64,000 nt of DNA from Micromonospora sp. FIMYZ51 (GTDB lineage Bacteria > Actinomycetota > Actinomycetes > Mycobacteriales > Micromonosporaceae): positions 4,960,001 through 5,024,000 of the forward strand of contig NZ_CP134706.1 in assembly GCF_038246755.1 (NCBI RefSeq), read 5' to 3'. Every line of letters starts with the position of its first letter. Within the stretch, counting starts at the first letter, position 1. The position numbers and the translations under genes were made by a program. Of this stretch, positions 1-64,000 are shown piece by piece. The notes under the pieces are model-generated. The model worked only from the letters and a program-made list of their open reading frames with translations, was not told where the DNA came from and did not search any database.

Positions 1-963
1 GAGCAGGTAGTCCAGGACCGCGTTGCCGGCGGCGGTGGAGACCGGGTTGCCGCCGAAGGTGGAGAAGCTGATCGCCGGCACCGCCTCCAACACCTCGGCC
101 CGGCCCACCACGCCGGCCAGGGCGAAGCCGTTGCCGATGCCCTTGGCGAAGGTGAGCAGGTCCGGGGTGACGCCGTGCGCCTGGTAACCCCAGAAGTGCT
201 CGCCGGTACGCCCCCAGCCGGTCTGCACCTCGTCGGAGATCAGCAGGATGCCGTGCTCGTCGAGAACCTTCTTCCAGGCCGCGAAGAGCCCGTCCGGGCC
301 GTGCACGAAGCCGCCGACGCCCTGGATCGGTTCGGCGATCAGGCAGGCCACGTCGCCTGCGGTCTGGGTGGCGAGCACCTCGCGCAGGTCCTCCACCGCC
401 GCGTCCAGCCGATCGGCCGGGTCCAGGCGGGCCAGCAGACCGCGCAGCCGCTCACCGGAGTGCAGCCAGGCCACCTGGAGCGGGTTGAGCGCGCTTGCCG
501 ACCAGCCCCGGTTCCCGGTCACGCCCATCGCCGCGTACGACCGGCCGTGGTAGCTGTTGCGGACGGCCAGGATCTGGTGCGAGCGGCGGTGATTGGTGGC
601 GACAAGCAGCGCCGCCTCGTTCGCCTCGGTGCCGGAGTTGGTGAAGAAGACCCGCGCGTCCGGGATGCCGGAGACCCGGGCGATCTTCTCGGCCAGCTCC
701 ACCTGCTGCCGGATCAGGTACAGCGTGGAACTGTGCACGATGCCGGTGTCCAGCTGCCGCTGCACGGCCTCCCGGATCTCCGGGATGTCATAGCCGATCA
801 TGTTGGTCAGCACGCCGCCGAAGAAGTCCAGGTAGGTGCGGCCCTGAGCGTCGGTGACCCGACGACCTTCGCCGGAGACCAGCTCGATCGGCTCGGCGTA
901 GTAGAGCGGCATCCAGGACGGGAGCACGGCCCGGTGCCGGGCCAACAGATCGTCGGAGGTCAT
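1..963 (-). CDS. Class III (AGXT2/GABA-type) aminotransferase, 3' end outside window
   Basis: PLP-dependent class III aminotransferase. 321 residues are visible; the C-terminus lies beyond position 1. Seen: an NSGTEANEAA motif near residue 107, the LLISDEVQTGWGRTG segment carrying the cofactor-contacting Asp, and LLTFAKGIGNGF with the Schiff-base lysine near residue 274. The ATG at 963 follows a GAAGG ribosome site. The N-terminal sequence (SWMPLYYAEPIELVSGEG) resembles actinobacterial alanine-glyoxylate or beta-alanine-pyruvate type enzymes. I know such genes as neighbours of PucR regulators in pyrimidine-degradation clusters, and a PucR gene lies at 5.4-7.1 kb, but exact substrate is not readable from sequence. 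Family sure, substrate inferred. Confidence 0.85.
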   Translation of the reverse strand, partial: MTSDDLLARHRAVLPSWMPLYYAEPIELVSGEGRRVTDAQGRTYLDFFGGVLTNMIGYDIPEIREAVQRQLDTGIVHSSTLYLIRQQVELAEKIARVSGIPDARVFFTNSGTEANEAALLVATNHRRSHQILAVRNSYHGRSYAAMGVTGNRGWSASALNPLQVAWLHSGERLRGLLARLDPADRLDAAVEDLREVLATQTAGDVACLIAEPIQGVGGFVHGPDGLFAAWKKVLDEHGILLISDEVQTGWGRTGEHFWGYQAHGVTPDLLTFAKGIGNGFALAGVVGRAEVLEAVPAISFSTFGGNPVSTAAGNAVLDYLL

Positions 964-1399
964 GTCGCACCCTTCGGTTCGCGTAAGGCGCACGCTTCCA
1001 TCACCGTCGCTGCCCGGACAAGTGCCAAAGTGTCGGGCGATGGCCCGCGACCGTTGACAACACGTCAACGCTTTTCGTCGCCGGCCCGTTCTTTGGTCAC
1101 GCTTTCGGTGATGGGAACGCGCGGCGACCCGCGTTTTTCGCGCCCGAGGCTGCTCGCGTCGCTTGTCGGCTGGCTGAGCTGACGGCAGCACCCCCGCAAC
1201 CGGGCCGACGCCCACCGGCCGGGCCGAACACGACGAGGTCCGACCGGGGCGGCGCGACGGCCGTTAGGATCCGGGCGCGCCCGAGCGTCCCGCCCCATCG
1301 CCCGGCACCACCGGGTCGACCAAGCCTCCTGCGCCCACGCCCGGTACGGGCCGGTATGCATCGCGGTCGAGCGGGGTTCCGGTCGCCCCGAGCTACCCG
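964..1399. other. Intergenic region between divergent genes
   Basis: No gene seen. It separates the aminotransferase (minus) from the unknown plus-strand gene at 1400, so promoters for both should lie here. The one clear structure is the GTTGAC/GTCAAC inverted repeat at 1052-1070, listed separately. Confidence 0.5.
1052..1070. promoter_or_regulatory. Inverted repeat, candidate operator of the aminotransferase gene
   Basis: CGTTGAC-aacac-GTCAACG is a perfect 7-bp inverted repeat with a 5-nt spacer, about 90 nt upstream of the aminotransferase start. A TTGAC -35-like word is present on both strands inside it. Size and position suit a dimeric regulator, for example the PucR protein encoded nearby, but that link is a guess. 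Confidence 0.4.
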
Positions 1400-2359
1400 A
1401 TGGTGGCCCTGCCCCGGGCGGTGCGCACGGCCGACGCCGGGACGACCGTGGCGGGGATCGGCGACTGGGTCGACAGCGCACCGCTGCGGGATCTGGTGGC
1501 CTGCTTCGGCGGCCGGTGGCCCACCGGCGACCTCGGTGCGGTGCTCGCCGGGCTTGACGAGTTCTCCGCCCGACACTGGGATTTCCGGGCCGGTCGGGAG
1601 CGGCCCGACGCCCGGGAGCCCGACCTGGATCCGGTCACCGCCGGTCGGGCCCGGGCCGCCGCCATCGCGCTCGGCATGGTCCGGCCGCTGCCCCCGGCCC
1701 GCCCCCGGTACGCCCACCTGGTGGTGCTCGGCGGGTTGGCGCACGCCTGCCTGCGCCGGGTCGCGTACGCGGCGGACCTGCTGCGCCGTGGCCTGCGGGT
1801 GACTGGCGAACTGGCCGTGCTGGGCAGTTACCGGCCGCTGTCCGACGTGGAGCGGCGTACCCTCGCCGAGGCCGGCGTGACCGGTTGCGACACCGAGGTG
1901 GACGCGCTGGACGCGGCGGTCCGGTGGACATTCGACGTTGCCGGCCCGGACGCCGAGGACGGCCTGGACGCCGGTCACCCGCACCACTCCTGGTCGTCGC
2001 GGACCTACCGGATCTCCGGCCGGCCGCCGGTGCGGGTGCTCGCCGCGCCGTCGAGCGAGCCCGAGCGGCGCCGGGCGCACACCGCCGACACCCAGCGGTT
2101 CTGGGCCGGACACGTCGACCTGGCCGGCGGCGACCAGGTGTTGTTGGTGACCGCGCCGATCTACGTGCCGTTCCAGCACTGCGACGCACTGCGTACGCTG
2201 GCCGTGCCGCATGGCTGCGGGGTCGACACCGTCGGCGTCGATCCCACCCGCCCGGATGTCGCCCGGCTGCCGGAGCCGACCTTGACGCCGGGGCGCTACC
2301 TCCAGGAGACCCGCTCGGCCATCCGCTCGATGCGCACCCTGCACACCGCCCTGGCCTGA
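1400..2359 (+). CDS. Hypothetical protein, 319 aa
   Basis: Not recognised. The protein is soluble with no signal peptide or membrane segment. A central segment (LVVLGGLAHACLRRVAYAAD near residue 110) followed by an alternating beta/alpha stretch, and a later LLVTAPIYVPFQHCDALRTL stretch near 240, are faintly reminiscent of the DUF218/YdcF arrangement, where a VVLGG strand and a LVTS loop frame the active site. Identity is too low to assign it. The ATG at 1400 has no strong ribosome site. The gene converges on murD2, with a 24-bp-arm hairpin between the two stops. Codon bias supports real coding. Confidence 0.65.
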   Translation: MVALPRAVRTADAGTTVAGIGDWVDSAPLRDLVACFGGRWPTGDLGAVLAGLDEFSARHWDFRAGRERPDAREPDLDPVTAGRARAAAIALGMVRPLPPARPRYAHLVVLGGLAHACLRRVAYAADLLRRGLRVTGELAVLGSYRPLSDVERRTLAEAGVTGCDTEVDALDAAVRWTFDVAGPDAEDGLDAGHPHHSWSSRTYRISGRPPVRVLAAPSSEPERRRAHTADTQRFWAGHVDLAGGDQVLLVTAPIYVPFQHCDALRTLAVPHGCGVDTVGVDPTRPDVARLPEPTLTPGRYLQETRSAIRSMRTLHTALA

Positions 2360-2382
2360 CTGCCGGCCCCCTGCACTCCCGC

Positions 2383-2443
2383 GTCGACCATGAGGTTGAC
2401 GGCAGTGGTCGGCCGTCGGACTGCCGCCAACCTCATGATCAAC
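2383..2443. terminator. Inverted repeat between convergent genes, probable bidirectional terminator
   Basis: Arms at 2383-2406 and 2420-2443 pair over 24 positions with 3 mismatches, around a CATGAGGTTGACGGCAGT-type core and a 13-nt loop. The element sits exactly between the stops of the 1400 gene and murD2. No U-tract follows, as is usual in actinomycete hairpin terminators. Confidence 0.55.
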
Positions 2444-2454
2444 GAAGGAGCGGG

Positions 2455-3804
2455 TCAGACCGGGGCGGTGGTGCGGACGGCCTCGGCGAACACCTCGGAG
2501 CGGTGTTCGAAGTTGCGGAACCGGCCATAGCTGGGGGCGGCCGGCGACAGCAGCACGACCCCGCCGGCCGGGGTGACCTGCCGGGCGACCCGCACCGCCT
2601 CGGCCAGGTCCTCGACCAGTTCGGTACGCACCTTCGGCAGCCCGTCGAGCGCCTCGACGATACGCGGGCCGCTGTCCGGTATGCCGATCACGGTGAGTTC
2701 CCGCTCGGCCAGGTGGTCGCGCAACGGCGTGTAGTCGACCCCTCGGTCGTTGCCGCCGACGATCACGGTCAGCGGTCGCCCGTCGTACGCGTCGATCGCG
2801 TGCATGGCCGCGTACGGGCTGGTGGCCAGGGTGTCGTCGACGAAGGTCAGGCCGGACGGGTCGGCGATCTCGGTGAGCCGGTGGGCCAGCCCCTGGAACT
2901 CGGCCACCGCCACGGCCAGGGTGTCCTTGCGGTCGACCAGGTCCACACCGAGCGCGTCGAGCACCGCCAGGGCCACGCAGAGGTTGCCCTCGTTGTGCCG
3001 CCCGACCAGCGGCAACACCGCCCGGGGAAAGAGCGGCCGGTCGACCAGGTGGAACCAGGGACGCCCGTCCGGCCCGGTTGCGACGTTCACCGAGTCCGCC
3101 GTGGCGGCACGTACCGCCGCCCGGTCGCCCAACTCGACGAGCAGCCGGGGATCGGTGCCGTTGACCACCACCGTGCGCGGCCCGTACGCCAGCAGGTTCA
3201 GCTTGTCCCGGTAGTACTCCCGCTCGCCGCCGTGCGCGTCGAGGTGCTCGGGGAAGAGCGCGGTGACCACCGCCACCCGGGGTGAGTCGGTCAGGTCGCT
3301 GCACTGGTAGCTGGACAGCTCCAGCACGTACAGCTCCGCCTCCGGCAGGTCCAGCGTCGGTACGCCGATGTTGCCACCGAAGACGTTCGGCCGGTCCACG
3401 GCGATCAGCAGGTGGCTGATCAGGCTCGACGTGGTGCTCTTGCCCTTGCTGCCGGTCACCCCGACGGTGCGTTCGCCGTGATCGGCCATCCAGAGCGCGG
3501 TGCCCTGGGTGACGGTCACGCCCCGGCGGCGCAGCTCCACCAGCCACGGGTGGGTCTGCGGCACGCCCGGTGAGCGGACCACCACGTCGGCGGCGGCCAG
3601 CCGGTCGAAGCCCTCCTCGCCGGTGATCAACGGGGCGGCCTCCGCCAGCGGCCCTTCCCAGGGCAGCGAGAGGAAGTTGGCGCTGTCGTCCACGGCGACC
3701 AGGTCCGCCGGGCCGTGGGCGGCGATCGCGGTCACCGCAGCCCGCCCCTCCCGACCGGCCCCCCAGACGGCGACGGTACGTCCGCGCAGCTCAGACAGGC
3801 GCAC
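2455..3804 (-). CDS. murD2: MurD2-type UDP-MurNAc-L-Ala--L-Glu ligase (Mur ligase family)
   Basis: Mur ligase of 449 residues: an N-terminal Rossmann-like domain (VAVWGAGREG, 11-20), the ATP loop GVTGSKGKST at 115-124, the central GNIGVP and LELSSYQ motifs typical of MurD, and a C-terminal ligase domain. MurD normally adds D-Glu to UDP-MurNAc-L-Ala. MurD2, described in Xanthomonas oryzae, adds L-Glu, which MurL then epimerises. I call MurD2 because the divergent neighbour 119 nt away is a MurL homologue; the sequence alone separates MurD from MurD2 only weakly. The GTG at 3804 is chosen because GAGGAG precedes it by about 7 nt and the family N-terminus fits. A second, ordinary murD would be expected in the dcw cluster outside the window. 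Confidence 0.8.
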   Translation of the reverse strand: MRLSELRGRTVAVWGAGREGRAAVTAIAAHGPADLVAVDDSANFLSLPWEGPLAEAAPLITGEEGFDRLAAADVVVRSPGVPQTHPWLVELRRRGVTVTQGTALWMADHGERTVGVTGSKGKSTTSSLISHLLIAVDRPNVFGGNIGVPTLDLPEAELYVLELSSYQCSDLTDSPRVAVVTALFPEHLDAHGGEREYYRDKLNLLAYGPRTVVVNGTDPRLLVELGDRAAVRAATADSVNVATGPDGRPWFHLVDRPLFPRAVLPLVGRHNEGNLCVALAVLDALGVDLVDRKDTLAVAVAEFQGLAHRLTEIADPSGLTFVDDTLATSPYAAMHAIDAYDGRPLTVIVGGNDRGVDYTPLRDHLAERELTVIGIPDSGPRIVEALDGLPKVRTELVEDLAEAVRVARQVTPAGGVVLLSPAAPSYGRFRNFEHRSEVFAEAVRTTAPV

Positions 3805-3912
3805 TAGCTCTCCTCGGAATCGACGGCATGACACTGGCGCGGTCCGGCGTCGCCAGCCCCGCACTCGCGTCGGTGCACGGCGGAGCCGGGCACGGCCGGA
3901 CGAACCAGGGCC

Positions 3913-3918
3913 TAGTAT
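3913..3918 (+). promoter_or_regulatory. -10 box of leaderless murL
   Basis: TAGTAT matches TANNNT and ends 5 nt before the GTG at 3924, the geometry of an actinobacterial leaderless transcript. It argues against the longer ATG start at 3828. No clear -35 is visible. Confidence 0.55.
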
Positions 3919-3923
3919 GGCGT

Positions 3924-5267
3924 GTGCCCAATACGCAGCTGGCGCGGATGGACGCCTTCACCTTCCCGTCCTACTCGATCGACCTCTCCACCGGGGAGGC
4001 GTTGTTCGACTACGCCCTGACCGGCCCCGACGGCGAGCAGCGATTCACCGAAGTGATCACGCTTCCGGTGCCCGAGGAGCCGCCGTCGGCCGCCGCCGTG
4101 GCCGCACTCGGCCGGGTGCTGGAGCTGTTGCACGTGGTGGCCGGGGTCAGCTACTACAAGGCCGCCGCGCCGGGGCAGCTGCTGCTGCCGGCACCGCTCG
4201 GCCCGGCCGCCGCCGAGTTCGTCACCGCCCTCTACACCAAGGGCCTCGCCGAGTACGCGTACCGCAACCAACTGCCGTACGTGCTGGAGTTGGCCCCCCG
4301 GATCCCGGCCGGCCGGGTGCCGCCCGCCGCCGAGTACGACAACTCCGACCGGCGCCCGCTCTCGGCGGTCGGCGGCGGCAAGGACTCGATCGTCAGCCTG
4401 GAGGCGCTGCGCCGCGCCGGCCTCGACCCGGTGCCCTTCTCGGTCAACCCGAACCACGTGATCGACGCCGTGAACGCGGCGTCCGGGCTCACTCCCCTCG
4501 CCGCCCGGCGGCGCATCGATCCGGTGCTGTTCGAGCTGAACGCGGCCGGTGCCCGCAACGGACACATCCCGGTCACCGCGATCAACTCGCTGATCGCGGT
4601 CGCCACCGCGGTGCTGCACGGGCTCGGCCCGGTGGTGATGTCCAACGAGCGCTCGGCGTCGGACCCGAACCTGATCTGGAACGGTCACGAGATCAACCAC
4701 CAGTGGTCCAAAGGGGTGGCGGCCGAAGGGCTGCTGCGGGCGGCGCTGGCCGAGCACGCCGGGCTTGTCGAACCGTACTTCTCGCTGCTGCGGCCCCTGT
4801 CGGAGCTGCACATCGCCCGGCTGTTCGCCACCATCGACCGCTACGACGACGTGGTGACCAGTTGCAACGCGGCGTTCAAGCTGCGCAACGCCAGCGAGCG
4901 GTGGTGCCGCGACTGTCCCAAGTGCCGGTTCGTCTTCCTCGCCCTGGCGCCCTTCATGTCCCGCGAGCGGATCACCCACATCTTCGGCGGGGACCTGCTC
5001 GCCGACGAGACCCAGCTGCCGGGCTACCGGGAACTGCTCGGTGTGGACGGGCACAAGCCGTTCGAGTGCGTCGGCGAGGTGGAGGAGTCAGTGGTGGCGC
5101 TCAGCCTGCTGGCCCAGCAGTCCGACTGGCGAGAGGCCCCGGTGGTACGCGCCCTGGTGGCTGCCCTGCCGGACGCCGCCTGGTCCACCGCCGCCACCTC
5201 CGACACCTTCACCCCCACCGCCCCCACCCACATCCCCCCACCTACCTCAAAGCCCTCAACGCCCTAA
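3924..5267 (+). CDS. murL: MurL: UDP-MurNAc-L-Ala-L-Glu epimerase
   Basis: 447 residues from the GTG at 3924. MurL is the ATP- and Mg-dependent enzyme that inverts the terminal L-Glu of UDP-MurNAc-L-Ala-L-Glu to D-Glu, replacing glutamate racemase for wall synthesis. Seen: a PP-loop-like SAVGGGKDS at 147-155 for ATP, the conserved NPNHVIDAV, SNERSASDPNL and HEINHQWSKG stretches, and a cysteine cluster C328-x2-C331-x2-C334 (CRDCPKC). Length and motif order agree with the Xanthomonas/Micromonospora family as I recall it. The start is set by the TAGTAT box just upstream. The low-complexity Pro/Thr tail (last 25 residues) is probably not conserved. Divergent from murD2, so the pair likely shares regulation. 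Confidence 0.82.
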   Translation: MPNTQLARMDAFTFPSYSIDLSTGEALFDYALTGPDGEQRFTEVITLPVPEEPPSAAAVAALGRVLELLHVVAGVSYYKAAAPGQLLLPAPLGPAAAEFVTALYTKGLAEYAYRNQLPYVLELAPRIPAGRVPPAAEYDNSDRRPLSAVGGGKDSIVSLEALRRAGLDPVPFSVNPNHVIDAVNAASGLTPLAARRRIDPVLFELNAAGARNGHIPVTAINSLIAVATAVLHGLGPVVMSNERSASDPNLIWNGHEINHQWSKGVAAEGLLRAALAEHAGLVEPYFSLLRPLSELHIARLFATIDRYDDVVTSCNAAFKLRNASERWCRDCPKCRFVFLALAPFMSRERITHIFGGDLLADETQLPGYRELLGVDGHKPFECVGEVEESVVALSLLAQQSDWREAPVVRALVAALPDAAWSTAATSDTFTPTAPTHIPPPTSKPSTP

Positions 5268-5307
5268 CCCCTAACCCCCTCCTCCCTCGCCGCCCCCTTC
5301 CCTCCCT

Positions 5308-5377
5308 CGATCTTGCACTTTCCGTCGCCACAAAAGCCCGCAAAAGGCGCAAAGGGGCGACCGAAAGTGCAAGATCG
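5308..5377. repeat. GATCTTGCACTTT-family intergenic inverted repeat
   Basis: Arms 5308-5329 and 5355-5377 pair almost perfectly (CGATCTTGCACTTTC then one C/G mismatch). It lies between the convergent stops of murL and the PucR gene, so it probably ends both transcripts. The same arms recur at 15067-15136 and 47058-47126. Confidence 0.75.
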
Positions 5378-5421
5378 GCGGGGCTTGGATGGGGGTTCGG
5401 GACGTTGGGGAGGGCTTCGGG

Positions 5422-7137
5422 TCAGGGGGTGCGGATGGCGTCCAGGGCGAGCAGGGCCACGTGCAGGGAGAGGCAGGCGTCGACGGAGTCGAGGTCGACG
5501 TCGAGAATCCGGCCGATGCGGGCCAGCCGCTCGTAGAACGCCGGCCGGGACAGGTGTGCGGCGCTGGCCGCCGCCGACTTGTTCCGCCCCTGTTGCAGGT
5601 ACGCCCGCAGGGTGCCGAGCAGTTGCTCACGCGGATGCCGGGCGTCGTACGCCAGCAGGGCGCCCAGCTCGCGCTCGACGAACGTCTGTAGCCGCGGTTC
5701 GTCGCGCAGCAGGTGCAGCAGCCCGGCGAGCCCGACGTGCGGCAGCCGGAAGATCGGCAGGTCCCGCCGGTCCCGCCGAGCCGCCTCGGCCACCTGCCGG
5801 GCCTCGGTCAGCGACCGTCCCGCCTCGCGCAGGCTGCCCACCCCGGAACCGGCCGCGATGATCAGGTCCCCGGCGACCCGTGGGCGGTTGCGGCGCAGCG
5901 CGGCGGCGAACGCGGCCAGCGCCCGTTCCTCCGCCGCCGGGTCGGGCAGGGCCAGCAGCGCACCGACCGCCTGATCGTCCACCGCGCTTGTCAACCCGGT
6001 CAGGTTCGCCTCGATCAGCGCCTGCCCCACCGCCTCGGCGAGATCCCGCAGCCGGGCCGGCCCGGGATCGCCACCCGTCGGCGCCCAGTCGGCGTCGCCA
6101 CCGGAGTCTGCGATCGGGCCACCGTCGCCCGCCGGCTCGTCGCTCCGGTGCCGGACCACCACGCCGACCAGGTGCCGGCGTTCCAGCACCAGCCCCAGCC
6201 CTCGGGCGCGCAGGGCCACCTCGTCCACCGGCCGGGAACGGTCCAGCAGCGCGGTGAGCAGGGTGCGGTGGACCTGGCGGACCAGCCCTTCGGCGTCGCG
6301 CCGGATCAGCCGCCCCAACGCCAGCGCCGAGGCGGCCCGCTCCACCAGGATGGTCAGCCGGGTGGGTGGCGCGCCCGCAGCGCGCATCGCGCCACCCGGC
6401 CCGCCCAGGTCACCACCACCGGGCCAGCGCAGCAGCAGCCGACCCCAGTCCTCGCCCCGGGCACCGACCATGGTCACCAGCCAGCCGCTGTCCGGGTCGT
6501 ACGCCGTACGTCCGGCCGGCCGGATCCGTCGCGAGTGCTGTTCCCACCCGTCCAGCAGCAACTCCGCCGGTTCCCCCGCCGGGTCGTAGCCGAGCACCTG
6601 GCGGGACAGGTTCTCCAGCACCACCGGACAGCCGGACAGCTCGGCGGCCTGCCGGATCACCTCCGGCGGGTCGGCGCCCTCCACCGACAGTTCGGTGAAC
6701 CGCTGGTGGATCTCCTCGGTGGCGCGCAGCTCGGTGAGCTGCGCGTCGACGATCAGCGCGTGCACCGCCTCGGTGATCCGGACGAACGGGGTGACCCGGC
6801 GCAGCTCCACAAGCGGCAGGCCGTGCCGCTGTGCGGCGGCGACCATCACCCTCGGTACCCCGGACAGGTAGCGGCGGCCAAGCTCGACCACCAGCCCGGA
6901 GACGGCGACGCCCGCCAGGTCACCGATGAAGGCCCGCAGCCCGGCGTCGTCGCCCGGCAGCCCGATGCCGGTGGTGAGCACCAGCTCACCACCGCCGAGC
7001 AGGGTGGCGATGTCCGGCACCTCGGCCACGTGCACCCAGCGCACCGGCCGGTCCAGTCCGGCCTCGCCGGCGACCAGGCGCGGAGCGCCGTGGCGGACCG
7101 GAGGCAACGCCAGGACCTCACGGACGGTAGGGAACAC
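5422..7137 (-). CDS. PucR family transcriptional regulator
   Basis: 571 residues. The N-terminal PucR domain (FPTVREVLALPPV, 2-120) senses purine or pyrimidine catabolites in known members. A middle GGDEF-like CdaR region follows, and the C-terminal 65 residues form the PucR helix-turn-helix (LRAYLQQGRNKSAAASAAHL, then LDVDLDS). The GTG at 7137 is chosen over the one at 7146 because a TAGCGT -10 box (minus strand, 7150-7145) overlaps the latter and ends 7 nt before the former, giving a leaderless mRNA. In actinomycetes such regulators often sit beside aminotransferases of uracil/beta-alanine catabolism, like the one at the left edge; here murD2, murL and an unknown gene lie between. Confidence 0.88.
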   Translation of the reverse strand: MFPTVREVLALPPVRHGAPRLVAGEAGLDRPVRWVHVAEVPDIATLLGGGELVLTTGIGLPGDDAGLRAFIGDLAGVAVSGLVVELGRRYLSGVPRVMVAAAQRHGLPLVELRRVTPFVRITEAVHALIVDAQLTELRATEEIHQRFTELSVEGADPPEVIRQAAELSGCPVVLENLSRQVLGYDPAGEPAELLLDGWEQHSRRIRPAGRTAYDPDSGWLVTMVGARGEDWGRLLLRWPGGGDLGGPGGAMRAAGAPPTRLTILVERAASALALGRLIRRDAEGLVRQVHRTLLTALLDRSRPVDEVALRARGLGLVLERRHLVGVVVRHRSDEPAGDGGPIADSGGDADWAPTGGDPGPARLRDLAEAVGQALIEANLTGLTSAVDDQAVGALLALPDPAAEERALAAFAAALRRNRPRVAGDLIIAAGSGVGSLREAGRSLTEARQVAEAARRDRRDLPIFRLPHVGLAGLLHLLRDEPRLQTFVERELGALLAYDARHPREQLLGTLRAYLQQGRNKSAAASAAHLSRPAFYERLARIGRILDVDLDSVDACLSLHVALLALDAIRTP

Positions 7138-7144
7138 GCGCGAC

Positions 7145-7150
7145 ACGCTA
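7145..7150 (-). promoter_or_regulatory. -10 box of the leaderless pucR-family gene
   Basis: TAGCGT on the minus strand, 7 nt before GTG 7137. The geometry matches the other leaderless starts in this window. Confidence 0.5.
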
Positions 7151-7198
7151 CCGTCCGTGACGCTGATCCCGGTAGCCGCAGGCCAGTGGCCGTACTGC

Positions 7199-8008
7199 TC
7201 AGGCGGGGTCGTCGCGGCCCAACTCCCAGCAGGCCACCGCGCTCGCGGCAGCGACGTTCAGCGAGTCGACCCCGCGACGCATCGGGATGACCACCCGTAC
7301 GTCACTGGCCGCCATCGCGGCGGCGGTCAGCCCGGCACCCTCGGCACCGAGCAGTAGCGCCGCCCGGGCCCGCTGGTCCGCGGTGAGCCGCTGGATCGGC
7401 ACCGCGTCCGGCGCCGGGGTCATCGCCAGCACGGTGAAGCCGGCCGCCCGCACCTGCGCCAGCGCCGCCGGCCAGGGCTCCAGTTTCGCGTACGGCACGG
7501 CGAAGACCTCGCCCATGCTGACCCGTACGCTACGCCGGTAGAGGGGGTCGGCGCAGGACGGCGAGAGCAGCACCACGTCCACCCCGAGCGCGGCGACCGC
7601 CCGGAAGATCGCCCCCAGGTTGGTGTGGTTGTTGACGTCCTCCAGGATCACCACCCGGCGGGCGCTGGCGAGCACCTCGGCGGCGGTCGGCAACGCCTTG
7701 CGCCGGAACGACGCGAGCACCCCCCGGTGCACGTGGAACCCGGTGGCCGCCCGCAGCACCTCCTGGGTGGCGGCGTAGACCGGGGCGTCGCCGGTGTCCA
7801 GGTCGGCGAGCTGGTCGACCCGCTTGGCGTCGACCAGGTACGACCGGGCCGGGTAGCCGGCCCGCAGCGCCCGCCGCAGCACCAGCTCACCTTCGGCGAT
7901 GAACAGCCCGTGTGGCGGCTCCCACCGGGTTCTCAGTTCCACGTCGGTAAGCGCGCGATAGTCGCCGATCCGCTCATCGTCCGGCTCGGTGATCAGCTCA
8001 AAACCCAC
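7199..8008 (-). CDS. SpoU/TrmH family RNA 2'-O-methyltransferase
   Basis: 269 residues. An N-terminal RNA-binding region (1-100) is followed by a SPOUT knot domain with the three signature motifs: NNHTNLGAIFRAVAALG near 127-143, LLLGAEGAGL near 216, and VVIPMRRGVDSLNVAAASAV near 238. Members methylate ribose 2'-OH of tRNA or 23S rRNA using AdoMet; thiostrepton resistance enzymes are relatives, but no resistance role is indicated. The GTG at 8008 lies 6 nt after a TACACT box, so the mRNA is probably leaderless. The gene follows pucR's promoter side on the same strand, about 50 nt away, and is likely its own unit. Confidence 0.9.
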   Translation of the reverse strand: MGFELITEPDDERIGDYRALTDVELRTRWEPPHGLFIAEGELVLRRALRAGYPARSYLVDAKRVDQLADLDTGDAPVYAATQEVLRAATGFHVHRGVLASFRRKALPTAAEVLASARRVVILEDVNNHTNLGAIFRAVAALGVDVVLLSPSCADPLYRRSVRVSMGEVFAVPYAKLEPWPAALAQVRAAGFTVLAMTPAPDAVPIQRLTADQRARAALLLGAEGAGLTAAAMAASDVRVVIPMRRGVDSLNVAAASAVACWELGRDDPA

Positions 8009-8014
8009 CCGCCG

Positions 8015-8020
8015 AGTGTA
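8015..8020 (-). promoter_or_regulatory. -10 box of the leaderless spoU-type gene
   Basis: TACACT on the minus strand, then 6 nt, then GTG 8008. Its upstream edge touches the GGGGCCC repeat at 8018-8072, so the repeat occupies the -35 region. Confidence 0.5.
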
Positions 8021-8072
8021 AGGAAGGGCCCCTTCTTAACGTCTGCGGTAGTAAAGGGGCCCCTTCTTAACA
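8018..8072. repeat. GGGGCCC-core intergenic repeat, copy 1
   Basis: Two direct units, GTAAGGAAGGGCCCCTTCTT and GTAAAGGGGCCCCTTCTTAA, each with a palindromic GGGCCC core, separated by about 10 nt. The same double-unit layout recurs at 34654-34709 and 51973-52026. Confidence 0.75.
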
Positions 8073-8082
8073 CTTCACGCAA

Positions 8083-8115
8083 GACGTCCCCGGGCGGCTC
8101 CCGCCCGGGGACGTC
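8083..8115 (-). terminator. Perfect 15-bp hairpin terminator of the esterase gene
   Basis: GACGTCCCCGGGCGG pairs exactly with CCGCCCGGGGACGTC around a CTC loop, about 60 nt beyond the stop of the minus-strand esterase. Strong GC stem, no U-tract. Confidence 0.75.
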
Positions 8116-8176
8116 TCGACGGCATCCGGTGGCGTACGCCATCGCGGAGATCCGGCGATGGTGCGCCCGCTACCGG

Positions 8177-9541
8177 TCAGGCAGTGGTGCAGGTGGATCC
8201 GTTGAGGGTGAACGAACTCGGTCTGGCGGTGTTGCCGGTGTGGGTGGCCTGGAAGCCGATGCCGACCGACGCGCCGGGTGCGATCGTGCCGTTGTACGAC
8301 ATGTTGCGCGCGGTCACCTGGCCGGAGCTGGGCGAGTAGCTGGCGTTCCAGCCGCCGGTGATGGTCTGCCCACCGGGCAGGGTGAACACCAGCGACCAGC
8401 CGTTGATCGTGCTGTTACCGGTGTTGGTGATGGTGATGTCCTCGGTCAGGCCGTTGTTCCAGGCGTTGACGTTGACGGCGACCCGGCAGGCGCTGCCGCC
8501 CGGCGGCGGCGTGGTCGGGTTCGGCGGCGGCGTGGTCGGGTTCGGCGGCGGCGTGGTGGGGTTCGGCGGCGGGGTGGTCGGGTTCGGCGGCGGGGTGGTG
8601 CCGCTGGTGAACTGGGTGAAGAACTGCCAGGTCTCGGCCGGCAGGAAGGTGTAACTGCTGCCACCGTCCTGCGGCGAGGGGGTGTGGCCGCCGTCGAAGG
8701 CGATCCATCGCACCGGGTAGCCGGCCGCGCAACCGGAGTAGTCGGTGGTGATGTGGGTGCGGCTGTTCACCGCCGGCTCCGGCGGGTTCTGCCGCGTACA
8801 TCCATTGTTGGTGACGAAGCGGTCCCGCAGCGTCCGGCCGCCGGAAATGCTGAGCACGTTGTCGCTGAGGCCATGGGCGCCCAGGTACGCGATCCGGCCG
8901 GTGCCGCCGCTGCATCCGCTGATCTGCCCGCCCGCGTACACGGCGACCGCCCGGAACACGTTCGGCCGGGCACAGGCCAGGGCGAAACTCATCCCACCGC
9001 CGTAGCTGAACCCGAGCGCGAACCGCAGGGTCGTCTCGATGCACAGGTTCGCTTCGAGCAGCCGCAGCATGTCGTCGACGAACGTCACATCCTCGCCACC
9101 GGAGTTCGCCCAGCCGTTGTTCAGCCCCTGCGGCGCCACGAAGATCGTGGTGTTGTTGGCCAACTGCCGCAGCCCGTAGTACGACCAGACGTCCCGCTGC
9201 ACGGTCTGCCCGGTGTCCACGTCCACTGCGGTGCCGTTCAGCCAGTGGAAGCCGAACACCAACCGGTACGGGTTGTTCTGGTTGTAGTTGTTCGGCAGCC
9301 GCAGGATGAAGCTGCGGTTCTTACCGTTGCTCTGGATCGTGTGCGTACCGCTGTTCAGGCCGGGCGCTCGACCGCACCCGGCCGTCGCCGCGAGCGTGCC
9401 GACCTCCCCGGCCGCGAGGGTGGCGGCCTTCGGTGCCGAGGCGGTGGCGCCGGTGGTGCTGGTCAGCCCCACGGCGCCTATGCCCAGGACGAGCAGTGCC
9501 GCGAGTGCGGCGGGAGCGAAGAGCGATCTGTTTCTCACCAT
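8177..9541 (-). CDS. Secreted PHB-depolymerase/feruloyl-esterase-like hydrolase with CBM2
   Basis: 454-residue exported enzyme. Order: Sec signal (1-35, VRNR then a hydrophobic run), an alpha/beta hydrolase domain (about 55-335) with the nucleophile motif GFSYGG (Ser179) and a late GGHT histidine, a linker of four PPPNPTT repeats, and a C-terminal CBM2 with flanking cysteines (ACRVAV ... STCTTA) that binds cellulose or chitin. The catalytic domain is of the LpqC/CE1 type, which releases ferulate from arabinoxylan or cleaves polyesters; substrate is inferred from the CBM2. The ATG at 9541 has GGAG upstream. The linker is the same as in the LPMO at 50.8 kb, suggesting a common cellulolytic programme. 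Confidence 0.87.
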   Translation of the reverse strand: MVRNRSLFAPAALAALLVLGIGAVGLTSTTGATASAPKAATLAAGEVGTLAATAGCGRAPGLNSGTHTIQSNGKNRSFILRLPNNYNQNNPYRLVFGFHWLNGTAVDVDTGQTVQRDVWSYYGLRQLANNTTIFVAPQGLNNGWANSGGEDVTFVDDMLRLLEANLCIETTLRFALGFSYGGGMSFALACARPNVFRAVAVYAGGQISGCSGGTGRIAYLGAHGLSDNVLSISGGRTLRDRFVTNNGCTRQNPPEPAVNSRTHITTDYSGCAAGYPVRWIAFDGGHTPSPQDGGSSYTFLPAETWQFFTQFTSGTTPPPNPTTPPPNPTTPPPNPTTPPPNPTTPPPGGSACRVAVNVNAWNNGLTEDITITNTGNSTINGWSLVFTLPGGQTITGGWNASYSPSSGQVTARNMSYNGTIAPGASVGIGFQATHTGNTARPSSFTLNGSTCTTA

Positions 9542-9683
9542 CGTGTTACTCCATTCCGCGTCGGGGACGACGCGCAGGGTGGTGCGATGCACCGTGGTGG
9601 TGGTGTCGTGATGAGCCCGAAAAACCAAACCACGACAAACGAGCGCGCCCCTGGCTCCACTTTGCAACGTATCCCGTGGGCCA

Positions 9684-9703
9684 CCACATATCAAGACATG
9701 TGG
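9684..9703. promoter_or_regulatory. CCACAT/ATGTGG inverted repeat upstream of the esterase
   Basis: CCACAT-atcaagac-ATGTGG, followed at once by the palindrome GGATATCC, about 150 nt upstream of the esterase start in an otherwise gene-free 217-nt spacer (9542-9758). A candidate operator; the regulator is unknown. Confidence 0.35.
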
Positions 9704-9758
9704 ATATCCAGCGGCCGATCCGACCCGCCACCACCACGCCCGAGCGACCGGCCCGTCG

Positions 9759-10298
9759 TCACTCCGGCAGGGCGATCCAGTGCGGCGGCACCCGGCTGGT
9801 CAGCCAGACGCCGTTGGCGGCCCGATAGAAGGTGCAACCGCCCGCATGCATGCCGGCGGCGTCGATGCTGAGCACGATCGGATCGCCGCGCCGGGCACCG
9901 ACCGCAGTCGCGGTCGCCACGTCGACCGACAGGTGGACGTGGGTACGACCACGAGGCCGCAGCCCGTCGACCCGGATGCCGGGCAGGAACCGGGCCACGG
10001 TGCCGTGATAGAGCAGCGGCGGCGGCGTGACCGGTTCGAGTTGCAGGTCGACGTGGATGGAGTGCCCCTGCGCCGCCCGGATCCGGCCGTCGCGAAGCTC
10101 GAAGCGTTGCCGGTCGGTGCCGGCCACCAGCCGGTCGAGCAGTTCCGGGTCGACCGGCCTGCCGTGCCGGACCAGCGCGGCGCAGAGCACCTCCACCTCG
10201 ACCCAGCCGCCGTGGTCGAGGGTGATGCCGACGGCCTCCGGATGATGCCGCAGCACGTACGCGAGGAACTTGCTGGTCGAGGTGAGCCGGCGCGTCAC
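9759..10298 (-). CDS. kptA: KptA: RNA 2'-phosphotransferase
   Basis: 179-residue Tpt1/KptA family enzyme. In eukaryotes it moves a 2'-phosphate from spliced tRNA to NAD, giving ADP-ribose 1'',2''-cyclic phosphate; bacteria lack that splicing step and the natural substrate is uncertain. Seen: TSTSKFLAYVLRHHPE (N-terminal winged helix and first active-site Arg-His), IRAAQGHS (second Arg), LYHGT (His), and RTHVHLS (third Arg). All the expected catalytic residues appear present. The GTG start overlaps the TGA of the LysR gene as GTGA, so the two are translationally coupled; longer starts inside lysR are not supported. Confidence 0.9.
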   Translation of the reverse strand: MTRRLTSTSKFLAYVLRHHPEAVGITLDHGGWVEVEVLCAALVRHGRPVDPELLDRLVAGTDRQRFELRDGRIRAAQGHSIHVDLQLEPVTPPPLLYHGTVARFLPGIRVDGLRPRGRTHVHLSVDVATATAVGARRGDPIVLSIDAAGMHAGGCTFYRAANGVWLTSRVPPHWIALPE

Positions 10299-11158
10299 GC
10301 GCCCGGCCCGAACTCGTCGAGCAGGTCCCGCACCAGGTGCGCCCGGGGTGCTCGCCAGGCGGCCCAGTAGCGGATCCGGGGCAGGCCGAGAATCGGCACG
10401 GCGCACAGCCCGTCGGGCAGCCCGACGCAGCCGTTGACCACGGTGGCGCCGACGCCCAGCGCGGCCAGGTGCACCAGCAGGTCCCAGCCGTCCACCTCGG
10501 CAGCGACCTGCCAGCGTACGCCCGCGTCGAGCAGCGCGCGGTCAAGCGCCCGGCGGTGCGGGCGACCGGCCGGCGGTACCACCAGGTCCAGCCCGTCAAG
10601 ATCACGGAGCCGGACCTGCTGGCGGGTGGCGAGCGGGTGCTCGTCGTCGATCACGAGCACCTGACCGTACGCGGCGATCTGGAGCGCCTCGACCGCCCGG
10701 GTGGGCGGGTCGTGCGCGATCACGGCCAGGTCCGCCCGACCGGTGGTGAGCGCGGTGAGCGCCGCGTCCCGGTCGGCGGTGATCACCTGCACCCGGCGCC
10801 CCTGCCGGCCGATGCGTCGGATCGGCTCGCCGATCACCCAACGCAGCGCGCCCCGGCCGGCCGCGACGGTGAGCGTGGGCGCCGATTCGTGGTGCAACTC
10901 CCGCAGGAACTCGTCGGCCCGCCGGCGCGAGTCGAGCGCGTACGCGGCGAGACGCTCACCGGCGGCGGTCAACGCCAACCGGCGGCCGTCCCGTTCGTAC
11001 AGTTCGATCCCGAGCGCCGCCGCCAGCTTCCGGATCTTCACGTGCAGGGCCGGTTGGCTGATGTGCAGCGCTGCCGCGGCGGCGGTGAAGTTGCGATGCT
11101 CGGCGAAGACCGCGAAGGCGCGCAGCGCGTCGGCCTCCAGCAGCTCCCGCCCAGTCAT
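10295..11158 (-). CDS. LysR family transcriptional regulator
   Basis: 287 residues. The N-terminal winged helix (ALRAFAVFAEHRNFTAAAAA, then HISQPALHVKIRKL, residues 12-48) is classic LysR; residues 90-285 form the effector-binding fold. It is co-transcribed with kptA through a 4-nt overlap. The start ATG lies 8 nt after a TATAGT box that overlaps one arm of a GAACTAT/ATAGTTC inverted repeat, so autoregulation together with control of the divergent HAD-like gene is likely. Confidence 0.9.
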   Translation of the reverse strand: MTGRELLEADALRAFAVFAEHRNFTAAAAALHISQPALHVKIRKLAAALGIELYERDGRRLALTAAGERLAAYALDSRRRADEFLRELHHESAPTLTVAAGRGALRWVIGEPIRRIGRQGRRVQVITADRDAALTALTTGRADLAVIAHDPPTRAVEALQIAAYGQVLVIDDEHPLATRQQVRLRDLDGLDLVVPPAGRPHRRALDRALLDAGVRWQVAAEVDGWDLLVHLAALGVGATVVNGCVGLPDGLCAVPILGLPRIRYWAAWRAPRAHLVRDLLDEFGPGA

Positions 11159-11164
11159 AGTGCA

Positions 11165-11195
11165 GAACTATAGAACGCCGATCAAACGATAGTTC
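11165..11195. promoter_or_regulatory. LysR-type operator between divergent genes
   Basis: GAACTAT (11165-11171) and ATAGTTC (11189-11195) form a perfect 7-bp inverted repeat with a 17-nt centre. The -10 box of the lysR gene (TATAGT, minus strand, 11172-11167) overlaps the left arm and a GATAGT word for the plus-strand gene overlaps the right arm. This is the expected place for a LysR protein to act on both genes. Confidence 0.6.
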
Positions 11196-11229
11196 CGCGC
11201 CCGCTGCCTCGGTGCGCATGCTACACCGC

Positions 11230-11766
11230 ATGAACCACGACCTTCCCCGGCTCGGCATCGACATCGGCCGAGTCATCATCGGCGGCCCCGCCCACCCGGG
11301 CGGCGGCGACACCGCCTTCTTCAGCGGCGACGAGGCGACCATGCTGGCCACCCCCGAGGTGCCCGGCTCCGTCGAGACCATCGCCCGGCTGGTGCCCCGC
11401 TTCGACGGCCGGGTCTGGCTGGTCTCCAAGTGCGGCCCGCGCATCCAGGCCCGTACCCTGCGCTGGCTGGACGCCCACGACTTCTACCGGCGCAGCGGCG
11501 TCGCCCGCGACCACGTCCGCTTCTGCCGGGCCCGGGTCGACAAGCGGACGCACTGCCTCGACCTCGCCCTCACCCACTTCGTCGACGACCATCCCGAGGT
11601 GCACGCCGCGATCCGCGGCACCGTCGCGCACCAGTACTTCTTCGGTCCCCAACGCCGTCCGGTGCCCGACTACGGGCGACCGGCACCCACCTGGGCGGAC
11701 GTCGAACGCCTGGTCACCACCACCCTTGTCGCGGACTCGACGCCGGGCGTCCGGTCCTCGGCCTAG
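11230..11766 (+). CDS. HAD-like hydrolase
   Basis: 178 residues from the ATG at 11230; GTG 11212 and ATG 11218 are in-frame alternatives and none has a good ribosome site. The N-terminal LGIDIGRVIIGG resembles HAD motif I (here DIG instead of the usual DxD), WLVSKCG fits motif II and HFVDDHPEV fits motif IV, so metal and phosphate binding is plausible although the second Asp of motif I is missing. Substrate is unknown. It diverges from lysR-kptA over a LysR-type operator. Kinship with a phosphotransfer enzyme next door (KptA) may be functional but is only suggestive. Its stop overlaps the stop of the next gene on the other strand by two bases. Confidence 0.7.
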   Translation: MNHDLPRLGIDIGRVIIGGPAHPGGGDTAFFSGDEATMLATPEVPGSVETIARLVPRFDGRVWLVSKCGPRIQARTLRWLDAHDFYRRSGVARDHVRFCRARVDKRTHCLDLALTHFVDDHPEVHAAIRGTVAHQYFFGPQRRPVPDYGRPAPTWADVERLVTTTLVADSTPGVRSSA

Positions 11767-12746
11767 CCGAGCAACCCGGTCGGCGGCCGGACGTCACCGG
11801 CGAGCAGGTGCACACCGAGCGGGGTGAGCCAATGCACCTTTGCCCCGCCGGACCGCTCGCTGTCGATCAGCCCGGCGGCGCGTAGCGCGGCGGCGTGCTC
11901 GGAGGCGGAGGAGATGCTGACCCCGACCCGCCGGCTCAACTCGGTGGTGGTGTGCCGGCCCGGTTCGGCGAGCTGACGCAGCACCGCGGCACGGGTGCCG
12001 CCGAGGAGTTGCGCCAGCGGGTCGATGCTGGTCGAGGCCCGTTTGGTAAGTATCTGCACCGGATACACCAGCAGCACCGGGCCACCTGCCGGCACCAGCA
12101 CGCGCGGACGCAGACCGGCAAAGGGCCCGGGAATGAGCAGCAACCCCTCGCCATTGCCGGACAGCTCCGCACTCCACCAGCTGTCGATTTCGAGAATCGG
12201 CGGTCGCCACCGAATCGCCGGATGCAACTCGCTGAGCAACCCGTCCACCCCGCAGCGGGCGTACGTGCGGGCGCGGTGCTCGACGTGGCTGCGGTGGGTC
12301 AACGTCAGTTGGGACCAGACCGGGGCGAGCACCTCGTCGAAGTAGCGGTGCACCGCAGCCATCAGCAGATCCAGCACCTCCGGGTCAGCGGCCACCAACC
12401 GCCTCCGCCAGAGGCTGGGCGGCAGGTTGGCGTACGTCTCGGTGAGTTCAGCGGTGATCCGGCGGCGCGGGGTGGCCCGGATCGACTCGATGCCGGCGGC
12501 CACCGAATCGATCCCGCTGTACGGCGTGAGGAAGTCGGGCAGCAGACCCCGCGCCGGCAGCAGGTGCCGCAGTGCGGCGGTGCTCGCCGACGCCGCCTGC
12601 GCCCGTGCGGCCAGGTCGGGCATGCGCGCAGCCAGCGCGGGATCCCGCAACGTCTGGCTGGCCAGGATCGCGGTGCCGACCGGGTGGGGGCGACTACCGA
12701 ACCGGATCCGGGCCAGATCCGCCGGGCCGAGCCGCAAGGTAATCAC
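11763..12746 (-). CDS. ArsR-like winged-helix transcriptional regulator (DUF5937-like)
   Basis: 327 residues. The C-terminal 75 residues form an ArsR-type winged helix (VLRQLAEPGRHTTTELSRRV, SISSASEHAAALRAAGLI, then a HWLTPLG wing). The N-terminal 230 residues resemble the uncharacterised domain often attached to such regulators in actinomycetes. The GTG at 12746 is chosen because the matching N-terminus (ITLRLGPADLARIRF) is conserved in that family; the longer ORF start is not supported. No ligand can be named. Confidence 0.78.
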   Translation of the reverse strand: MITLRLGPADLARIRFGSRPHPVGTAILASQTLRDPALAARMPDLAARAQAASASTAALRHLLPARGLLPDFLTPYSGIDSVAAGIESIRATPRRRITAELTETYANLPPSLWRRRLVAADPEVLDLLMAAVHRYFDEVLAPVWSQLTLTHRSHVEHRARTYARCGVDGLLSELHPAIRWRPPILEIDSWWSAELSGNGEGLLLIPGPFAGLRPRVLVPAGGPVLLVYPVQILTKRASTSIDPLAQLLGGTRAAVLRQLAEPGRHTTTELSRRVGVSISSASEHAAALRAAGLIDSERSGGAKVHWLTPLGVHLLAGDVRPPTGLLG

Positions 12747-12845
12747 AGCTGCAAGGTTGCCAGCCTTCCGGCGTACGCCGAAAGGGTTGTCTCCGAGCGG
12801 GACCGGCGGCGAGGGTGGACGCACCAACGGCCGGAAGAAAACCGG

Positions 12846-13092
12846 GTGCGTCGGGTGATCGGGTGGTGTGTGACGGCTGGCCTGCTGGCGGGGGCTGCGG
12901 CGTGTGGTGGTGGCGAGGTTGAGCCGTCACCCACGTCATCGGGGGCAACTCCCGCCGTCCCGCCTGGCCCGGGGCAGCACGTGTTGACCCGGGAGCATGG
13001 GGGTGAGCCGCAGCTTCCGGCTGCACACACCACCCGACTACGACCCGGCCCGGTCGGTGCCGGCATCGAGGGCGGACAGCTGGGCCCGCTGA
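12846..13092 (+). pseudogene. Remnant of a secreted lipoprotein esterase (LpqC-like)
   Basis: The GTG at 12846 opens a lipoprotein signal (VIGWCVTAGLLAGAAACGGG, a plausible lipobox before Cys) and a Pro/Ser linker reaching PGPGQHVLTREHGG. A one-base loss in the G run at 12999-13003 shifts the frame. In the restored frame the text continues SRSFRLHTPPDYDPARSVP, the usual start of an LpqC/polyhydroxybutyrate-depolymerase domain, but then hits a stop after nine unrelated residues at about 13092. The catalytic domain is absent. So this is a frameshifted and truncated gene, related in kind to the intact CBM2 esterase at 8.2 kb. Confidence 0.65.
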
Positions 13093-13191
13093 GCCGCGCC
13101 CGCCGGGCGTCGATCAGCAGCGGCCGGGGTTTTGCCGGGTACCGGGCGGGAATGCCGGGCCACTTCGTTGGTAGCCCGGAAGGCAAATCAG

Positions 13192-15102
13192 GTGAGCACA
13201 GATCCCGCCGGCAGTTCGGTGCCGGCCGACCCGTGGCCCCTGCCCCGCAACGCCACCGTCGCGGACCACATCGTGCAACGGCTGGCCTGCTGGGGCGTCC
13301 GCCGATACTTCGGCTACCCGGGCGACGGCATCAACGGCATGACCTCCGCGCTGCAACGCACCCCCGAGCGGACGCAGTTCATCCAGGTACGCCACGAGGA
13401 GACCGCAGGCTTCGCCGCGTCGGCGCACGTGAAGTACGGCGGCGGGCCGATCGGCTGCGTCCTGGTGACCAGCGGGCCGGGTGCGATCCACGCGCTCAAC
13501 GGGCTCTACGACGCAAAGTTGGACCACCAGCCGGTGGTGGCGTTGGTCGGGCACACCGCACTCACCGCCGAGGGCGGCGGCTACTACCAGGAGGTGGACC
13601 TGCTCGCCCTCTACAAGGACGTCGCGGCGGCGTTCCTGGCCCAGCTCGACCACCCCTCCCAGGTCCGGCACCTGGTCGACCGGGCCTGCCGGACCGCGCT
13701 GGCCCGGCGTACCGTCACCGCACTGGTCCTCCCGCTGGACGTGCAGGACCTCGACGCGATGCCCAACCCGCCACACGCACACGGCTTCTACCACACCAGC
13801 AGCGTGCCGAGCAGCGGACCGGCCGTGCCGCCGGAGGCCGACGTCCGGCACGCCGCCGAGGTGCTGCGCGGCGGCGAGCGGGTGGCCATGCTTGTCGGCC
13901 AGGGCGCGCTCGGTGCCGAGATTGAGGTACGCGAGATCGCCCACCGGCTCGGTGCCGGAGTGGCCACCGCGCTGCTCGGCTTCACCGTCGTGGACCACCG
14001 GGAGCCCTGGGTCACCGGTGCCATCGGCCTGCTCGGCACCCGGCCCAGCTGGCAACTGATGAAGCAGTGCGACCGGCTGCTCATCGTGGGCAGCAACATG
14101 CCGTACTCGGAGTTCTATCCGCCGCCCGGCCAGGCGCGGGCGGTGCAGATCGACCACGACGGCACCCAACTGGGCCTGCGCTACCCGACCGAGGTGAACC
14201 TGACCGGCGACGCCGCGCCCACCCTGCGGGCCCTGCTGGCCGCGCTCGGTCCCGGGCCGGGACCGACCCGCTGGCGGCAGAGCGTCGCCGGGACCACCGC
14301 CGCCTGGCGGCAGTCGCAGCGGGAACTGGCCGAGCAGGACGCCGACCCGGTCAACCCGCAGTTGCTCTTCGCCAGCCTCAGCGACCGGCTGCCCGACGAC
14401 GTCATGCTCGCCGTGGACTGCGGCACCACCACCGCCTGGTACGCCCGGCACCTCAAGGTCCGCCCGGGGATGCTGGCCAGCCTCTCGGGCACCCTGCTCT
14501 CCATGGGCGGCGCCATGCCGTACGCCCTGGCCGCGAAGTTCGCCCACCCGGACCGTCCGCTGGTGGCCCTGATCGGCGACGGGGCAATGCAGATGAACGG
14601 GGTGAACGAGCTGATCACGGTGGCGAAGTACTGGCAGGGCTGGCGCGATCCACGCTTCGTGGTGCTGGTGCTCAACAACCGGGACCTGGCGTTCGTCAGC
14701 TGGGAGCAGCGCTCCAGCGAGGGCACCCCGATGTTCGCGGACAGTCAGCAGCTACCCGACATCGGCTACCACCGCTGGGCCGAGGTGCTCGGGCTACGCG
14801 GCGAACTGGTCGACGACCCGGCGCAGGTGCCCGACGCCTGGGACCGGGCCCTGAGTGCCGACCGCCCCACGGTGATCAACGCCCTGGTCGACCCCGCCGA
14901 GCTGATGATGCCGCCACACTTCACCGCGGAACAGGCCCGCAACACCGCCGCCGCGATGCTGCGCGGCGACACCGACTGGGCCGGCATCATCCGCCGCGGC
15001 CTCCCCACCGCCCTAACCACCTACCGCCCCCGCCCCCACCCCGCTAACACCCCACCCCTTCCCCGTCGATCTTGCACTTTCGGTCGCCGATATGAGCTAT
15101 AA
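13192..15102 (+). CDS. Thiamine-diphosphate enzyme, pyruvate oxidase/acetolactate synthase-like
   Basis: 636 residues from the GTG at 13192, which follows GGAAGG by 8 nt. Three-domain ThDP enzyme: N-terminal PYR domain (VQRLACWGVRRYFGYPGDGI, and the catalytic Glu in VRHEETAGFAAS), a central NAD/FAD-fold domain, and the C-terminal PP domain with GDGAMQMNGVNELI...VLNNRDLAF, the GDG-to-NN metal/ThDP motif. The protein groups with actinobacterial 'thiamine pyrophosphate-requiring enzyme' members near PoxB; whether it makes acetate, acetyl phosphate or acetolactate is undecided. Its last 15 codons and its stop lie inside the intergenic hairpin repeat at 15067-15136, so the tail (RRSCTFGRRYEL) is repeat-derived. 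Confidence 0.85.
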   Translation: MSTDPAGSSVPADPWPLPRNATVADHIVQRLACWGVRRYFGYPGDGINGMTSALQRTPERTQFIQVRHEETAGFAASAHVKYGGGPIGCVLVTSGPGAIHALNGLYDAKLDHQPVVALVGHTALTAEGGGYYQEVDLLALYKDVAAAFLAQLDHPSQVRHLVDRACRTALARRTVTALVLPLDVQDLDAMPNPPHAHGFYHTSSVPSSGPAVPPEADVRHAAEVLRGGERVAMLVGQGALGAEIEVREIAHRLGAGVATALLGFTVVDHREPWVTGAIGLLGTRPSWQLMKQCDRLLIVGSNMPYSEFYPPPGQARAVQIDHDGTQLGLRYPTEVNLTGDAAPTLRALLAALGPGPGPTRWRQSVAGTTAAWRQSQRELAEQDADPVNPQLLFASLSDRLPDDVMLAVDCGTTTAWYARHLKVRPGMLASLSGTLLSMGGAMPYALAAKFAHPDRPLVALIGDGAMQMNGVNELITVAKYWQGWRDPRFVVLVLNNRDLAFVSWEQRSSEGTPMFADSQQLPDIGYHRWAEVLGLRGELVDDPAQVPDAWDRALSADRPTVINALVDPAELMMPPHFTAEQARNTAAAMLRGDTDWAGIIRRGLPTALTTYRPRPHPANTPPLPRRSCTFGRRYEL

Positions 15103-15136
15103 GCCCTGATATGTGACGACCGAAAGTGCAAGATCG
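15067..15136. repeat. GATCTTGCACTTT-family inverted repeat overlapping a gene end
   Basis: Perfect 20-bp arms: CGATCTTGCACTTTCGGTCG at 15067-15086 and its complement at 15117-15136, loop 30 nt. It lies between convergent genes (ThDP enzyme and PBP) and supplies the stop codon of the former. Confidence 0.85.
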
Positions 15137-15174
15137 CGGAAGGTGGGGCGTGGGGTGGGGTGGGGTGGGGTGGG

Positions 15175-17355
15175 TCAGCCTCGACCACCGAGCCAGCGGC
15201 GGAACTCGGCGAGAGGCGAACCGGGGTCGGCTGACGGGGCGCGCTCCACAGGGCGGCGCGGATCGCCGACCAGGGCACGGGTGGGTGGGGTGAACGCCTC
15301 GGCCGGGTCGCCGTCGACGGCGGTGGCGATGATGCGCGCCACCGCCTCGATCACCCGGGCCTGCACTGCCGCGCCGACCGAGTCGGTCGGATCGTCCGGG
15401 TTGGCGGCGATGCCGGCCACCGCGACCTGCGGGGTGAAGCCGACGAAGCTCTCCGTGGCGGCCTGGTCGGAGCTGCCGGTCTTGCCGGCCACCGGTCGGC
15501 CGTCGAGGATGCGGTTCACGGCCGTGGCGGTGCCACCGTTGCACTGCCCGAACGCGGACTGCTGGCCCACCGGACAGCGGGCCGCGTCGGTGGCCGCCCG
15601 GGCCACGTCGGGGTCGAGCACCTGCCGGCAGGACGGGTCGCCGACCGGCAGCCGCTTACCGTCCGGCGCGGTCACCGACAGCACCGGCACCGGCGAGCAG
15701 TACGTCCCCTCCGCCGCCACGGTCGCGTACGCGTTGGCCAGGTCGAGCGGGGTGGTGGCGGCCACGCCGAGGGTGAACGCCCCCCAGTTTGCCGCGTTGT
15801 CCTGCGCGAACCGGGCGTCCGCCTCGGCGCGGAAGGTGATGCCCAGCCGCTGTGCCATCTCGACCACCTTGTCCTGACCGACCTGCTCGGCCAGCCAGAC
15901 GAAGTACGTGTTGACCGAGCGGCCGAAGCCGTCCCACATCATCCGGTAACCGTCCATCCACTGCGGGTTGGCATTCGCCGGGCACCACCGGCCGGCGCAG
16001 CTGCTGTCGTCCTGGCCGGCGGCATAGCGGGTGGGCAGCCGGCTGGGCGCGTCGAAGCCGGTCGCGAGCGGCCGGCCGGACTCCAGCGCGGCGAGCATGG
16101 TGAACAGTTTGAACGTCGAACCGGCCTGGTAGCCGGCGACCCCACCGCCGCCGGAGATCAGCGGGTTCACGGTGTTCGGGTAGTTGACCTGTCCGTCGGG
16201 GTTGGCATCGACGCTGTAGTGCCGGTTGACCGCCATGGCCAGGACCCGGCCGGTGCCGGGCTCGACCGCGGCGATCGGCAGGGCCCGCGGGTTGTCGTAC
16301 CCGTAGACGCTTGTGGCCTGCTGCTGGGCGGTTTTCTGCACCTGCGGGTCGAGCGTGGTGACCACGGTGTAGCCACCCCGGCGCAGCGCCTGCTCGCGCT
16401 CCTCGGCGGTGTCGCCGAATTCCGGCTGGGCCAGCCACCAGCGGCGCAGGTAGTCGCAGAAGAATCCCCAGCCGTCCCGGGCGCTTGCGGTGGCGGCGCA
16501 CCCGTTGGGCTGCGCGCTGGGCTCCAGCGTCAACTCCTCGGCCTTGGCCCGGGCCGCCTGGTCGACGGTGATCGCCCCGGTGGCGACCATGGAATCCAGC
16601 ACGTACGCCCGCCGGGCCAGCGCCGCGTCGGCGTCGCCGTCGATCGGGCTGTACGCCTCCGGCGCCTGCACCAGGCCGGCGAGCAGCGCCGCCTCGGCGA
16701 GGGTCAGCTCGGCCGGTGCCTTGGAGAAGTAGCGCTGACTCGCGGCGGCGATGCCGTACGCCCCGGAGCCGAAGTACGCGATGTTCAGGTAGCGGTTGAG
16801 GATCTCGTCCTTGCCGAGCCGCTGTTCCAGCGCGTTGGCGTACCGGATCTCCTGGAGCTTGCGCCCGATGGTCTGCTCGGTGGCTGCGGCCCGCTGCTCG
16901 GCGGTGCGGTTCGGGTCGGTCTTGAGCACGTTGCGTACGTACTGCATGGTCAGCGTCGAGCCGCCCTGCTCGGTGCCGGAGGTGACGTTTGTGACCACCG
17001 CCCGCAGCATGCCGCGCAGGTCGACCCCGCCGTGGTCGTAGAAGCGCCGGTCCTCGGCGGCCACGATCGCCTGCCGCATCACCGGTGCGATCTCCGCCAG
17101 CGCCACGTCGGTGCGGTTGACGTCGAAGAACGTGGTGATCAACGTCTTGCCGTCGTTGGCGTAGAGGTAGGAGCGCTGCGGGGTGGTCGGGGTGCGCAAC
17201 GCATCCGGCAACGCGGCGTACTCGCGCAGGGCCGCCTGGGCGGTGAGGCCGAGCAACAGGTTGCCCGGCAGCGCGGCTACCGCCAGCACCAGCCCGGCGA
17301 GCACGCCGGCGAGCAGGACGGTGAACAGCCGCGATAGCGGCGTCGGAGTGGCCAT
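15175..17355 (-). CDS. Class A penicillin-binding protein (bifunctional transglycosylase/transpeptidase)
   Basis: 726 residues. A single N-terminal membrane anchor (10-38), then a GT51 glycosyltransferase domain with catalytic Glu101 in AAEDRRFYDHGGVD, GSTLTMQYVRN and GKDEILNRYLNIAYFG, then a transpeptidase domain with the serine motif GSTFK, SVN and KTGSS. It polymerises lipid II and cross-links peptidoglycan outside the membrane. No PASTA repeats follow, and the C-terminal 60 residues are low complexity. Start taken at the ATG 17355 just before the anchor; an in-frame GTG at 17382 is possible. Stands alone on the minus strand and converges on the ThDP gene. Confidence 0.92.
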   Translation of the reverse strand: MATPTPLSRLFTVLLAGVLAGLVLAVAALPGNLLLGLTAQAALREYAALPDALRTPTTPQRSYLYANDGKTLITTFFDVNRTDVALAEIAPVMRQAIVAAEDRRFYDHGGVDLRGMLRAVVTNVTSGTEQGGSTLTMQYVRNVLKTDPNRTAEQRAAATEQTIGRKLQEIRYANALEQRLGKDEILNRYLNIAYFGSGAYGIAAASQRYFSKAPAELTLAEAALLAGLVQAPEAYSPIDGDADAALARRAYVLDSMVATGAITVDQAARAKAEELTLEPSAQPNGCAATASARDGWGFFCDYLRRWWLAQPEFGDTAEEREQALRRGGYTVVTTLDPQVQKTAQQQATSVYGYDNPRALPIAAVEPGTGRVLAMAVNRHYSVDANPDGQVNYPNTVNPLISGGGGVAGYQAGSTFKLFTMLAALESGRPLATGFDAPSRLPTRYAAGQDDSSCAGRWCPANANPQWMDGYRMMWDGFGRSVNTYFVWLAEQVGQDKVVEMAQRLGITFRAEADARFAQDNAANWGAFTLGVAATTPLDLANAYATVAAEGTYCSPVPVLSVTAPDGKRLPVGDPSCRQVLDPDVARAATDAARCPVGQQSAFGQCNGGTATAVNRILDGRPVAGKTGSSDQAATESFVGFTPQVAVAGIAANPDDPTDSVGAAVQARVIEAVARIIATAVDGDPAEAFTPPTRALVGDPRRPVERAPSADPGSPLAEFRRWLGGRG

Positions 17356-17450
17356 GGTCACCAGGATTGCCGCGAAAGCCACCTTCCGGCCACCTCGGGC
17401 GGCCGGTTGTCAGCCAATTCACGGTCAGTTGGCAGCAGCCTTTGTGCTGG

Positions 17451-17840
17451 TCAGCCCCCGAAGAGCTGATGCCAGCTGAGCAAACCCGGCAGCAGGAGCA
17501 CCGCGCCCACCAGGGACAGCACGGTCAGTACCAGCGGTAACCGGGCACGACGCAACGCGCGACTCAGATACTCCTGCCGGATCTCCTGTTTCTCTGCCTC
17601 ACTGAAGTCACGGTCGATGTAGAGATCCGCCTCCCGCTCCGCGGTCTGGAACAGGTGCGCCGCCCAGGTGGTGAAGGCTGCGGCGACCACCCAGAGCGCC
17701 GAGTCCAGCGCCACCTTCGCGGTGGAAACCTGCGGGTCGGGCGGCCCCGTCGACACCGACGTCAGCATGTTGATCCCGGCTCCGGCGAAGAGGCCGGCAA
17801 GGAAGTTCAGCGTCGACGGCGCCGGGATCCCGACGCTCAC
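17451..17840 (-). CDS. Small three-helix membrane protein, last gene of the TIR/NTPase cluster
   Basis: 129 residues, unrecognised. Hydrophobic segments near 11-28, 45-62 and 98-118 suggest two or three membrane helices, with a charged helical stretch (TAEREADLYIDRDFSEAEKQ) between the second and third. The GTG start overlaps the TGA of the NTPase gene as GTGA, so it is translationally coupled to it and very probably works with it. A membrane protein ending a TIR/NTPase operon could be an effector or membrane tether; this is inference from context only. Confidence 0.75.
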   Translation of the reverse strand: MSVGIPAPSTLNFLAGLFAGAGINMLTSVSTGPPDPQVSTAKVALDSALWVVAAAFTTWAAHLFQTAEREADLYIDRDFSEAEKQEIRQEYLSRALRRARLPLVLTVLSLVGAVLLLPGLLSWHQLFGG

Positions 17841-20557
17841 CGGTCCGACTCCGGCCAGGGCAGGTCGGGCCAGGCCGTACCGCAGATCCGCTTGCCCAGG
17901 GAGTCGATGCGCTCCAAGAGGTCCAGGCTGACGCTACCGTCGAGTTCGGCGGCAAGCGCGGTGAGCTCTGTCCGGTAGGTCACCAGTTCCTGGACCTTCT
18001 CCAGCACCGCCGGCGTCTGCACCGTCGCATCCCGCTTGGCGATCTGGTCCCGGATGGTGCCCTCGATCTGGTCGACGCCGCGCCGCCAGGCGCGCAGTTG
18101 ACGGGAGGTCAGCGGTACACCGGTCCAGGTGGGGGCAGTCTCGGGCAGCACGGGTTGGGTGCGGGGTTCGGCCGGATCAGGCCGCCCGTGGTTGAGCACC
18201 TCTCCGATGAGCTTGAGACTCTCCATCTGCACGATTCGCCAGACGATGTCGGCCAGCTGCGCGGCCACGAACGGCACCCGCAGTCGCTCCTCGGGGGCGG
18301 TGGGCAGCAGGGTCGGGCTCCGCATCGCCCGCAGCACCCGCTCGAACAACGTCTGTAGGTGTTCCCGGGTGCCGGTGGCGGCCTCGGTGCAGAGCAGATT
18401 CGCCTCCAGCACCTGCGACAGGTCGATCTCGCGACCGGTCACGGTCCACTCCTGCTCCCGCGCCATCAGCCAGGTGTGCGCGGTCTCCATCGCCTGGTGC
18501 ATCGGCATCCCCGCGCGGACCAGCGCGCTGAGGCACATCGCGGTGGTGGCCTCCTCGCGGTTCCAGGTGCCGGTGCCGCTGCGCCACCAGTTGTCGAACG
18601 GCCCGCCGTCGGCCACCCGGCGCAGCAGCCAGTTGCAGGCGTCGCGTACCACCGGATGATCGATCCGCAGGTTTGCCTGGCACAGCCCGAGCACGATCCG
18701 GGCCGTCACCCAGGGCACCCGCGCCGGATAGAAGTTGCCGTCGGCCTCCTGCGCCCTGGCGGCCACCTCCACCAGCTGGTCGATGCGGTTCTGTTTGCGA
18801 GACAGGGCCGGCGCGGAGCCCTCGAAGCCGAGCAGCAGACCCAGTACCCAGTTGCGGTACATCCGATCGGGGTCCAACTCCTCGGCGGTCATGCCCGCCA
18901 GGTGCGGCGCCCCGCCCAGCAGCTCGTCCTCCTTGGCCATCGACCGCTGAATCTCCTCGAAGTCGGCGAAGTCGGCGGTCACCTCCTCCACCGGCTCCGG
19001 AAGAACGCAGCCCGGGTCGTGGTAGCGCCACCGGGCCCGGACCCGACTGGCGATCGCCCGCCACGCCTCGTCATGACTGAGCTGGTGCAGGGCACTGGCG
19101 GCGAAGATCGCGGCCCCCAGGTTGTCCTCCCAGGTCGGATCGTCGGCGCTGCGCTGCCGCAGGGACCGGCCGAGCCGGCTGAGCGTTTCCCAGGTGGTCA
19201 CCAGGTAGAGGCTGTCCCGACGGGCCTCGTCCGGGGAGATGAGGCTGTCCAGCCGGCTCAGCGTGGCCTTCATCAGCCGGTCGCCGCCGCGTTGCAGGTG
19301 CAGCCAGACGATCCGCTCCGGGCGACGCCACCGCCGGTCGGCGTCCCACTGGTTGCGGGCCCGGTTCATCACCAGCTGCGCACGTCGGCGCGACCCGATC
19401 TGGTACGCGCCGTCGATCTGGAACACCAGCCCGGCGTCGCGCAGTTGCTGCAACGGCTCCCGCAGATGCCCTGCCTCCCGGACCGCCATCTGCAACTCCA
19501 GCATGCCCAGGCAGGCCAACCGGTACAGCGCCTCCTGCTGGCCCGCCCCGGTCACCTCCCGGGTGTAGTACTCCTCCAGATCCGCCTCGGTCGGCACCCG
19601 GGCCAGGGTGTCGGACAACTCGATCGCGGTGAGCGCGATGTGCGCGTCGTCGCGCGCCAGCGACCGGATCCTCGGCCAGAGCGCCTCGTCGATGTCACTG
19701 TCCACCAGCAGCTGATTGACCAGCTGCCGGCCCTCCGCCAGCACCGGGGTCAGCGCACGGGCCGGCTCGCCCCGACGCAGGATCTCCGCCGCCGACTTCC
19801 AGCTGGTGGCCAACACCTGAAGGCTCAGGCCGAAATCGGTACGCAGCCGCTCCAGGCAGTCGAACAACTCGTTGCGCACCGGCAGGTTCGCGTGCAGGTT
19901 CTCCAGCACCACCAGGTACCCGCCGGTCCGACTGCGCTCCTGCTCCAGCAGCGCCAGCACGATGGACGCCGGCCCGTCCGCCGGATCGCTGAGGTTCAGC
20001 CACACCACTCCGTCGCCCTGGGCCAACCGCTGTTCGACGACGTTGGCCACCAGAGCCGACTTGCCGCACCCGTGGTCACCGACCACGACCACGTCGTGCT
20101 TGGCCTCCAGCATCTCGTCGGTCTTGATCGAACTGGAGGTGATCCGGTGCAGGCGAGCGTAGTACTCCAACGTGGTCTGGTTCGGCAGCTGTGCGTGCCC
20201 GACCCGCTTGGGCTGCCACCAGTCGCCAAGCGTCTCGCCCCAGGCGATCAGGGCGTAGCTCAGCAGCACCAGCGGGGAGACACCGACCGACGCGGCAGCG
20301 ATCCGGACCGCCGCCTCGGGAAGCCACACCTGCAACGGCTCGCCCGGCGTCTCGACCCGCACCATCAGGCCATGCACACCGTTGACGAACTGCCGGGTCA
20401 CCTCGTTGGAGACGTGCAGCGCCGCACGCCGGCCATTCGGCAACGCGGTCTGCGCGAGCAGATCCAGCCGCGCGGCATCGAGCAACTCAAGGATGCTGGC
20501 ATCCGAGGCGAGGGCGCTCACCGCTTTCCAGCCGGCTGGTGGTTCGACCGTCGTCAC
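17837..20557 (-). CDS. STAND-like P-loop NTPase with C-terminal helical repeats
   Basis: 906 residues. An N-terminal region (1-130) without recognised domain, then an NTPase core: Walker A GDHGCGKS at 160-167, a beta strand with acidic end YLVVLEN at 214-220 as Walker B, a TSWK-like sensor segment near 250 and a winged-helix-like region (to about 420). The C-terminal half is alpha-helical; around 630-720 it has QEADGNFYPARVPWVTARIV- and WNREEATTAMCLSALVRAGM-like units that resemble the alpha/alpha-toroid repeats of terpene cyclases and prenyltransferases, with no DxDD or other catalytic motif. This is the plan of sensor/signal NTPases that oligomerise on a trigger. GTG start with an AAGGGGGT site; 3' overlap with the membrane gene. 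Domain calls are by eye. Confidence 0.75.
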   Translation of the reverse strand: MTTVEPPAGWKAVSALASDASILELLDAARLDLLAQTALPNGRRAALHVSNEVTRQFVNGVHGLMVRVETPGEPLQVWLPEAAVRIAAASVGVSPLVLLSYALIAWGETLGDWWQPKRVGHAQLPNQTTLEYYARLHRITSSSIKTDEMLEAKHDVVVVGDHGCGKSALVANVVEQRLAQGDGVVWLNLSDPADGPASIVLALLEQERSRTGGYLVVLENLHANLPVRNELFDCLERLRTDFGLSLQVLATSWKSAAEILRRGEPARALTPVLAEGRQLVNQLLVDSDIDEALWPRIRSLARDDAHIALTAIELSDTLARVPTEADLEEYYTREVTGAGQQEALYRLACLGMLELQMAVREAGHLREPLQQLRDAGLVFQIDGAYQIGSRRRAQLVMNRARNQWDADRRWRRPERIVWLHLQRGGDRLMKATLSRLDSLISPDEARRDSLYLVTTWETLSRLGRSLRQRSADDPTWEDNLGAAIFAASALHQLSHDEAWRAIASRVRARWRYHDPGCVLPEPVEEVTADFADFEEIQRSMAKEDELLGGAPHLAGMTAEELDPDRMYRNWVLGLLLGFEGSAPALSRKQNRIDQLVEVAARAQEADGNFYPARVPWVTARIVLGLCQANLRIDHPVVRDACNWLLRRVADGGPFDNWWRSGTGTWNREEATTAMCLSALVRAGMPMHQAMETAHTWLMAREQEWTVTGREIDLSQVLEANLLCTEAATGTREHLQTLFERVLRAMRSPTLLPTAPEERLRVPFVAAQLADIVWRIVQMESLKLIGEVLNHGRPDPAEPRTQPVLPETAPTWTGVPLTSRQLRAWRRGVDQIEGTIRDQIAKRDATVQTPAVLEKVQELVTYRTELTALAAELDGSVSLDLLERIDSLGKRICGTAWPDLPWPESDR

Positions 20558-20622
20558 CGGCGTACCCCCTTCTGCGGCGGCTCACCCTGGGTCAACCGGC
20601 GATCACCGGGACACTGTCGATG

Positions 20623-22119
20623 CTAACCGCCGAGCCGGGCACTGTCGTCATGAGACAGCGCAGCGCAGAGCCTGAGGTACTTGGTGCGGACCAGTTCGCC
20701 GTCGACCTCGCCGACGTTGCTCTCGGCGAGCGAGAAGCCCCGCCGGCCGAACGCGGTCCGAACCTCGTCGGCGTCGCCCAGATCGTGGCTCATCATCCGG
20801 GTGGCGTACCGGCGCACCGCCGCGGACAACTCCTCCAACTGCACCTGGAGCAGCCCACGCCAGCCGGCGGCACGCTCCCGGAACCGCAACTCGAAGTCGT
20901 CGACCAGGTCGGTGACCTGATGCCGGTCATCCTGCTCGTCGACGCTTGGCCACTCGTTGCCGGGGTGCAGCCGCACGGTGGTGACGACCCGGCCGCCGGG
21001 GCGCAGCAACGCCGACCAGCTGTCCAGCACGGTGGACGCCATGGCCCGGTCGAAGCGGGTCAGGAAGGCGTCGGCGACCACCAGGTCGAACTTTCCGGCC
21101 GTGGTCAGCTGCCGGACCGCGTCCGGGCAGGTGATATCGGCCTGATGTCCCTGGATCTCGGTACCCACCTGTCTGGCGTACCACTGACAAGCCAGTAGTG
21201 GAGTCTGACACCTGTCCACCACGTGCACGTCCAACGTGCCCGGCAGCTCGCCGGTCGCCGTACGGATCGCGTCGAGCACGAAGGCGAGCGTCGTGTAGTC
21301 GGCGGTGCCGCTGATCAGTACCCGCCGGGCGCCGCCACGGACGGCCTCGACCAGGCGTCTACTGTAGAACTCCGCGTGCCACTGCGGACTGCTCACCATG
21401 TTGAACAGGCGCAGATACTGCCAGGCCGAGTGGTACCAGGAGCAGTTTGTGCTGTCCTGATGCGACGGTCCGCACGACATCGGCGCCATCGCGTAGAGCA
21501 TCTTGGCCGACTGGAGCAACACGCTGGTCAGTTCCGGTCCGGGTGCGGACTGCTCCTGGTTGGCCGGAGCCCGCCGCATCAGGGCATCCCAGAGCAGCGC
21601 AGCCCGTTGTACGTCCTCGGCGTGCTGGCTGACCACCCAGGAGGTCATCCCGTCGCGGCCCAGCTCCTGGCGGACCACCACCTGGCGGTCGATCAGCCAC
21701 ATGCCAGTCATCGGAACCTGGGTGGCCTCACCGCCGATGCGTACCGCCACCTTCACCGGGTGCAGGTCATGCTGGCGGTCCTCGTCCACCTGACGGTCGA
21801 TCTCAGCGCTACCCACATCCTCGCCGGGCACGAGATACATCCGGCGGACCGTGGCGCGCCGCGCCAACTGCCGGAACACCGCGCGGGAGAACAGGTCCGC
21901 CGGCCGGCCGACTGCGGAGTACGGCACGATCTGGCACAGTTCCTGGTGCACGCCCGAGGCCAAGCCCTGGACCAGTTCGTCGACCGCCGCGCCGGGCAGT
22001 CGTACGCTCTGCGGGTCGGTGCCCTCGTACGACGCCCGGAAGAAGACGTTCGCTCGACGGGCCCGCTCGATCAGATCGGCAGGCGACGCTGGTCTCGTGG
22101 CACTAACCGGCTCGGTCAT
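20623..22119 (-). CDS. SAM-dependent methyltransferase with N-terminal TrmB-like domain
   Basis: 498 residues. The first 180 residues (VRRMYLVPGEDVGSAEIDRQ, then MWLIDRQVVVRQELG and QHAEDVQRAALLWDALM) look like the phospholipase-D-like sensor part of TrmB-type regulators, without a helix-turn-helix. From about 240 a Rossmann methyltransferase follows: RRVLISGTADYTTLAFVLDA (motif I region), DVHVVDRC (acidic end of strand 2), FDLVVADAFLTRF and LLRPGGRVVTTVRL. Substrate unknown. ATG 22119 has GGAGGGGG upstream, and the gene starts only 13 nt after the EgtD-like gene's stop, so the two are co-transcribed. Seen by me as one of two methyltransferases in a TIR/NTPase cluster. Confidence 0.75.
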   Translation of the reverse strand: MTEPVSATRPASPADLIERARRANVFFRASYEGTDPQSVRLPGAAVDELVQGLASGVHQELCQIVPYSAVGRPADLFSRAVFRQLARRATVRRMYLVPGEDVGSAEIDRQVDEDRQHDLHPVKVAVRIGGEATQVPMTGMWLIDRQVVVRQELGRDGMTSWVVSQHAEDVQRAALLWDALMRRAPANQEQSAPGPELTSVLLQSAKMLYAMAPMSCGPSHQDSTNCSWYHSAWQYLRLFNMVSSPQWHAEFYSRRLVEAVRGGARRVLISGTADYTTLAFVLDAIRTATGELPGTLDVHVVDRCQTPLLACQWYARQVGTEIQGHQADITCPDAVRQLTTAGKFDLVVADAFLTRFDRAMASTVLDSWSALLRPGGRVVTTVRLHPGNEWPSVDEQDDRHQVTDLVDDFELRFRERAAGWRGLLQVQLEELSAAVRRYATRMMSHDLGDADEVRTAFGRRGFSLAESNVGEVDGELVRTKYLRLCAALSHDDSARLGG

Positions 22120-22132
22120 CCCGGCCCCCTCC

Positions 22133-23152
22133 TCACCGCCGCGACGCGGTCACGACCAGGTGGGTGCCACCTGGCGGTTGAACCGCGTCGCGGACCTGCC
22201 AACCCGCCTCCCCGACGGCGACGATGACGTCACGGGGACGGAATCTGCGGGACTGGAAGCAGCGGATGCGATGCCCTGCGGGCAGCCGACAGCCGTCCAG
22301 AGGCACCGGTCGGCGCAGCACCGCCTCGCCCACCACCGCTTCGTCGCGCCAGCTCAGCACGAAATCCAGATCGGTCTCGGCGACACCGGCGGCCAGCAGC
22401 GGTTGCAGGGCGGCGGCACGGAACTCCGCAGACCGGTAGGGGGCCAGAACCGCCTCCGGGGCCGGGCAGTCCGCCGTACCGAGAGCGACGCTGAGCAGCA
22501 GCACGTCACCGGTACGCAGCGCGTCGTAGATGTTCGCCAGCACCTCGACGGGCCGCTCGACGTTGCCGAGGGTGTGCCCGAGCAGGCATCCCACCACGGG
22601 GTCCGGGCCCACGCGCCACCGCTCCACGTCCCGGCAGGTGCCGTGCTCAATGTCCCACACCTGTGAGTCAACGCTCATCCGGTCGCCGGCGAAGCGGGCG
22701 AGCCGGGCACAGGCGATGCCGAGCAGGGTCTCGCTGAAGTCGAGTGCCAGATATCGCTGACAGGGTCGTCCCCGGTTGGCCAACCGGTCGAGGAAGGCTC
22801 GGCTGCGACCGCCGTTGCCCGGCCCGATCTCGACCAACGCGAGCGCCCCCGCGGCCAGCACATCGGCTGCCACCAGGGCATCTGCCTCCTGTTGGGCCGA
22901 GGTCAGCATGCTCAGGTAGTCGGCGGAGCGGGCGTACGCGTCGTGGGTGCGAGCGGCGCTGCCGGCGTACGCGAACTTCAGCGGCACCTGGCCGACCCGG
23001 ATGGCCTTCAGCACCGCCGCCCGATGCGGCTCGCGCTCGAAATAGGGGGAATCCAGGTGAGTCGAGAACGGTCGGCGGCCCGCGCACGACGAGGATGAAC
23101 GAAGCGTCCCGGTGCCAGCCGTCGCACCATTCCCGCATCTCACCTCTGCCAC
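22133..23152 (-). CDS. EgtD-like SAM-dependent methyltransferase
   Basis: 339 residues. Similar in layout to EgtD (histidine N-alpha-methyltransferase, DUF2260): ALVEIGPGNGGRSRAFLDRL (motif I, 105-124), YLALDFSETLL, VVGCLLGHTLGNVERPVEVL (the GxxxGN stretch), LRTGDVLLLSVAL, and IRCFQSRRFRPRDVIVAVGEAGW at the end. Ergothioneine partners (EgtB, EgtC) are absent, so the substrate is probably not histidine for ergothioneine. GTG 23152 has GGAGGGG 6 nt upstream, but the first about 33 codons show poor third-position GC and another frame looks more coding there; the conserved part begins at LDSPYFEREPHR. The 198-nt gap to the TIR gene could hold a second promoter. Confidence 0.75.
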   Translation of the reverse strand: MAEVRCGNGATAGTGTLRSSSSCAGRRPFSTHLDSPYFEREPHRAAVLKAIRVGQVPLKFAYAGSAARTHDAYARSADYLSMLTSAQQEADALVAADVLAAGALALVEIGPGNGGRSRAFLDRLANRGRPCQRYLALDFSETLLGIACARLARFAGDRMSVDSQVWDIEHGTCRDVERWRVGPDPVVGCLLGHTLGNVERPVEVLANIYDALRTGDVLLLSVALGTADCPAPEAVLAPYRSAEFRAAALQPLLAAGVAETDLDFVLSWRDEAVVGEAVLRRPVPLDGCRLPAGHRIRCFQSRRFRPRDVIVAVGEAGWQVRDAVQPPGGTHLVVTASRR

Positions 23153-23350
23153 AACGCCCCTCCGACGAGGTCAGAGCCCACGGCCGATTACCTGACGATA
23201 AACGTAAGCCGCAACCCGCGCATCGCCTCCGGCTCCCCATTTCGCAATCTGCAATCAGCGCACCCGCATGGAACTATCTAACACGGGTGAGCAACAATCA
23301 GCTCCATCGATCAGTCGACCAATTTTCGGCCGAACGGAGGATGGTTGGAT
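23153..23350 (-). other. AT-richer spacer inside the TIR/NTPase cluster
   Basis: No convincing gene. GC is clearly lower than around it. A TAGATA word (minus strand, near 23275) could be a -10 box, but no well-spaced -35 was found. It separates the TIR gene from the four tightly packed downstream genes. Confidence 0.35.
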
Positions 23351-24364
23351 TCACCGGGATTCGCTTGCACCGTCCGACCCGTCTGCGCGCCCGCTGCGTT
23401 CCAGCAGTTGGGCGACCGCGTCGCGAGCCGCAGAGGTGAAGGTGGTCGGCGTGAACACGTGCCGCTGCCAGTCCCCGTGCAGCCCACCGATGTCGTCGAC
23501 ACCCTCTTCCACGAGCAGCACCATGTACTTGCGGTACGCGAGCGCAGCACCCTTCTCTTCGATCAACCACGCGCTCGTGGCGTACCTCTCCTCGTCTCCG
23601 GCGAACCGCCGGGCTCTGGTCATCAGCGACACGAAGAACTCGCAGTCGCGGATCCGGTTGAGCACCGCCGCGCCGACGTACCCGTCGGCCCGACGGCCCG
23701 TGACCACTGTGAATCCCCGATCCGTCAGCAGCCCGGACAGCCCGCGCACGTAGCCGTCCTCCTCGGCGAACCGGTACGACAGGAAGACGCTCGCGGGCGT
23801 ACCGGTCGACCGCGCCGATCCCGGGCGCGCCGCCGCCAGGCTCTGGGTCTCCTCGACGTCCTCGACCAGCTGCTCCAACTTGTCATCGCCGGTGTCGGCG
23901 GCGATGTCCCGGACCCGGTCGAGCAACCGGTCGGTGCGCGAGGCGCCGGTGGCCCGCAGCCGGAAATCCCGGCATTTGACAAGCATCGCCTCGGTCTCCG
24001 CGGCCAACATCTCCGGCGGGGTCCGCTTGTCGAGGGTGTACATCTCCTTCAGCCCGGTCCGGGTGCCGCGGTAGAACATCGACGCGTGGTCTTCCACCGT
24101 TGCCAGGTCGACGTGCAGCACGACGGCCATGCCGGCCGCCGACCAGCCGAGCGCCAGATCGCCGGCACGGCCCAGCCCGGTCACCAGCGGATCGATAATC
24201 ACCACGTCGAAGGCGTCGTTGGCGACGGCGCGCTCGGCCTCGTCAAGGCTCTCCTCCACCACCACCCGCTCGACCAAGGGGCTGTCGGTCAACTCCTGAT
24301 AGAGCCGTCGGACGGCGGGAACGGAGTCACACAGGAGCACGGTCAGTCGGGACAGCGTAGGCAC
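23351..24364 (-). CDS. Receiver-like plus TIR domain protein
   Basis: 337 residues. Residues 6-125 look like a degenerate response-regulator receiver (LTVLLCDSVPAVRRLYQEL, AFDVVIIDPLVTG, with Asp58 where a phosphorylatable Asp would be). A helical linker follows. Residues 190-325 form a TIR-like domain: VFLSYRFAEED at 193-203, GFTVVTG, CEFFVSLMT, and SAWLIEEKGAAL at 265-275, where Glu269 or Glu270 would be the NAD-hydrolysing residue; then YMVLLVEEG. TIR proteins in bacterial immunity cleave NAD or make cyclic ADP-ribose signals. Start GTG 24364 has GGAG 9 nt upstream. First gene of the five-gene cluster. TIR fold fairly clear, receiver assignment moderate, enzyme activity inferred. Confidence 0.78.
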   Translation of the reverse strand: MPTLSRLTVLLCDSVPAVRRLYQELTDSPLVERVVVEESLDEAERAVANDAFDVVIIDPLVTGLGRAGDLALGWSAAGMAVVLHVDLATVEDHASMFYRGTRTGLKEMYTLDKRTPPEMLAAETEAMLVKCRDFRLRATGASRTDRLLDRVRDIAADTGDDKLEQLVEDVEETQSLAAARPGSARSTGTPASVFLSYRFAEEDGYVRGLSGLLTDRGFTVVTGRRADGYVGAAVLNRIRDCEFFVSLMTRARRFAGDEERYATSAWLIEEKGAALAYRKYMVLLVEEGVDDIGGLHGDWQRHVFTPTTFTSAARDAVAQLLERSGRADGSDGASESR

Positions 24365-24477
24365 AGCACGGGCTCCATGAATATCTCGCCGGTGGGAAAT
24401 GAGCACCCATGATGCCACGGTGATGAATGAGAACACCTCGGCGAGATGTCCGCCGACAACAGCCGAACGGCCCTACA

Positions 24478-24506
24478 CCTATCGGGCCACTTCTCTGTCT
24501 GATCAA
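24478..24506 (-). promoter_or_regulatory. Candidate promoter of the TIR/NTPase cluster
   Basis: On the minus strand TTGATC (24506-24501), a 17-nt spacer, then GATAGG (24483-24478), about 110 nt before the TIR start. The spacer 24365-24641 holds no gene and is AT-richer than the surroundings. Confidence 0.35.
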
Positions 24507-24641
24507 CCGTTTCTGTTTCCGGCCCTCGGAGATTCACCGCGACTGCCGAAGCGACGAAAGGCTGCGGGTCCGGAATCCGACAGTTCCCGCGCGGCGCTCG
24601 CGTCGATTTCACTCCGCTATTCGCCACGCCATTGGCGGTAG

Positions 24642-25442
24642 TCAGGCCGTGCCCAACGGTCCGGGGCCACTCGGTTCGGCCGGGCCGGCGGTGGCGACGC
24701 TGGCGCTTGTCGCGTCGCGGAGGATCTCCCGGGGCATCAGGCGACCCGACCGGTAGCAGATGCCGATGCCGGCGATCAGCACGAAGATCGCCCCGAAGGT
24801 CTGCAACGAGCCGATCAGGGCACCACCGAGGCCGAGCAGCGGGCTCGCGATCATCAGCATCGTGCCGTCCCCGATGCTGAACATTCCCGAGCGGGCCACC
24901 GCCCACCCGGTGAGCAGCCAACCCACGCTGTAACAGGTCGCACCGACAAGCACCAGCGACCGGGCGGTGGTGCCGAACACCGGGGTCTGCTCGGCGAGCC
25001 CCGCGAAGGGCAGCATGAGCACCGTGCCGGCGATGCTGACCAGCAGCCCCGCCACCGCGGCGTGCCGGCTACGGGTGGCGGCGAGCAGGCCCGCCAGGCC
25101 GAGCAGGGCCAACAGGCCGAGCCAGACCGCGAGCACCCAGCCGACCAGGTACAGCGGTCGGCCGTCGGCCGGGTACGGGTCGTTGCCGACCCCGCCGTCG
25201 CTGGCCATCGCCACCGCGCAGTAGAGAATCGCGTACGCCGGCAGCAGCCAGACGGCGGCCCGGGCGAGCCGGCGCAGTGACCACGCCCAGCTCGCATTGG
25301 TCGCCGGTCCCGGCGGGGCCGGGTCGTCGACGAAGGGCAGTACGCCGAAGCCCCCACCGGTACGCCGGGTGCCGAGCGGTCCGGCGGGATCGTGTGCCCC
25401 CGGCACCTCCGGCGCAGACCACAGGCGCTTCAGCGGTTCCAT
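24642..25442 (-). CDS. Multi-pass membrane protein, unknown
   Basis: 266 residues. A soluble, Pro/Gly-rich N-terminus (1-55) is followed by about six hydrophobic helices between 58 and 245 and a short tail. No transport or enzymatic motif is recognised. GTG/ATG context is ordinary; the start is at ATG 25442. It is separated from the TIR gene by 277 nt with a promoter candidate, so I do not place it in that operon. Composition is normal for the host. Confidence 0.7.
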   Translation of the reverse strand: MEPLKRLWSAPEVPGAHDPAGPLGTRRTGGGFGVLPFVDDPAPPGPATNASWAWSLRRLARAAVWLLPAYAILYCAVAMASDGGVGNDPYPADGRPLYLVGWVLAVWLGLLALLGLAGLLAATRSRHAAVAGLLVSIAGTVLMLPFAGLAEQTPVFGTTARSLVLVGATCYSVGWLLTGWAVARSGMFSIGDGTMLMIASPLLGLGGALIGSLQTFGAIFVLIAGIGICYRSGRLMPREILRDATSASVATAGPAEPSGPGPLGTA

Positions 25443-25572
25443 GCGTCACCTCGCTCGTCCACGAGCGGTGCTCAGGACGCGCCGAGGCGCCCCGATGCCT
25501 GGTCACCACCCGCACTACGACCGATGGTGGCAGGCACCGGAGCGCCTCATGAGCATTTCTCGCATTTGCTCC

Positions 25573-25609
25573 GGCTGACCCGGACCGGTGTGACCGGTCC
25601 GGGTCAGCC
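25573..25609 (-). terminator. Perfect 17-bp hairpin terminator after the SPFH gene
   Basis: GGCTGACCCGGACCGGT at 25573-25589 pairs exactly with 25593-25609 around a GTG loop, just beyond the stop of the SPFH gene. Confidence 0.8.
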
Positions 25610-25614
25610 CGGGA

Positions 25615-26724
25615 TCAGCCTCGCTCGCGCTGGTCGGCCGGGTCGTTGACCAGGCTCTCCGCGGAGATCGGCTCCGGAGCGGGCAGCCCCTGCGGCTTCT
25701 TGCCACCGGTGGCCTGCGCCTCCGCCACGCGTACCTCGTTGTGGATCTCCTCCGCCGCTGCGGCGGCGGCCTGCGCCGCCTCCGCGGCCTCCCGCTCGAC
25801 CGCGCTGGCGTCGTCGGAGGCCTGCGGGCTCGGCGCGTCGCCGACCATCTGGCTCAGCCCACCGAGCGCACCGCCCATCCCCTCCAGGGCCTTGGTCAGC
25901 TCGGCCGGCACGATCCACACCTTGTTGGCCGTGCCGTTGGCGATCTGCGGCAGCGCCTGGAGGTACTGGTAGGCGAGCACCTTCTGGCTCGGGTTGGCGG
26001 TGTGGATCGCGTCGAACACGGTCCGGATCGCCTTCGCCTGGCCCTCGGCCTGGAGGATCCGGGCCTGCCGGTCACCGTCGGCGCGCAGCACCGCCGCCTG
26101 CTTCTCACCCTCGGCGGAGAGAATCTGCGACTGCTTGTGCCCCTCGGCGTTCAGGATCGCGGCCCGGCGGTCCCGCTCGGCGCGCATCTGCTTCTCCATG
26201 GAGTCGCGGATGCTCGGCGGCGGCTCGATCGCCTTGATCTCGACCCGGGTCACCTTGATGCCCCACCGGCCGGTGGTCTCGTCAAGCACACCGGAGAGGT
26301 GCCGGTTGATCTCCTCACGGCTGGTCAGCGCACGCTCCAGGTCGAGCGAACCGATCACGTTCCGTAGCGTGGTGACGGTGAGCTGCTCGATGGCCTGGAG
26401 GAAGTTGGAGATCTCGTAGGTGGCCCGGACCGAGTCCACCACCTTGAAGTAGAGGACGGTGTCGATCGACACGACCAGGTTGTCCGAGGTGATCACCGGC
26501 TGCGGCGGGAAGCTGACCACCTGCTCGCGCATGTCGACCTTGGTGCGTACCGCGTCGACGAAGGGCACCAGGACGTTGAGGCCCGGATTCAGGGTGCGCT
26601 TGTACCGGCCGAGCCGCTCGACCACGTCCTGACGCTGCTGCGGCACGATCCGCACGGCCTTGGCCAGGGTGACCACTGCCAGCAGGGCCACGGCTATCAA
26701 CAGGACGGGGAACACGAATTCCAT
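25615..26724 (-). CDS. SPFH/band-7 (stomatin-like) membrane protein
   Basis: 369 residues. An N-terminal membrane helix (2-22) is followed by the SPFH domain (VRIVPQQRQDVVERLGRY onward, 26-190), then a coiled-coil with repeated AEG units (AILNAEGHKQSQILSAEGEK) and an Ala/Glu-rich tail. Stomatin-like proteins scaffold membrane microdomains and partner with NfeD. The ATG at 26724 lies after AAAGGTG and only 4 nt past the nfeD stop, so the pair is one operon, as in Mycobacterium tuberculosis Rv1487-Rv1488. Confidence 0.92.
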   Translation of the reverse strand: MEFVFPVLLIAVALLAVVTLAKAVRIVPQQRQDVVERLGRYKRTLNPGLNVLVPFVDAVRTKVDMREQVVSFPPQPVITSDNLVVSIDTVLYFKVVDSVRATYEISNFLQAIEQLTVTTLRNVIGSLDLERALTSREEINRHLSGVLDETTGRWGIKVTRVEIKAIEPPPSIRDSMEKQMRAERDRRAAILNAEGHKQSQILSAEGEKQAAVLRADGDRQARILQAEGQAKAIRTVFDAIHTANPSQKVLAYQYLQALPQIANGTANKVWIVPAELTKALEGMGGALGGLSQMVGDAPSPQASDDASAVEREAAEAAQAAAAAAEEIHNEVRVAEAQATGGKKPQGLPAPEPISAESLVNDPADQRERG

Positions 26725-26728
26725 CCGT

Positions 26729-27199
26729 TCACCTTTCCGCTTCGGGTAGCTCACCGGGCGTCGCAACGTCCCGCCAGACCAGGGCTACCGCTCCCTTGAC
26801 CTGGATAACCTGCACCCGTTCGCCGGGTGCCAAAACCTGGGTGGCGTCGTAGGCGCGGGCGCTCCACGTCTCGCCATCAATCTTCACCACGCCCTGGTCC
26901 GCGTCGACCTGTTCCAGCACCAGGGCGGTCGACCCCTCGATCGCCTCGACACCGAAGACGGTGCCCCGATCCTCCGAGGAGGTCTGCTTGTGCCGCTGGA
27001 TGACCGGCCGCGCGGCGAGCACGGTCAGCGCCGACACGGCAGCGAAAACCACCGCCTGCACCGGCACCGAGGCACCGAGAGCGGCGGCACCGGCAGCGGC
27101 GAAAGCGCCGACCGAGAACATGATCAGGAACAGCGTCGCCGTGAAGATCTCGGCGACCGCCAACACCACGCCCAGCACGATCCACAACACGGCTTCCAT
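26729..27199 (-). CDS. NfeD-like membrane protein
   Basis: 156 residues. Two to three membrane helices (3-25, 29-50, 54-72) and a C-terminal OB-fold beta domain (STALVLEQVDADQGVVKIDG, then LAPGERVQVIQVKGAVALVW), the short NfeD1b form lacking the ClpP-like protease. It works with the adjacent SPFH protein. The ATG at 27199 is preferred over the upstream in-frame codon because the first helix begins right there. Confidence 0.9.
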   Translation of the reverse strand: MEAVLWIVLGVVLAVAEIFTATLFLIMFSVGAFAAAGAAALGASVPVQAVVFAAVSALTVLAARPVIQRHKQTSSEDRGTVFGVEAIEGSTALVLEQVDADQGVVKIDGETWSARAYDATQVLAPGERVQVIQVKGAVALVWRDVATPGELPEAER

Positions 27200-27282
27200 G
27201 TAACGATCGTGACACGGCAATGCACGTGTCATCGAACTGTCATGATCGAGCCCTGGCGACCACCACCACCGAGGGAGGGTTC

Positions 27283-28602
27283 GTGCCCCTGCGTCCGGAA
27301 ACTACCCGCCGGATCGACGCGCTGGTGGCCGACGCGCAGTCCGCCGGCCGCGTTCCGTCGCTTGTCGTCGGGGTGGTGCGCGACGGCACGCTGGCCCACC
27401 TGACCGGCGCCGGCACCCGCCCGCAACCCGATGCCGACCTGCAATACCGGCTCGGCTCGATCACCAAGACGATGACCGCGGTGCTGATCATGCAGGAACG
27501 GGACGCCGGCCGGCTGGCCCTGGACGATCCGTTACGGCGGCACCTGCCCGAGGCCGCCGCAGCCGGCCCGGTCACCCTGCGCCAGCTCCTCGGGCATGCC
27601 GGTGGCCTGCAACGCGAGCCCGACGGGCCGTGGTGGGAACGCAGCCCGGGCGTCGACCTGACCACCCTGTTGCAGGGCTTCTCCGCCGCGAAGGTCGCGT
27701 ACCCGCCGCACCACGCGTTCCACTACTCCAACCTGGCGTACGGTCTGCTCGGCGGGGCGCTGGAGCGGATCACGAAGACGCCGTGGCCACAGCTGCTGCG
27801 CGAGCGGATCCTCGACCCGCTCGGCCTGGACCGCACCACGTACGCGGCCACCGAGCCGTACGCCCCCGGCTACGTGGTGCACCCCTGGCACGACACGCTG
27901 CGGGAGGAGCCGCGTACCGACACCGGGGCGATGGCGCCGGCCGGGCAGCTCTGGTCCACCGTGGCGGACCTGGGCCGCTGGGCGGCCTTCCTGGCCGACC
28001 CCGACCCGGCGGTGCTCGCCCCGGGGACCCTGACCGAGATGTGCGCCCCGGTGATCCTCACCGACCCGGACACCTGGCGGGGCGGGTACGGCCTCGGCAT
28101 CGAGTTGATCCGCGAGGGTGACCGGGTGTACGCCGGACACGGCGGCTCGATGCCCGGCTACGGCGCGATGCTGATCGTGCACCGGCCCAGTCGTACCGGC
28201 GTGGTCGGCTTCGCCAACTCGTACACCTTCCGCTCCGGCGGGCTCCGCCCGCTCACCCGGCAGCTGCTCGGTTACGTCCTGGACGCCGAACCCGTGCCGC
28301 CCCGGCCGTGGCGCCCGGCCGACGCACCACCACCTGCCGACGTCGCGGCGCTCACCGGCCGGTGGTGGTGGATGGGCAGCTCGCTCGACCTCAGCTGGGA
28401 CGCGGCCACCGACGAGCTGATCGGGGTCACCTCGGGCGGCAAGGTCAGCCGCTACGCGGCGCACGGCCCCAACCGCTGGCGGGGCGTCGGCGGCGAGGAA
28501 CACGGCGAGGTGCTTGCGGTGCTCCACGATGCCGCCGGCACCCCGGTCGCCCTGGACATCGCCACCTTCGTGTTCACCCGCACCCCCGACGACCTCCCCT
28601 GA
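27283..28602 (+). CDS. Serine hydrolase, class C beta-lactamase/DD-peptidase fold
   Basis: 439 residues from the GTG at 27283, which has GGAGGG 5 nt upstream. SxxK motif SITK near residue 65, YSN (Tyr-x-Asn) near 150 and HGG near 287 are the three active-site motifs of the AmpC/EstB/ADP family. No signal peptide, so an intracellular esterase or peptidase is more likely than a secreted beta-lactamase. The C-terminal 90 residues form a separate small domain of the type seen in D-aminopeptidase relatives. Divergent from nfeD with a shared promoter gap of about 80 nt. Confidence 0.85.
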   Translation: MPLRPETTRRIDALVADAQSAGRVPSLVVGVVRDGTLAHLTGAGTRPQPDADLQYRLGSITKTMTAVLIMQERDAGRLALDDPLRRHLPEAAAAGPVTLRQLLGHAGGLQREPDGPWWERSPGVDLTTLLQGFSAAKVAYPPHHAFHYSNLAYGLLGGALERITKTPWPQLLRERILDPLGLDRTTYAATEPYAPGYVVHPWHDTLREEPRTDTGAMAPAGQLWSTVADLGRWAAFLADPDPAVLAPGTLTEMCAPVILTDPDTWRGGYGLGIELIREGDRVYAGHGGSMPGYGAMLIVHRPSRTGVVGFANSYTFRSGGLRPLTRQLLGYVLDAEPVPPRPWRPADAPPPADVAALTGRWWWMGSSLDLSWDAATDELIGVTSGGKVSRYAAHGPNRWRGVGGEEHGEVLAVLHDAAGTPVALDIATFVFTRTPDDLP

Positions 28603-28606
28603 CTGC

Positions 28607-29896
28607 TCACGGAGGGGTGGCGCGGACGACTACCGCTTCGGGGACCGGTGGCGGTGGTCCGGGTCGCTCCCGGGCCAGGCGGCGGACCGCGGTGTTGAGC
28701 ACGGCGATCACCGGTACCGCGATGAGCGCGCCGAAGATGCCGTCGAGTACCACGCCGGCGGTCACCGCCAGCACCACGGGCAACGGGTGCAGCGCCACCG
28801 CCCGGCCCATGATCCACGGCTGGAGGACGTTGCCCTCCACCTGCTGGACCACGATCACCGCACCGAGGACGGCCAACGCGGTGACCCAGCCGCTGTCGAC
28901 CAGGGCGACCAGGACCGCCACCGCTCCGGAGAGCGTCGCACCGACGATCGGGATGAACGCGCCGAGGAACACCAGCGCGGCCAGCGGGAAGGCGAACGGC
29001 ACGTCGAGCAGTACCAGCGCGACCCCGATGCCCACCGCGTCGATGAACGCCACCAGCACGGTGGCCCGGACGTAGGCCACCAGGGTCAGCCACGAGGCAC
29101 GGCCGGCGTCGTCGGCCCGCCAGCGCGCCGCGGCCGGGAACATCCCGACCAGGAACCGCCAGATCCGGTCCCCGTCGCGCAGGAAGAAGAACGTGGCGAA
29201 CAGCACCAGCAGGGTGCCGGTGAACACCTCGAACACCGTGCCGGCGGTGTTGATCGCGCCGCTGGTCAACGACTGGCTGTTCTCGTTGATCCAGTTCTGC
29301 CCGGCCTCGACGTACCGGTTGAGCTGCCCGTCGGAGAGGCCGACCGGCCCGTCGCGGAGCCAGTCCTGGATCTGCCCGATGCCGGCCGCGGCCCGGGTAC
29401 TCAGGTCGGGCAGGCCGACGATGAACTGGTTGACCACCATGGTCAACGTGCCGACCACCGCGGCCAGCCCGCTGATCAGCACCACGGCGGTGGCCAGCGT
29501 GCGCGGGACGCCGACCCGCAGCAGCCACCCCACGGCCGGTGCCAGCAGGGCGGCGAGCAGCAGGGCCACCAGCAACGGCACGATGACGATGCGGATGGTG
29601 CCCAGCAGGCGCAGCAGCGCCCAGCCGACCACCCCGATGACGATGAGTCGCCAGGACCAGGCGGCGGCGATCCGCAGCGCCCTGGGCACGTCGGAGTCGT
29701 CGCGGCTCGCCGTCGAGGCGCTACCGTCGATCGGCGGACCGGGCCGGTGCACCGGTTCGGCAAACCCGGAATCCGCCGCTTCGGCGGCGCGGCTCACCGA
29801 CCGTGCGCGCTGACGCTCACGGGCCGTGCGAACCGCCGCGCGGCCCGTCTCGTACGCCTGACGCAGCCGCTGCCGCGACCGCTGGAACCGACTCAA
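28607..29896 (-). CDS. AI-2E family (PerM-like) transporter
   Basis: 429 residues, probable TTG start at 29896 behind a GGGGGGTG site. A basic, disordered N-terminus (1-75) precedes about eight membrane helices (85-410) with the family stretches FLRDGDRIWRFLV, FPLAALVFLGAFIPIVGA and VVQQVEGNVLQPWIMGRAVALHP. The name comes from a TqsA study; members export diverse small solutes, and some act as Na/H antiporters, so the substrate is open. It ends 4 nt before the stop of the convergent serine hydrolase. Confidence 0.88.
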   Translation of the reverse strand: MSRFQRSRQRLRQAYETGRAAVRTARERQRARSVSRAAEAADSGFAEPVHRPGPPIDGSASTASRDDSDVPRALRIAAAWSWRLIVIGVVGWALLRLLGTIRIVIVPLLVALLLAALLAPAVGWLLRVGVPRTLATAVVLISGLAAVVGTLTMVVNQFIVGLPDLSTRAAAGIGQIQDWLRDGPVGLSDGQLNRYVEAGQNWINENSQSLTSGAINTAGTVFEVFTGTLLVLFATFFFLRDGDRIWRFLVGMFPAAARWRADDAGRASWLTLVAYVRATVLVAFIDAVGIGVALVLLDVPFAFPLAALVFLGAFIPIVGATLSGAVAVLVALVDSGWVTALAVLGAVIVVQQVEGNVLQPWIMGRAVALHPLPVVLAVTAGVVLDGIFGALIAVPVIAVLNTAVRRLARERPGPPPPVPEAVVVRATPP

Positions 29897-29982
29897 GCAG
29901 CACCCCCCGGGGTGGTAGGGATCAGGCCGTCCACGCTAGCGCCCAGGCCCGCCGGCCGATCGGGGGCACGGGCCCGGCCGGA

Positions 29983-30795
29983 TCAGCCCGGCTCGGTGAC
30001 GAAGTCGATCAACCGCTCCATCGCGTTGATCAACGGCGTCTCCACCTCGGCGTAGGTGTTCACCCGGGACAGGATGTGCCGCCACATGGCGGCCGGCTCG
30101 GCCACCCCGAGCGCCGCGCAGACGCCCTCCTTCCAGGGCCGTCCCGGCGGCACCACCGGCCACGCCCGGATGCCCAGCGCCGCCGGTTTCACCGCCTGCC
30201 ACACATCGACGTACGGGTGCCCGGTGACGAGCACGTGCGGCGAGGTCACCCGGGCCACGATCCGGCTCTCCTTCGAGCCGGGCACGAGATGGTCGACGAG
30301 TACGCCGAGCCGCCGATGCGGGGCGGGGCCGAACTCGCGTATTGCGGCGTCGAGTTCGTCGATGCCCGCCAGCGGTTCCACCACCACGCCCTCGATGCGC
30401 AGGTCGTCGCCCCAGATCCGCTCGACCAGGGCGGCGTCGTGCACGCCCTCCACCCAGATCCGGCTGGCTCGGGCGACCCGGGCGGACACCCCGTCCACCG
30501 CGATCGACCCGGACGCGGTACGCCGACGCGCCGCCGGCACCGGTGCGCGGGCCGGCCGGCGCAGGGTGACCGGCTGGCCGTCGAGCAGGAACGCGGCCGG
30601 GAGCAGCGGGAAGTTGCGCCGCTTGCCGTGCCGGTCCTCCAGCACCACCGCGCCGGACTCGAACCCGACCACCGCACCACAGAAGCCCGAGTCGACGTCC
30701 TCGACCACCAGATCCGGTTCGGCGTCCACCTCCGGGGTCACCTTCCGTCGCCGCCAGTCCCCCGCCAACACGTCCTCGCCATACCGCCGCCCCAT
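29983..30795 (-). CDS. DUF3097 family protein
   Basis: 270 residues, conserved in actinobacteria (counterpart of Rv1486c by family and by position near inhA/hemZ and nfeD). Stretches such as SRIWVEGVHDAALVERIWGDDLR and VLVDHLVPGSKESRI look like a TOPRIM fold (Glu, then DxxxPG), suggesting a nucleic-acid role; that is inference. The ATG at 30795 lies 6 nt after a TAGCGT box, a leaderless start. Confidence 0.88.
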   Translation of the reverse strand: MGRRYGEDVLAGDWRRRKVTPEVDAEPDLVVEDVDSGFCGAVVGFESGAVVLEDRHGKRRNFPLLPAAFLLDGQPVTLRRPARAPVPAARRRTASGSIAVDGVSARVARASRIWVEGVHDAALVERIWGDDLRIEGVVVEPLAGIDELDAAIREFGPAPHRRLGVLVDHLVPGSKESRIVARVTSPHVLVTGHPYVDVWQAVKPAALGIRAWPVVPPGRPWKEGVCAALGVAEPAAMWRHILSRVNTYAEVETPLINAMERLIDFVTEPG

Positions 30796-30801
30796 GCCAC
30801 C

Positions 30802-30807
30802 ACGCTA
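30802..30807 (-). promoter_or_regulatory. -10 box of leaderless DUF3097 gene
   Basis: TAGCGT on the minus strand, then GGTGGC, then ATG 30795. Confidence 0.5.
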
Positions 30808-30862
30808 AATCCAGTTCTCCCCCAGCCCTCGCCGACCCGCCGCGCGGTGCGTTCCGGACCCG

Positions 30863-30934
30863 TCGATCATGCAGTCGCCGCCGGCACATAAGCCGCAAAA
30901 GCGGATGAAATTGGGACTCAGGCTGCATGATCGA
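30863..30934. repeat. Intergenic inverted repeat, TCGATCATGCAG type
   Basis: TCGATCATGCAG at 30863-30874 and its exact complement at 30923-30934, with 48 nt between. Same style as the GATCTTGCACTTT hairpins but with different arms, and here between divergent genes, so not a simple terminator. Confidence 0.6.
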
Positions 30935-30988
30935 ACGGGCCGGAGGGCGCAGGGCGCGGCAGCCGAGACACAGGCGGGCGTCAGCACG

Positions 30989-30994
30989 TACTCT
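30989..30994 (+). promoter_or_regulatory. -10 box of leaderless gene at 31001
   Basis: TACTCT, 6 nt, then ATG 31001. Confidence 0.5.
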
Positions 30995-31000
30995 TTCGGC

Positions 31001-31795
31001 ATGTCCACCCCCGCTGCGGGTGCGGCCATCCTCGCGCCGCGCCGGTCGAGCCGGTTCGTTGCCTGGGTGCGCGCGTGGCGCGCCGGGCTGGTGCCGTTCG
31101 ACGAGGTCGCCGACGCGGTCGCCGGCGACGAGGAGCACCTGGTCGCGGACGCGCCCGGCACCTGGACGGACGTGCCGCTCCCGGCGGCGCTGCCCACCCT
31201 GGCCAAGCTCTCGCCCGACGAGATCCGGCTGGTGCTTCCCGCACCCGGCGATCCGCGCGGCCTGCCCGGCCCCGGAGACTTCGCCGGCACCGCGCTGCTC
31301 GCCGGCGAGGCGGTGATCGCCGGCACGATGGGCCTGATCCCCGAGGTACGGGTGCACACCTCGGGCTCCGGGGACACCTTCGAAACGGTGCTCTGGCGGG
31401 TCTACCCGCTGCCGGCCGACGCGCCCGCCGCGTCGCTCACCCTGCCCGGCGCCGCCGAGGCGGAGGCGGAACTCGCCGCCGCGCTGGCCGACACCACCGC
31501 CGCGCTCACCCGCCTCGACGTGGCCCAGTGGCGTCCCGAACTGGCGGGCGCCCTGGAGGCGCTGCGCCGCCCGGACGGCACCACCGACCTGCCACCCGGC
31601 TTCGATCCACGAGCCCGCCGGCTGTTCGCCCGCGCCGCCGTGCTCGACCGGGTACTCGCCCTGGCCGGGCACGCCGCGCCCGGCGGCGCGGTGAACAACT
31701 ACGAAGCCCAGCAGCGGGACGCCGCCCTGCGCCCGCTGACCGCCGCCTGCCGCCAGGCCCTCGTCGCGGCCTGCAACGCCCCGCTGCGGCCGTAA
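31001..31795 (+). CDS. Conserved hypothetical protein, 264 aa
   Basis: Not assigned. No signal peptide, membrane segment or catalytic motif is visible. The N-terminal 110 residues (SSRFVAWVRAWRAGLVPFDE, then ADAPGTWTDVPLPAALPTL) form a compact domain that looks conserved in actinomycetes, followed by an Ala-rich helical half. The ATG at 31001 is fixed by a TACTCT -10 box 6 nt upstream; the longer upstream reading would run through the inverted repeat at 30863-30934 and is rejected. The next gene starts 11 nt after its stop and is likely co-transcribed. Confidence 0.75.
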   Translation: MSTPAAGAAILAPRRSSRFVAWVRAWRAGLVPFDEVADAVAGDEEHLVADAPGTWTDVPLPAALPTLAKLSPDEIRLVLPAPGDPRGLPGPGDFAGTALLAGEAVIAGTMGLIPEVRVHTSGSGDTFETVLWRVYPLPADAPAASLTLPGAAEAEAELAAALADTTAALTRLDVAQWRPELAGALEALRRPDGTTDLPPGFDPRARRLFARAAVLDRVLALAGHAAPGGAVNNYEAQQRDAALRPLTAACRQALVAACNAPLRP

Positions 31796-31805
31796 CGGAC
31801 GAGAG

Positions 31806-32582
31806 ATGCCCTACGTCACCTCCCGCGACGGGACGCGGATCGCCTACCAGCGCGACGGTGCCGGACCGCCGCTGATCCTCATCGACGCTGCCGGGCACTT
31901 CCGCGCCAACAGCCCGCTTGCCGAACTGGCCGACCTGTTGGCGGCCGACTTCACCATCTACCGGTACGACCGGCGCGGACGCGGGGAAAGCGGCGACCTG
32001 GGACCGTACGCCCCGCAGCGCGAGGTCGAGGATCTCGCCGCGCTGATCGCCGAGGCCGGCTCCGCCGCAGCGCTGTACGGCTACTCCTCGGGCTGTCTGC
32101 TCGCGCTGCACGCAGCCGCAGCCGGTCTGGACGTGCACCGGTTGGCCCTGCTGGAGCCACCGCTCACCCCCGACGACGACTCCGCCGAGCAACGCGCCTT
32201 CACCGCGAAGCTGCGCGAGCTGACCGGCGCGCAGGCGGTGACGTTCTTCCTGACCAGCATCGGCGTACCGGATCAGCTGCTGGCCGGGATGCGGGACACC
32301 CCGCACTGGGCCGCAATGGTCTCGATCGCGCACACCCTGGCGTACGACAGCCTGCTCAGCGAGGCGACCGGGGCGACATTGCTCGGCCGGGTGACCACCC
32401 CGACGCTGGTCCTGCACAGCGCCGGCAGCACCGGTGACCTGACCGCAATGGCCGCCACCACGGCCGCCCTGCTGCCCGCCGCCGAACAGCGCAGCCTGCC
32501 CGGCGAGTGGCACGGCGTACCGGCAGCGACCCTGGCCCCGGTGCTCGCCGACTTCCTCCGCCGCGACGCGGCGCACGCCTGA
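31806..32582 (+). CDS. Alpha/beta hydrolase
   Basis: 258 residues. Classic fold order: a first strand MPYVTSRDGTRIAYQRDGAG, an oxyanion region LILIDAAG (Asp-Ala-Ala in place of HG), RYDRRGRGESG, the nucleophile elbow YGYSSG (Ser near 99), and a C-terminal EWHG with the catalytic His. Substrate unknown; close in look to the haloperoxidase/esterase group. ATG 31806 has GAGAG a few bases upstream and the gene follows the 31001 gene closely. Confidence 0.88.
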   Translation: MPYVTSRDGTRIAYQRDGAGPPLILIDAAGHFRANSPLAELADLLAADFTIYRYDRRGRGESGDLGPYAPQREVEDLAALIAEAGSAAALYGYSSGCLLALHAAAAGLDVHRLALLEPPLTPDDDSAEQRAFTAKLRELTGAQAVTFFLTSIGVPDQLLAGMRDTPHWAAMVSIAHTLAYDSLLSEATGATLLGRVTTPTLVLHSAGSTGDLTAMAATTAALLPAAEQRSLPGEWHGVPAATLAPVLADFLRRDAAHA

Positions 32583-32693
32583 CCGGCACGGACCTCGACC
32601 ACCGGCACGGACCTCGACCACCGGGACGGACCTCGACCGGCACGGACCTCGACCGGCGCGGACCTCGGGCGGCGCGGACCTCGGGCGGCGCGG
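32583..32693. repeat. Minisatellite of 15-19-bp units
   Basis: About seven tandem units around CGGCACGGACCTCGACCA, drifting to CGGCGCGGACCTCGGG, directly after the stop of the hydrolase. It fills the convergent gap to the HAD gene. No coding use is seen. Confidence 0.7.
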
Positions 32694-32747
32694 GAGCGAT
32701 TCGGCGCGCGACCGGCGCGGCGCGGGACAACCGGTCGGCCGGCGGGG

Positions 32748-33536
32748 TCAGATCTCGTCGATCAGGTCGGCGATGGAGTTGACGATGCGCGACGGGCGGT
32801 ACGGGTAGCGCTCGGCCTCCGCCCGGGTGCTGATGCCGGTGAGCACCAGGATGGTCTCCAGACCGGCCTCCAGACCGCAGAGGATGTCGGTGTCCATCCG
32901 GTCACCGATCATCGCGGTGCTCTCCGAGTGCGCGTCGATGGTGTTCAGCGCCGAGCGCATCATCATCGGGTTGGGCTTGCCGACGAAGTACGGCTCGACG
33001 CCGGTCGCCTTCGAGATCATCGCGGCGACCGAGCCGGCGGCCGGCAGCGCACCCTCCACGGACGGGCCGGTGGCATCGGGGTTGGTGCAGATGAAGCGGG
33101 CCCCGTCGTTGATCAACCGGATCGCCTTGGTGATCGCCTCGAAGCTGTAGGTCCGGGTCTCCCCCAACACCACGTAGTCGGGCGCGAAGTCGCTGAGCAC
33201 GTAGCCCACCGCGTGCAGGGCCGTGGTCAGCCCGGCCTCCCCGATCACGTACGCCGTGCCGCCCGGCCGCTGGTCGGCCAGGAACTGGGCGGTGGCCAGC
33301 GCGGACGACCAGATCGCCTGCTCCGGCACCTCCAGGCCCATCCGGGCGAGGCGGGCCTGGAGATCACGCGGCGTGTAGATCGAGTTGTTCGTCAGCACCA
33401 GGAACGGCTTGCCGGAGGCGCCCAGTCGCTTCACGAACTCCGGGGCGCCCGGCACCGGCTGGCCCTCGTGCACAAGCACGCCGTCCATGTCGGTGAGCCA
33501 ACTCTCGACGGGCTTACGGTCCTGCATGATCGTCAT
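32748..33536 (-). CDS. HAD-IIA (NagD/PGP-like) phosphatase
   Basis: 262 residues. HAD motif I WLTDMDGVL near residue 13, motif II VLTNNS near 47, the C2a cap, and motif IV MIGDRMDTDI near 210. NagD-type enzymes remove phosphate from nucleotides or small sugar phosphates; exact substrate is open. It lies 30 nt past the ferrochelatase stop on the same strand, so it probably closes the fabG-inhA-hemH operon. Confidence 0.9.
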   Translation of the reverse strand: MTIMQDRKPVESWLTDMDGVLVHEGQPVPGAPEFVKRLGASGKPFLVLTNNSIYTPRDLQARLARMGLEVPEQAIWSSALATAQFLADQRPGGTAYVIGEAGLTTALHAVGYVLSDFAPDYVVLGETRTYSFEAITKAIRLINDGARFICTNPDATGPSVEGALPAAGSVAAMISKATGVEPYFVGKPNPMMMRSALNTIDAHSESTAMIGDRMDTDILCGLEAGLETILVLTGISTRAEAERYPYRPSRIVNSIADLIDEI

Positions 33537-33566
33537 TCCCTGGGGGTGTCGGGTGCGCCGGAGCGG

Positions 33567-34598
33567 TCAGGACGGGCGGCGGGGCGGTACGCAGCAGACC
33601 GTGGGACAGGAGTCCCACATCGGCAGTTCGCCGAGGCGGCGGCGCAGGTTCGCGCCGTCCGGATCGATCCGCTCCTGGACCAGCTCCCGCACCATGGTCA
33701 CGAAGCGCGGATCGACGCCCGGCGTGCCGGCACGCACGAAGTCCAGGCCGAGCTGCTTGGCCGTGTCCAGCGCCTCGGTGTCCAGGTCCCAGACCACCTC
33801 CAGGTGGTCGGAGACGAAGCCGATCGGGCTGACCACGACCCCGGTGACGCCCTGGCCGGCGAGGCTGGCCAGGTGGTCGTTGATGTCCGGCTCCAGCCAC
33901 GGTACGTGCGGCGGGCCGGAGCGGCTCTGCCAGACCAGGTCGTACGGCAGGTCCGGGGCCGCCGCCGCGTGCACCAGCCGGGCCGTCTCGGCGAGTTGGG
34001 CGGTGTACCGGCCGCCGTGCGGGCCTGCGGTGTCAGCCATCGAGACGGGTACCGAGTGTGCGGTGAAGACGAGCCGGGTGCTGTCCCGCCGCGCCGGATC
34101 GAGCCGGGCCAGGGCCGCGCGTACCGCGTCGGCGTGCGGCTCGATGAAGCCGGGATGATCCCAGAACTGGCGCAGCTTCTCGATCACCGGCGCGTCCGGG
34201 CCGACCGCCGCTCGGGCGGCGATGATGTCCTCCTGGTACTGGCGGCAGGAGGAGTATCCGCCGTAGGCGCTGGTGACGAAGGCCAACGCCCGCCGTACGC
34301 CGTCGTCGCGCAGCTGCGCCACGGTGTCGGCGAGCATCGGCTTCCAGTTCCGGTTGCCCCAGTACACCGGCAGGTCGAGGCCGTGCTCGGCGAAGTCCGT
34401 CCGGATCGCCGCGAGCAGTTCCCGGCACTGCTGGTTGATCGGCGAGACGCCACCGAAGTGCTGGTAGTGCTCGGCGACCTCGGCCAGCCGCTGCGGCGGG
34501 ATGCCCCGCCCCCGGGTCACGTTCTGGAGGAAGGGCAGCACGTCGTCCGGCCCCTCCGGGCCACCGAAGGAGACCAGCACCACCGCGTCGTACGACAT
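33567..34598 (-). CDS. hemH: Ferrochelatase (coproporphyrin type)
   Basis: 343 residues. Inserts Fe(II) into coproporphyrin III (actinobacterial CpfC/HemH) in haem synthesis. Seen: SFGGPEGPDDVLPFLQNV at the start, FTAHSVP with the catalytic His near 182, the metal-side Glu in VSPIGFVSDHLEVVWDLD, and cysteines in SSCRQY and the C-terminal DSCPTVCC that would bind the [2Fe-2S] cluster known in actinobacterial enzymes. Third gene after fabG and inhA, the same order as Mycobacterium tuberculosis fabG1-inhA-hemZ. A GGGGCCC repeat lies in the spacer before it. Confidence 0.94.
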   Translation of the reverse strand: MSYDAVVLVSFGGPEGPDDVLPFLQNVTRGRGIPPQRLAEVAEHYQHFGGVSPINQQCRELLAAIRTDFAEHGLDLPVYWGNRNWKPMLADTVAQLRDDGVRRALAFVTSAYGGYSSCRQYQEDIIAARAAVGPDAPVIEKLRQFWDHPGFIEPHADAVRAALARLDPARRDSTRLVFTAHSVPVSMADTAGPHGGRYTAQLAETARLVHAAAAPDLPYDLVWQSRSGPPHVPWLEPDINDHLASLAGQGVTGVVVSPIGFVSDHLEVVWDLDTEALDTAKQLGLDFVRAGTPGVDPRFVTMVRELVQERIDPDGANLRRRLGELPMWDSCPTVCCVPPRRPS

Positions 34599-34653
34599 GG
34601 TCCCATTCTTGCCGGTGGCCGGCGGCGGTCCGGCAACGCCCCCGGGTCTCGGG

Positions 34654-34709
34654 CGTTAATAAGGGGCCCTTCCTATACACGAGGCGTTAAGAAGGGGCCC
34701 TTCCTTTCA
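34654..34709. repeat. GGGGCCC-core intergenic repeat, copy 2
   Basis: GTTAATAAGGGGCCCTTCCT then ATACACGAGGC and GTTAAGAAGGGGCCCTTCCT; double-unit layout as at 8018 and 51973. It lies inside the inhA-hemH operon gap. Confidence 0.75.
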
Positions 34710-34712
34710 CCC

Positions 34713-35480
34713 TCAGGCGCCGAGGGCGTGGTAGCCGCCGTCGACGTGGACGATCTCGCCGGTGGTGGCCGGGAACCAGTCGGAGAGCAGCGCCAGGCAG
34801 GCGCGGGCGGCCGGTTCCTGGTCGGTGAGGTCCCAGCCCAGCGGGGCACGATCGGACCAGGCGTCCTCGAACTGCTCGAAGCCGGGGATCGACTTGGCGG
34901 CCATCGTCCGCAGCGGCCCGGCCGAGACCAGGTTGCTGCGGATGCCCTGCTTGCCCAGGTGCAGGGCGAGGTAGCGGGAGGCGGACTCCAGCCCCGCCTT
35001 GGCCACGCCCATCCAGTCGTAGACCGGCCACGCCTTGGTGGCGTCGAAGGTCAGCCCGACCACCGCGCCGCCCGGCGACATCAGCGGCAGCGCCGCGACC
35101 GCGAGGGACTTGTAGGAGTACGTCGAGACGTGCAGCGCGGTCGCCACGTCCTCCCAGGAGGCGTCGAGGAAGCCGCCGCCGAGGCAGCTCTGCGGGGCGA
35201 AGCCGATCGAGTGGACCACCCCGTCCAGGCCGTCGACGTGCTCGCGAACCTTGTCGGCCAGCCCGGCCAGCTGTTCGGGGTTGGTCACGTCCAGCTCGAT
35301 CACCGGGGCCGGCTCGGGCAGCCGCTTGGCGATCCGCTCGACCAGCGAGAGCCGTCCGTACCCGGTGAGCACGACCTGGGCGCCGTTCTCCTGGGCGAGC
35401 TTCGCCACCGAGAAGGCGATGGAGGCGTCGGTGATGACGCCGGTGACGAGCAGCCGCTTACCGGCCAGCAGTCCGGACAT
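34713..35480 (-). CDS. inhA: Enoyl-ACP reductase, NADH-dependent (InhA/FabI)
   Basis: 255 residues. Last reductive step of fatty-acid elongation (FAS-II). Short-chain dehydrogenase fold of the FabI branch: KRLLVTGVITDASIAFSVAK (NAD-binding), VVHSIGFAP, and the spaced catalytic Tyr and Lys in VYDWMGVAKAGLE. The ATG at 35480 is preferred over 35489, since GGAGG lies 10 nt before the former and 1 nt before the latter, and the N-terminus then matches InhA (SGLLAGKRLLVTG). Follows fabG in the operon; classic target of isoniazid/triclosan-type inhibitors. Confidence 0.94.
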   Translation of the reverse strand: MSGLLAGKRLLVTGVITDASIAFSVAKLAQENGAQVVLTGYGRLSLVERIAKRLPEPAPVIELDVTNPEQLAGLADKVREHVDGLDGVVHSIGFAPQSCLGGGFLDASWEDVATALHVSTYSYKSLAVAALPLMSPGGAVVGLTFDATKAWPVYDWMGVAKAGLESASRYLALHLGKQGIRSNLVSAGPLRTMAAKSIPGFEQFEDAWSDRAPLGWDLTDQEPAARACLALLSDWFPATTGEIVHVDGGYHALGA

Positions 35481-35569
35481 TGAACTCATTCCTCCATGCT
35501 CAGGTTCAGTGGCCGAGGGCTTGCGCGGCCGTCAGGTCGGTCGGCCCAAGGGTTCGTCGGCCCAGCGGG

Positions 35570-36330
<761 letters not shown>

Positions 36331-36537
36331 TCCCTAACCCGCCGCACGTCGTACCGGGGTACGAAACGGTGGATGGAGCTGCGGGAGTGGCCCGTCCGTC
36401 GACCACCTCCCGGAGCGGACTGTCCGGCCGTTCGGCCGGGTGCGCCGGACACCCGCGCCGGGTGTACGATGATCCGCGTTTGCGGGCCGCTCGACGGTCC
36501 GTTTCGCCCCGGAACCCGACCGCAGGAGGTGATCGCT

Positions 36538-36591
36538 GTGCCAGACAGTGATCCTCCCAGTCGTGGCCGGGCCGATCGCCAGCCACGCTGA
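36538..36591 (+). CDS. Candidate 17-aa micropeptide with an ideal Shine-Dalgarno
   Basis: GTG at 36538 opens MPDSDPPSRGRADRQPR then TGA. The sequence AGGAGGTGATC just upstream is a full-length complement of the 16S 3' end, far better than other sites here. It could be a leader peptide or micro-protein; the composition is plain. A short ORF alone is weak evidence, so confidence is low. It stands divergent from fabG and 185 nt ahead of another tiny gene. Confidence 0.3.
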   Translation: MPDSDPPSRGRADRQPR

Positions 36592-36775
36592 GCCATCCCG
36601 CTCCGCCTGAGCTGGCACCGCTCCCCGCACCCGTCTCACCGCCCGGCGCAACGACGCCGCCCCGGTCCACGGGTGCCACCGGAAGCCGTCCGGTCACGAC
36701 TTCGTGTGTGCGCGTCCCGATCCACCCCACGCGGTCCGCCCTGCCCCGGGCCGCCGTCGCCACTCCGGAGCTGTC

Positions 36776-36862
36776 ATGAGCCGCTACGTCGCCCCGCTGG
36801 GCTTCACCCTCGCCGCCGTCTGGGTGGCCGTCCTCTTCGTCCTCGCCAGCGGCACCAACTGA
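36776..36862 (+). CDS. 28-aa single-helix membrane peptide
   Basis: ATG 36776 follows GGAG by 5 nt. The product is almost one hydrophobic helix (GFTLAAVWVAVLFVLASG) with a short polar start and end. Tiny membrane proteins of this kind are common between actinomycete genes near the fatty-acid operon, though I cannot name the family with certainty. Good third-position GC supports translation. Role unknown. Confidence 0.5.
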   Translation: MSRYVAPLGFTLAAVWVAVLFVLASGTN

Positions 36863-36897
36863 CCCCCTACCGGGAACAGAGCATTTTCCGCTGATCT

Positions 36898-37155
36898 CTA
36901 CGGTTCGACACCTCGGCCGTGGCGGCGAAGGCAGCTGTCGTAGATGGGCACCTGCGTCCTCGGTCGGTCCACCGGCAGTCGGCTCTGCTGGCCGTACAGA
37001 AACAGCCGCAGGGCGACGTGCAGCGTCTCCATGTCCACCCGCGTCAACTCGGGAAACCCATGCCGCAGGAGCGTGGTTCGCACGTCCACCAGCAGCGCGA
37101 TCGACAGCCGCTGGTCGCTCTCGTGAAACGGAAGCGGGTAGGTCGGCACATTCAC
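36898..37155 (-). CDS. Hypothetical protein, 85 aa
   Basis: Unrecognised, soluble and basic (RRHGRG near the C-terminus). The GTG start overlaps the TGA of the DUF6907-like gene as GTGA, so the two form an operon. Base composition is less GC-rich than the fatty-acid genes beside it, in line with acquired DNA. Pairs of a DUF6907-like protein and a small partner are frequent in actinomycete mobile or accessory segments. Confidence 0.6.
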   Translation of the reverse strand: MNVPTYPLPFHESDQRLSIALLVDVRTTLLRHGFPELTRVDMETLHVALRLFLYGQQSRLPVDRPRTQVPIYDSCLRRHGRGVEP

Positions 37156-37607
37156 TCCCCATCCTCCGGCGACTCGGACAGTTGCGACTCCCGATCCATC
37201 GACAGGAACTTTGCGAACTCCTTGTCGGACAGCCCTCGCTGCGCCTCTGCCAGTTGAGTGACGGGGGTCGAGCCTTCTCCCGGTAGTTGGTCGTACCAGG
37301 TGGTGTGCTGGGCGAGACGCAGCAATCCCGTTATCCCGCGAGACAGGTCGCCCGCCTGCCGGATCGACAGTGGAAAGGTATCGGCCGGCTGCCTCACCTC
37401 CGGATTGGTGTCGTAGGTCTCCACCATGACCAGCAGCGGCGCATCCATCGGAGTATGCGCCATGCTCAGCACCAACCGGAGGTCTATGACCTCATGACCA
37501 CAGGCGGAGATCGTGATCGGACGTGACAGGTGCGATCGCGTTGGGTGATCAGGAGTGACCTGGCACCCTGGTGCACACCATCGTGGGTGCAACATACGGT
37601 TGGTCAT
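37152..37607 (-). CDS. DUF6907-like protein
   Basis: 151 residues. The start RWCAPGCQVTPDHPTRSHLS has the Cys-x3-Cys...His pattern of DUF6907-type proteins, followed by a beta-rich body (ITISACGHEVIDLRLVLSMA, then LLVMVETYD) and a helical, acidic tail. Function unknown; relatives often sit beside a GntR-type regulator, as here. The ATG at 37607 has a GGGGTGG site. The larger ORF extending to 37868 is rejected as its extra part has no coding bias. Confidence 0.6.
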   Translation of the reverse strand: MTNRMLHPRWCAPGCQVTPDHPTRSHLSRPITISACGHEVIDLRLVLSMAHTPMDAPLLVMVETYDTNPEVRQPADTFPLSIRQAGDLSRGITGLLRLAQHTTWYDQLPGEGSTPVTQLAEAQRGLSDKEFAKFLSMDRESQLSESPEDGE

Positions 37608-37789
37608 GGGTCCACCCCTTCGCAGTAGATCGAGGTTCGGGCCGGAGATCAGGCTGTGGCATTTCAACCACAGGGCTTGCCAACTCGCAAAGTGCGCCGG
37701 GGCGGCGCACGCCGCGCCTCGGTGCCGCGCACCGCCCCGACCACGGGCGCGAAGCGTCGGTTCCACGTCCGTGGGACTGCACGTCCGGT

Positions 37790-37911
37790 TGCCAAACCTG
37801 GGAGCGCTGTCCACCTCGCAGCTTGCCATGGTTACCACGGTAAGCCTGGTCACCGTTGCAGGAGACACGCAGCCGGTGATCTACTGGACGCGCCAAACTT
37901 GGGAGCGCCAG
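37790..37911 (+). promoter_or_regulatory. Repeated CCAAACyTGGGAGCGC element before the GntR gene
   Basis: CCAAACCTGGGAGCGC at about 37793 and CCAAACTTGGGAGCGC at about 37893, 100 nt apart; each centre CCAA-ac-TTGG is a short palindrome. The second copy overlaps the GntR ribosome site. They could be binding sites for that regulator between it and the divergent DUF6907 gene. Confidence 0.4.
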
Positions 37912-38136
37912 ATGTCTACCTACAAGCCGGATTACCAGCGGATCGCCGATGACCTGCGGGAACAGATCACCGATGGACGACTGAGTCCCGGTGACAAACT
38001 GCCCAGCAAGCGCGAGTTGCGCGACATTTATGGCACCAGCGCGCAGCCGGTCGAGGCAGCGCTGTTCCTACTGCGTGCCGAAGGTCTGATCGAGGGCCGG
38101 CAGGGCAAGGGCACCTTCGTACTCGAACGCGAGTAG
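37912..38136 (+). CDS. Short GntR-type DNA-binding protein
   Basis: 74 residues, just the winged helix: YQRIADDLREQITDGRLSPG, DKLPSKRELRDIYGTS, then the wing QGKGTFVLE. No effector domain follows. Such stand-alone GntR proteins are common in actinomycete accessory regions. ATG 37912 has GGGAG 6 nt upstream; the longer ORF is rejected. Divergent from the DUF6907 pair and probably its repressor. Confidence 0.8.
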   Translation: MSTYKPDYQRIADDLREQITDGRLSPGDKLPSKRELRDIYGTSAQPVEAALFLLRAEGLIEGRQGKGTFVLERE

Positions 38137-38776
38137 GGGTTGGGACAAGCAGAACCGTTCACACCAGCACTCCGACAGGCGAGGCGTGGACAGCGCTGTC
38201 GATGTCTGTTCGAGCTTGTCGCCCCTGACAGTCGTCGACGCGACGTTGCAGCTTTACAGTCAATGGCCAGCCGTCGACCGCCACGACACGACGACCCATG
38301 CCGGCCTCGGCGCGCATCTTGCGGATCTTGGCTCGATCCCGACGGACCGTGCATCGCACATACCGGCACAACCCTTGCGGTCGCCACCTCATCCACGAGT
38401 TGACAAAGCCTCCCAGGCGGCTGTGGACCAGGCGATCGCCGAGGCAACGACGAAGGCTCCCGCCGACCACTTGCGCGCTGCCTGGGCCGCCGCATACGGC
38501 CTCAACCTGGAGCCGGACAGAATCTCTGACGAGGCCATCAGCGTGGTTGAACGTCTTTCCTCACCCCTTCAACCAGCCTCACGACGGGAACCGCGAACCG
38601 GTCGACGGCCGGGCCGGGCGAGTTGGCCGAACGGAGTTACGCCGGCCGCTCACGGCTCCGAGGTGGGGAGGAACTGAAGGTGAGAAAGGAGGCGGAGGGC
38701 GGCCCGCTAGCGGTGTTGCTGGTGCAGTGGCTGTCGACTGGGATCCTTCGCAAGAAGTAGTTCTCGGCCACGTGAA
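38137..38776. other. Gene-poor stretch within the accessory patch
   Basis: 640 nt between the GntR gene and the DUF4145 gene. It contains the decayed fragment at 38390-38580; the rest has overlapping ORFs on both strands with no consistent codon bias and no recognisable product. I see no intact transposase or integrase here. Confidence 0.4.
38390..38580 (+). pseudogene. Fragment of a decayed actinobacterial gene
   Basis: One frame reads VDKASQAAVDQAIAEATTKA-type helix followed by ADHLRAAWAAAYGLNLEPDR and ISDEAISVVERL. This resembles the C-terminal part of a conserved actinobacterial protein in which an AxHLxxAWxxAYG stretch precedes a SxxAIKAVE helix. After that the frame loses the expected continuation, and no N-terminal part or start codon with a ribosome site is present. 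I take it as a gene fossil in acquired DNA. Confidence 0.4.
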
Positions 38777-39442
38777 TCAGGATGTGCTGGCCTGCTTCTT
38801 GGCGTCTCGGGCCGCCCTCGCTCGGGCGACCTTGGCCGGAGACTGAAACACCTCGGCCAGAACCTCACTCATCAACGCCAGGACCAAGTCGGCGTCCTCC
38901 TTGTCTACCGGATCAACGAAATCACCGTGAGCCATGTCGTTTCCTAGGTGACGGACTTCGTGCGCGCCTTCCTTGATGTGCTCCCGGATCAGACCCCGCT
39001 CGTGCATCTCATCAACTTTTTGCCTCAAGCCGCCGTTCAGGACATTCTTAGCCTTGGCAGTCGCCTCAATCACTGACCGCGCCAAAAGGACGGCTGCCCT
39101 TAGGTTCTTACTGTCGGCACACCGGTATGCCTCGGATGCCGCTGCCCCGATGTGCTCAGGCACATCCGGGAATCCCCTGATCCCGGAGGTGCTTGGAGAC
39201 CACTGCAACAGGTCTCGATGATCGCCCAAGAAGGACAAAAGCGCCGTAATGCTTTCGTGATCCTCATAGCCGTCGGTGACTACCGAGGCAATCATCAGGC
39301 CAGCACAGCCGTCGCACTTAAAGCAGGCCATGGTTGTCGTTTCCACCGTCTCTGGATCGATAAACCACGCTGCCGCACGTGTACCGTCAACATAAGCCAT
39401 GTGCGCGTATCGCCCGCACCATGCGCAGTAAGCTCCCGCCAC
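38777..39442 (-). CDS. DUF4145 (HEPN-like) protein with zinc ribbon
   Basis: 221 residues. Two Cys pairs (CAWC near 6, CFKCDGC near 40) suggest an N-terminal zinc ribbon. Residues 105-200 form the DUF4145 helical domain: AAVLLARSVIEATAK, then VRHLGNDMAHGDF, the R...GN..AH motif that places it near HEPN ribonucleases. DUF4145 is often found with restriction or toxin genes. No partner nuclease is visible here. GC is distinctly lower than in flanking core genes. Start ATG 39442. Confidence 0.75.
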   Translation of the reverse strand: MAGAYCAWCGRYAHMAYVDGTRAAAWFIDPETVETTTMACFKCDGCAGLMIASVVTDGYEDHESITALLSFLGDHRDLLQWSPSTSGIRGFPDVPEHIGAAASEAYRCADSKNLRAAVLLARSVIEATAKAKNVLNGGLRQKVDEMHERGLIREHIKEGAHEVRHLGNDMAHGDFVDPVDKEDADLVLALMSEVLAEVFQSPAKVARARAARDAKKQASTS

Positions 39443-39546
39443 GCAGGGACCCTACGTCCCAGCCCTGACAACTCCCTAGCCCGAGCCAGCTCGCGCCGCA
39501 TAGCTGCTGGGCCGGGACCGCTGGACCACGGCCGAGAACCGTCGGA

Positions 39547-40497
39547 TCAGAGCAGGCGGGAGGTCCAGAGCAGGCTGAGGCCACCGGCACAGAGCGCGAG
39601 CAGCAACCCGAGCCCGGCGTACCACTGGGTGATCTCCCTTGGCTCGGTCCGGAAGCCGATCGAGCTGCCCATGTCCTGGTAGACCTGCTTCAGCTCGCTG
39701 ACCGTGGCCGCCTCGTAGAAGTAGCCCTCGGTGTTCTCGGCCAGGTCGGCGAGGGCGAGCCGGTCCACCGGCACCCGCTGCAACTGGCCGCCGATGTCGA
39801 CGTGGCCGGTGTCGGTGCCGAAGGCGATGGTGGAGACCGGCACGTTCGCCGCCTGCGCTGCTGCCGCCGCCTCCTCGACCGACCTGCCGGCCGTGCGGTA
39901 CCCGTCGGAGAGCAGCACGATGCGGGCCGGCGGAATGCCGGCCGCGCCGTCGGCCGGCACCGACCGGATCGCCTCCAGGCAGGTGAAGACCGCCTCACCG
40001 GTCGCCGTCGCCTCGGCCAGCACCAGCCCGTCGATGGCGCTGGTCACCGCCGCCCGGTCCTTGGTCGGCGGCACCAGCACGTTTGCCGACTTGGCGAACG
40101 AGACCAGCCCCACGTTGTAGGTCTCCGGCAGCTCCGCCACGAACTGCTTGGCCGCCTCCTGGGCCGCCTCCAGCCGGTTCGGCGGCACGTCGTCGGCCTG
40201 CATGGAGAGCGACACGTCGATGGCCAGCATGATGGTGGCCCGCTCCAGCGGCTCCCGGGTGTCGATCGCCGGTCGGGCCAGCGCGCCGGCCAGCACCAGC
40301 AGGGCGAGCAGGAAGGCAGCCGCCGGTATGTGCCGGCGCCAGCCCAGCCCCTTCGGCGCCACGGTACGCAGTAGGTCCACATTGGTGAACCGCAGCGCGT
40401 ACTCCCGCCGGCGCAGTTGCCGCCAGACGTAGAGCGCGGCCAGGGCGAGCACCGGCAGCACGGCCAGCAACCACCACGGTTGCAGCAGTCGAATCAT
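39547..40497 (-). CDS. VWA-domain membrane protein (BatA-like)
   Basis: 316 residues. Membrane helices at 8-25 and 58-76, a von Willebrand A domain with MIDAS motif AIDVSLSM near 93 and later TATGE and LLSDGY, and a C-terminal helix (290-312). Partner of MoxR AAA ATPase and the DUF58 protein in envelope stress or metal-insertion complexes. The ATG at 40497 overlaps the DUF58 stop as ATGA. Same trio as Rv1479-Rv1481; in Mycobacterium tuberculosis the fabG-inhA genes follow closely, whereas here 2.7 kb of accessory DNA intervenes. Confidence 0.92.
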   Translation of the reverse strand: MIRLLQPWWLLAVLPVLALAALYVWRQLRRREYALRFTNVDLLRTVAPKGLGWRRHIPAAAFLLALLVLAGALARPAIDTREPLERATIMLAIDVSLSMQADDVPPNRLEAAQEAAKQFVAELPETYNVGLVSFAKSANVLVPPTKDRAAVTSAIDGLVLAEATATGEAVFTCLEAIRSVPADGAAGIPPARIVLLSDGYRTAGRSVEEAAAAAQAANVPVSTIAFGTDTGHVDIGGQLQRVPVDRLALADLAENTEGYFYEAATVSELKQVYQDMGSSIGFRTEPREITQWYAGLGLLLALCAGGLSLLWTSRLL

Positions 40498-41501
40498 CTC
40501 ATCGTCCCTCGGGTGCGGGCGTGCCGTTGCGCGGCCACGAAGCGCACCATGTCCAGCAGCCAGTCTCGGTCCGTACGCAGTCTCAGGTGCCCGGCACCGG
40601 CGGAGCGCAACGCGGCGGAGATCTCCGCCCGCTGGCTGGCAGCCGCCGCCGCGTACCGATGCCGCAGGCTCGGGTCGGCGGTCTGCACCTCGTGCAGTTC
40701 GCCGGTCTCCGGGTCGATGACCGGAAGCACTCCGACGTCGGGCAGTTCCAGTTCCCGCGGGTCCACCACCTCGATCGCCAGCACGTCGTGCCGGACCCGC
40801 AGCTTGCGCAGCGGCCGGGACCACTGGGCCGGCGGGGCGAGGAAGTCGGAGATGATCACCGCGACGCCGCGTCGGCGGGGCGGCCGGTTGAGCATCTCGA
40901 CAAGCGCGCCGAGGTCGCCCCGACCCGGCCGGATCTCGGTGGCGGCGATGGCACGCAGCATGCCCTGCGCCTCGCGGCGCCCCGACCGGGCGGGCAGCCG
41001 GACCAGCCGGCCCGGGTCCGACGCGGGCACCGCCCGGCGGCCCCACCGACGCGGGCGCGGGGGTAGGTCGCCGCCGCTGCCCACGACCGCGCCGATCCGG
41101 TTACCGCCCCGCACGGTCAGGTGGGTGATGGCCGTCGCCGCCGCGATCACCACGTCCCGCTTGAGCCACCGGCCGGTGCCGAAGTCGAGGCTCGCCGAGA
41201 GGTCCACCGCCAGCCAGGTCTCCAGCTCACGGTCGGCCACCGTACGCCGTACGTGCGGCGTCGTGGTGCGGGCGGTCACCGGCCAGTCCATCCGGCGTAC
41301 GTCGTCGCCGGGGCGGTACTCCCGGGACTCGCCCGCCTCGCTGCCCGGCCCCGGCAGCAGACCGGCGTAGTCGCCCTGCAACAGCCCGTCGAGTTTGCGG
41401 GTGACCAGCAGTTGCAGCCGGGACAGCACCGCGCCGGAGCGGTCGGTGACCGCGTCCGGCTGGCCGTCCCGACCGCCGGGTCGAGGGGTGGTCGAGGTCA
41501 C
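40494..41501 (-). CDS. DUF58 domain protein
   Basis: 335 residues. DUF58 signature GESREYRPGDDVRRMDWPVTA near 60-85, then a VWA-like fold (WLAVDLSASLDFG, VIISDF). Acts with MoxR and the VWA protein. The GTG at 41501 is chosen because it overlaps the moxR stop as GTGA; the ORF can be read six codons further out but that would overlap moxR more. Coupled to both neighbours. Confidence 0.92.
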   Translation of the reverse strand: MTSTTPRPGGRDGQPDAVTDRSGAVLSRLQLLVTRKLDGLLQGDYAGLLPGPGSEAGESREYRPGDDVRRMDWPVTARTTTPHVRRTVADRELETWLAVDLSASLDFGTGRWLKRDVVIAAATAITHLTVRGGNRIGAVVGSGGDLPPRPRRWGRRAVPASDPGRLVRLPARSGRREAQGMLRAIAATEIRPGRGDLGALVEMLNRPPRRRGVAVIISDFLAPPAQWSRPLRKLRVRHDVLAIEVVDPRELELPDVGVLPVIDPETGELHEVQTADPSLRHRYAAAAASQRAEISAALRSAGAGHLRLRTDRDWLLDMVRFVAAQRHARTRGTMR

Positions 41502-42604
41502 GGCCGCTGCCCGGGCCACCCCGAGGTCGGCGCCACCGCGCCAGGCGGTGTCGCCTGCTGCCGGGGCGCCACCGAGGGCAGCGGGATGGTCGCCATCACC
41601 CGGTGCACCACGTGGTCGGCCGGCACGTCGTCGGCGAGCGCGTCGTAGCTGAGCACCAGGCGGTGTCGCAGGATGTCCGGGGCGATGTCCTGTACGTCCT
41701 GCGGCAGGGCGTAGTCACGCCCGCGCAGCAGCGCCAGCGCCCGGGTCGCCCGGACCAGACCGAGCGAGGCGCGCGGGCTGGCGCCGTACTGGATAAGTTG
41801 CGCGACGTCGGGCATGCCGTGCTCGGCGGGGGCGCGCGTGGCCAGCACCAGCCGGACCGCGTAGTCGATCAGGGCATTGTGTACGAACACCTGGTCGGCC
41901 TTCTGTTGAAGGGCGATCAGGTCGTCGGTGCCGAACACCGGGGTGGGCTCGGGTGCGGCCACCCCCATCCGGTAGACGATCTCCCGTTCCTCGGCGTCGG
42001 TCGGATAACCCACGATGATCTTCATGAGGAACCGGTCCCGCTGCGCCTCCGGCAGCGGGTAGACCCCCTCCTGCTCGATCGGGTTCTGCGTCGCCATCAC
42101 CAGGAACGGGTCCGGCACCCGGTGGCTCTCCCCGCCGATCGAGACCTGCCGCTCACTCATCACCTCGAGCAGGGCCGACTGCACCTTCGCCGGTGCGCGG
42201 TTGATCTCGTCGGCGAGCAGAAAGTTGACGAAGACCGGCCCCAGCTCCACGTCGAACTTCTCGCTTGACTGCCGGTAGATACGGGTACCCATGATGTCGG
42301 CCGGCACCAGGTCGGGGGTGAACTGCACCCGGGCGAACGACCCGCCGACGACCCTGGCCAGGGTCTCCACCGCCAGGGTCTTGGCCACCCCCGGTACGCC
42401 TTCCAGCAGGCAGTGCCCCCGGGCGAGCAGCGCCACGAACATCCGCTCCACCATCCGGTCCTGCCCGACGATCACCCGCTTGATCTCGAAGAGCGCCCGC
42501 TCCAGCAGCCCGGCGTCCTGTGCCGGGGTGGTGGTCGGTGCCGAGGGCGGCTGCGGCTGCGTCCCGTTCGGCGTCGGAGCGTCGGGCATGGTCGGCTGGG
42601 CCAC
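41498..42604 (-). CDS. MoxR family AAA+ ATPase
   Basis: 368 residues. Walker A EGVPGVAKT near 70, Walker B LLADEINRA near 130, sensor MATQNPIEQEGVYPLPEAQRDRF and the C-terminal lid (SPRASLGLVRATRALALL). A chaperone-like ATPase that remodels VWA-containing partners. The GTG at 42604 has GGAGG 4 nt upstream and gives a short disordered Pro/Thr N-terminus; ATG 42589 is a second choice. First gene of moxR-DUF58-VWA. Confidence 0.94.
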   Translation of the reverse strand: MAQPTMPDAPTPNGTQPQPPSAPTTTPAQDAGLLERALFEIKRVIVGQDRMVERMFVALLARGHCLLEGVPGVAKTLAVETLARVVGGSFARVQFTPDLVPADIMGTRIYRQSSEKFDVELGPVFVNFLLADEINRAPAKVQSALLEVMSERQVSIGGESHRVPDPFLVMATQNPIEQEGVYPLPEAQRDRFLMKIIVGYPTDAEEREIVYRMGVAAPEPTPVFGTDDLIALQQKADQVFVHNALIDYAVRLVLATRAPAEHGMPDVAQLIQYGASPRASLGLVRATRALALLRGRDYALPQDVQDIAPDILRHRLVLSYDALADDVPADHVVHRVMATIPLPSVAPRQQATPPGAVAPTSGWPGQRP

Positions 42605-42778
42605 CGGTCCTCCACAGCATGATTTGGTCGTCGTGGCGTGTGCGTTACCAAGCCTCGCATGCCCGGCTGAGTACGGACGTGGGGAGCGACCGATTTTCGC
42701 CACGCCGTCCCGCGCCAGGCGAAATCGCCAAACGTGAGTGGACAGAAGCGGCCCCGGCGTGTGTACCATGCATTCGTC

Positions 42779-42808
42779 GCCGGGCGGCTTCCCCCGTGGC
42801 CGCCCGGC
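42779..42808. other. 10-bp GC hairpin in the moxR/42843 spacer
   Basis: GCCGGGCGGC (42779-42788) pairs with GCCGCCCGGC (42799-42808), loop 10 nt. It sits about 20 nt upstream of the -10 box of the next gene, so could insulate it from upstream reading. Confidence 0.4.
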
Positions 42809-42829
42809 GCTCTATCTCTCCCGTCGCCC

Positions 42830-42835
42830 TAGACT
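42830..42835 (+). promoter_or_regulatory. -10 box of leaderless gene at 42843
   Basis: TAGACT, 7 nt, then ATG 42843. Confidence 0.5.
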
Positions 42836-42842
42836 GGCCGGG

Positions 42843-43115
42843 ATGAGTGATCTCGACACCCCAAGCCAGCCGCTGATCTGTTCGGCCCGCGGGTGTCGCG
42901 CCCCGGCCGCGTGGTCACTGCGCTGGAACAATCCTCGAATCCACAAGCCCGAGCGGCGCAAGACGTGGCTCGCCTGCGACCTGCACCGTCCACAGCTCGG
43001 CGACTTCCTCACCGCGCGGGGCTTCCTGCGCGAGGTCGCCCCGCTGGCCGGATCGCCTACGCTCGAAGGGTGGACGCGGACAACGGAACCCCAGCTCGGT
43101 GAGCGCGAGGAGTGA
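42843..43115 (+). CDS. Small conserved cysteine-rich actinobacterial protein
   Basis: 90 residues. LICSARGCRAPAAWSLRWNN and WLACDLHR supply three cysteines and a histidine, a possible zinc site. Homologues are often mislabelled 'acetone carboxylase' in databases; no such activity is visible. ATG 42843 sits 7 nt past a TAGACT box (leaderless). The last 8 codons, including the stop, lie in the first copy of the 57-bp tandem repeat, so the C-terminus (PQLGEREE) is repeat-derived. Confidence 0.75.
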   Translation: MSDLDTPSQPLICSARGCRAPAAWSLRWNNPRIHKPERRKTWLACDLHRPQLGDFLTARGFLREVAPLAGSPTLEGWTRTTEPQLGEREE

Positions 43116-43275
43116 GCTTGCGAGCCCCGCAGTCGCGAACGAAAGGCCCAGCTCGGTGAGCGCGAGGAGTGAGCTTGCGAGCCCCGCAGTCGCGAACGAA
43201 AGGCCCAGCTCGGTGAGCGCGAGGAGTGAGCTTGCGAGCCCCGCAGTCGCGAACGAAAGGCCAGCTCGGTGAACG
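43090..43275. repeat. Three 57-bp tandem repeats plus a partial copy
   Basis: Copies begin at 43090, 43147 and 43204, essentially identical, starting CCCAGCTCGGTGAGCGCGAG and ending CGCGAACGAAAGG; a fourth begins at 43261 one C short. 57 is a multiple of 3, and each unit has GTG after GCTCG, so one frame reads SARSELASPAVANERPSSV repeatedly. The fourth copy contributes the GTG start of the PH-domain gene and the first supplies the stop of the upstream gene. Confidence 0.9.
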
Positions 43276-43808
43276 GTGACGGACCGGCCGGCCCGCAGCC
43301 GGCGCCCCCGGTGGCACAGCCCGGCCCACTCGAACCCTGGCCGGACACGGTCCGCTGGCAGTCGATCTCGACCGACCTGATCTGGGTGGAGTTGCTGCGA
43401 CTCGCCGCCCTGGTGGCCGTCGTCTCGGCGGTACTCGGGGTCAGCTGGGCGGTGACCGGTTCCTGGCCCTTCGGCCTGGGGCTGGGTGTCCTCGTGCTGT
43501 TCGCGGTGTGGCGCGCGGTGACAATCGTCCGGGCGGTACACGCCTGGGGCTACGCGGAACGCGAGAACGACCTGCTGGTGCGGCACGGTCTGCTGGTGCG
43601 CCGGCTGTCCATCGTGCCGTACTCCCGGATGCAGTTCGTCGACGTCAGCGCCGGTCCGCTGGAGCGGGCGTTCGATTTGGCCACCGTGCAGTTGCACACG
43701 GCCGCCGCAGCCAGCGACGCCCGGGTGCCCGGGTTGCGGCCGGCGGAGGCGTCCCGGCTGCGCGACCGGCTCACCGCGCTCGGCGAGGACCGGGCGGAAG
43801 GGCTGTGA
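43269..43808 (+). CDS. PH-domain membrane protein (YdbS-like)
   Basis: 179 residues. A soluble Pro-rich start, two membrane helices (43-62, 67-85), then a bacterial PH domain (bPH2/DUF304): ENDLLVRHGLLVRRLSIVPY followed by RMQFVDVSAGPLERAFDLAT. YdbS and YdbT form a membrane pair linked to resistance to antimicrobial peptides in Bacillus. The GTG at 43269 lies in the partial fourth 57-bp repeat, with no independent ribosome site other than repeat sequence. Its TGA overlaps a GTG for the next gene (GTGA at 43805). Confidence 0.85.
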   Translation: MNGDGPAGPQPAPPVAQPGPLEPWPDTVRWQSISTDLIWVELLRLAALVAVVSAVLGVSWAVTGSWPFGLGLGVLVLFAVWRAVTIVRAVHAWGYAERENDLLVRHGLLVRRLSIVPYSRMQFVDVSAGPLERAFDLATVQLHTAAAASDARVPGLRPAEASRLRDRLTALGEDRAEGL

Positions 43809-43917
43809 GCGGCCCGACCGGTTGGGGTCCGGAGCAGCCCGCACCGCCCCCCGCCGACGCACCACCTCCCGAACCGCACGCTCCACCCGCCGGCCACGCC
43901 CACGACACCCCACCCCA

Positions 43918-44110
43918 GAGCGCCCCACCACCCGGCTACCCCCACGGCGCTCCCCACCCGGCTATCCGCCGGGGCGCCCCCACCCGGCTACCCCCACGGC
44001 ACGCCCCCACCCGGCTACCCCACGGCACGCCGCCGCCCGGCTACCCCACGGCACGCCGCCGCCCGGCTACCCCACGGCACGCCCTACCCCCACGGCGGGC
44101 CGCCACCCGG
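43918..44110 (+). repeat. Pro/Gly-rich coding repeat with frame slips
   Basis: Units of 26-27 nt encoding GYPHGTPPP. In-frame units have TACCCCCACGG (five C); at least three copies have TACCCCACGG (four C), each shifting the frame by -1. The GTG at 43805 therefore is out of frame with the downstream PH domains. Confidence 0.75.
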
Positions 44111-44240
44111 CTATCCGCCCGGGGCGCTGCCGCCCGGGCCGCCGCCGGGGTTTCCACCCGGGTCGCCGGGCTTCCCGCCCGGTGGGCCGCCTCCGCCGTA
44201 CGCGACCCATCCGCATCCGACGGGCTCGCCACCGGATCCG

Positions 44241-45554
44241 TTGCACACCCGGCAGCGACTGCATCCGTTGAGCCCTGCGCTGCACGGCGCCAAGTCCCTG
44301 GTCGTGGTGATCGCCGGGCTCTCCTGGTCGACGCTGTCCCGGGTCGGGTTCGGCTGGTTCGTGACGATGGTGATCGTGATCGCTCTCGGCGCCACCGTGC
44401 TGGCGGTGGTCAGTTGGTACAACACCGGCTTCCAGGTGGTCGGCCGGGAGCTGCGGATCTACGAGGGGCTGCTCTGGCGCCGGACCCGGGCCATCCCGCT
44501 GGAACGGCTTCAGGCGGTCGAAGTGGTACGCCCGCTGCTCGCCCAGCTCACCGGCCTGGCCGAGCTGCGGTTGGAGGTGGTCGGCGGCGGCAAGACCGAG
44601 GCGCCGCTGGCGTTCCTCGGGGTCGCCGAGGCGTCAGCCCTGCGGCGACGCCTGCTCACCCTGGCGGGTGCCCGGACCGTCCCCGTGCCGGGCACCGAGC
44701 CGGCACCGGCGACGGCACCGGCCGGGGAGCCGCCCGTGCCACCCGGCCGGCCGCTGCACGCGGTGCAGAACCGGGACCTGTTGATCAGCCAACTCCTCAC
44801 CCCACAGGCGTTCCTGCTGCCCTTCGGCGCGATGTTCGTGGCCGCGCAGTTCCTGTCCGAGGGGTCGTGGTCGTTCATCGCGGTCGCGAGCACGCTTACC
44901 GCGATGGCCGGCATCCTGCTGCAACCTGTCCGCCGGGTGCTCGATGACTGGCGGTTCCAACTCGCCCGCGACGAGGACCGGCTGCGGATCCGCAACGGTC
45001 TGCTGGAGACCCGGGTGCAGACCGTGCCGCTGCACCGGGTGCAGACCGTGGGCGTGACCTGGCCGCTGCTCTGGCGGATGAAGGGCTGGCTGCGGCTGCG
45101 CCTGGAGGTGGCCGGCTACGCCGCTGGCGAGTCCGACCAGCGCAACCGGCCGGATCGCCTGCTTCCCGTCGGTGACCTGGCCACCGGCGAGCGGATCGTC
45201 GCCGAGGTGCTGCCCGGCGTCGACCTCTCCGCGTTGCCGCTGAGCCCGCCGCCGTCCCGCGCCCGGTGGGTCAACCCGCTGAGCCGCCAGGTGCTCGGCG
45301 CCGGCCTGACCGAGCAGGTCTTCGTGGTCCGCTCGGGCCTGCTCACCCGCCAGCTGACCATCGTGCCGTACGCCCGGTTGCAGAGCGTCCGGGTGGTGCA
45401 GGGACCGGTGCAGCGCCTGCTGGGGATGGCCACCGTGCACGCCGACACCGCTGGTGGAGCCGGTGCCGCAGCGGTGGACCGGGATCTCGCCGAAGCCTGG
45501 GCCCTGGCGGCCGAACTCACCACCCGCGGCCACACCGCCCGCCGCCCCACCTAA
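44241..45554 (+). CDS. PH-domain membrane protein (YdbT-like), N-terminus frame-disrupted
   Basis: About 437 residues readable in one frame. Order: Pro/Gly-rich disordered lead, membrane helices (27-60), first bPH2 domain (RELRIYEGLLWRRTRAIPLE), two further helices near 185-225, second bPH2 (EDRLRIRNGLLETRVQTVPL) and a third (LSRQVLGAGLTEQVFVVRSG). Typical YdbT has this triple layout. The natural start is probably the GTG at 43805, coupled to the YdbS-like gene, with about 145 residues of GYPHGTPPP repeat; that start is one base out of frame with the domains. The listed start is only where the shared frame offers its first start codon (TTG). Confidence 0.75.
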   Translation: MHTRQRLHPLSPALHGAKSLVVVIAGLSWSTLSRVGFGWFVTMVIVIALGATVLAVVSWYNTGFQVVGRELRIYEGLLWRRTRAIPLERLQAVEVVRPLLAQLTGLAELRLEVVGGGKTEAPLAFLGVAEASALRRRLLTLAGARTVPVPGTEPAPATAPAGEPPVPPGRPLHAVQNRDLLISQLLTPQAFLLPFGAMFVAAQFLSEGSWSFIAVASTLTAMAGILLQPVRRVLDDWRFQLARDEDRLRIRNGLLETRVQTVPLHRVQTVGVTWPLLWRMKGWLRLRLEVAGYAAGESDQRNRPDRLLPVGDLATGERIVAEVLPGVDLSALPLSPPPSRARWVNPLSRQVLGAGLTEQVFVVRSGLLTRQLTIVPYARLQSVRVVQGPVQRLLGMATVHADTAGGAGAAAVDRDLAEAWALAAELTTRGHTARRPT

Positions 45555-45586
45555 CAGCCACCCCACCCCTCGTTACCTTTTTGATC

Positions 45587-45602
45587 GTCCCCAGCCGGGG
45601 AC
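45587..45602 (+). terminator. Small hairpin after the ydbT-like gene
   Basis: GTCCCC-AGCC-GGGGAC just downstream of the stop. Short, so only a weak terminator call. Confidence 0.35.
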
Positions 45603-45698
45603 TCCTCGGTCGCCCGGCCCGGTATGACTTCCTGCCCCTGTCGTAGGCATGATCCGGGGGGTGTTGTCGCCGGGTCGGGTGGCGTCGGCGGACCGCTG

Positions 45699-47026
45699 AT
45701 AGGGACACGGCCGCCCTGTTTGGGGTTGGTCTCTTCGTAACGTGGGTGCCGGCAGTCCGACGCCTGGACCTGTGGCCGAGGCCACGGACGATGCGTGGAG
45801 GCGGGTGTGGTGCACGGCGGATACGGCGTCTACCTCGGGTTGGATGTCGGTAAGGGTGATCATCACGCGGTCGGGTTGGCGCCGGACGGCAAGCGGCTGC
45901 ACGACGCACCGTTGCCGAACACCGAGGCTCGGCTGAGGCAGTTGTTCGACAAACTCGCCGGCCACGGTCGGGTGCTGGTGGTGGTCGACCAGCCCGCCTC
46001 GATCGGCGCCCTGCCGGTCGCGGTGGCTCGGGCATGCGGTCATCAGGTGGCCTACCTGCCCGGCCTGGCGATGCGGCGGATCGCCGATCTGCACCCCGGA
46101 AGCGCGAAGACCGACGCCCGCGACGCCTATGTCATCGCTGATGCCGCCCGCACCCTGCCGCACACGCTGCGGCGGGTCGACGTCGGAGATGAGGCTCTGG
46201 CCGAGTTGGAGGTCCTCGTCGGCTTCGACGACGACCTCGCTGGCGAGGCCACGCGCGTGTCGAACCGTATCCGGGGACTACTCACCCAGATTCATCCCGC
46301 CCTGGAACGGGTTCTCGGCCCGAAGGTGCACCACAAGGCCGTGCTGGAGTTGCTGTCGCGCTGCGGCGGACCGGCCGGACTCCGCAAAGCCGGTCGCCGC
46401 AAACTACTCTCGATCGCCGCCGTCCACGCACCCCGCATGGGTGAACGGCTCATCGAACAGCTCATGGCAGCCCTCGACGAACAGACCGTCACCGTCCCCG
46501 GCACCCAAGCAGCCGAGACGATCCTGCCCCGTCTCGCCGACAGCCTCCGCGACGTCCTACACCAACGCGACCAAGTCGCCGACCAGGTCGAGAGGATGCT
46601 TGATGCACACCCTCTTGCCCCGGTCCTGACATCGATGCCCGGCATCGGCGTCAGGACCGCCGCCAGATCCTGCTCGAAGTCGGCGACGGCACCGCCTTCG
46701 CCACCCCCGGCCACCTCGCCGCCTACGCCGGCCTCGCCCCCGTCACCCGACGCTCCGGCACCAGCATCCGCGGCGAGCACCCACCCCGAGGCGGCAACAA
46801 GAACCTCAAACGCGCGTTCTTCCTCGCCGCGTTCGCATCCCTCGCAGACCCCGTCAGCCGCGCCTACTACGACCGCAAACGCGCCGAAGGTAAACGCCAC
46901 AACGCCGCCCTCATCTGCCTCGCCCGACGCCGCTGCGACGTCCTATACGCCATGCTCCGCGACAAGATCCCCTACCAACCCCGCCCGACCAGCCCCGTCC
47001 CCGCTTGACGAAACCCATAGGGACAC
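45699..47026 (+). mobile_element. IS110-type insertion sequence (approximate ends)
   Basis: The direct repeat ATAGGGACAC occurs at 45699-45708 and 47017-47026, bracketing the transposase gene. IS110 elements have no long terminal inverted repeats and may show short direct matches at their ends, so these could mark the edges; alternatively the left end lies up to 100 nt further out and the left copy is part of the guide RNA region. The 100-200 nt before the transposase start has no ORF and is where IS110-group elements encode their bridge RNA. Confidence 0.6.
45795..47008 (+). pseudogene. IS110 family transposase, frameshifted
   Basis: DEDD-type transposase. The first frame gives YLGLDVGKGDHHAVGLAPDG (first Asp), VVVDQPAS, KTDARDAYVIADAART and the coiled middle, up to SMPGIGVRTAAR. 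At about 46660-46668 (GCCAGATCC) one base is missing; in the next frame the protein continues ILLEVGDGTAFATPGHLAAY, then RGEHPPRGGNKNLKRAFFLA with the IS110 serine region, ending at TGA 47008. So the domain set is complete but split. Either the copy is dead or it uses programmed frameshifting; the former is simpler. Start likely GTG 45795 or 45810. Confidence 0.8.
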
Positions 47027-47053
47027 CCCCCGCCCCACGCCACGCCACACACT

Positions 47054-48118
47054 TCAGCGATCTTGCACTTTTTGCCTGGGCGAAGGTCGCGAAATACGCA
47101 TATCGGCGACCGAAACTGCAAGATCGCGGCGCAGTGGGGGTGGGGTGGGGGTGGGTTGGGGGCGGCGGGACTTGCGGCGGGCCCACCAGCGCTCGGCCAG
47201 GCCGACCGCCAGGAAGGTCATCCCGACGTAGGCCCAACCGACAAGCACGTCGATCACGTAGTGCTCACCGCTGTAGACAAGCGTGAAGGTCATCGCCAGC
47301 GGATACGACAGCAGCAGCGGCCACCAGCGACGCCGGACGTTGCGCAGGAAGAACACCACCACGAAGAGTGCGAACGCGGTGTGCAGCGACGGCATCGCCG
47401 CCACCGGGTTCGAGGCCAGCTGTCCGGCGTTGAGCAGGTTGCCGGCGCCGTGCATGCCGAACGCCTTCCACCCCCGGGTGGAGATCCGGGCGACCTCCTC
47501 CAGCAGGCCGTTCTGCGCCGCCCACCAGGGCGGCGCGGCCGGGTAGAGGAAATAGGTGATCAGGCCGGTCGCGCAGAGGAAGAACCAGCGGCGCATGAAG
47601 GCCGCCCAGCGGCTGCGCTCGCGCATCCAGAGCACCGTGGCGGCGGCCAGCGCGGCCACGAAGTGCGAGAAGTACACCCAGCTGACCAGGACGTCCCACC
47701 ATCGCACCTCGGGGCGGTACAGGTGCTGCTGCAACCAGACCGTCGGCACCTGGCCGTCCATGGCCCAGCCGAACATCAGCCGGTCCGCCAGGATCAACTC
47801 GTACGCGTGCGGGACCGTGCCGTCGTGGTACGCGAAACCGCGGGAGAGGTTGTAGGCGACAAGCAACAGGACCACCGGCACCCAGTCCCGGGCGAAGCGC
47901 AGGTGACTGCGCCAGGGGCGGGCCGAGTTCCAGGCAATGGTCCCCGCCCAGATCCAGAAGAAGGCGTAGAGCGGATCGGTAGGCAGCCCGATGACGAGCC
48001 AGCCCACCACGAAGGCGACGCTCCACACCGACATCGCGATGACCCGACGGCGACCGCCGTCGGGTGAGACGGGCGGCTCGGTCGGAGCGGCGGGCTGGGG
48101 GTCGGTCACGGCAGACAT
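47054..48118 (-). CDS. PAP2 superfamily membrane phosphatase/inositolphosphotransferase-like
   Basis: 354 residues. About six membrane helices. The PAP2 active-site pieces are AAMPSLHTAF (PSxH) and YSGEHYVIDVLVGW (H...D). Members in actinomycetes act on phosphatidic acid or build phosphatidylinositol-type lipids on the outer face; which is unclear. ATG 48118 is chosen as the first Met before the helices; the longer ORF overlaps the divergent thioesterase gene. The last 20 or so residues (SVADMRISRPSPRQKVQDR) are encoded by the hairpin repeat, a clear C-terminal extension. Confidence 0.85.
   Translation of the reverse strand: MSAVTDPQPAAPTEPPVSPDGGRRRVIAMSVWSVAFVVGWLVIGLPTDPLYAFFWIWAGTIAWNSARPWRSHLRFARDWVPVVLLLVAYNLSRGFAYHDGTVPHAYELILADRLMFGWAMDGQVPTVWLQQHLYRPEVRWWDVLVSWVYFSHFVAALAAATVLWMRERSRWAAFMRRWFFLCATGLITYFLYPAAPPWWAAQNGLLEEVARISTRGWKAFGMHGAGNLLNAGQLASNPVAAMPSLHTAFALFVVVFFLRNVRRRWWPLLLSYPLAMTFTLVYSGEHYVIDVLVGWAYVGMTFLAVGLAERWWARRKSRRPQPTPTPPPLRRDLAVSVADMRISRPSPRQKVQDR
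47058..47126. repeat. GATCTTGCACTTT-family inverted repeat at the PAP2 gene end
   Basis: CGATCTTGCACTTT (47058-47071) and AAACTGCAAGATCG (47113-47126) pair with one mismatch. It lies between the convergent IS110 and PAP2 genes, and the PAP2 reading frame ends within it. Confidence 0.75.
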
Positions 48119-48217
48119 CGCGGACAAGGTTAACGGGTGTGCAGGAAGGGTCCCCGCGCAACGCCTCGGGCACGCCAAAGGGTCACCTCCTGACCTCCCC
48201 GGCGCCCGGTGAGCACC

Positions 48218-48223
48218 TACGCT
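48218..48223 (+). promoter_or_regulatory. -10 box of leaderless thioesterase gene
   Basis: TACGCT, 6 nt, then ATG 48230. Confidence 0.5.
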
Positions 48224-48229
48224 GTGGCC

Positions 48230-48631
48230 ATGCAGGAGCAGGACCAGACCCTGACCCCGGGGTTGACCGCCCGGGTCGAGTTGACCGTGACCGACGCCGA
48301 CACCGCGCAGGCGGTCGGCTCCGGCGACGTCCCGGTGCTCGGCACCCCCCGGGTGCTCGCACTGGCCGAGGCGGCGACCGTGGCGGCGACCGCGCGGGAG
48401 TTGCCCTCGGGGTCCACCACCGTCGGCACCCGGGTCGAGCTGCACCACCTGGCCCCGACGCCGGTGGGTCGTACGGTAGCGGCCCAGGCCCGGCTGGTCA
48501 CCGTCGACCGCCGCCGGCTGGTGTTCGAGATCACCGTCACCGAAGGTGAACAGACCGTGGCCACGGGCGAGGTGGAACGGGTACTTGTCGACCGGCACCG
48601 GTTCGTCGAACGCGCCGGACAAGCGTCATGA
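48230..48631 (+). CDS. Hot-dog fold thioesterase (FlK-like)
   Basis: 133 residues. Hot-dog layout with VLGTPRVLALAEAATVAA, ELPSGSTTVGTRVELHHLAP and VGRTVAAQARLVTVDRRRLV, matching the FlK-type acyl-CoA thioesterase group (Thr, Glu, His catalytic set; Glu in LALAEAA and His in LHHLAP visible). FlK itself handles fluoroacetyl-CoA; I infer only a short acyl-CoA. ATG 48230 follows a TACGCT box by 6 nt (leaderless). Its stop overlaps the MBL gene start as ATGA. Confidence 0.82.
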   Translation: MQEQDQTLTPGLTARVELTVTDADTAQAVGSGDVPVLGTPRVLALAEAATVAATARELPSGSTTVGTRVELHHLAPTPVGRTVAAQARLVTVDRRRLVFEITVTEGEQTVATGEVERVLVDRHRFVERAGQAS

Positions 48632-49458
48632 GCCGCTTCGTCGAGGTCGCCGACCGGGTGCTGGTGCTACGGGAACCGCTGCTCGCGGTCAACGTGACGC
48701 TTGTGCTCGGCGACGGCGAGGCACTGCTTGTCGACACGCTCTCCACCGCGCGGCAGGCCGCCGAGCTGGCCACCGCGGTCCGCGCGGTCACCGGCGACCC
48801 GCTGACCCTGGTCAACACCCACCACCACTTCGACCACTGTTTCGGCAACGCGACGCTAGCCGCCGATCCGCCCCGCCCGATCTGGGCCCACGAGCTGGCC
48901 GCGGCGGCGTTGCGCGACGAGCCGGACCGGCTTCGCCAGGAGGCGTACGCGGAACTGCGCGACGGCCGGCCCGAGCTGGCCGCCGAACTTCCGGACACCA
49001 TGCTGCTGGCCCCCACCCACACCGTGCACACCGAGGCGACGCTCGACATCGGCGGTCGTCAGGTGCTGCTGCGTCACCCCGGTCACGGGCACACCGACGC
49101 CGACCTCGTGGTGCAGGTGCCCGACGCCGACCTGCTGGTCGCCGGTGACCTGGTCGAGCAGGGCGGGCCGCCGGCGTTCGAGGACTCGTACCCGTTGCAG
49201 TGGCCCGACACGCTGGCCGAGCTGCTGCGCTGGACCACCGCCGACACGGTGGTGGTGCCCGGCCACGGTGATCCGGTGGACGCGGATTTCGTCCGGGCCC
49301 AGCACGCCCAACTCGTCGAGCTGGCCTGGTTGATCCGGGCCGGACACACCGGTGGCGCGCCGCCGGAGCGGATCGTCGCCGACGCACCGTTCCCGGCCCG
49401 GCCGGCCCTGATCGCCGTTCGACGCGGCTACGCCGAACTGGACGGCACCGCCGGCTGA
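48628..49458 (+). CDS. MBL-fold metallohydrolase
   Basis: 276 residues. Zinc-binding THHHFDHC near 62-69, then HPGHGHTDADLVV with the second His group, GDLVEQGG, and PGHGDPV near 207. Two-metal beta-lactamase-fold hydrolase; substrate not readable. Its ATG overlaps the thioesterase stop (ATGA), so the two act from one mRNA, perhaps on thioester or lactone metabolites. Confidence 0.9.
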   Translation: MSRFVEVADRVLVLREPLLAVNVTLVLGDGEALLVDTLSTARQAAELATAVRAVTGDPLTLVNTHHHFDHCFGNATLAADPPRPIWAHELAAAALRDEPDRLRQEAYAELRDGRPELAAELPDTMLLAPTHTVHTEATLDIGGRQVLLRHPGHGHTDADLVVQVPDADLLVAGDLVEQGGPPAFEDSYPLQWPDTLAELLRWTTADTVVVPGHGDPVDADFVRAQHAQLVELAWLIRAGHTGGAPPERIVADAPFPARPALIAVRRGYAELDGTAG

Positions 49459-49523
49459 CCCGCTCAGCGCCGTCGCTTCGGCCGCCGCCACGGTCGCGGC
49501 GCGGGTGCCAGCAGCGATCCGGG

Positions 49524-50459
49524 TCAGGTGGGGAACCGCTCGGTCACCTCGGCCCGGGTGGGCATGGCGACGGCGCCGCCGGCCCGTTCACAGACCAGCC
49601 CGGCGACCCGCAAGGCGAAGGCGACCCGCGCGTGCCAGCCGTCCGGGTCGGTTGGCGCACCCTCGGCGAGCAGTTCGGCGACGAGCGCGGCCATCACCGA
49701 GTCGCCCGCCCCGGTGGCGTCGACCGCGGTCACCTTCGGCGCGGGTACGCGTACCGGATCGGCATCGGCGGCGGCAACCACCGCGCCGTCGGCACCGAGG
49801 GTGACCACGACGGTGCCGGTGCCCAGCTCCCGCAGGTACGCCGCCACGCCCTCGACCGGTTCGCCGGGATAGAGCAGCTCGGCGTCGGCCGCGCTCAGCT
49901 TGACCAGGTGCGCCCCGGCGGCGAACTCGGCGACCACCGCCCGCAGCCCGGCCAGCGCCGAGGGACCGTCCAGCAGTCGGGGCCGGACGTTGGGGTCGAA
50001 GACCCGCAGCCCCGGGCTCAGCGACCAGGCGCGGCGGGCGGCGGCCAGCGTCGCCGGGGCGAGCAGCACGATCGAGCCGCAGTAGAGCACGTCCGCGCCC
50101 TCGACCAGGGCGACGTCGAGATCCTCGGGGGTGAGCAGGGCGTAGGACGGCGGATCGCCGTAGAAGCGGAAGTCCGGCTCGGCGCCCGAGAAGGTGGCCA
50201 CGGCCAGCGTGGTCGACACGGGCGCGGTGACCGCCCCGGCCAGCCCGACGTCGTGGGCGGCGAGGAAGGCACGGATCCGGTCGGCGGGTACGTCGTCACC
50301 GAGGGACCCGACGAACTGCACCGCGCCGCCGAGCCGGGCGATCCCGACCGCGACGTTCAGTGGGGCACCGCCGATGGCCTGCCGGTAGACCGGTGTCCCG
50401 TCGCACTCGGTGTCGAGCAGGTCGACGAGCGCCTCGCCGAGCACCACCGCGTATCCCAT
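49524..50459 (-). CDS. PfkB family sugar kinase (fructokinase-like)
   Basis: 311 residues. GEALVDLLD at the start, IGGAPLNVAVGIARLG near 29-44 (sugar site), and the C-terminal VTAVDATGAGDSVMAALVAE near 250 with anion hole and catalytic Asp. Phosphorylates a furanose such as fructose; exact sugar inferred. ATG 50459 follows GGAGAGGA. Stands alone. Confidence 0.9.
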   Translation of the reverse strand: MGYAVVLGEALVDLLDTECDGTPVYRQAIGGAPLNVAVGIARLGGAVQFVGSLGDDVPADRIRAFLAAHDVGLAGAVTAPVSTTLAVATFSGAEPDFRFYGDPPSYALLTPEDLDVALVEGADVLYCGSIVLLAPATLAAARRAWSLSPGLRVFDPNVRPRLLDGPSALAGLRAVVAEFAAGAHLVKLSAADAELLYPGEPVEGVAAYLRELGTGTVVVTLGADGAVVAAADADPVRVPAPKVTAVDATGAGDSVMAALVAELLAEGAPTDPDGWHARVAFALRVAGLVCERAGGAVAMPTRAEVTERFPT

Positions 50460-50842
50460 CTGGGGTCCTCTCCGTTGGCCGGTACGTGACGCTCCAGGCT
50501 GGCACAGCCGACGCCGCTGCGGCGCGTGAAGCCACGCTATTGGCGCGGACCGGTCGACGCGAGCCGGGCCGATCGCACATATCGAGTGATGACTATTGCG
50601 CCGATGCGTCAGGCGTGCTGGGATAGCAATGTCGGATGGCGCGGGGGCTGCGCGCCATCGGCGCCGGGTTCACAGCACGCGAGGGCATCCACAACGCGTC
50701 GACAAATCACCGGCGACACTGCCTGGGCGCAGGTCGCCGCATCGTCGCATCCGTCCCACCAGCGGGGGGCGGTCTCTCTCGCCACCCGCTCGTTCCGGCG
50801 GGGCCACTTGTCCAAGGGTGCCCCGCGAGTCAGGAGAAACCC
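50460..50842. other. Intergenic region upstream of the LPMO gene
   Basis: 383 nt with no gene that I can support. It separates divergent pfkB-type and LPMO genes. A 9-bp hairpin GATGGCGCG-ggggctg-CGCGCCATC lies at 50635-50659. No CebR-like TGGGAGCGCTCCCA operator was seen. Confidence 0.45.
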
Positions 50843-51961
50843 GTGCACCGTCCTCGTCTGGCCGCGATATTCTTCGCGGCCGTCACCCTCGCCGCGAGCG
50901 CGGTCGTTGCCGTGACCGCGAGCCCCGACCCGGCCGCCGCGCACGGCGCGGCGATGACGCCGGGCGCCCGTACCTACCTCTGTTGGCGCGACGGCCTCAC
51001 CCAGACCGGGGAGATCCGCCCGCAGAACCCGGCCTGTGCCGCCGCGGTCGCGCAGAGCGGCACGAACTCGCTCTACAACTGGTTCAGCGTGCTGCGCTCG
51101 GACGCCGGCGGCCGGACCACCGGCTTCATCCCCGACGGCCAGCTGTGCAGCGGCGGCGCCACCGGTTTCCGCGGCTACGACCTGGCCCGCAACGACTGGC
51201 CGCTGACCCACCTGACGGCGGGTCGGTCGATGGAGTTCCGGTACAGCAACTGGGCCCACCACCCGGGCACGTTCTACTTCTACGTGACCAGGGACAGCTG
51301 GAGCCCGACCCGCGCGCTGGCCTGGAGTGACCTGGAGGCCCAGCCGTTCCTGACGGTGACCAACCCGCCGCAGCGCGGCGCGGTCGGCACCAACGACGGC
51401 CACTACTACTTCACCGGCAACCTGCCGTCGAACAAGAGCGGCCGGCACATCATCTACTCGCGCTGGGTCCGCTCGGACAGCCAGGAGAACTTCTTCGGCT
51501 GCTCCGACGTGGTCTTCGACGGTGGCAACGGTGAGGTGACCGGCATCGGCACCGGTGGCACGACGCCGCCGCCGAACCCGACCACCCCGCCGCCGAACCC
51601 CACCACCCCGCCGCCGAACCCGACCACGCCCCCGCCGAACCCCACCACCCCGCCGCCGGGCACCGGTGGCTGCTCGGCCACCATCAAGGTGACCAACAGC
51701 TGGTCCGGTGGGTTCCAGGGTGAGGTGGAGATCAGGAACACCGGCAGCTCGGCGTTGAACGGCTGGACCGCGAACTGGACCTGGCCCAGTGGTCAGCAGA
51801 TCAACCAGGTCTGGAACGCGACCCACACCACGTCCGGATCGTCGGTGACGGTAAGCAACGTGGCGTACAACGGCGCTCTCGCGGCCAACGGCAGTACGAC
51901 GTTCGGCTTCCTCGCCAACGGCAGCAGTGCAACGCCGACGGCGACCTGCTCCCGTAGCTGA
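50843..51961 (+). CDS. Secreted AA10 lytic polysaccharide monooxygenase with CBM2
   Basis: 372 residues. Sec signal (1-33) cut after AAA, leaving His34 as the N-terminal histidine of the copper brace (AAAHGAAMTPGARTYLCW). The second histidine is in SNWAHHPGTFYFYVT; the domain ends near 232. A linker of four PPPNPTT units is followed by a CBM2 (CSATIKVTNSWSGGFQGEVE onward). It oxidatively cleaves cellulose or chitin. GTG 50843 has AGGAG 6 nt upstream. Linker and CBM2 pattern match the esterase at 8.2 kb. Confidence 0.93.
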   Translation: MHRPRLAAIFFAAVTLAASAVVAVTASPDPAAAHGAAMTPGARTYLCWRDGLTQTGEIRPQNPACAAAVAQSGTNSLYNWFSVLRSDAGGRTTGFIPDGQLCSGGATGFRGYDLARNDWPLTHLTAGRSMEFRYSNWAHHPGTFYFYVTRDSWSPTRALAWSDLEAQPFLTVTNPPQRGAVGTNDGHYYFTGNLPSNKSGRHIIYSRWVRSDSQENFFGCSDVVFDGGNGEVTGIGTGGTTPPPNPTTPPPNPTTPPPNPTTPPPNPTTPPPGTGGCSATIKVTNSWSGGFQGEVEIRNTGSSALNGWTANWTWPSGQQINQVWNATHTTSGSSVTVSNVAYNGALAANGSTTFGFLANGSSATPTATCSRS

Positions 51962-51972
51962 CGCGAGCAGCT

Positions 51973-52026
51973 GTTAAGAGGGGCCCCCTGCTATACGCGA
52001 GGCGTTAGCAGGGGGCCCTTCCTTAC
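51973..52026. repeat. GGGGCCC-core intergenic repeat, copy 3
   Basis: GTTAAGAGGGGCCCCCTGCT, then ATACGCGAGGC, GTTAGCAGGGGGCCCTTCCT; double-unit layout, here between convergent LPMO and asnB, where it probably ends both transcripts. Confidence 0.75.
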
Positions 52027-52029
52027 TTC

Positions 52030-53991
52030 TCAGCGCACCATCGAGCCGACGACGGGCTTGGTGAGCAGGGCCGACTGGTTGCGCTGGATGCCCGGGTCCA
52101 GAGTCTTGGCCACGAAGATCGCGTGCCAGACGCAGAAGATCAGCACGGTCCAGACCTTGCGGGAGTGGTCGAACTCCTCCCGCTTGTGCTCCTCCAGCAG
52201 GCGCAGCGCGTACGACAGGTCGAGCAGGTCACCGGCGCCCGAGGTGGTAAGCACGTGCCGGGCCCACTCGTACATCTCGCCGCGCAGCCAGACCCGGGTC
52301 GGAGTCGGGAAGCCCAGCTTCTTGCGGTTGACGATGGCCGGCGGCACCACACCCTGCAACGCCTGCCGCATCGCGTACTTGGTGGTGTCCGAGCGCGGCG
52401 GCAGCTTCAGCTCGACCGGGATCTTCGAGGCCACCTCGAACACCTCGCGGTCGAGGAAGGGCACCCGCACTTCAAGCGAGTGCGCCATGGAGATCCGGTC
52501 GGCCTTGACCAGGATGTCCCCGCGCAGCCAGGTGTAGAGGTCGACGTACTGCATCTTGGTGACGTCGTCCAGCTCGGTGCACTCGGCGTAGATCGGCGCG
52601 GTGACGTCGGTGTAGCGCACCGAGGGGTCGTAGCGGCGCAGCAGGTGCTGCTTCTCCTCCTCGGTGAACATCCGGGCGTTGCCGTAGTAGCGCTCCTCGA
52701 TCGGGGTGGTGCCGCGCTCCAGGAAGCTCTTGCCCTTGACGCCCTGCGGGATCGCCTTGGAAACCGCCCGCAGGCCCTTCTGCACCCCGCCGGGCAGCCC
52801 GTTGACGCCGCTGAGCGAGAGCGGCTCACGGTAGATCGTGTAACCGCCGAAGAACTCGTCGGCGCCCTCACCGGAGAGCACCACCGTGACGTGCTCGGCG
52901 GCCTTCTTGGCCACGAAGTAGAGCGGCACCAGCGCCGGGTCGGCCACCGGGTCGTCCAGATGCCAGACGATCTTCGGCAGCGCCTCGATCATGTCCTGTG
53001 GCCCGATCTTGGTCGGGATGGTGGTCACGTCGAGGTGGCGGGCCGACTCCTGGGCGACGTCGATCTCCGAGTAGCCCGGCACGTCGTAGCCGACGGTGAA
53101 GGTGAGGATGTTCGGGTTGAACTCCCGAGCCAGGGCGACCACGGCGGTGGAGTCGATGCCGCTGGACAGGAACGAGCCGACCGGCACGTCCGAACGCATG
53201 TGCATGCGTACGCTCTCGCGCAGCGTCTCCCGGATCTCGTGGTAGAGCTTCTGCTCGTCGGAGACCGCGGCGGGCCGGAACACCGGCCGGTACCAGCGGC
53301 GCACGTCGATCCGACCGCCCGGGGTCCAGGTGAGGTACTCCCCCGAGCCGATCCGGCTGATCCCCTTGTGCAGGGTGCCCGGCTCGGGAACGTACTGGAG
53401 GGTCAGGTAGTGGCTGAGGTTCGCCGTGTCGACCCCGGCGTCCCCGGCGTACGCGGACTGCGCGAAGGGCAGCAGCGCCTTTTTCTCCGAGGCCAGGTAG
53501 AGCCCGTCGACGGTCTCCAGGTAGTGCAGCGGCTTGATGCCGTAGTAGTCGCGGGCGCCGAACGCGCGGCGTTGCTGCCGGTCCCAGATGACGAAGGCGA
53601 ACATGCCCCGCAACCGGGTGAGCACCCGCTCGCCCCAGTAGTGGAAGCCGGCGACGATCACCTCGCCGTCGCCGTTGGTGGCGAACCGGGCGCCGTGCTC
53701 GCGGATCAGCTCCTCGCGCAGCTCGATGTAGTTGTAGATCTCACCGTTGAAGGTCAGCAGGTAGCGACCGTCGGCGTACGGCAGCGGCTCGTGACTGAGC
53801 GCGACGTCGATGATGGCCAACCGCTTGTGGGCGAACACCCCGTCCGCGTACTGACCGGAGGCGTCCCCGACCACCTCGACACCGGTCTCGTCCGGTCCTC
53901 GATGGTGCAGGCATTCCAACGCTCCGGCGATGTTGTCGCGGTGGGCGGCGGCGTTGCCGCGCGCACTGAAAAAGGCCAGGAGTCCGCACAT
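52030..53991 (-). CDS. asnB: Asparagine synthetase (glutamine-hydrolysing)
   Basis: 653 residues. Met-Cys-Gly start (CGLLAFFSARGN) with Cys2 as the glutaminase nucleophile, HHRGPDETG, LTFNGEIYNYIELRE; then a synthetase domain with SGIDSTAVVALA (PP-loop) and SGEGADEFFGGYTIY. Makes asparagine from aspartate and glutamine in the cytoplasm. Start set at ATG 53991 so that Cys follows Met; a codon 9 nt upstream would bury it. GGAAAG lies 9 nt before. Divergent from the aminopeptidase gene. Confidence 0.94.
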   Translation of the reverse strand: MCGLLAFFSARGNAAAHRDNIAGALECLHHRGPDETGVEVVGDASGQYADGVFAHKRLAIIDVALSHEPLPYADGRYLLTFNGEIYNYIELREELIREHGARFATNGDGEVIVAGFHYWGERVLTRLRGMFAFVIWDRQQRRAFGARDYYGIKPLHYLETVDGLYLASEKKALLPFAQSAYAGDAGVDTANLSHYLTLQYVPEPGTLHKGISRIGSGEYLTWTPGGRIDVRRWYRPVFRPAAVSDEQKLYHEIRETLRESVRMHMRSDVPVGSFLSSGIDSTAVVALAREFNPNILTFTVGYDVPGYSEIDVAQESARHLDVTTIPTKIGPQDMIEALPKIVWHLDDPVADPALVPLYFVAKKAAEHVTVVLSGEGADEFFGGYTIYREPLSLSGVNGLPGGVQKGLRAVSKAIPQGVKGKSFLERGTTPIEERYYGNARMFTEEEKQHLLRRYDPSVRYTDVTAPIYAECTELDDVTKMQYVDLYTWLRGDILVKADRISMAHSLEVRVPFLDREVFEVASKIPVELKLPPRSDTTKYAMRQALQGVVPPAIVNRKKLGFPTPTRVWLRGEMYEWARHVLTTSGAGDLLDLSYALRLLEEHKREEFDHSRKVWTVLIFCVWHAIFVAKTLDPGIQRNQSALLTKPVVGSMVR

Positions 53992-54125
53992 GGTCGTCAT
54001 CTTTCCACGGGTGGCGATCGGGCGAAGCGGCACCGCTGCCCTCGCCGGTGACCCGCTGGCGGGCTCGGGCTCCGCGTCCGTCACGCGGTACCGTCGGAGC
54101 AGCAGTGACGCGAAGGGAGCGGGGC

Positions 54126-55607
54126 ATGACCGAGGAACGCACCGACGGCAAGCCGGCCGATGGCACGGAGTCACACGACCCGGATTTCCCACCGGCGTTC
54201 CTGTCGTTCATGCGGCAGGGCTGGCAGGACAGCACCCTGCCGGTGGGCCCACGACCGGAGGTGCCGAACTACGCCAAGCGCCGGGCCGCGCTCTCGGCGG
54301 CCTTTCCGGGCGAGACGCTTGTCATCCCCACCGGCCCCGAGAAGGTACGCGCCAACGACACCGAGTACCGGTTCCGGCCGGGCAGCGACTTCGCGTACCT
54401 GACCGGTGACCACGATCCGGACAGCGTCCTGGTGTTGCGGCCCAACGGCTCCGGCCACGACGCCACCCTGTTCATGCGGCCCCGCTCCTCCCGGGAGAGC
54501 GACGAGTTCTTCCGCAGCCGGCACGGCGAGCTGTGGGTGGGCCGCCGGCACACCCTGGCGGAGAAGTCGACCGAGCTGGGCCTGCCCACCGCCGACCTGA
54601 CCGAGCTGGAAGCGGCGCTGGCCGGGCTCGCACCGGCCCGGACCCGGGTGCTGCGCGGCTTCGACGCGGGCGTGGACGCCGCCGTACGCCCGTACGACGG
54701 CGTGCGGGAGGAAGGCCAGCCGGCCCGCGACCGCGAGTTGGCGATCACCATTTCCGAGCTGAAGCTGGTCAAGGACGAGTGGGAGATCGGCCAGCTCCAG
54801 GACGCGATCGACGCCACGGTGCGCGGCTTCGAGGACGTGGCCCGCGTGCTGCCGGCCGACCGGGGTGTCTCGGAACGGCTGTTGGAGGGGATCTTCGCGC
54901 TGCGCGCCCGGCACGACGGCAACGACGTCGGCTACGGCTCGATCGTCGGTGCCGGTGAGCACGCCACGATCCTGCACTGGGTGCACAACCACGGGGTCAC
55001 CCGACCGGGCGAGCTGCTGCTGATGGACATGGGTGTGGAGGGACGCAACCTCTACACCGCGGACGTGACCCGGGTGCTGCCGGTGAACGGCCGGTTCACC
55101 GCCCTTCAGCGCCAGGTCTACGACATCGTGTACGCCGCGCAGCAGGCCGGCATCGAGTTCATCAAGCCCGGTGTGACGTTCAAGGACGTCAACCGGACCT
55201 GCATGCGGGTGCTCGCCGAAGGGCTGGCCGACCTGGGGCTGCTGCCGGTGAGCGTGGACGAGGCGATGGACGAGTCGTCGACCGTCTACCGGCGCTGGAG
55301 TCTGCACGGCTTCGGGCACATGCTCGGCATCGACGTGCACGACTGCTCGAACGCCCGCAAGGAGGCGTATCGGGACGGTGCGCTGGGTGAGGGGTACGTG
55401 CTCACCGTCGAACCGGGCCTGTACTTCCAGCCGGAGGACGAGTTGGTGCCCGAGGAGTTGCGCGGCATCGGCATCCGGATCGAGGACGACGTCCTGGTCA
55501 CCACCGACGGCGCGGTGAACCTGTCGGCGGGCCTGCCCCGGCAGGCCGACGAGGTGGAGACCTGGCTGGCCGAGCAGCGCGAAGCCGGCCCCCGCCTACC
55601 CGCCTGA
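54126..55607 (+). CDS. pepP: Xaa-Pro aminopeptidase (M24B)
   Basis: 493 residues. N-terminal AMP_N domain (FMRQGWQDSTLPVGP to about 190), then the pita-bread fold with metal ligands: LLMDMGVEGRNLYTADVTR (two Asp), SLHGFGHMLGIDVHD (His), LTVEPGLYF (Glu) and RGIGIRIEDDVLV (Glu). Removes N-terminal residues next to proline. ATG 54126 has GGAG upstream; the longer ORF is not supported. Confidence 0.93.
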   Translation: MTEERTDGKPADGTESHDPDFPPAFLSFMRQGWQDSTLPVGPRPEVPNYAKRRAALSAAFPGETLVIPTGPEKVRANDTEYRFRPGSDFAYLTGDHDPDSVLVLRPNGSGHDATLFMRPRSSRESDEFFRSRHGELWVGRRHTLAEKSTELGLPTADLTELEAALAGLAPARTRVLRGFDAGVDAAVRPYDGVREEGQPARDRELAITISELKLVKDEWEIGQLQDAIDATVRGFEDVARVLPADRGVSERLLEGIFALRARHDGNDVGYGSIVGAGEHATILHWVHNHGVTRPGELLLMDMGVEGRNLYTADVTRVLPVNGRFTALQRQVYDIVYAAQQAGIEFIKPGVTFKDVNRTCMRVLAEGLADLGLLPVSVDEAMDESSTVYRRWSLHGFGHMLGIDVHDCSNARKEAYRDGALGEGYVLTVEPGLYFQPEDELVPEELRGIGIRIEDDVLVTTDGAVNLSAGLPRQADEVETWLAEQREAGPRLPA

Positions 55608-55643
55608 CCCGCCCTCCCCCTCCTCTCCCCACATTCACCGGTT

Positions 55644-55698
55644 GATCAAGAGGTTTGCGTCGGAAAACGCCCGGCTGGCGGACGCAAACCTCTTGGTC
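55644..55698. repeat. Intergenic inverted repeat, GATCAAGAGGTTTGCGTC type
   Basis: GATCAAGAGGTTTGCGTC (55644-55661) pairs with 55681-55698 with one mismatch, loop 19 nt. It lies between the pepP stop and the first beta-helix gene and may end pepP transcription. Confidence 0.65.
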
Positions 55699-55739
55699 AT
55701 CGGACCGACCGAGCGGGTAGCTCTGCCCGGTTCGGGTTG

Positions 55740-55825
55740 AATGTGGGGTTTTTTCTTATAAGTCTTCCTAGTGAGGATCCTTCTCATACGGTGGCAATCA
55801 GAGCTGCAACCCATTTGTAGCTGCT
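55740..55825 (+). promoter_or_regulatory. Conserved leader of beta-helix gene 1
   Basis: Matches 57708-57793 without gaps. Shared words include GAGGATCCTTCTCATACGGT and a hairpin GCTGCAA-cccat-TTGTAGC at 55803-55821. The TATAAG at 55757 could be a -10 box. The ATG follows 58-60 nt later in both copies. Confidence 0.7.
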
Positions 55826-55882
55826 CGCACTCCTTTGGGCGGTGCGAACCAGTCTGGTAGCAGGAAAGGGCGGAAGGCTCTG

Positions 55883-57526
55883 ATGTCCAGTGATGTAACG
55901 GCGTACTACGGTGGGCCGCCTCCGGTGCCACCGGAACCATCGAGACCAGGCCGACGCAAACTCTGGGTGGCCGCAGGCGTGGCCGGCCTGACCGGCGTCG
56001 TCGGCCTCGCCGCGCTTGGCGGCCTGGCCGCCCGCGAGCAGAAGTCCGGCGACCAGGACCGCACCTCGGACGCGCAACCGGCGGTCGCGCCGCAACCGGA
56101 GGCCGCCGCCGGCCCCATCGACAAGGGCGCGGCGAAGGGTGAACGCGGTGCGGGCTGGAGCGGTCGCGACGGCCCACCGGCGCACCGGGACGCCGGCAAA
56201 GCGGCGAAGCGGGTGCCCTGCGACAGCGACAAGCTCATCGAGGCCATCACGTACGCCAACGCCAATCAGGGCGGGGTGCTGGAGTTGGCACACGGGTGCA
56301 CCTACGAACTGACCCGCGCCGAGCGCGGCGACGGCCTACCGGTGATCAGGCAGGCGATCACCCTCACCGGCCGGGACACCCGGATCACGCGGGCGGCGAA
56401 CGTCGATCCGTTCCGGATCCTGCACGTCGGCCGTGGCGGTCACCTGACCCTTCGGCAGGTGACGATCAAGGGTGGCCAGACCCCGGCCGATCTGATCGCC
56501 CTCCCGGCCAGGCCGAAGAACCTGATCGGCCCGTTCGGCGGCCCGACTCCGACGACAAAGAAGCCGGCAGCCACACCACAAGCGCCGGCGGCGGCCAAGC
56601 CGGCAACCCCGAAATCCGCAGCCCCGAAAGCGGCAGCTGCGGCGGCCGTGGCGGGTCCGAGCGACGGCGCGGGCCTGCTCGTGCAGCGGGGCGGCCGGGC
56701 CGACATCGAGCGCAGCGAGTTCTCGATCAACCACTCCGGCGGCAACGGCGGGGCGGTGGCCAACTTCGGCACCACCCGGCTCACCCACACGCTTGTCGAG
56801 CGGAACAGTGCCGCCGGGTCCGGCGGCGGTGTCTTCAACGCCGGGGTACTGCGGGTGGAGGACACCCGGATCGCGGGGAACAGCGCCCAGATCGGTGGCG
56901 GCGGCATCGGCAACGGCGCACCCCCGGACGGCACTCGCCGGTCGGGCGGCACCGTCTGGCTGTGGCGGAGCGCCATCAGCCACAACCGCACCGCCGGGGT
57001 CGGTGGCGGCATCCTCGACGTGCTGGGCACCACCACGGTCGGCCAGAGCGAGGTCGTCGACAACACCGCGAGCGAGGGTGGCGGCGGGATCGTCGCCTAC
57101 CACGGCACCAGGCTTGCACTTCAGCGCGTCCTGGTGGCCCGCAACTCCACCGACGCAGACGCCGGCGGGGTGGCCGTCAGCCTGGAGAGCAGTGCCGTGA
57201 TCGAGCAGAGCGTGATCACGGAGAACGTCGCCGGCGGTGTGGGGGCCGGTCTCTACGTCTGGCTTGGCGACGTGCTGCTGCGGGACACCGAGGTGGTGGC
57301 CAACCAGGCGGTCGGCCAGGACTCGGCGGGCGGCGGCATCGTCAACAACCTCGGCCGGGTACGACTGGAACGGTCGAAGGTGGCGCAGAACGTTTCAGTG
57401 TCGGCTCCGGGAGGAATATCCACAAACAACGATGGGGTCACCATCGACCGGGCTTCCGCCGTCACCGGCAACCGACCGACCAACTGCATCGGCAGCACGA
57501 TCATTCCGGACCGTTGCTTCGGCTGA
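55883..57526 (+). CDS. Exported right-handed beta-helix repeat protein 1
   Basis: 547 residues. Basic start with a Tat-like RRKLW before a hydrophobic segment (36-62), a disordered Lys/Glu/Pro linker, a conserved opening VPCDSDKLIEAITYANANQG, then a parallel beta-helix with many GGG-(I/V)-x-N turns (GGNGGAVANFG, GSGGGVFNAGVL, GVGGGILDVLG). An Ala/Pro/Lys insert lies near 235-265. Such folds bind or cleave polysaccharides or act as adhesins; no lyase residues are seen. The C-terminus PTNCIG...RCFG keeps two cysteines as in its paralogue. ATG 55883 has GGAAGG 5 nt upstream. Confidence 0.8.
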   Translation: MSSDVTAYYGGPPPVPPEPSRPGRRKLWVAAGVAGLTGVVGLAALGGLAAREQKSGDQDRTSDAQPAVAPQPEAAAGPIDKGAAKGERGAGWSGRDGPPAHRDAGKAAKRVPCDSDKLIEAITYANANQGGVLELAHGCTYELTRAERGDGLPVIRQAITLTGRDTRITRAANVDPFRILHVGRGGHLTLRQVTIKGGQTPADLIALPARPKNLIGPFGGPTPTTKKPAATPQAPAAAKPATPKSAAPKAAAAAAVAGPSDGAGLLVQRGGRADIERSEFSINHSGGNGGAVANFGTTRLTHTLVERNSAAGSGGGVFNAGVLRVEDTRIAGNSAQIGGGGIGNGAPPDGTRRSGGTVWLWRSAISHNRTAGVGGGILDVLGTTTVGQSEVVDNTASEGGGGIVAYHGTRLALQRVLVARNSTDADAGGVAVSLESSAVIEQSVITENVAGGVGAGLYVWLGDVLLRDTEVVANQAVGQDSAGGGIVNNLGRVRLERSKVAQNVSVSAPGGISTNNDGVTIDRASAVTGNRPTNCIGSTIIPDRCFG

Positions 57527-57572
57527 CCTGACGCCGAGCAGCGAGCAACACGGACAGCACCACCACATAGCA

Positions 57573-57610
57573 GGGGCTCCTCCGCACCGGTGACGGCAGG
57601 GAGGAGCCCC
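57573..57610 (+). terminator. Hairpin after beta-helix gene 1
   Basis: GGGGCTCCTCC (57573-57583) pairs exactly with GGAGGAGCCCC (57600-57610), loop 16 nt. Confidence 0.65.
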
Positions 57611-57707
57611 AACCGTTCCCGGACCACCCCCTCGTCACCGGGATCCCGCAGCTCACGGGCTGGGTCGATCTGGTGCTGGTTGGACATCGCCGGCCTCCCA
57701 CACCCCG

Positions 57708-57793
57708 AATGCGGGGTTATTTCGTATATGAGCCCGAGGCGAGGATCCTTCTCATACGGTGCATCTGGGAGCTACAACCGATTTGTAGCAGGG
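57708..57793 (+). promoter_or_regulatory. Conserved leader of beta-helix gene 2
   Basis: Ungapped counterpart of 55740-55825. Hairpin GCTACAA-ccgat-TTGTAGC at 57771-57789: compared with copy 1 an A-U pair becomes G-U, so the stem is kept, consistent with function as RNA. Confidence 0.7.
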
Positions 57794-57849
57794 GACGCTC
57801 ACCTGGCGTGACGACCCTGTCTGGCACGACGAGAGGGCAGAGAGCTCCG

Positions 57850-59523
57850 ATGTCCAACTACCTAGCTAAGAACAACGCCGCCGAGCCGGCGGCGGCGTCC
57901 AAGCGGCGCCGCAAGCTCTGGCTCGCCAGCGGCGTCGCCGGTCTCACCGGCGTGGTCAGCATCGCCGCCGTCGGTGTCGCCACCGGCGCCGGCGCGGTCG
58001 GTTCCGAGGGTCTCCGCTGGTCCACCACGCAGCAGGTCAGCAGGGACGGCGGCCCGGGCGCGGGCGAGCACGAGGGCAAGCGGGACGAACGCGAAGGAGG
58101 CCAGGGCAAGGACGAACGCGACGCAGGCCACGGCAAGGGCGAACGCGAGGGACGCCACGGCAAGGACGAACGTGAGGGTCGCGGAAAGGAGGTGCCCTGC
58201 AACTCCGACAAGCTGATCCAGGCGATCATCTTCGCCAACGAGAACCACGGCGGCGTGCTGGAACTGGCCAAGGACTGCACCTACACCTTGACCCGGTCCG
58301 ACGAGCACGGCAACGGCCTGCCGGTGATCAAGGAGAACATCGTGCTCAAGGGGCACGACACCAAGATCGTCCGGGATGCCACCGCCCATCAGTTCCGGAT
58401 CCTCACCGTGGGCCGGGGCGGGCACCTGACCGCGAAGGGTCTGACCATCAAGAATGGCCAGACCGTGCGGTCCCGCCTGCTCGGCGAGACCGCTGAAGCA
58501 GCGTGGTCCCGGTTCTCCAACTCGGTCGAGGCGACCAAGGCCGCCCAGGCCGGCCAGGACTACCTGCCGTTGTTGCAGGCCAAGCCGAAGGGCGAGGCGC
58601 TCAAGGCCGCGCACGCCAAGAACGAGGCGACGACGCTGCTCGACGGGGGATCGCACGCCGGTGGCGGCGTCCTGGTGCACGCGGGCGGCACCGCGAAGTT
58701 CGAGGAGACCCACATCGTGGGTAACCAGGCCGGCAGCCTCGGCGGCGGCCTCGCCAACTTCGGCCGGACCAGCCTGCACCACACCACGGTCGCCGACAAC
58801 ACCGCCTTCTTCTACGGTGGCGGCATCTTCAATGCCGGCGTCCTGGAGGTCCGCGAGTCGCGGGTCAGCAACAACGACGCCGCCATCGGCGGCGGTGGCG
58901 TCGCCAACGGCGCGGCGTTCATCTTCGGCCCGGACATCGACGGCGGCACCGCCTTGATCGAGCGGAGCGAGATCAAGGACAACGAGACGCTCGGCTTCGG
59001 TGGTGGCCTGCTCGACATCGAGGGCACCACCGCGGTCAAGCACACCAAGGTCGCCAACAACACGGCGGGCCTGGCCGGCGGCGGGATCACCGCGGCGGGT
59101 GACAGCAACTTCGAACTGTCGCACGTCGAGATCGTCGACAACGCCACGGTCGGCGTGGGCGGCGGCATCGCCCTGGCGCTCGGCTCGATCGCAAATGTCG
59201 AGGAGAGCAAGATCGTCGCAAACAAGGCAGGCTTCTTCGGCGGCGGTGTGTTCGCCGTCCTCAGCGAGGCCACCTTCCGCAAGAGCGAGATCAGCGGCAA
59301 CCGGGCAGTCGGTCCGCTGGGTGTCGGCGGTGGCGTGTTCAACGTCCTCGCCGAGATCGACCTCGACCAGACGCGGGTCGCGCACAACTTCGCGACTCTC
59401 CGCCCGGGCGGCGTGTTCAACTTCCTGGGTCGCGTCGAGGTGGACGACAAGTCGGCCATCACGGCCAACAAGCCGACCAACTGCGAGGGCACGCTGACGC
59501 CGGTCCCGCGCTGCTTCGGCTGA
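57850..59523 (+). CDS. Exported right-handed beta-helix repeat protein 2
   Basis: 557 residues, paralogue of the preceding gene. Start SKRRRKLWLASGVAGLTGVV gives a Tat-like or Sec signal; a strongly charged segment (95-145) of GKDERE/GKGERE units follows; then VPCNSDKLIQAIIFANENHG and the beta-helix (GGLANFGRTSLHHTTV, FFYGGGIFNAGVL, VGVGGGIALALGS). The same PTNC...RCFG ending suggests a disulphide cap. Ends at a strong bidirectional hairpin. Not assigned to a known enzyme class. The pair probably arose by tandem duplication including the leader. Confidence 0.8.
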   Translation: MSNYLAKNNAAEPAAASKRRRKLWLASGVAGLTGVVSIAAVGVATGAGAVGSEGLRWSTTQQVSRDGGPGAGEHEGKRDEREGGQGKDERDAGHGKGEREGRHGKDEREGRGKEVPCNSDKLIQAIIFANENHGGVLELAKDCTYTLTRSDEHGNGLPVIKENIVLKGHDTKIVRDATAHQFRILTVGRGGHLTAKGLTIKNGQTVRSRLLGETAEAAWSRFSNSVEATKAAQAGQDYLPLLQAKPKGEALKAAHAKNEATTLLDGGSHAGGGVLVHAGGTAKFEETHIVGNQAGSLGGGLANFGRTSLHHTTVADNTAFFYGGGIFNAGVLEVRESRVSNNDAAIGGGGVANGAAFIFGPDIDGGTALIERSEIKDNETLGFGGGLLDIEGTTAVKHTKVANNTAGLAGGGITAAGDSNFELSHVEIVDNATVGVGGGIALALGSIANVEESKIVANKAGFFGGGVFAVLSEATFRKSEISGNRAVGPLGVGGGVFNVLAEIDLDQTRVAHNFATLRPGGVFNFLGRVEVDDKSAITANKPTNCEGTLTPVPRCFG

Positions 59524-59561
59524 TCGCCGCAGGCGTGGCCACCGGCCACACCTGCGGGGCC

Positions 59562-59597
59562 ACCGGCCCCCTCCCGCACCAGCGGGAGGGGGCCGGT
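59562..59597. terminator. Perfect 16-bp bidirectional hairpin terminator
   Basis: ACCGGCCCCCTCCCGC (59562-59577) pairs exactly with 59582-59597 around ACCA, between the convergent beta-helix 2 and pullulanase genes. Confidence 0.85.
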
Positions 59598-59605
59598 TCA
59601 CCTCG

Positions 59606-62600
59606 TTAGCGCTGCACGAAGACGGCCACGCTGCGGCCCGGCACGGTGAACGTGCCGCTCGACGCATCGAACGCCGCGCTACGCAACACCGGGTCGGCCG
59701 AGGCACGCAGCACCGGGTGCAGTGCCACGTCCGCACCGCGCAGTCCGGCGACCCGCTGCGTCGCGGCCTGCGGGGTGCCGTTGAAGACCACCGTTACCGA
59801 CTTCCACGCCCCGCCGAGCCCTCGGGCGTCGAGGGTCATGGTGAGCACGCCCGGCATCTCGGTCGGGCCGGCGAGCGGGAAGGCCACCCGCCGCTGCACC
59901 TCACTCGCGCTGGGCAGGCCGAACACCGGCGTGGTAGCCCGGATCCGCAGCAGCTCGGCGTACCGGGCATCGGTCAGCTCGATCGCCGCGCAGTCCGGCA
60001 CCAGCTTCCGGTCGGCCAGCAGCGGCCGGGCGTACGGCCACTTGTCCCGGTTGTCCTCGGCCGGCGGCAGGCCGATGCCGAACCCGTTGCCCTGGGCGCA
60101 GTCCCAACGGATCTGGTTGAACCAGTCCCCCGAGTTGTACGAGTTACGGTCCAGCGACTTCGACCGCAGCCGCTCGGTGCCGGTGGTGACGAAACCGGCG
60201 CCCTGGCCCAGCACCACCGTGCTCAACGCCAGCACCTGCATCCGGGCCCGGTCCGTGGCCGAGGTGCCCTGCGGCAGTTTGTACGCCAGCGCGTCGTACA
60301 GGATCTCGTTGTCGTGCGCGTCGACGTAGGTGATCGCCTCCCCCGGCGCGTCGGTGTAACCGGCGGGCGAGCCGTTGTAGTCGACCTGTTCGCCGGTGAC
60401 CGTCCGGCCCGCCGAGTCGGTGAACCGGTAGCCGCGCAGGTTGCCGGCCAACCCGACCTTGATCAGGTCGTGCTGGTGCAGCAGCCGGGCCCGCTGCTCG
60501 GCGGCCGAACCGTTCACCGGGTCGCCGTTCGGGTCGGTGAACAGCCCCGAGGCGAAGCCCTGTTGGCGCGGGTTCTCGTCGAACGGGCCGCCGCCGCGTA
60601 CCGCGTCGCGCAGCCGGTCGTTGAAGGTGCCGATTCCGGTGCCGGCCATGTTGGCCTGGGTGGCCTGCACGAACCGGGCGTCGTCGGCCACCTCGCCGAA
60701 GTTCCAGCCCTCGCCGTAGAGCAGGATCCGCTTGCCGTCCACACCGTCGCGGGCCACGGTCAGCTTGTCCAGCGCCTTTCGGACAGCCAGGATGTTCGCC
60801 TTCGGGTGGTGGCCCATCAGGTCGAACCGGAAACCGTCCACCTTGTACGCCCTGGCCCAGGTGACCATCGAGTCGACCACCAGCTTGCCCATCATGGCGT
60901 GTTCCGGCGCGGTGTTCGCGCAGCAGGTGGAGGTGGCCACCGTGCCGTCGTCGAGCAGCCGGTGATAGTAGCCGGGCACGATCTGGTCGAGCACCGACTT
61001 GGGGTCGGTGCCGGCCGCCGAGGTGTGGTTGTAGACCACGTCCAGCACCACCCGCAGACCCGCCTTGTTCACTCCGGCCACCATCTGCCGGAACTCGGTG
61101 GTACGCCGGGCCCCCTCCGGGTCGACCGCGTACCCGCCCTCCGGGACGGTGTAGTGCAGCGGGTCGTACCCCCAGTTGTAGCCGTCGGTCTCCCGCACCG
61201 CCGCGATGCACTCCTGCTGCCGCGGCGAGTCGGGCGGCAGGGCGGCCAGGTCGCAGTCCGGCTGCCGCTGGTCGGCCCGCCGCTCGGGGATAGTGGCGAA
61301 GTCGAACGCGGGCAGCAGGTGCAGGTGGGTCACTCCGGCGTCGCTTATCGCCTTGAGGTGTCGCATGCCGGCCGTGCCCGGGTCGGTGAAGGCGAGGTAG
61401 GTGCCCCGCCGCTGCGCCGGCACGGTGTGGTCGGCGATGGAGAAGTCGCGTACCGACAGCTCGGAGATCTGCACCCTGGCGTCCGGCACGGCGGCCGGCT
61501 TGCGCAACGTCGCCCAACCCGCCGGGGCCAGCTTCGGGTCGGTGAGGTCGACGATCTGGCTGTGCGTGGAGTCCGCCGCCAACGCCACCGAGTACGGGTC
61601 GGTCACCGAGGCGGTCACCAGCTGCTGTGCCGCCGGCTGCCACGCCTGCACCCGGTAGCGGTAGTACTTCCCGGTCCAGTCGCGCGCCCCGCGTACCGAC
61701 CAGACGCCGGTGCGGTCGTCGCGGCGCATCGGCACCGTCCGCGGCGTGGCGGTCGGCGAGTCGAACAGCTCAAGCGACACGGTCCGGGCCGTCGGCCCCC
61801 AGACCGCAAGGGTCGGTACGCCACCGGTGAAGGTGGCGCCGAGCTGGGCGGTGGTGGCCGGGGCGTACACGTCGTCGAGCACGCCGGGAAGCTGCACGCC
61901 GGTGGCGGCGAGCAGGGTGCCGTCGGCAGCCCGCTCGGTCACCAGCAGCTGTCCGCGCAGGGCGGCCGGCACCTTGGCCAGGTCCCGCCGGTCCAGGGTG
62001 AAGGTGCGGTGGTCCCACAGGTGCGGGAAGGCCGCGCGCTGGGCCTCGGTGAGCCCGTTGCGCTGCGCGGTCAACGGCAGCGAGGTGTACGTGCCGACCA
62101 GCTCGCCGTCGACCACCCGCACCCCGCCGGCCGGCGCGCTCACCAGCGCGTACGCCTTGCCGTCAGTGGGGCCGGTGCGCCAGGCGACGGTGGACCGGTC
62201 GATCCAGTGCGCCCGCTGCTTGTCGATGTCGGTGTCCGGGCCGGCGCCGGTGGCCGTGGACGGCAGCAGCCGGCCCGGCGTCGCGGCGAGCAGCCAGACC
62301 TCGCGGCCGGCGTCGGTGAAGTCGAGCCGCTGGTCCTGCGGCAGGTCCTTCTCGTCGCCGGAATGGATGATGTAGCTGAGCCCGGTCGCGCCCTCGGCCA
62401 GCGGCACCCGGAACTCGGCGCCGAACGAGTCGATCCGGGTCGGCGGCAGCGGCCGGGACCAGTCGGTGGGGCTGGCCGCGCCGTCCCAGACGTGCAGGCC
62501 CCAGCCGTCGTAGTCGCCGTCCGGCCGGTGGTAGTGGAGCACCGCCACGCCCTCCTCGACCGGCGGAGCCGGCTCACCGGCGGCCTCCTCCCGGCTCTGG

Positions 62601-64000
62601 TAGGTGGCCGGGTCGCCCTGCTTGACCCAGACCTCGCCGGTCTGCGTGACGTCCACCGTCCGGTCGTTCTCGACATCCTTGTTGCCGTCGGCGTCGACCA
62701 CCAGGAAACCGACGGACTTGGCGCCCGGCTTCAGCTTGACCCAGGCGAACCGCCCGTACGCGTCGGTGCCGGCGAACGGCTGGCCCTGCGGCCACTCGGT
62801 GGCGTACGCCGGGTCGATGTCGCCCCAGGCGTACAGCCCCCACTCGGCGTAGTCGCCGTCCGGCCGCTGGTGGTGCACCACCAGCCAGTCCCGGGACGAG
62901 CCGACCTGCTCGGGCGTACCGACTGTGGTGGTGGACCGGGCGGTCGCGGTGCGGCCCCGGCCGTCGCGGACCGCCGCCAGGTACTCGATCCTGGTGCCGG
63001 CGGCCAGGCCGGTCAGGTCGTGGTGCACGGTGTACGGCGCGCGGTGCGCCGAACCGAGCAGGGTCCACTTTCCGCCCGCGACCCGGGCCGCCATCGTGAC
63101 GGTGGCCAGCGGATCTCCGGTGACCTGGGCGGTCACCTCGGCCCGGGTGGCCGGCGGCGCGTCCGGGGCGGTGATGGTGACGGCCGGCTTGGCGCCGGGC
63201 AGCGCCACCGGCTTGCCGGCCCGGTGCACCACCGCCGACAGCGGCGGCACGGTCAGCGTCAGCTTTCCGTCGCCGGCAGCGGCCGACCGAGCGGTGGCGC
63301 CGTGAATGCCGGTGAAGGTGGCGCCGGGCGACCAGGTGTCCACCGTGACAGTCTGCGCGGTCGCGGCGTTGTTGACCGCCACCAGGTACTCGGTGCGGTT
63401 ACCCGGATCGAACCGGGAGAAGGCGAAGACGCCGGGGCCGTCGGCCGCGTACCGGGTGACCTGCACGCCGTCACGCAGCGCCGGGTGTGCCTGGCGCAGC
63501 CGGCCCAGCTCGGCGATGGTCCGGTAGATCGGGTGGGTGCGGTCGAACTGGTCCTGCGCGTGGGTGCGGTCGGTGCCGAGCAGGTCGTCGTCGAGGTAGT
63601 CCGGGGTCCGCGCGGCGAACATCGGCTGCCGGGCGTCCTTGTCCCCACCGGCGCCGGTGAAACCCTGCTCGTCGCCGGAGTAGATCACCGGCTGGCCACG
63701 GGTGAGGAACATCAGCTCGTGGGCGAGTTGGTCGCGGCGCAGGTGGGTGGCCGGGTCCGTGGGGCCGCTGGCGATGAACGAGCCGATCCGGCCCATGTCG
63801 TGGTTGCCGAGGAAGGTGGTCAGCCGGCCGGCGTGGGTGTCCCGGGCGGCGTACAGGTCGTCGCGGGCGTACAGGTCGGCAAGCGCCTTGGCGGAGCCGT
63901 TGTTCGCCGTGTAGCCGCGCGCCGCCTCCTGGAAGCCGAAGTCCAGGGTGGCGTCCAGCCCACCCTGGCGGACGTAGTCGGAGCTGATCTCCGGGTCGGC
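59606..64000 (-). CDS. pulA: Pullulanase-type alpha-1,6-glucosidase fused to an alpha-amylase module, 5' end outside window
   Basis: At least 1464 residues; the frame stays open to 64000. Order seen: the end of a first GH13 domain with conserved region [11 protein letters not shown] and its beta-sandwich tail, two CBM41-like starch-binding modules ([40 protein letters not shown]), then a full pullulanase: [35 protein letters not shown] (nucleophile Asp), [11 protein letters not shown] (acid/base Glu), YVDAHDNE, and a C-terminal sandwich. It debranches pullulan or starch outside the cell. The signal peptide would lie beyond the window. Family is clear; bifunctionality depends on the unseen half. 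Confidence 0.9.

Follow-up and report, generated by a model that had tools for sequence, protein, structure and literature searches.

In the portions of PMC8195603 and PMC7159879 drawn on here, STAND-centred systems with exchangeable effectors occur in multicellular bacteria, including actinobacteria, and conflict systems, several of them linked to STAND proteins, are described with TIR, alpha/beta-hydrolase and GT4 domains as their effectors (PMC8195603). The locus analysed here, from a Micromonospora genome that forms one contig of 7.05 Mb, has in common with the systems described in those portions a predicted NTPase switch and exchangeable effectors of the same kinds, but differs from them in having two conserved methyltransferases, a terpenoid-cyclase-type toroid and effectors carried as separate genes. 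The words 'methyltransferase' and 'methylase' are absent from the main text of PMC7159879, and at the 12 of 23 places considered in PMC8195603 they concern histone methylation in eukaryotes. The cassette is of the same broad kind as the effector-swapping NTPase conflict systems, with the methyltransferases and the toroid as the new part.

AVAST (Avs) and methylation-associated defence (MADS) systems provide further comparisons. Structures of Avs3 and Avs4 were among the Foldseek matches to the model of the cassette NTPase (E 3.4e-4 to 8.7e-4, at TM-scores of 0.08-0.17), and PADLOC matched Avs2 at E 0.016; against the Avs2 equivalog the protein reached 8.6 of 1000 bits, far under the cut-off; unlike Avs proteins, the cassette NTPase has a toroid C-terminus and methyltransferase partners. 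MADS loci likewise combine a methyltransferase with a P-loop protein, the similarity to mad2 being partial and confined to the SAM domain (E 2.2e-6 and 6.3e-6) and the P-loop match to mad8 weak (E 0.043). PADLOC (2023 library) yielded weak matches only, to mad2, mad8, Avs2 and HamA, and nothing diagnostic for Thoeris, Avs, MADS or its other systems, in agreement with an earlier sequence-only reading that had matched the genes to no named system; searches of an open-access library brought up no account of the cassette. By its appearance, the cassette is a defence or self-surveillance system not described before, with a presumed role in immunity.

Gene content and layout

The sequence-only reading had proposed five same-strand genes in the window (the whole stretch of 64,000 nucleotides analysed), and all five were found on the minus strand between 17451 and 24364, just where they had been placed. 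Features of the locus are as follows.

24642..25442, minus strand: gene bordering the insertion site on the left, predicted membrane protein
23351..24364, minus strand: accessory gene with a receiver-like N-terminus and a C-terminal TIR domain, 337 aa (profile-profile alignment)
23990..24364, minus strand: receiver-like N-terminal region, residues 1-125, weak (Response_reg best E 0.018)
23390..23803, minus strand: TIR domain, residues 188-325 (hhalign 93%, E 3.2e-7)
22133..23152, minus strand: core gene 1, EgtD-like (Methyltransf_33) methyltransferase with an altered substrate pocket (profile and residue conservation)
20623..22119, minus strand: core gene 2, methyltransferase MT2 with a DUF6879-like front and a putative class I SAM domain
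17837..20557, minus strand: core gene 3, NTPase-toroid protein, 906 aa (profile and model)
19778..20179, minus strand: P-loop NTPase part of core gene 3, residues 127-260 approximately (nSTAND3, Foldseek)
18227..19204, minus strand: (alpha/alpha)6 toroid of core gene 3, terpenoid-cyclase type, residues 452-777 (predicted model)
17451..17840, minus strand: core gene 4, small membrane protein, overlapping core gene 3
15175..17382, minus strand: gene bordering the insertion site on the right, penicillin-binding protein (Transgly and Transpeptidase)

Intergenic gaps were 198 nt (TIR-EgtD), 13 nt (EgtD-MT2), 65 nt (MT2-NTPase) and -4 nt (NTPase-membrane gene), and the close spacing of the two methyltransferases and the GTGA overlap of the last two genes, both noted in that reading, are real. 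Codon-position GC was coding-like for all five genes, with third-position GC of 0.83-0.91, slightly under that of the four flanking genes measured (0.90-0.94). The TIR start at 24364 is supported by an in-frame stop upstream in one other copy (L001), and the remaining copies have either no earlier start or one just a single codon upstream. Core gene 4 keeps the conserved motif LNFLxGxxAGxGINxxT. All 75 pairwise dN/dS values, from five genes in six genus copies, fell between 0.05 and 0.47, and thus no gene appears to be decaying. An open reading frame at 15656-17422 was out of frame and was dropped.

Distribution and insertion site

Across the genus, MT2 matched in 6 of 160 genomes, and all six carried all five genes in identical order at one site, between the same two border genes. 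The cassette was absent from this site in all six relatives inspected, which are 6 of the 14 genus genomes with border-gene matches other than G000 (the host genome) and G153. The border-gene matches lay 134-468 bp apart in five of these relatives; in the sixth (L096, 5399-7141), a gene for an alpha-galactosidase with ricin-type lectin domains takes the place of the cassette, which makes this a possible hot spot of integration. In a tree of the flanks, the window grouped with an empty genome (support 0.966), the carrier L091 with another empty genome (0.956) and L001 with L089 (1.000). In the cassette itself, the window and L001 were closest, with NTPase identity of 90% versus 84% for L001-L089, whereas flank identity was 90% for window-L001 versus 97% for L001-L089. 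Because carriers and empty sites interleave and cassette and flanks disagree, the block appears to have moved horizontally at this one site, or else to have been lost many times with recombination.

In the family, MT2 matched at E 1e-20 in 18 of 354 genomes, and 16 of these (16/354) carry all four core genes; of the other two loci, G1009 has, within the stretch examined, no more than the EgtD-like gene and a shortened MT2, and G102 only a SAM-domain relative of MT2. The order EgtD-MT2-NTPase-membrane gene recurs in 15 of the 16 copies, interrupted in L010 by a hydrolase gene; in L125 it is rearranged, with the membrane gene first. Linkage, which the sequence-only reading had suggested examining, is non-random: the four-gene core holds together across the family, and all five genes together only in the genus among the copies examined.

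Order-wide, with two candidates scored per genome, the NTPase matched in 49 of 397 genomes; among the matches listed, full-length ones came only from G000 and G153, and the rest were short toroid or P-loop stretches. Class-wide, with three candidates scored per genome in 394 genomes, MT2 gave two partial SAM-domain matches at E 1e-6 besides its own genome, and plasmids held no MT2 or NTPase relative at E 1e-3. Enrichment near defence genes, another check that the sequence-only reading had suggested, was not evident: the nearest neighbours in the window encode a penicillin-binding protein and membrane, Band-7 and beta-lactamase-family proteins.

A conserved pair of methyltransferases

The first core enzyme was rightly read as EgtD-like (Methyltransf_33, E 3.8e-15; solved EgtD structure, E 2.8e-11). 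EgtD is the L-histidine N-alpha-methyltransferase of the ergothioneine pathway, and the likeness is one of family by profile: the cassette protein keeps the SAM motifs ExGPGxG and GxTxGN, and falls short of the EgtD equivalog, with 34.2 bits versus a cut-off of 290.9. At the position of EgtD Glu282, which we take to be a residue with a role in histidine binding, the cassette family has Phe299, invariant in all 16 copies; the Met252 position holds Ala or Val, and Ser284 is retained as Ser301. The changes at the first two positions make histidine an unlikely substrate, judging from sequence.

The second enzyme had been credited with a TrmB-like front, which found no support: Pfam at E<=1 lists no TrmB family in eight members. 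DUF6879 recurs in the front of seven of the eight (best E 4.2e-4), and Methyltransf_25 matches all eight (best E 9.1e-5, with the window protein under the cut-off). Motif I is unusual (LIxGxAD), Asp302 is invariant, and CxWYHxxWQxLR and DAFLTR are further invariant motifs.

The SAM-site residues of the EgtD-like enzyme and MT2 residues Gly271, Asp274 and Asp302 are kept in 16 of 16 copies. Such conservation would suit methyltransferases that modify or restrain the effector or mark self, in the manner of an antitoxin, so that loss of methylation releases TIR; we consider this very improbable, since both enzymes persist in copies that have no recognised effector, and no DNA methyltransferase family is among the Pfam matches of either. 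A role in DNA modification was also considered, and found to be without support.

Exchangeable accessory genes

The accessory protein of the window had been read as a receiver joined to a TIR domain. The receiver part proved weak, with Response_reg matching in two of six members (best E 0.018), and the TIR fold stood, through indirect similarity. Pfam gave no TIR match for the window protein at E<=1 or for six members at E<=10, nor did an NCBIfam search. Profile-profile alignment (hhalign) to 26 TIR domains gave 93% probability, E 3.2e-7 and a score of 42.5, against at most 17.8 for 40 column shuffles, 13.1 for the reversed alignment and 13.1 for the receiver part; this single result, from a query with Neff 1.3, carries the assignment. 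AlphaFold modelling on six sequences reached a pLDDT of 43, too low to judge the fold. Invariant columns make up 67% of the TIR domain versus 40% of residues 1-125 across the six copies, and Glu270, the putative catalytic residue, lines up with the Glu that TIR relatives conserve and is invariant in all six. We suspect a cell-suicide enzyme, presumably acting as an NADase.

TIR accompanies the core in 6 of 16 copies, all of this genus; TIR relatives were absent from 149 other family genomes, and the other ten core loci gave no TIR-profile match. The six copies form one clade at one site and therefore count as one linkage event, not six. Three copies in two genera (L009, L121 and L122) instead carry a Ser_hydrolase gene followed by a GT4-conflict gene (E<=8.5e-110), and L010 has an alpha/beta-hydrolase (Abhydrolase_1) gene between MT2 and the NTPase. 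No accessory gene was recognised in L123-L128, six loci that were judged by absence of the TIR profile and by the strands and first residues of neighbours, with Pfam on one neighbour. The unit thus consists of four core genes and an accessory gene that can be exchanged, and is a 'five-gene system' only in this genus among the copies examined. Immunity-type partners, as first proposed, are upheld in that conflict-system effectors (TIR, GT4-conflict and hydrolases) adjoin relatives of the core, while the six copies with no recognised effector mean that the core may have another job. The penicillin-binding protein gene near the L122 cassette, as in the window, is taken as a coincidence.

An NTPase joined to a toroid

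The large protein of the core had been described as a STAND-like P-loop NTPase with helical repeats. Its P-loop is upheld by weak similarity to nSTAND3 in eight of eight members (best E 1.1e-5; the window protein scores 19.1 bits, with a curated cut-off of 27.2); the Walker A sequence is GDHGCGKS. Foldseek matched its predicted structure (pTM 0.46) to ORC, Bcs1, RuvB and Avs3/Avs4; E-values were 3.4e-4 to 9.0e-4, TM-scores low and rmsd large. Most of what had been called 'helical repeats' takes the form, in the model, of an (alpha/alpha)6 toroid of terpenoid-cyclase type, closest to squalene-hopene cyclase in a fold test; the VIA-align comparison covers region 437-787, and the first 436 residues were barely tested there. 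Squalene-hopene cyclase and the complement/alpha2-macroglobulin TE domains are among the nearest known counterparts of cassette parts. We regard the protein as a weakly STAND/Orc-like NTPase joined to a predicted terpenoid-cyclase-type toroid.

Conservation differs between these parts. The toroid motifs YPxRVxWxTAR, GTGxWN and TAMC are invariant in 16 of 16 copies, whereas 9 of 16 have an altered Walker A, so the proposed STAND switch is not intact universally. The canonical GxxxxGK[ST] is seen in L010 and in each of the six TIR copies; the three GT4 copies have Arg in place of the Lys, and the six copies with no recognised accessory gene are changed in other ways. The Walker B acid is present in 10 of the 10 copies that have an accessory gene versus 0 of 6 without one (thus missing in 6/16); an intact Walker A together with an acidic Walker B is found in the window, the five other genus copies and L010. 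This pattern represents about four lineages, not 16 independent points, and gene conversion could mimic it.

Loss of NTPase motifs alongside well-conserved methyltransferase and toroid motifs, as in the six copies with no recognised effector, is also what would be expected of a metabolic core with an optional add-on. The core might accordingly be a biosynthetic or housekeeping operon for modifying a small molecule or lipid, in which a metabolite is the substrate of the methyltransferases, the toroid protein serves as enzyme or carrier and the membrane protein as anchor, with TIR and the other accessory genes as passengers or separate regulators. We hold this to be unlikely, though it is the main rival: the resemblance of the toroid to squalene-hopene cyclase fits it, as does the L060 relative of the MT2 SAM domain, which sits in a row with AdoHcyase-like, methyltransferase and GNAT genes, but the patchy, mobile distribution, the weak nSTAND3 similarity in eight of eight members and the GT4-conflict genes beside three copies from two genera speak against it.

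Co-divergence and a proposed mechanism

Pairwise distances of the four core genes were strongly correlated (0.89-0.99) over 15 loci; L127, whose membrane gene has an uncertain start, was excluded. In the six copies with all five genes, TIR distances correlated with those of the NTPase at 0.96, MT2 at 0.81, EgtD at 0.61 and the flanks at 0.59, and TIR-NTPase exceeded TIR-MT2 in 99.55% of 2000 site bootstraps. The TIR-NTPase partial correlation was 0.96 given the flanks and 0.90 given the flanks and MT2; that of TIR and EgtD was 0.00 given the flanks and the NTPase. Yet the EgtD and MT2 genes lie between those of TIR and the NTPase. EgtD distances followed MT2 best (0.91). The correlations hint at one unit of TIR and NTPase and another of EgtD and MT2; the split is not clean, since MT2-NTPase reached 0.89 and the two methyltransferases also followed the flanks (EgtD 0.79, MT2 0.85). 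These values rest on six genomes and 15 dependent distances, and gene conversion could mimic the pattern.

They bear on whether TIR stands beside the core by chance, as unrelated cargo of a single ancestral insertion at one hot spot that has travelled along since. The 198-nt gap to EgtD, the confinement of TIR to the genus in the genomes and core loci searched and the alpha-galactosidase gene that occupies the same site in L096 would all agree with such an accident, which we nevertheless think doubtful: the TIR gene is intact and under purifying selection in six of six copies (pairwise dN/dS 0.17-0.40), and its co-divergence with the NTPase exceeds that with EgtD, which lies between them.

The reading we favour, tentatively and at somewhat less than even confidence, is a horizontally moving conflict cassette of two coupled modules, in which an NTPase switch controls exchangeable effectors and the methyltransferases act on a monitored ligand. 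In the core module, the EgtD-like enzyme and the second SAM methyltransferase would work as a pair alongside a membrane-tethered NTPase-toroid protein, and would produce or alter a ligand, small or lipid-like, for the toroid pocket to read. In the effector module, the NTPase part would be the switch over an accessory killer enzyme, receiver-TIR here and, elsewhere, Ser_hydrolase with a GT4-conflict glycosyltransferase or another alpha/beta hydrolase. Infection or another disturbance would alter the ligand and switch the NTPase, whereupon TIR would destroy NAD and the cell would be stopped. We infer the ligand from the fold of the toroid and from the small-molecule-like methyltransferase of EgtD type. 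A more specific proposal, SAM-based immune signalling in which a methylated small-molecule or isoprenoid-type ligand from the methyltransferases is read by the terpene-cyclase-like pocket of the membrane-tethered NTPase and answered by swappable effectors, seems to us rather improbable in that full form.

If the favoured reading is true, the parts list of bacterial conflict gains a core of two methyltransferases and an NTPase-toroid protein, and a possible receptor fold, of terpene-cyclase/complement type, that goes unmentioned for such a switch in the portions of PMC8195603 and PMC7159879 used here. Natural copies with and without effectors would allow gene-by-gene dissection of its logic.

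Related genes in other contexts

Several relatives of single cassette proteins lie elsewhere. SAM-domain relatives of MT2 in G102, G053, G073, G657 and G684 were set aside as cassette copies, since no profile of EgtD, NTPase, membrane protein or TIR matched their stretches at E 0.1. G315, G223 and G493 encode proteins of about 1100 aa that scored E 4e-5 to 1e-4 with the NTPase profile in the order-wide search and gave no hmmsearch match at E 0.1. In the host genome, a TIR_2 search matched four places, the cassette TIR gene not among them, within G000:C1:1171786-1174490 and 4799919-4807560; two of the four are roughly 180 kb from the cassette.

Another gene row holds SAM-domain relatives of MT2 at L060 (6035-10803) and L061 (6277-11084), where an AdoHcyase-like protein, a canonical methyltransferase, the MT2-like protein and a GNAT-like protein stand together (by Pfam in L060, by layout in L061). 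Genome G987, which has the full core, also encodes a lone MT2-like SAM-domain protein apart from the cassette (L130, 8139-8963). Near two of the GT4 copies, L009 (13779-17552) and L121 (14771-17402), gene rows of small GTPase, DUF742 and roadblock type are, judged by eye, presumably conservon-like. These two loci also have in common, upstream, a small gene whose motif resembles GAVIALSGTLLxDVRRDR.
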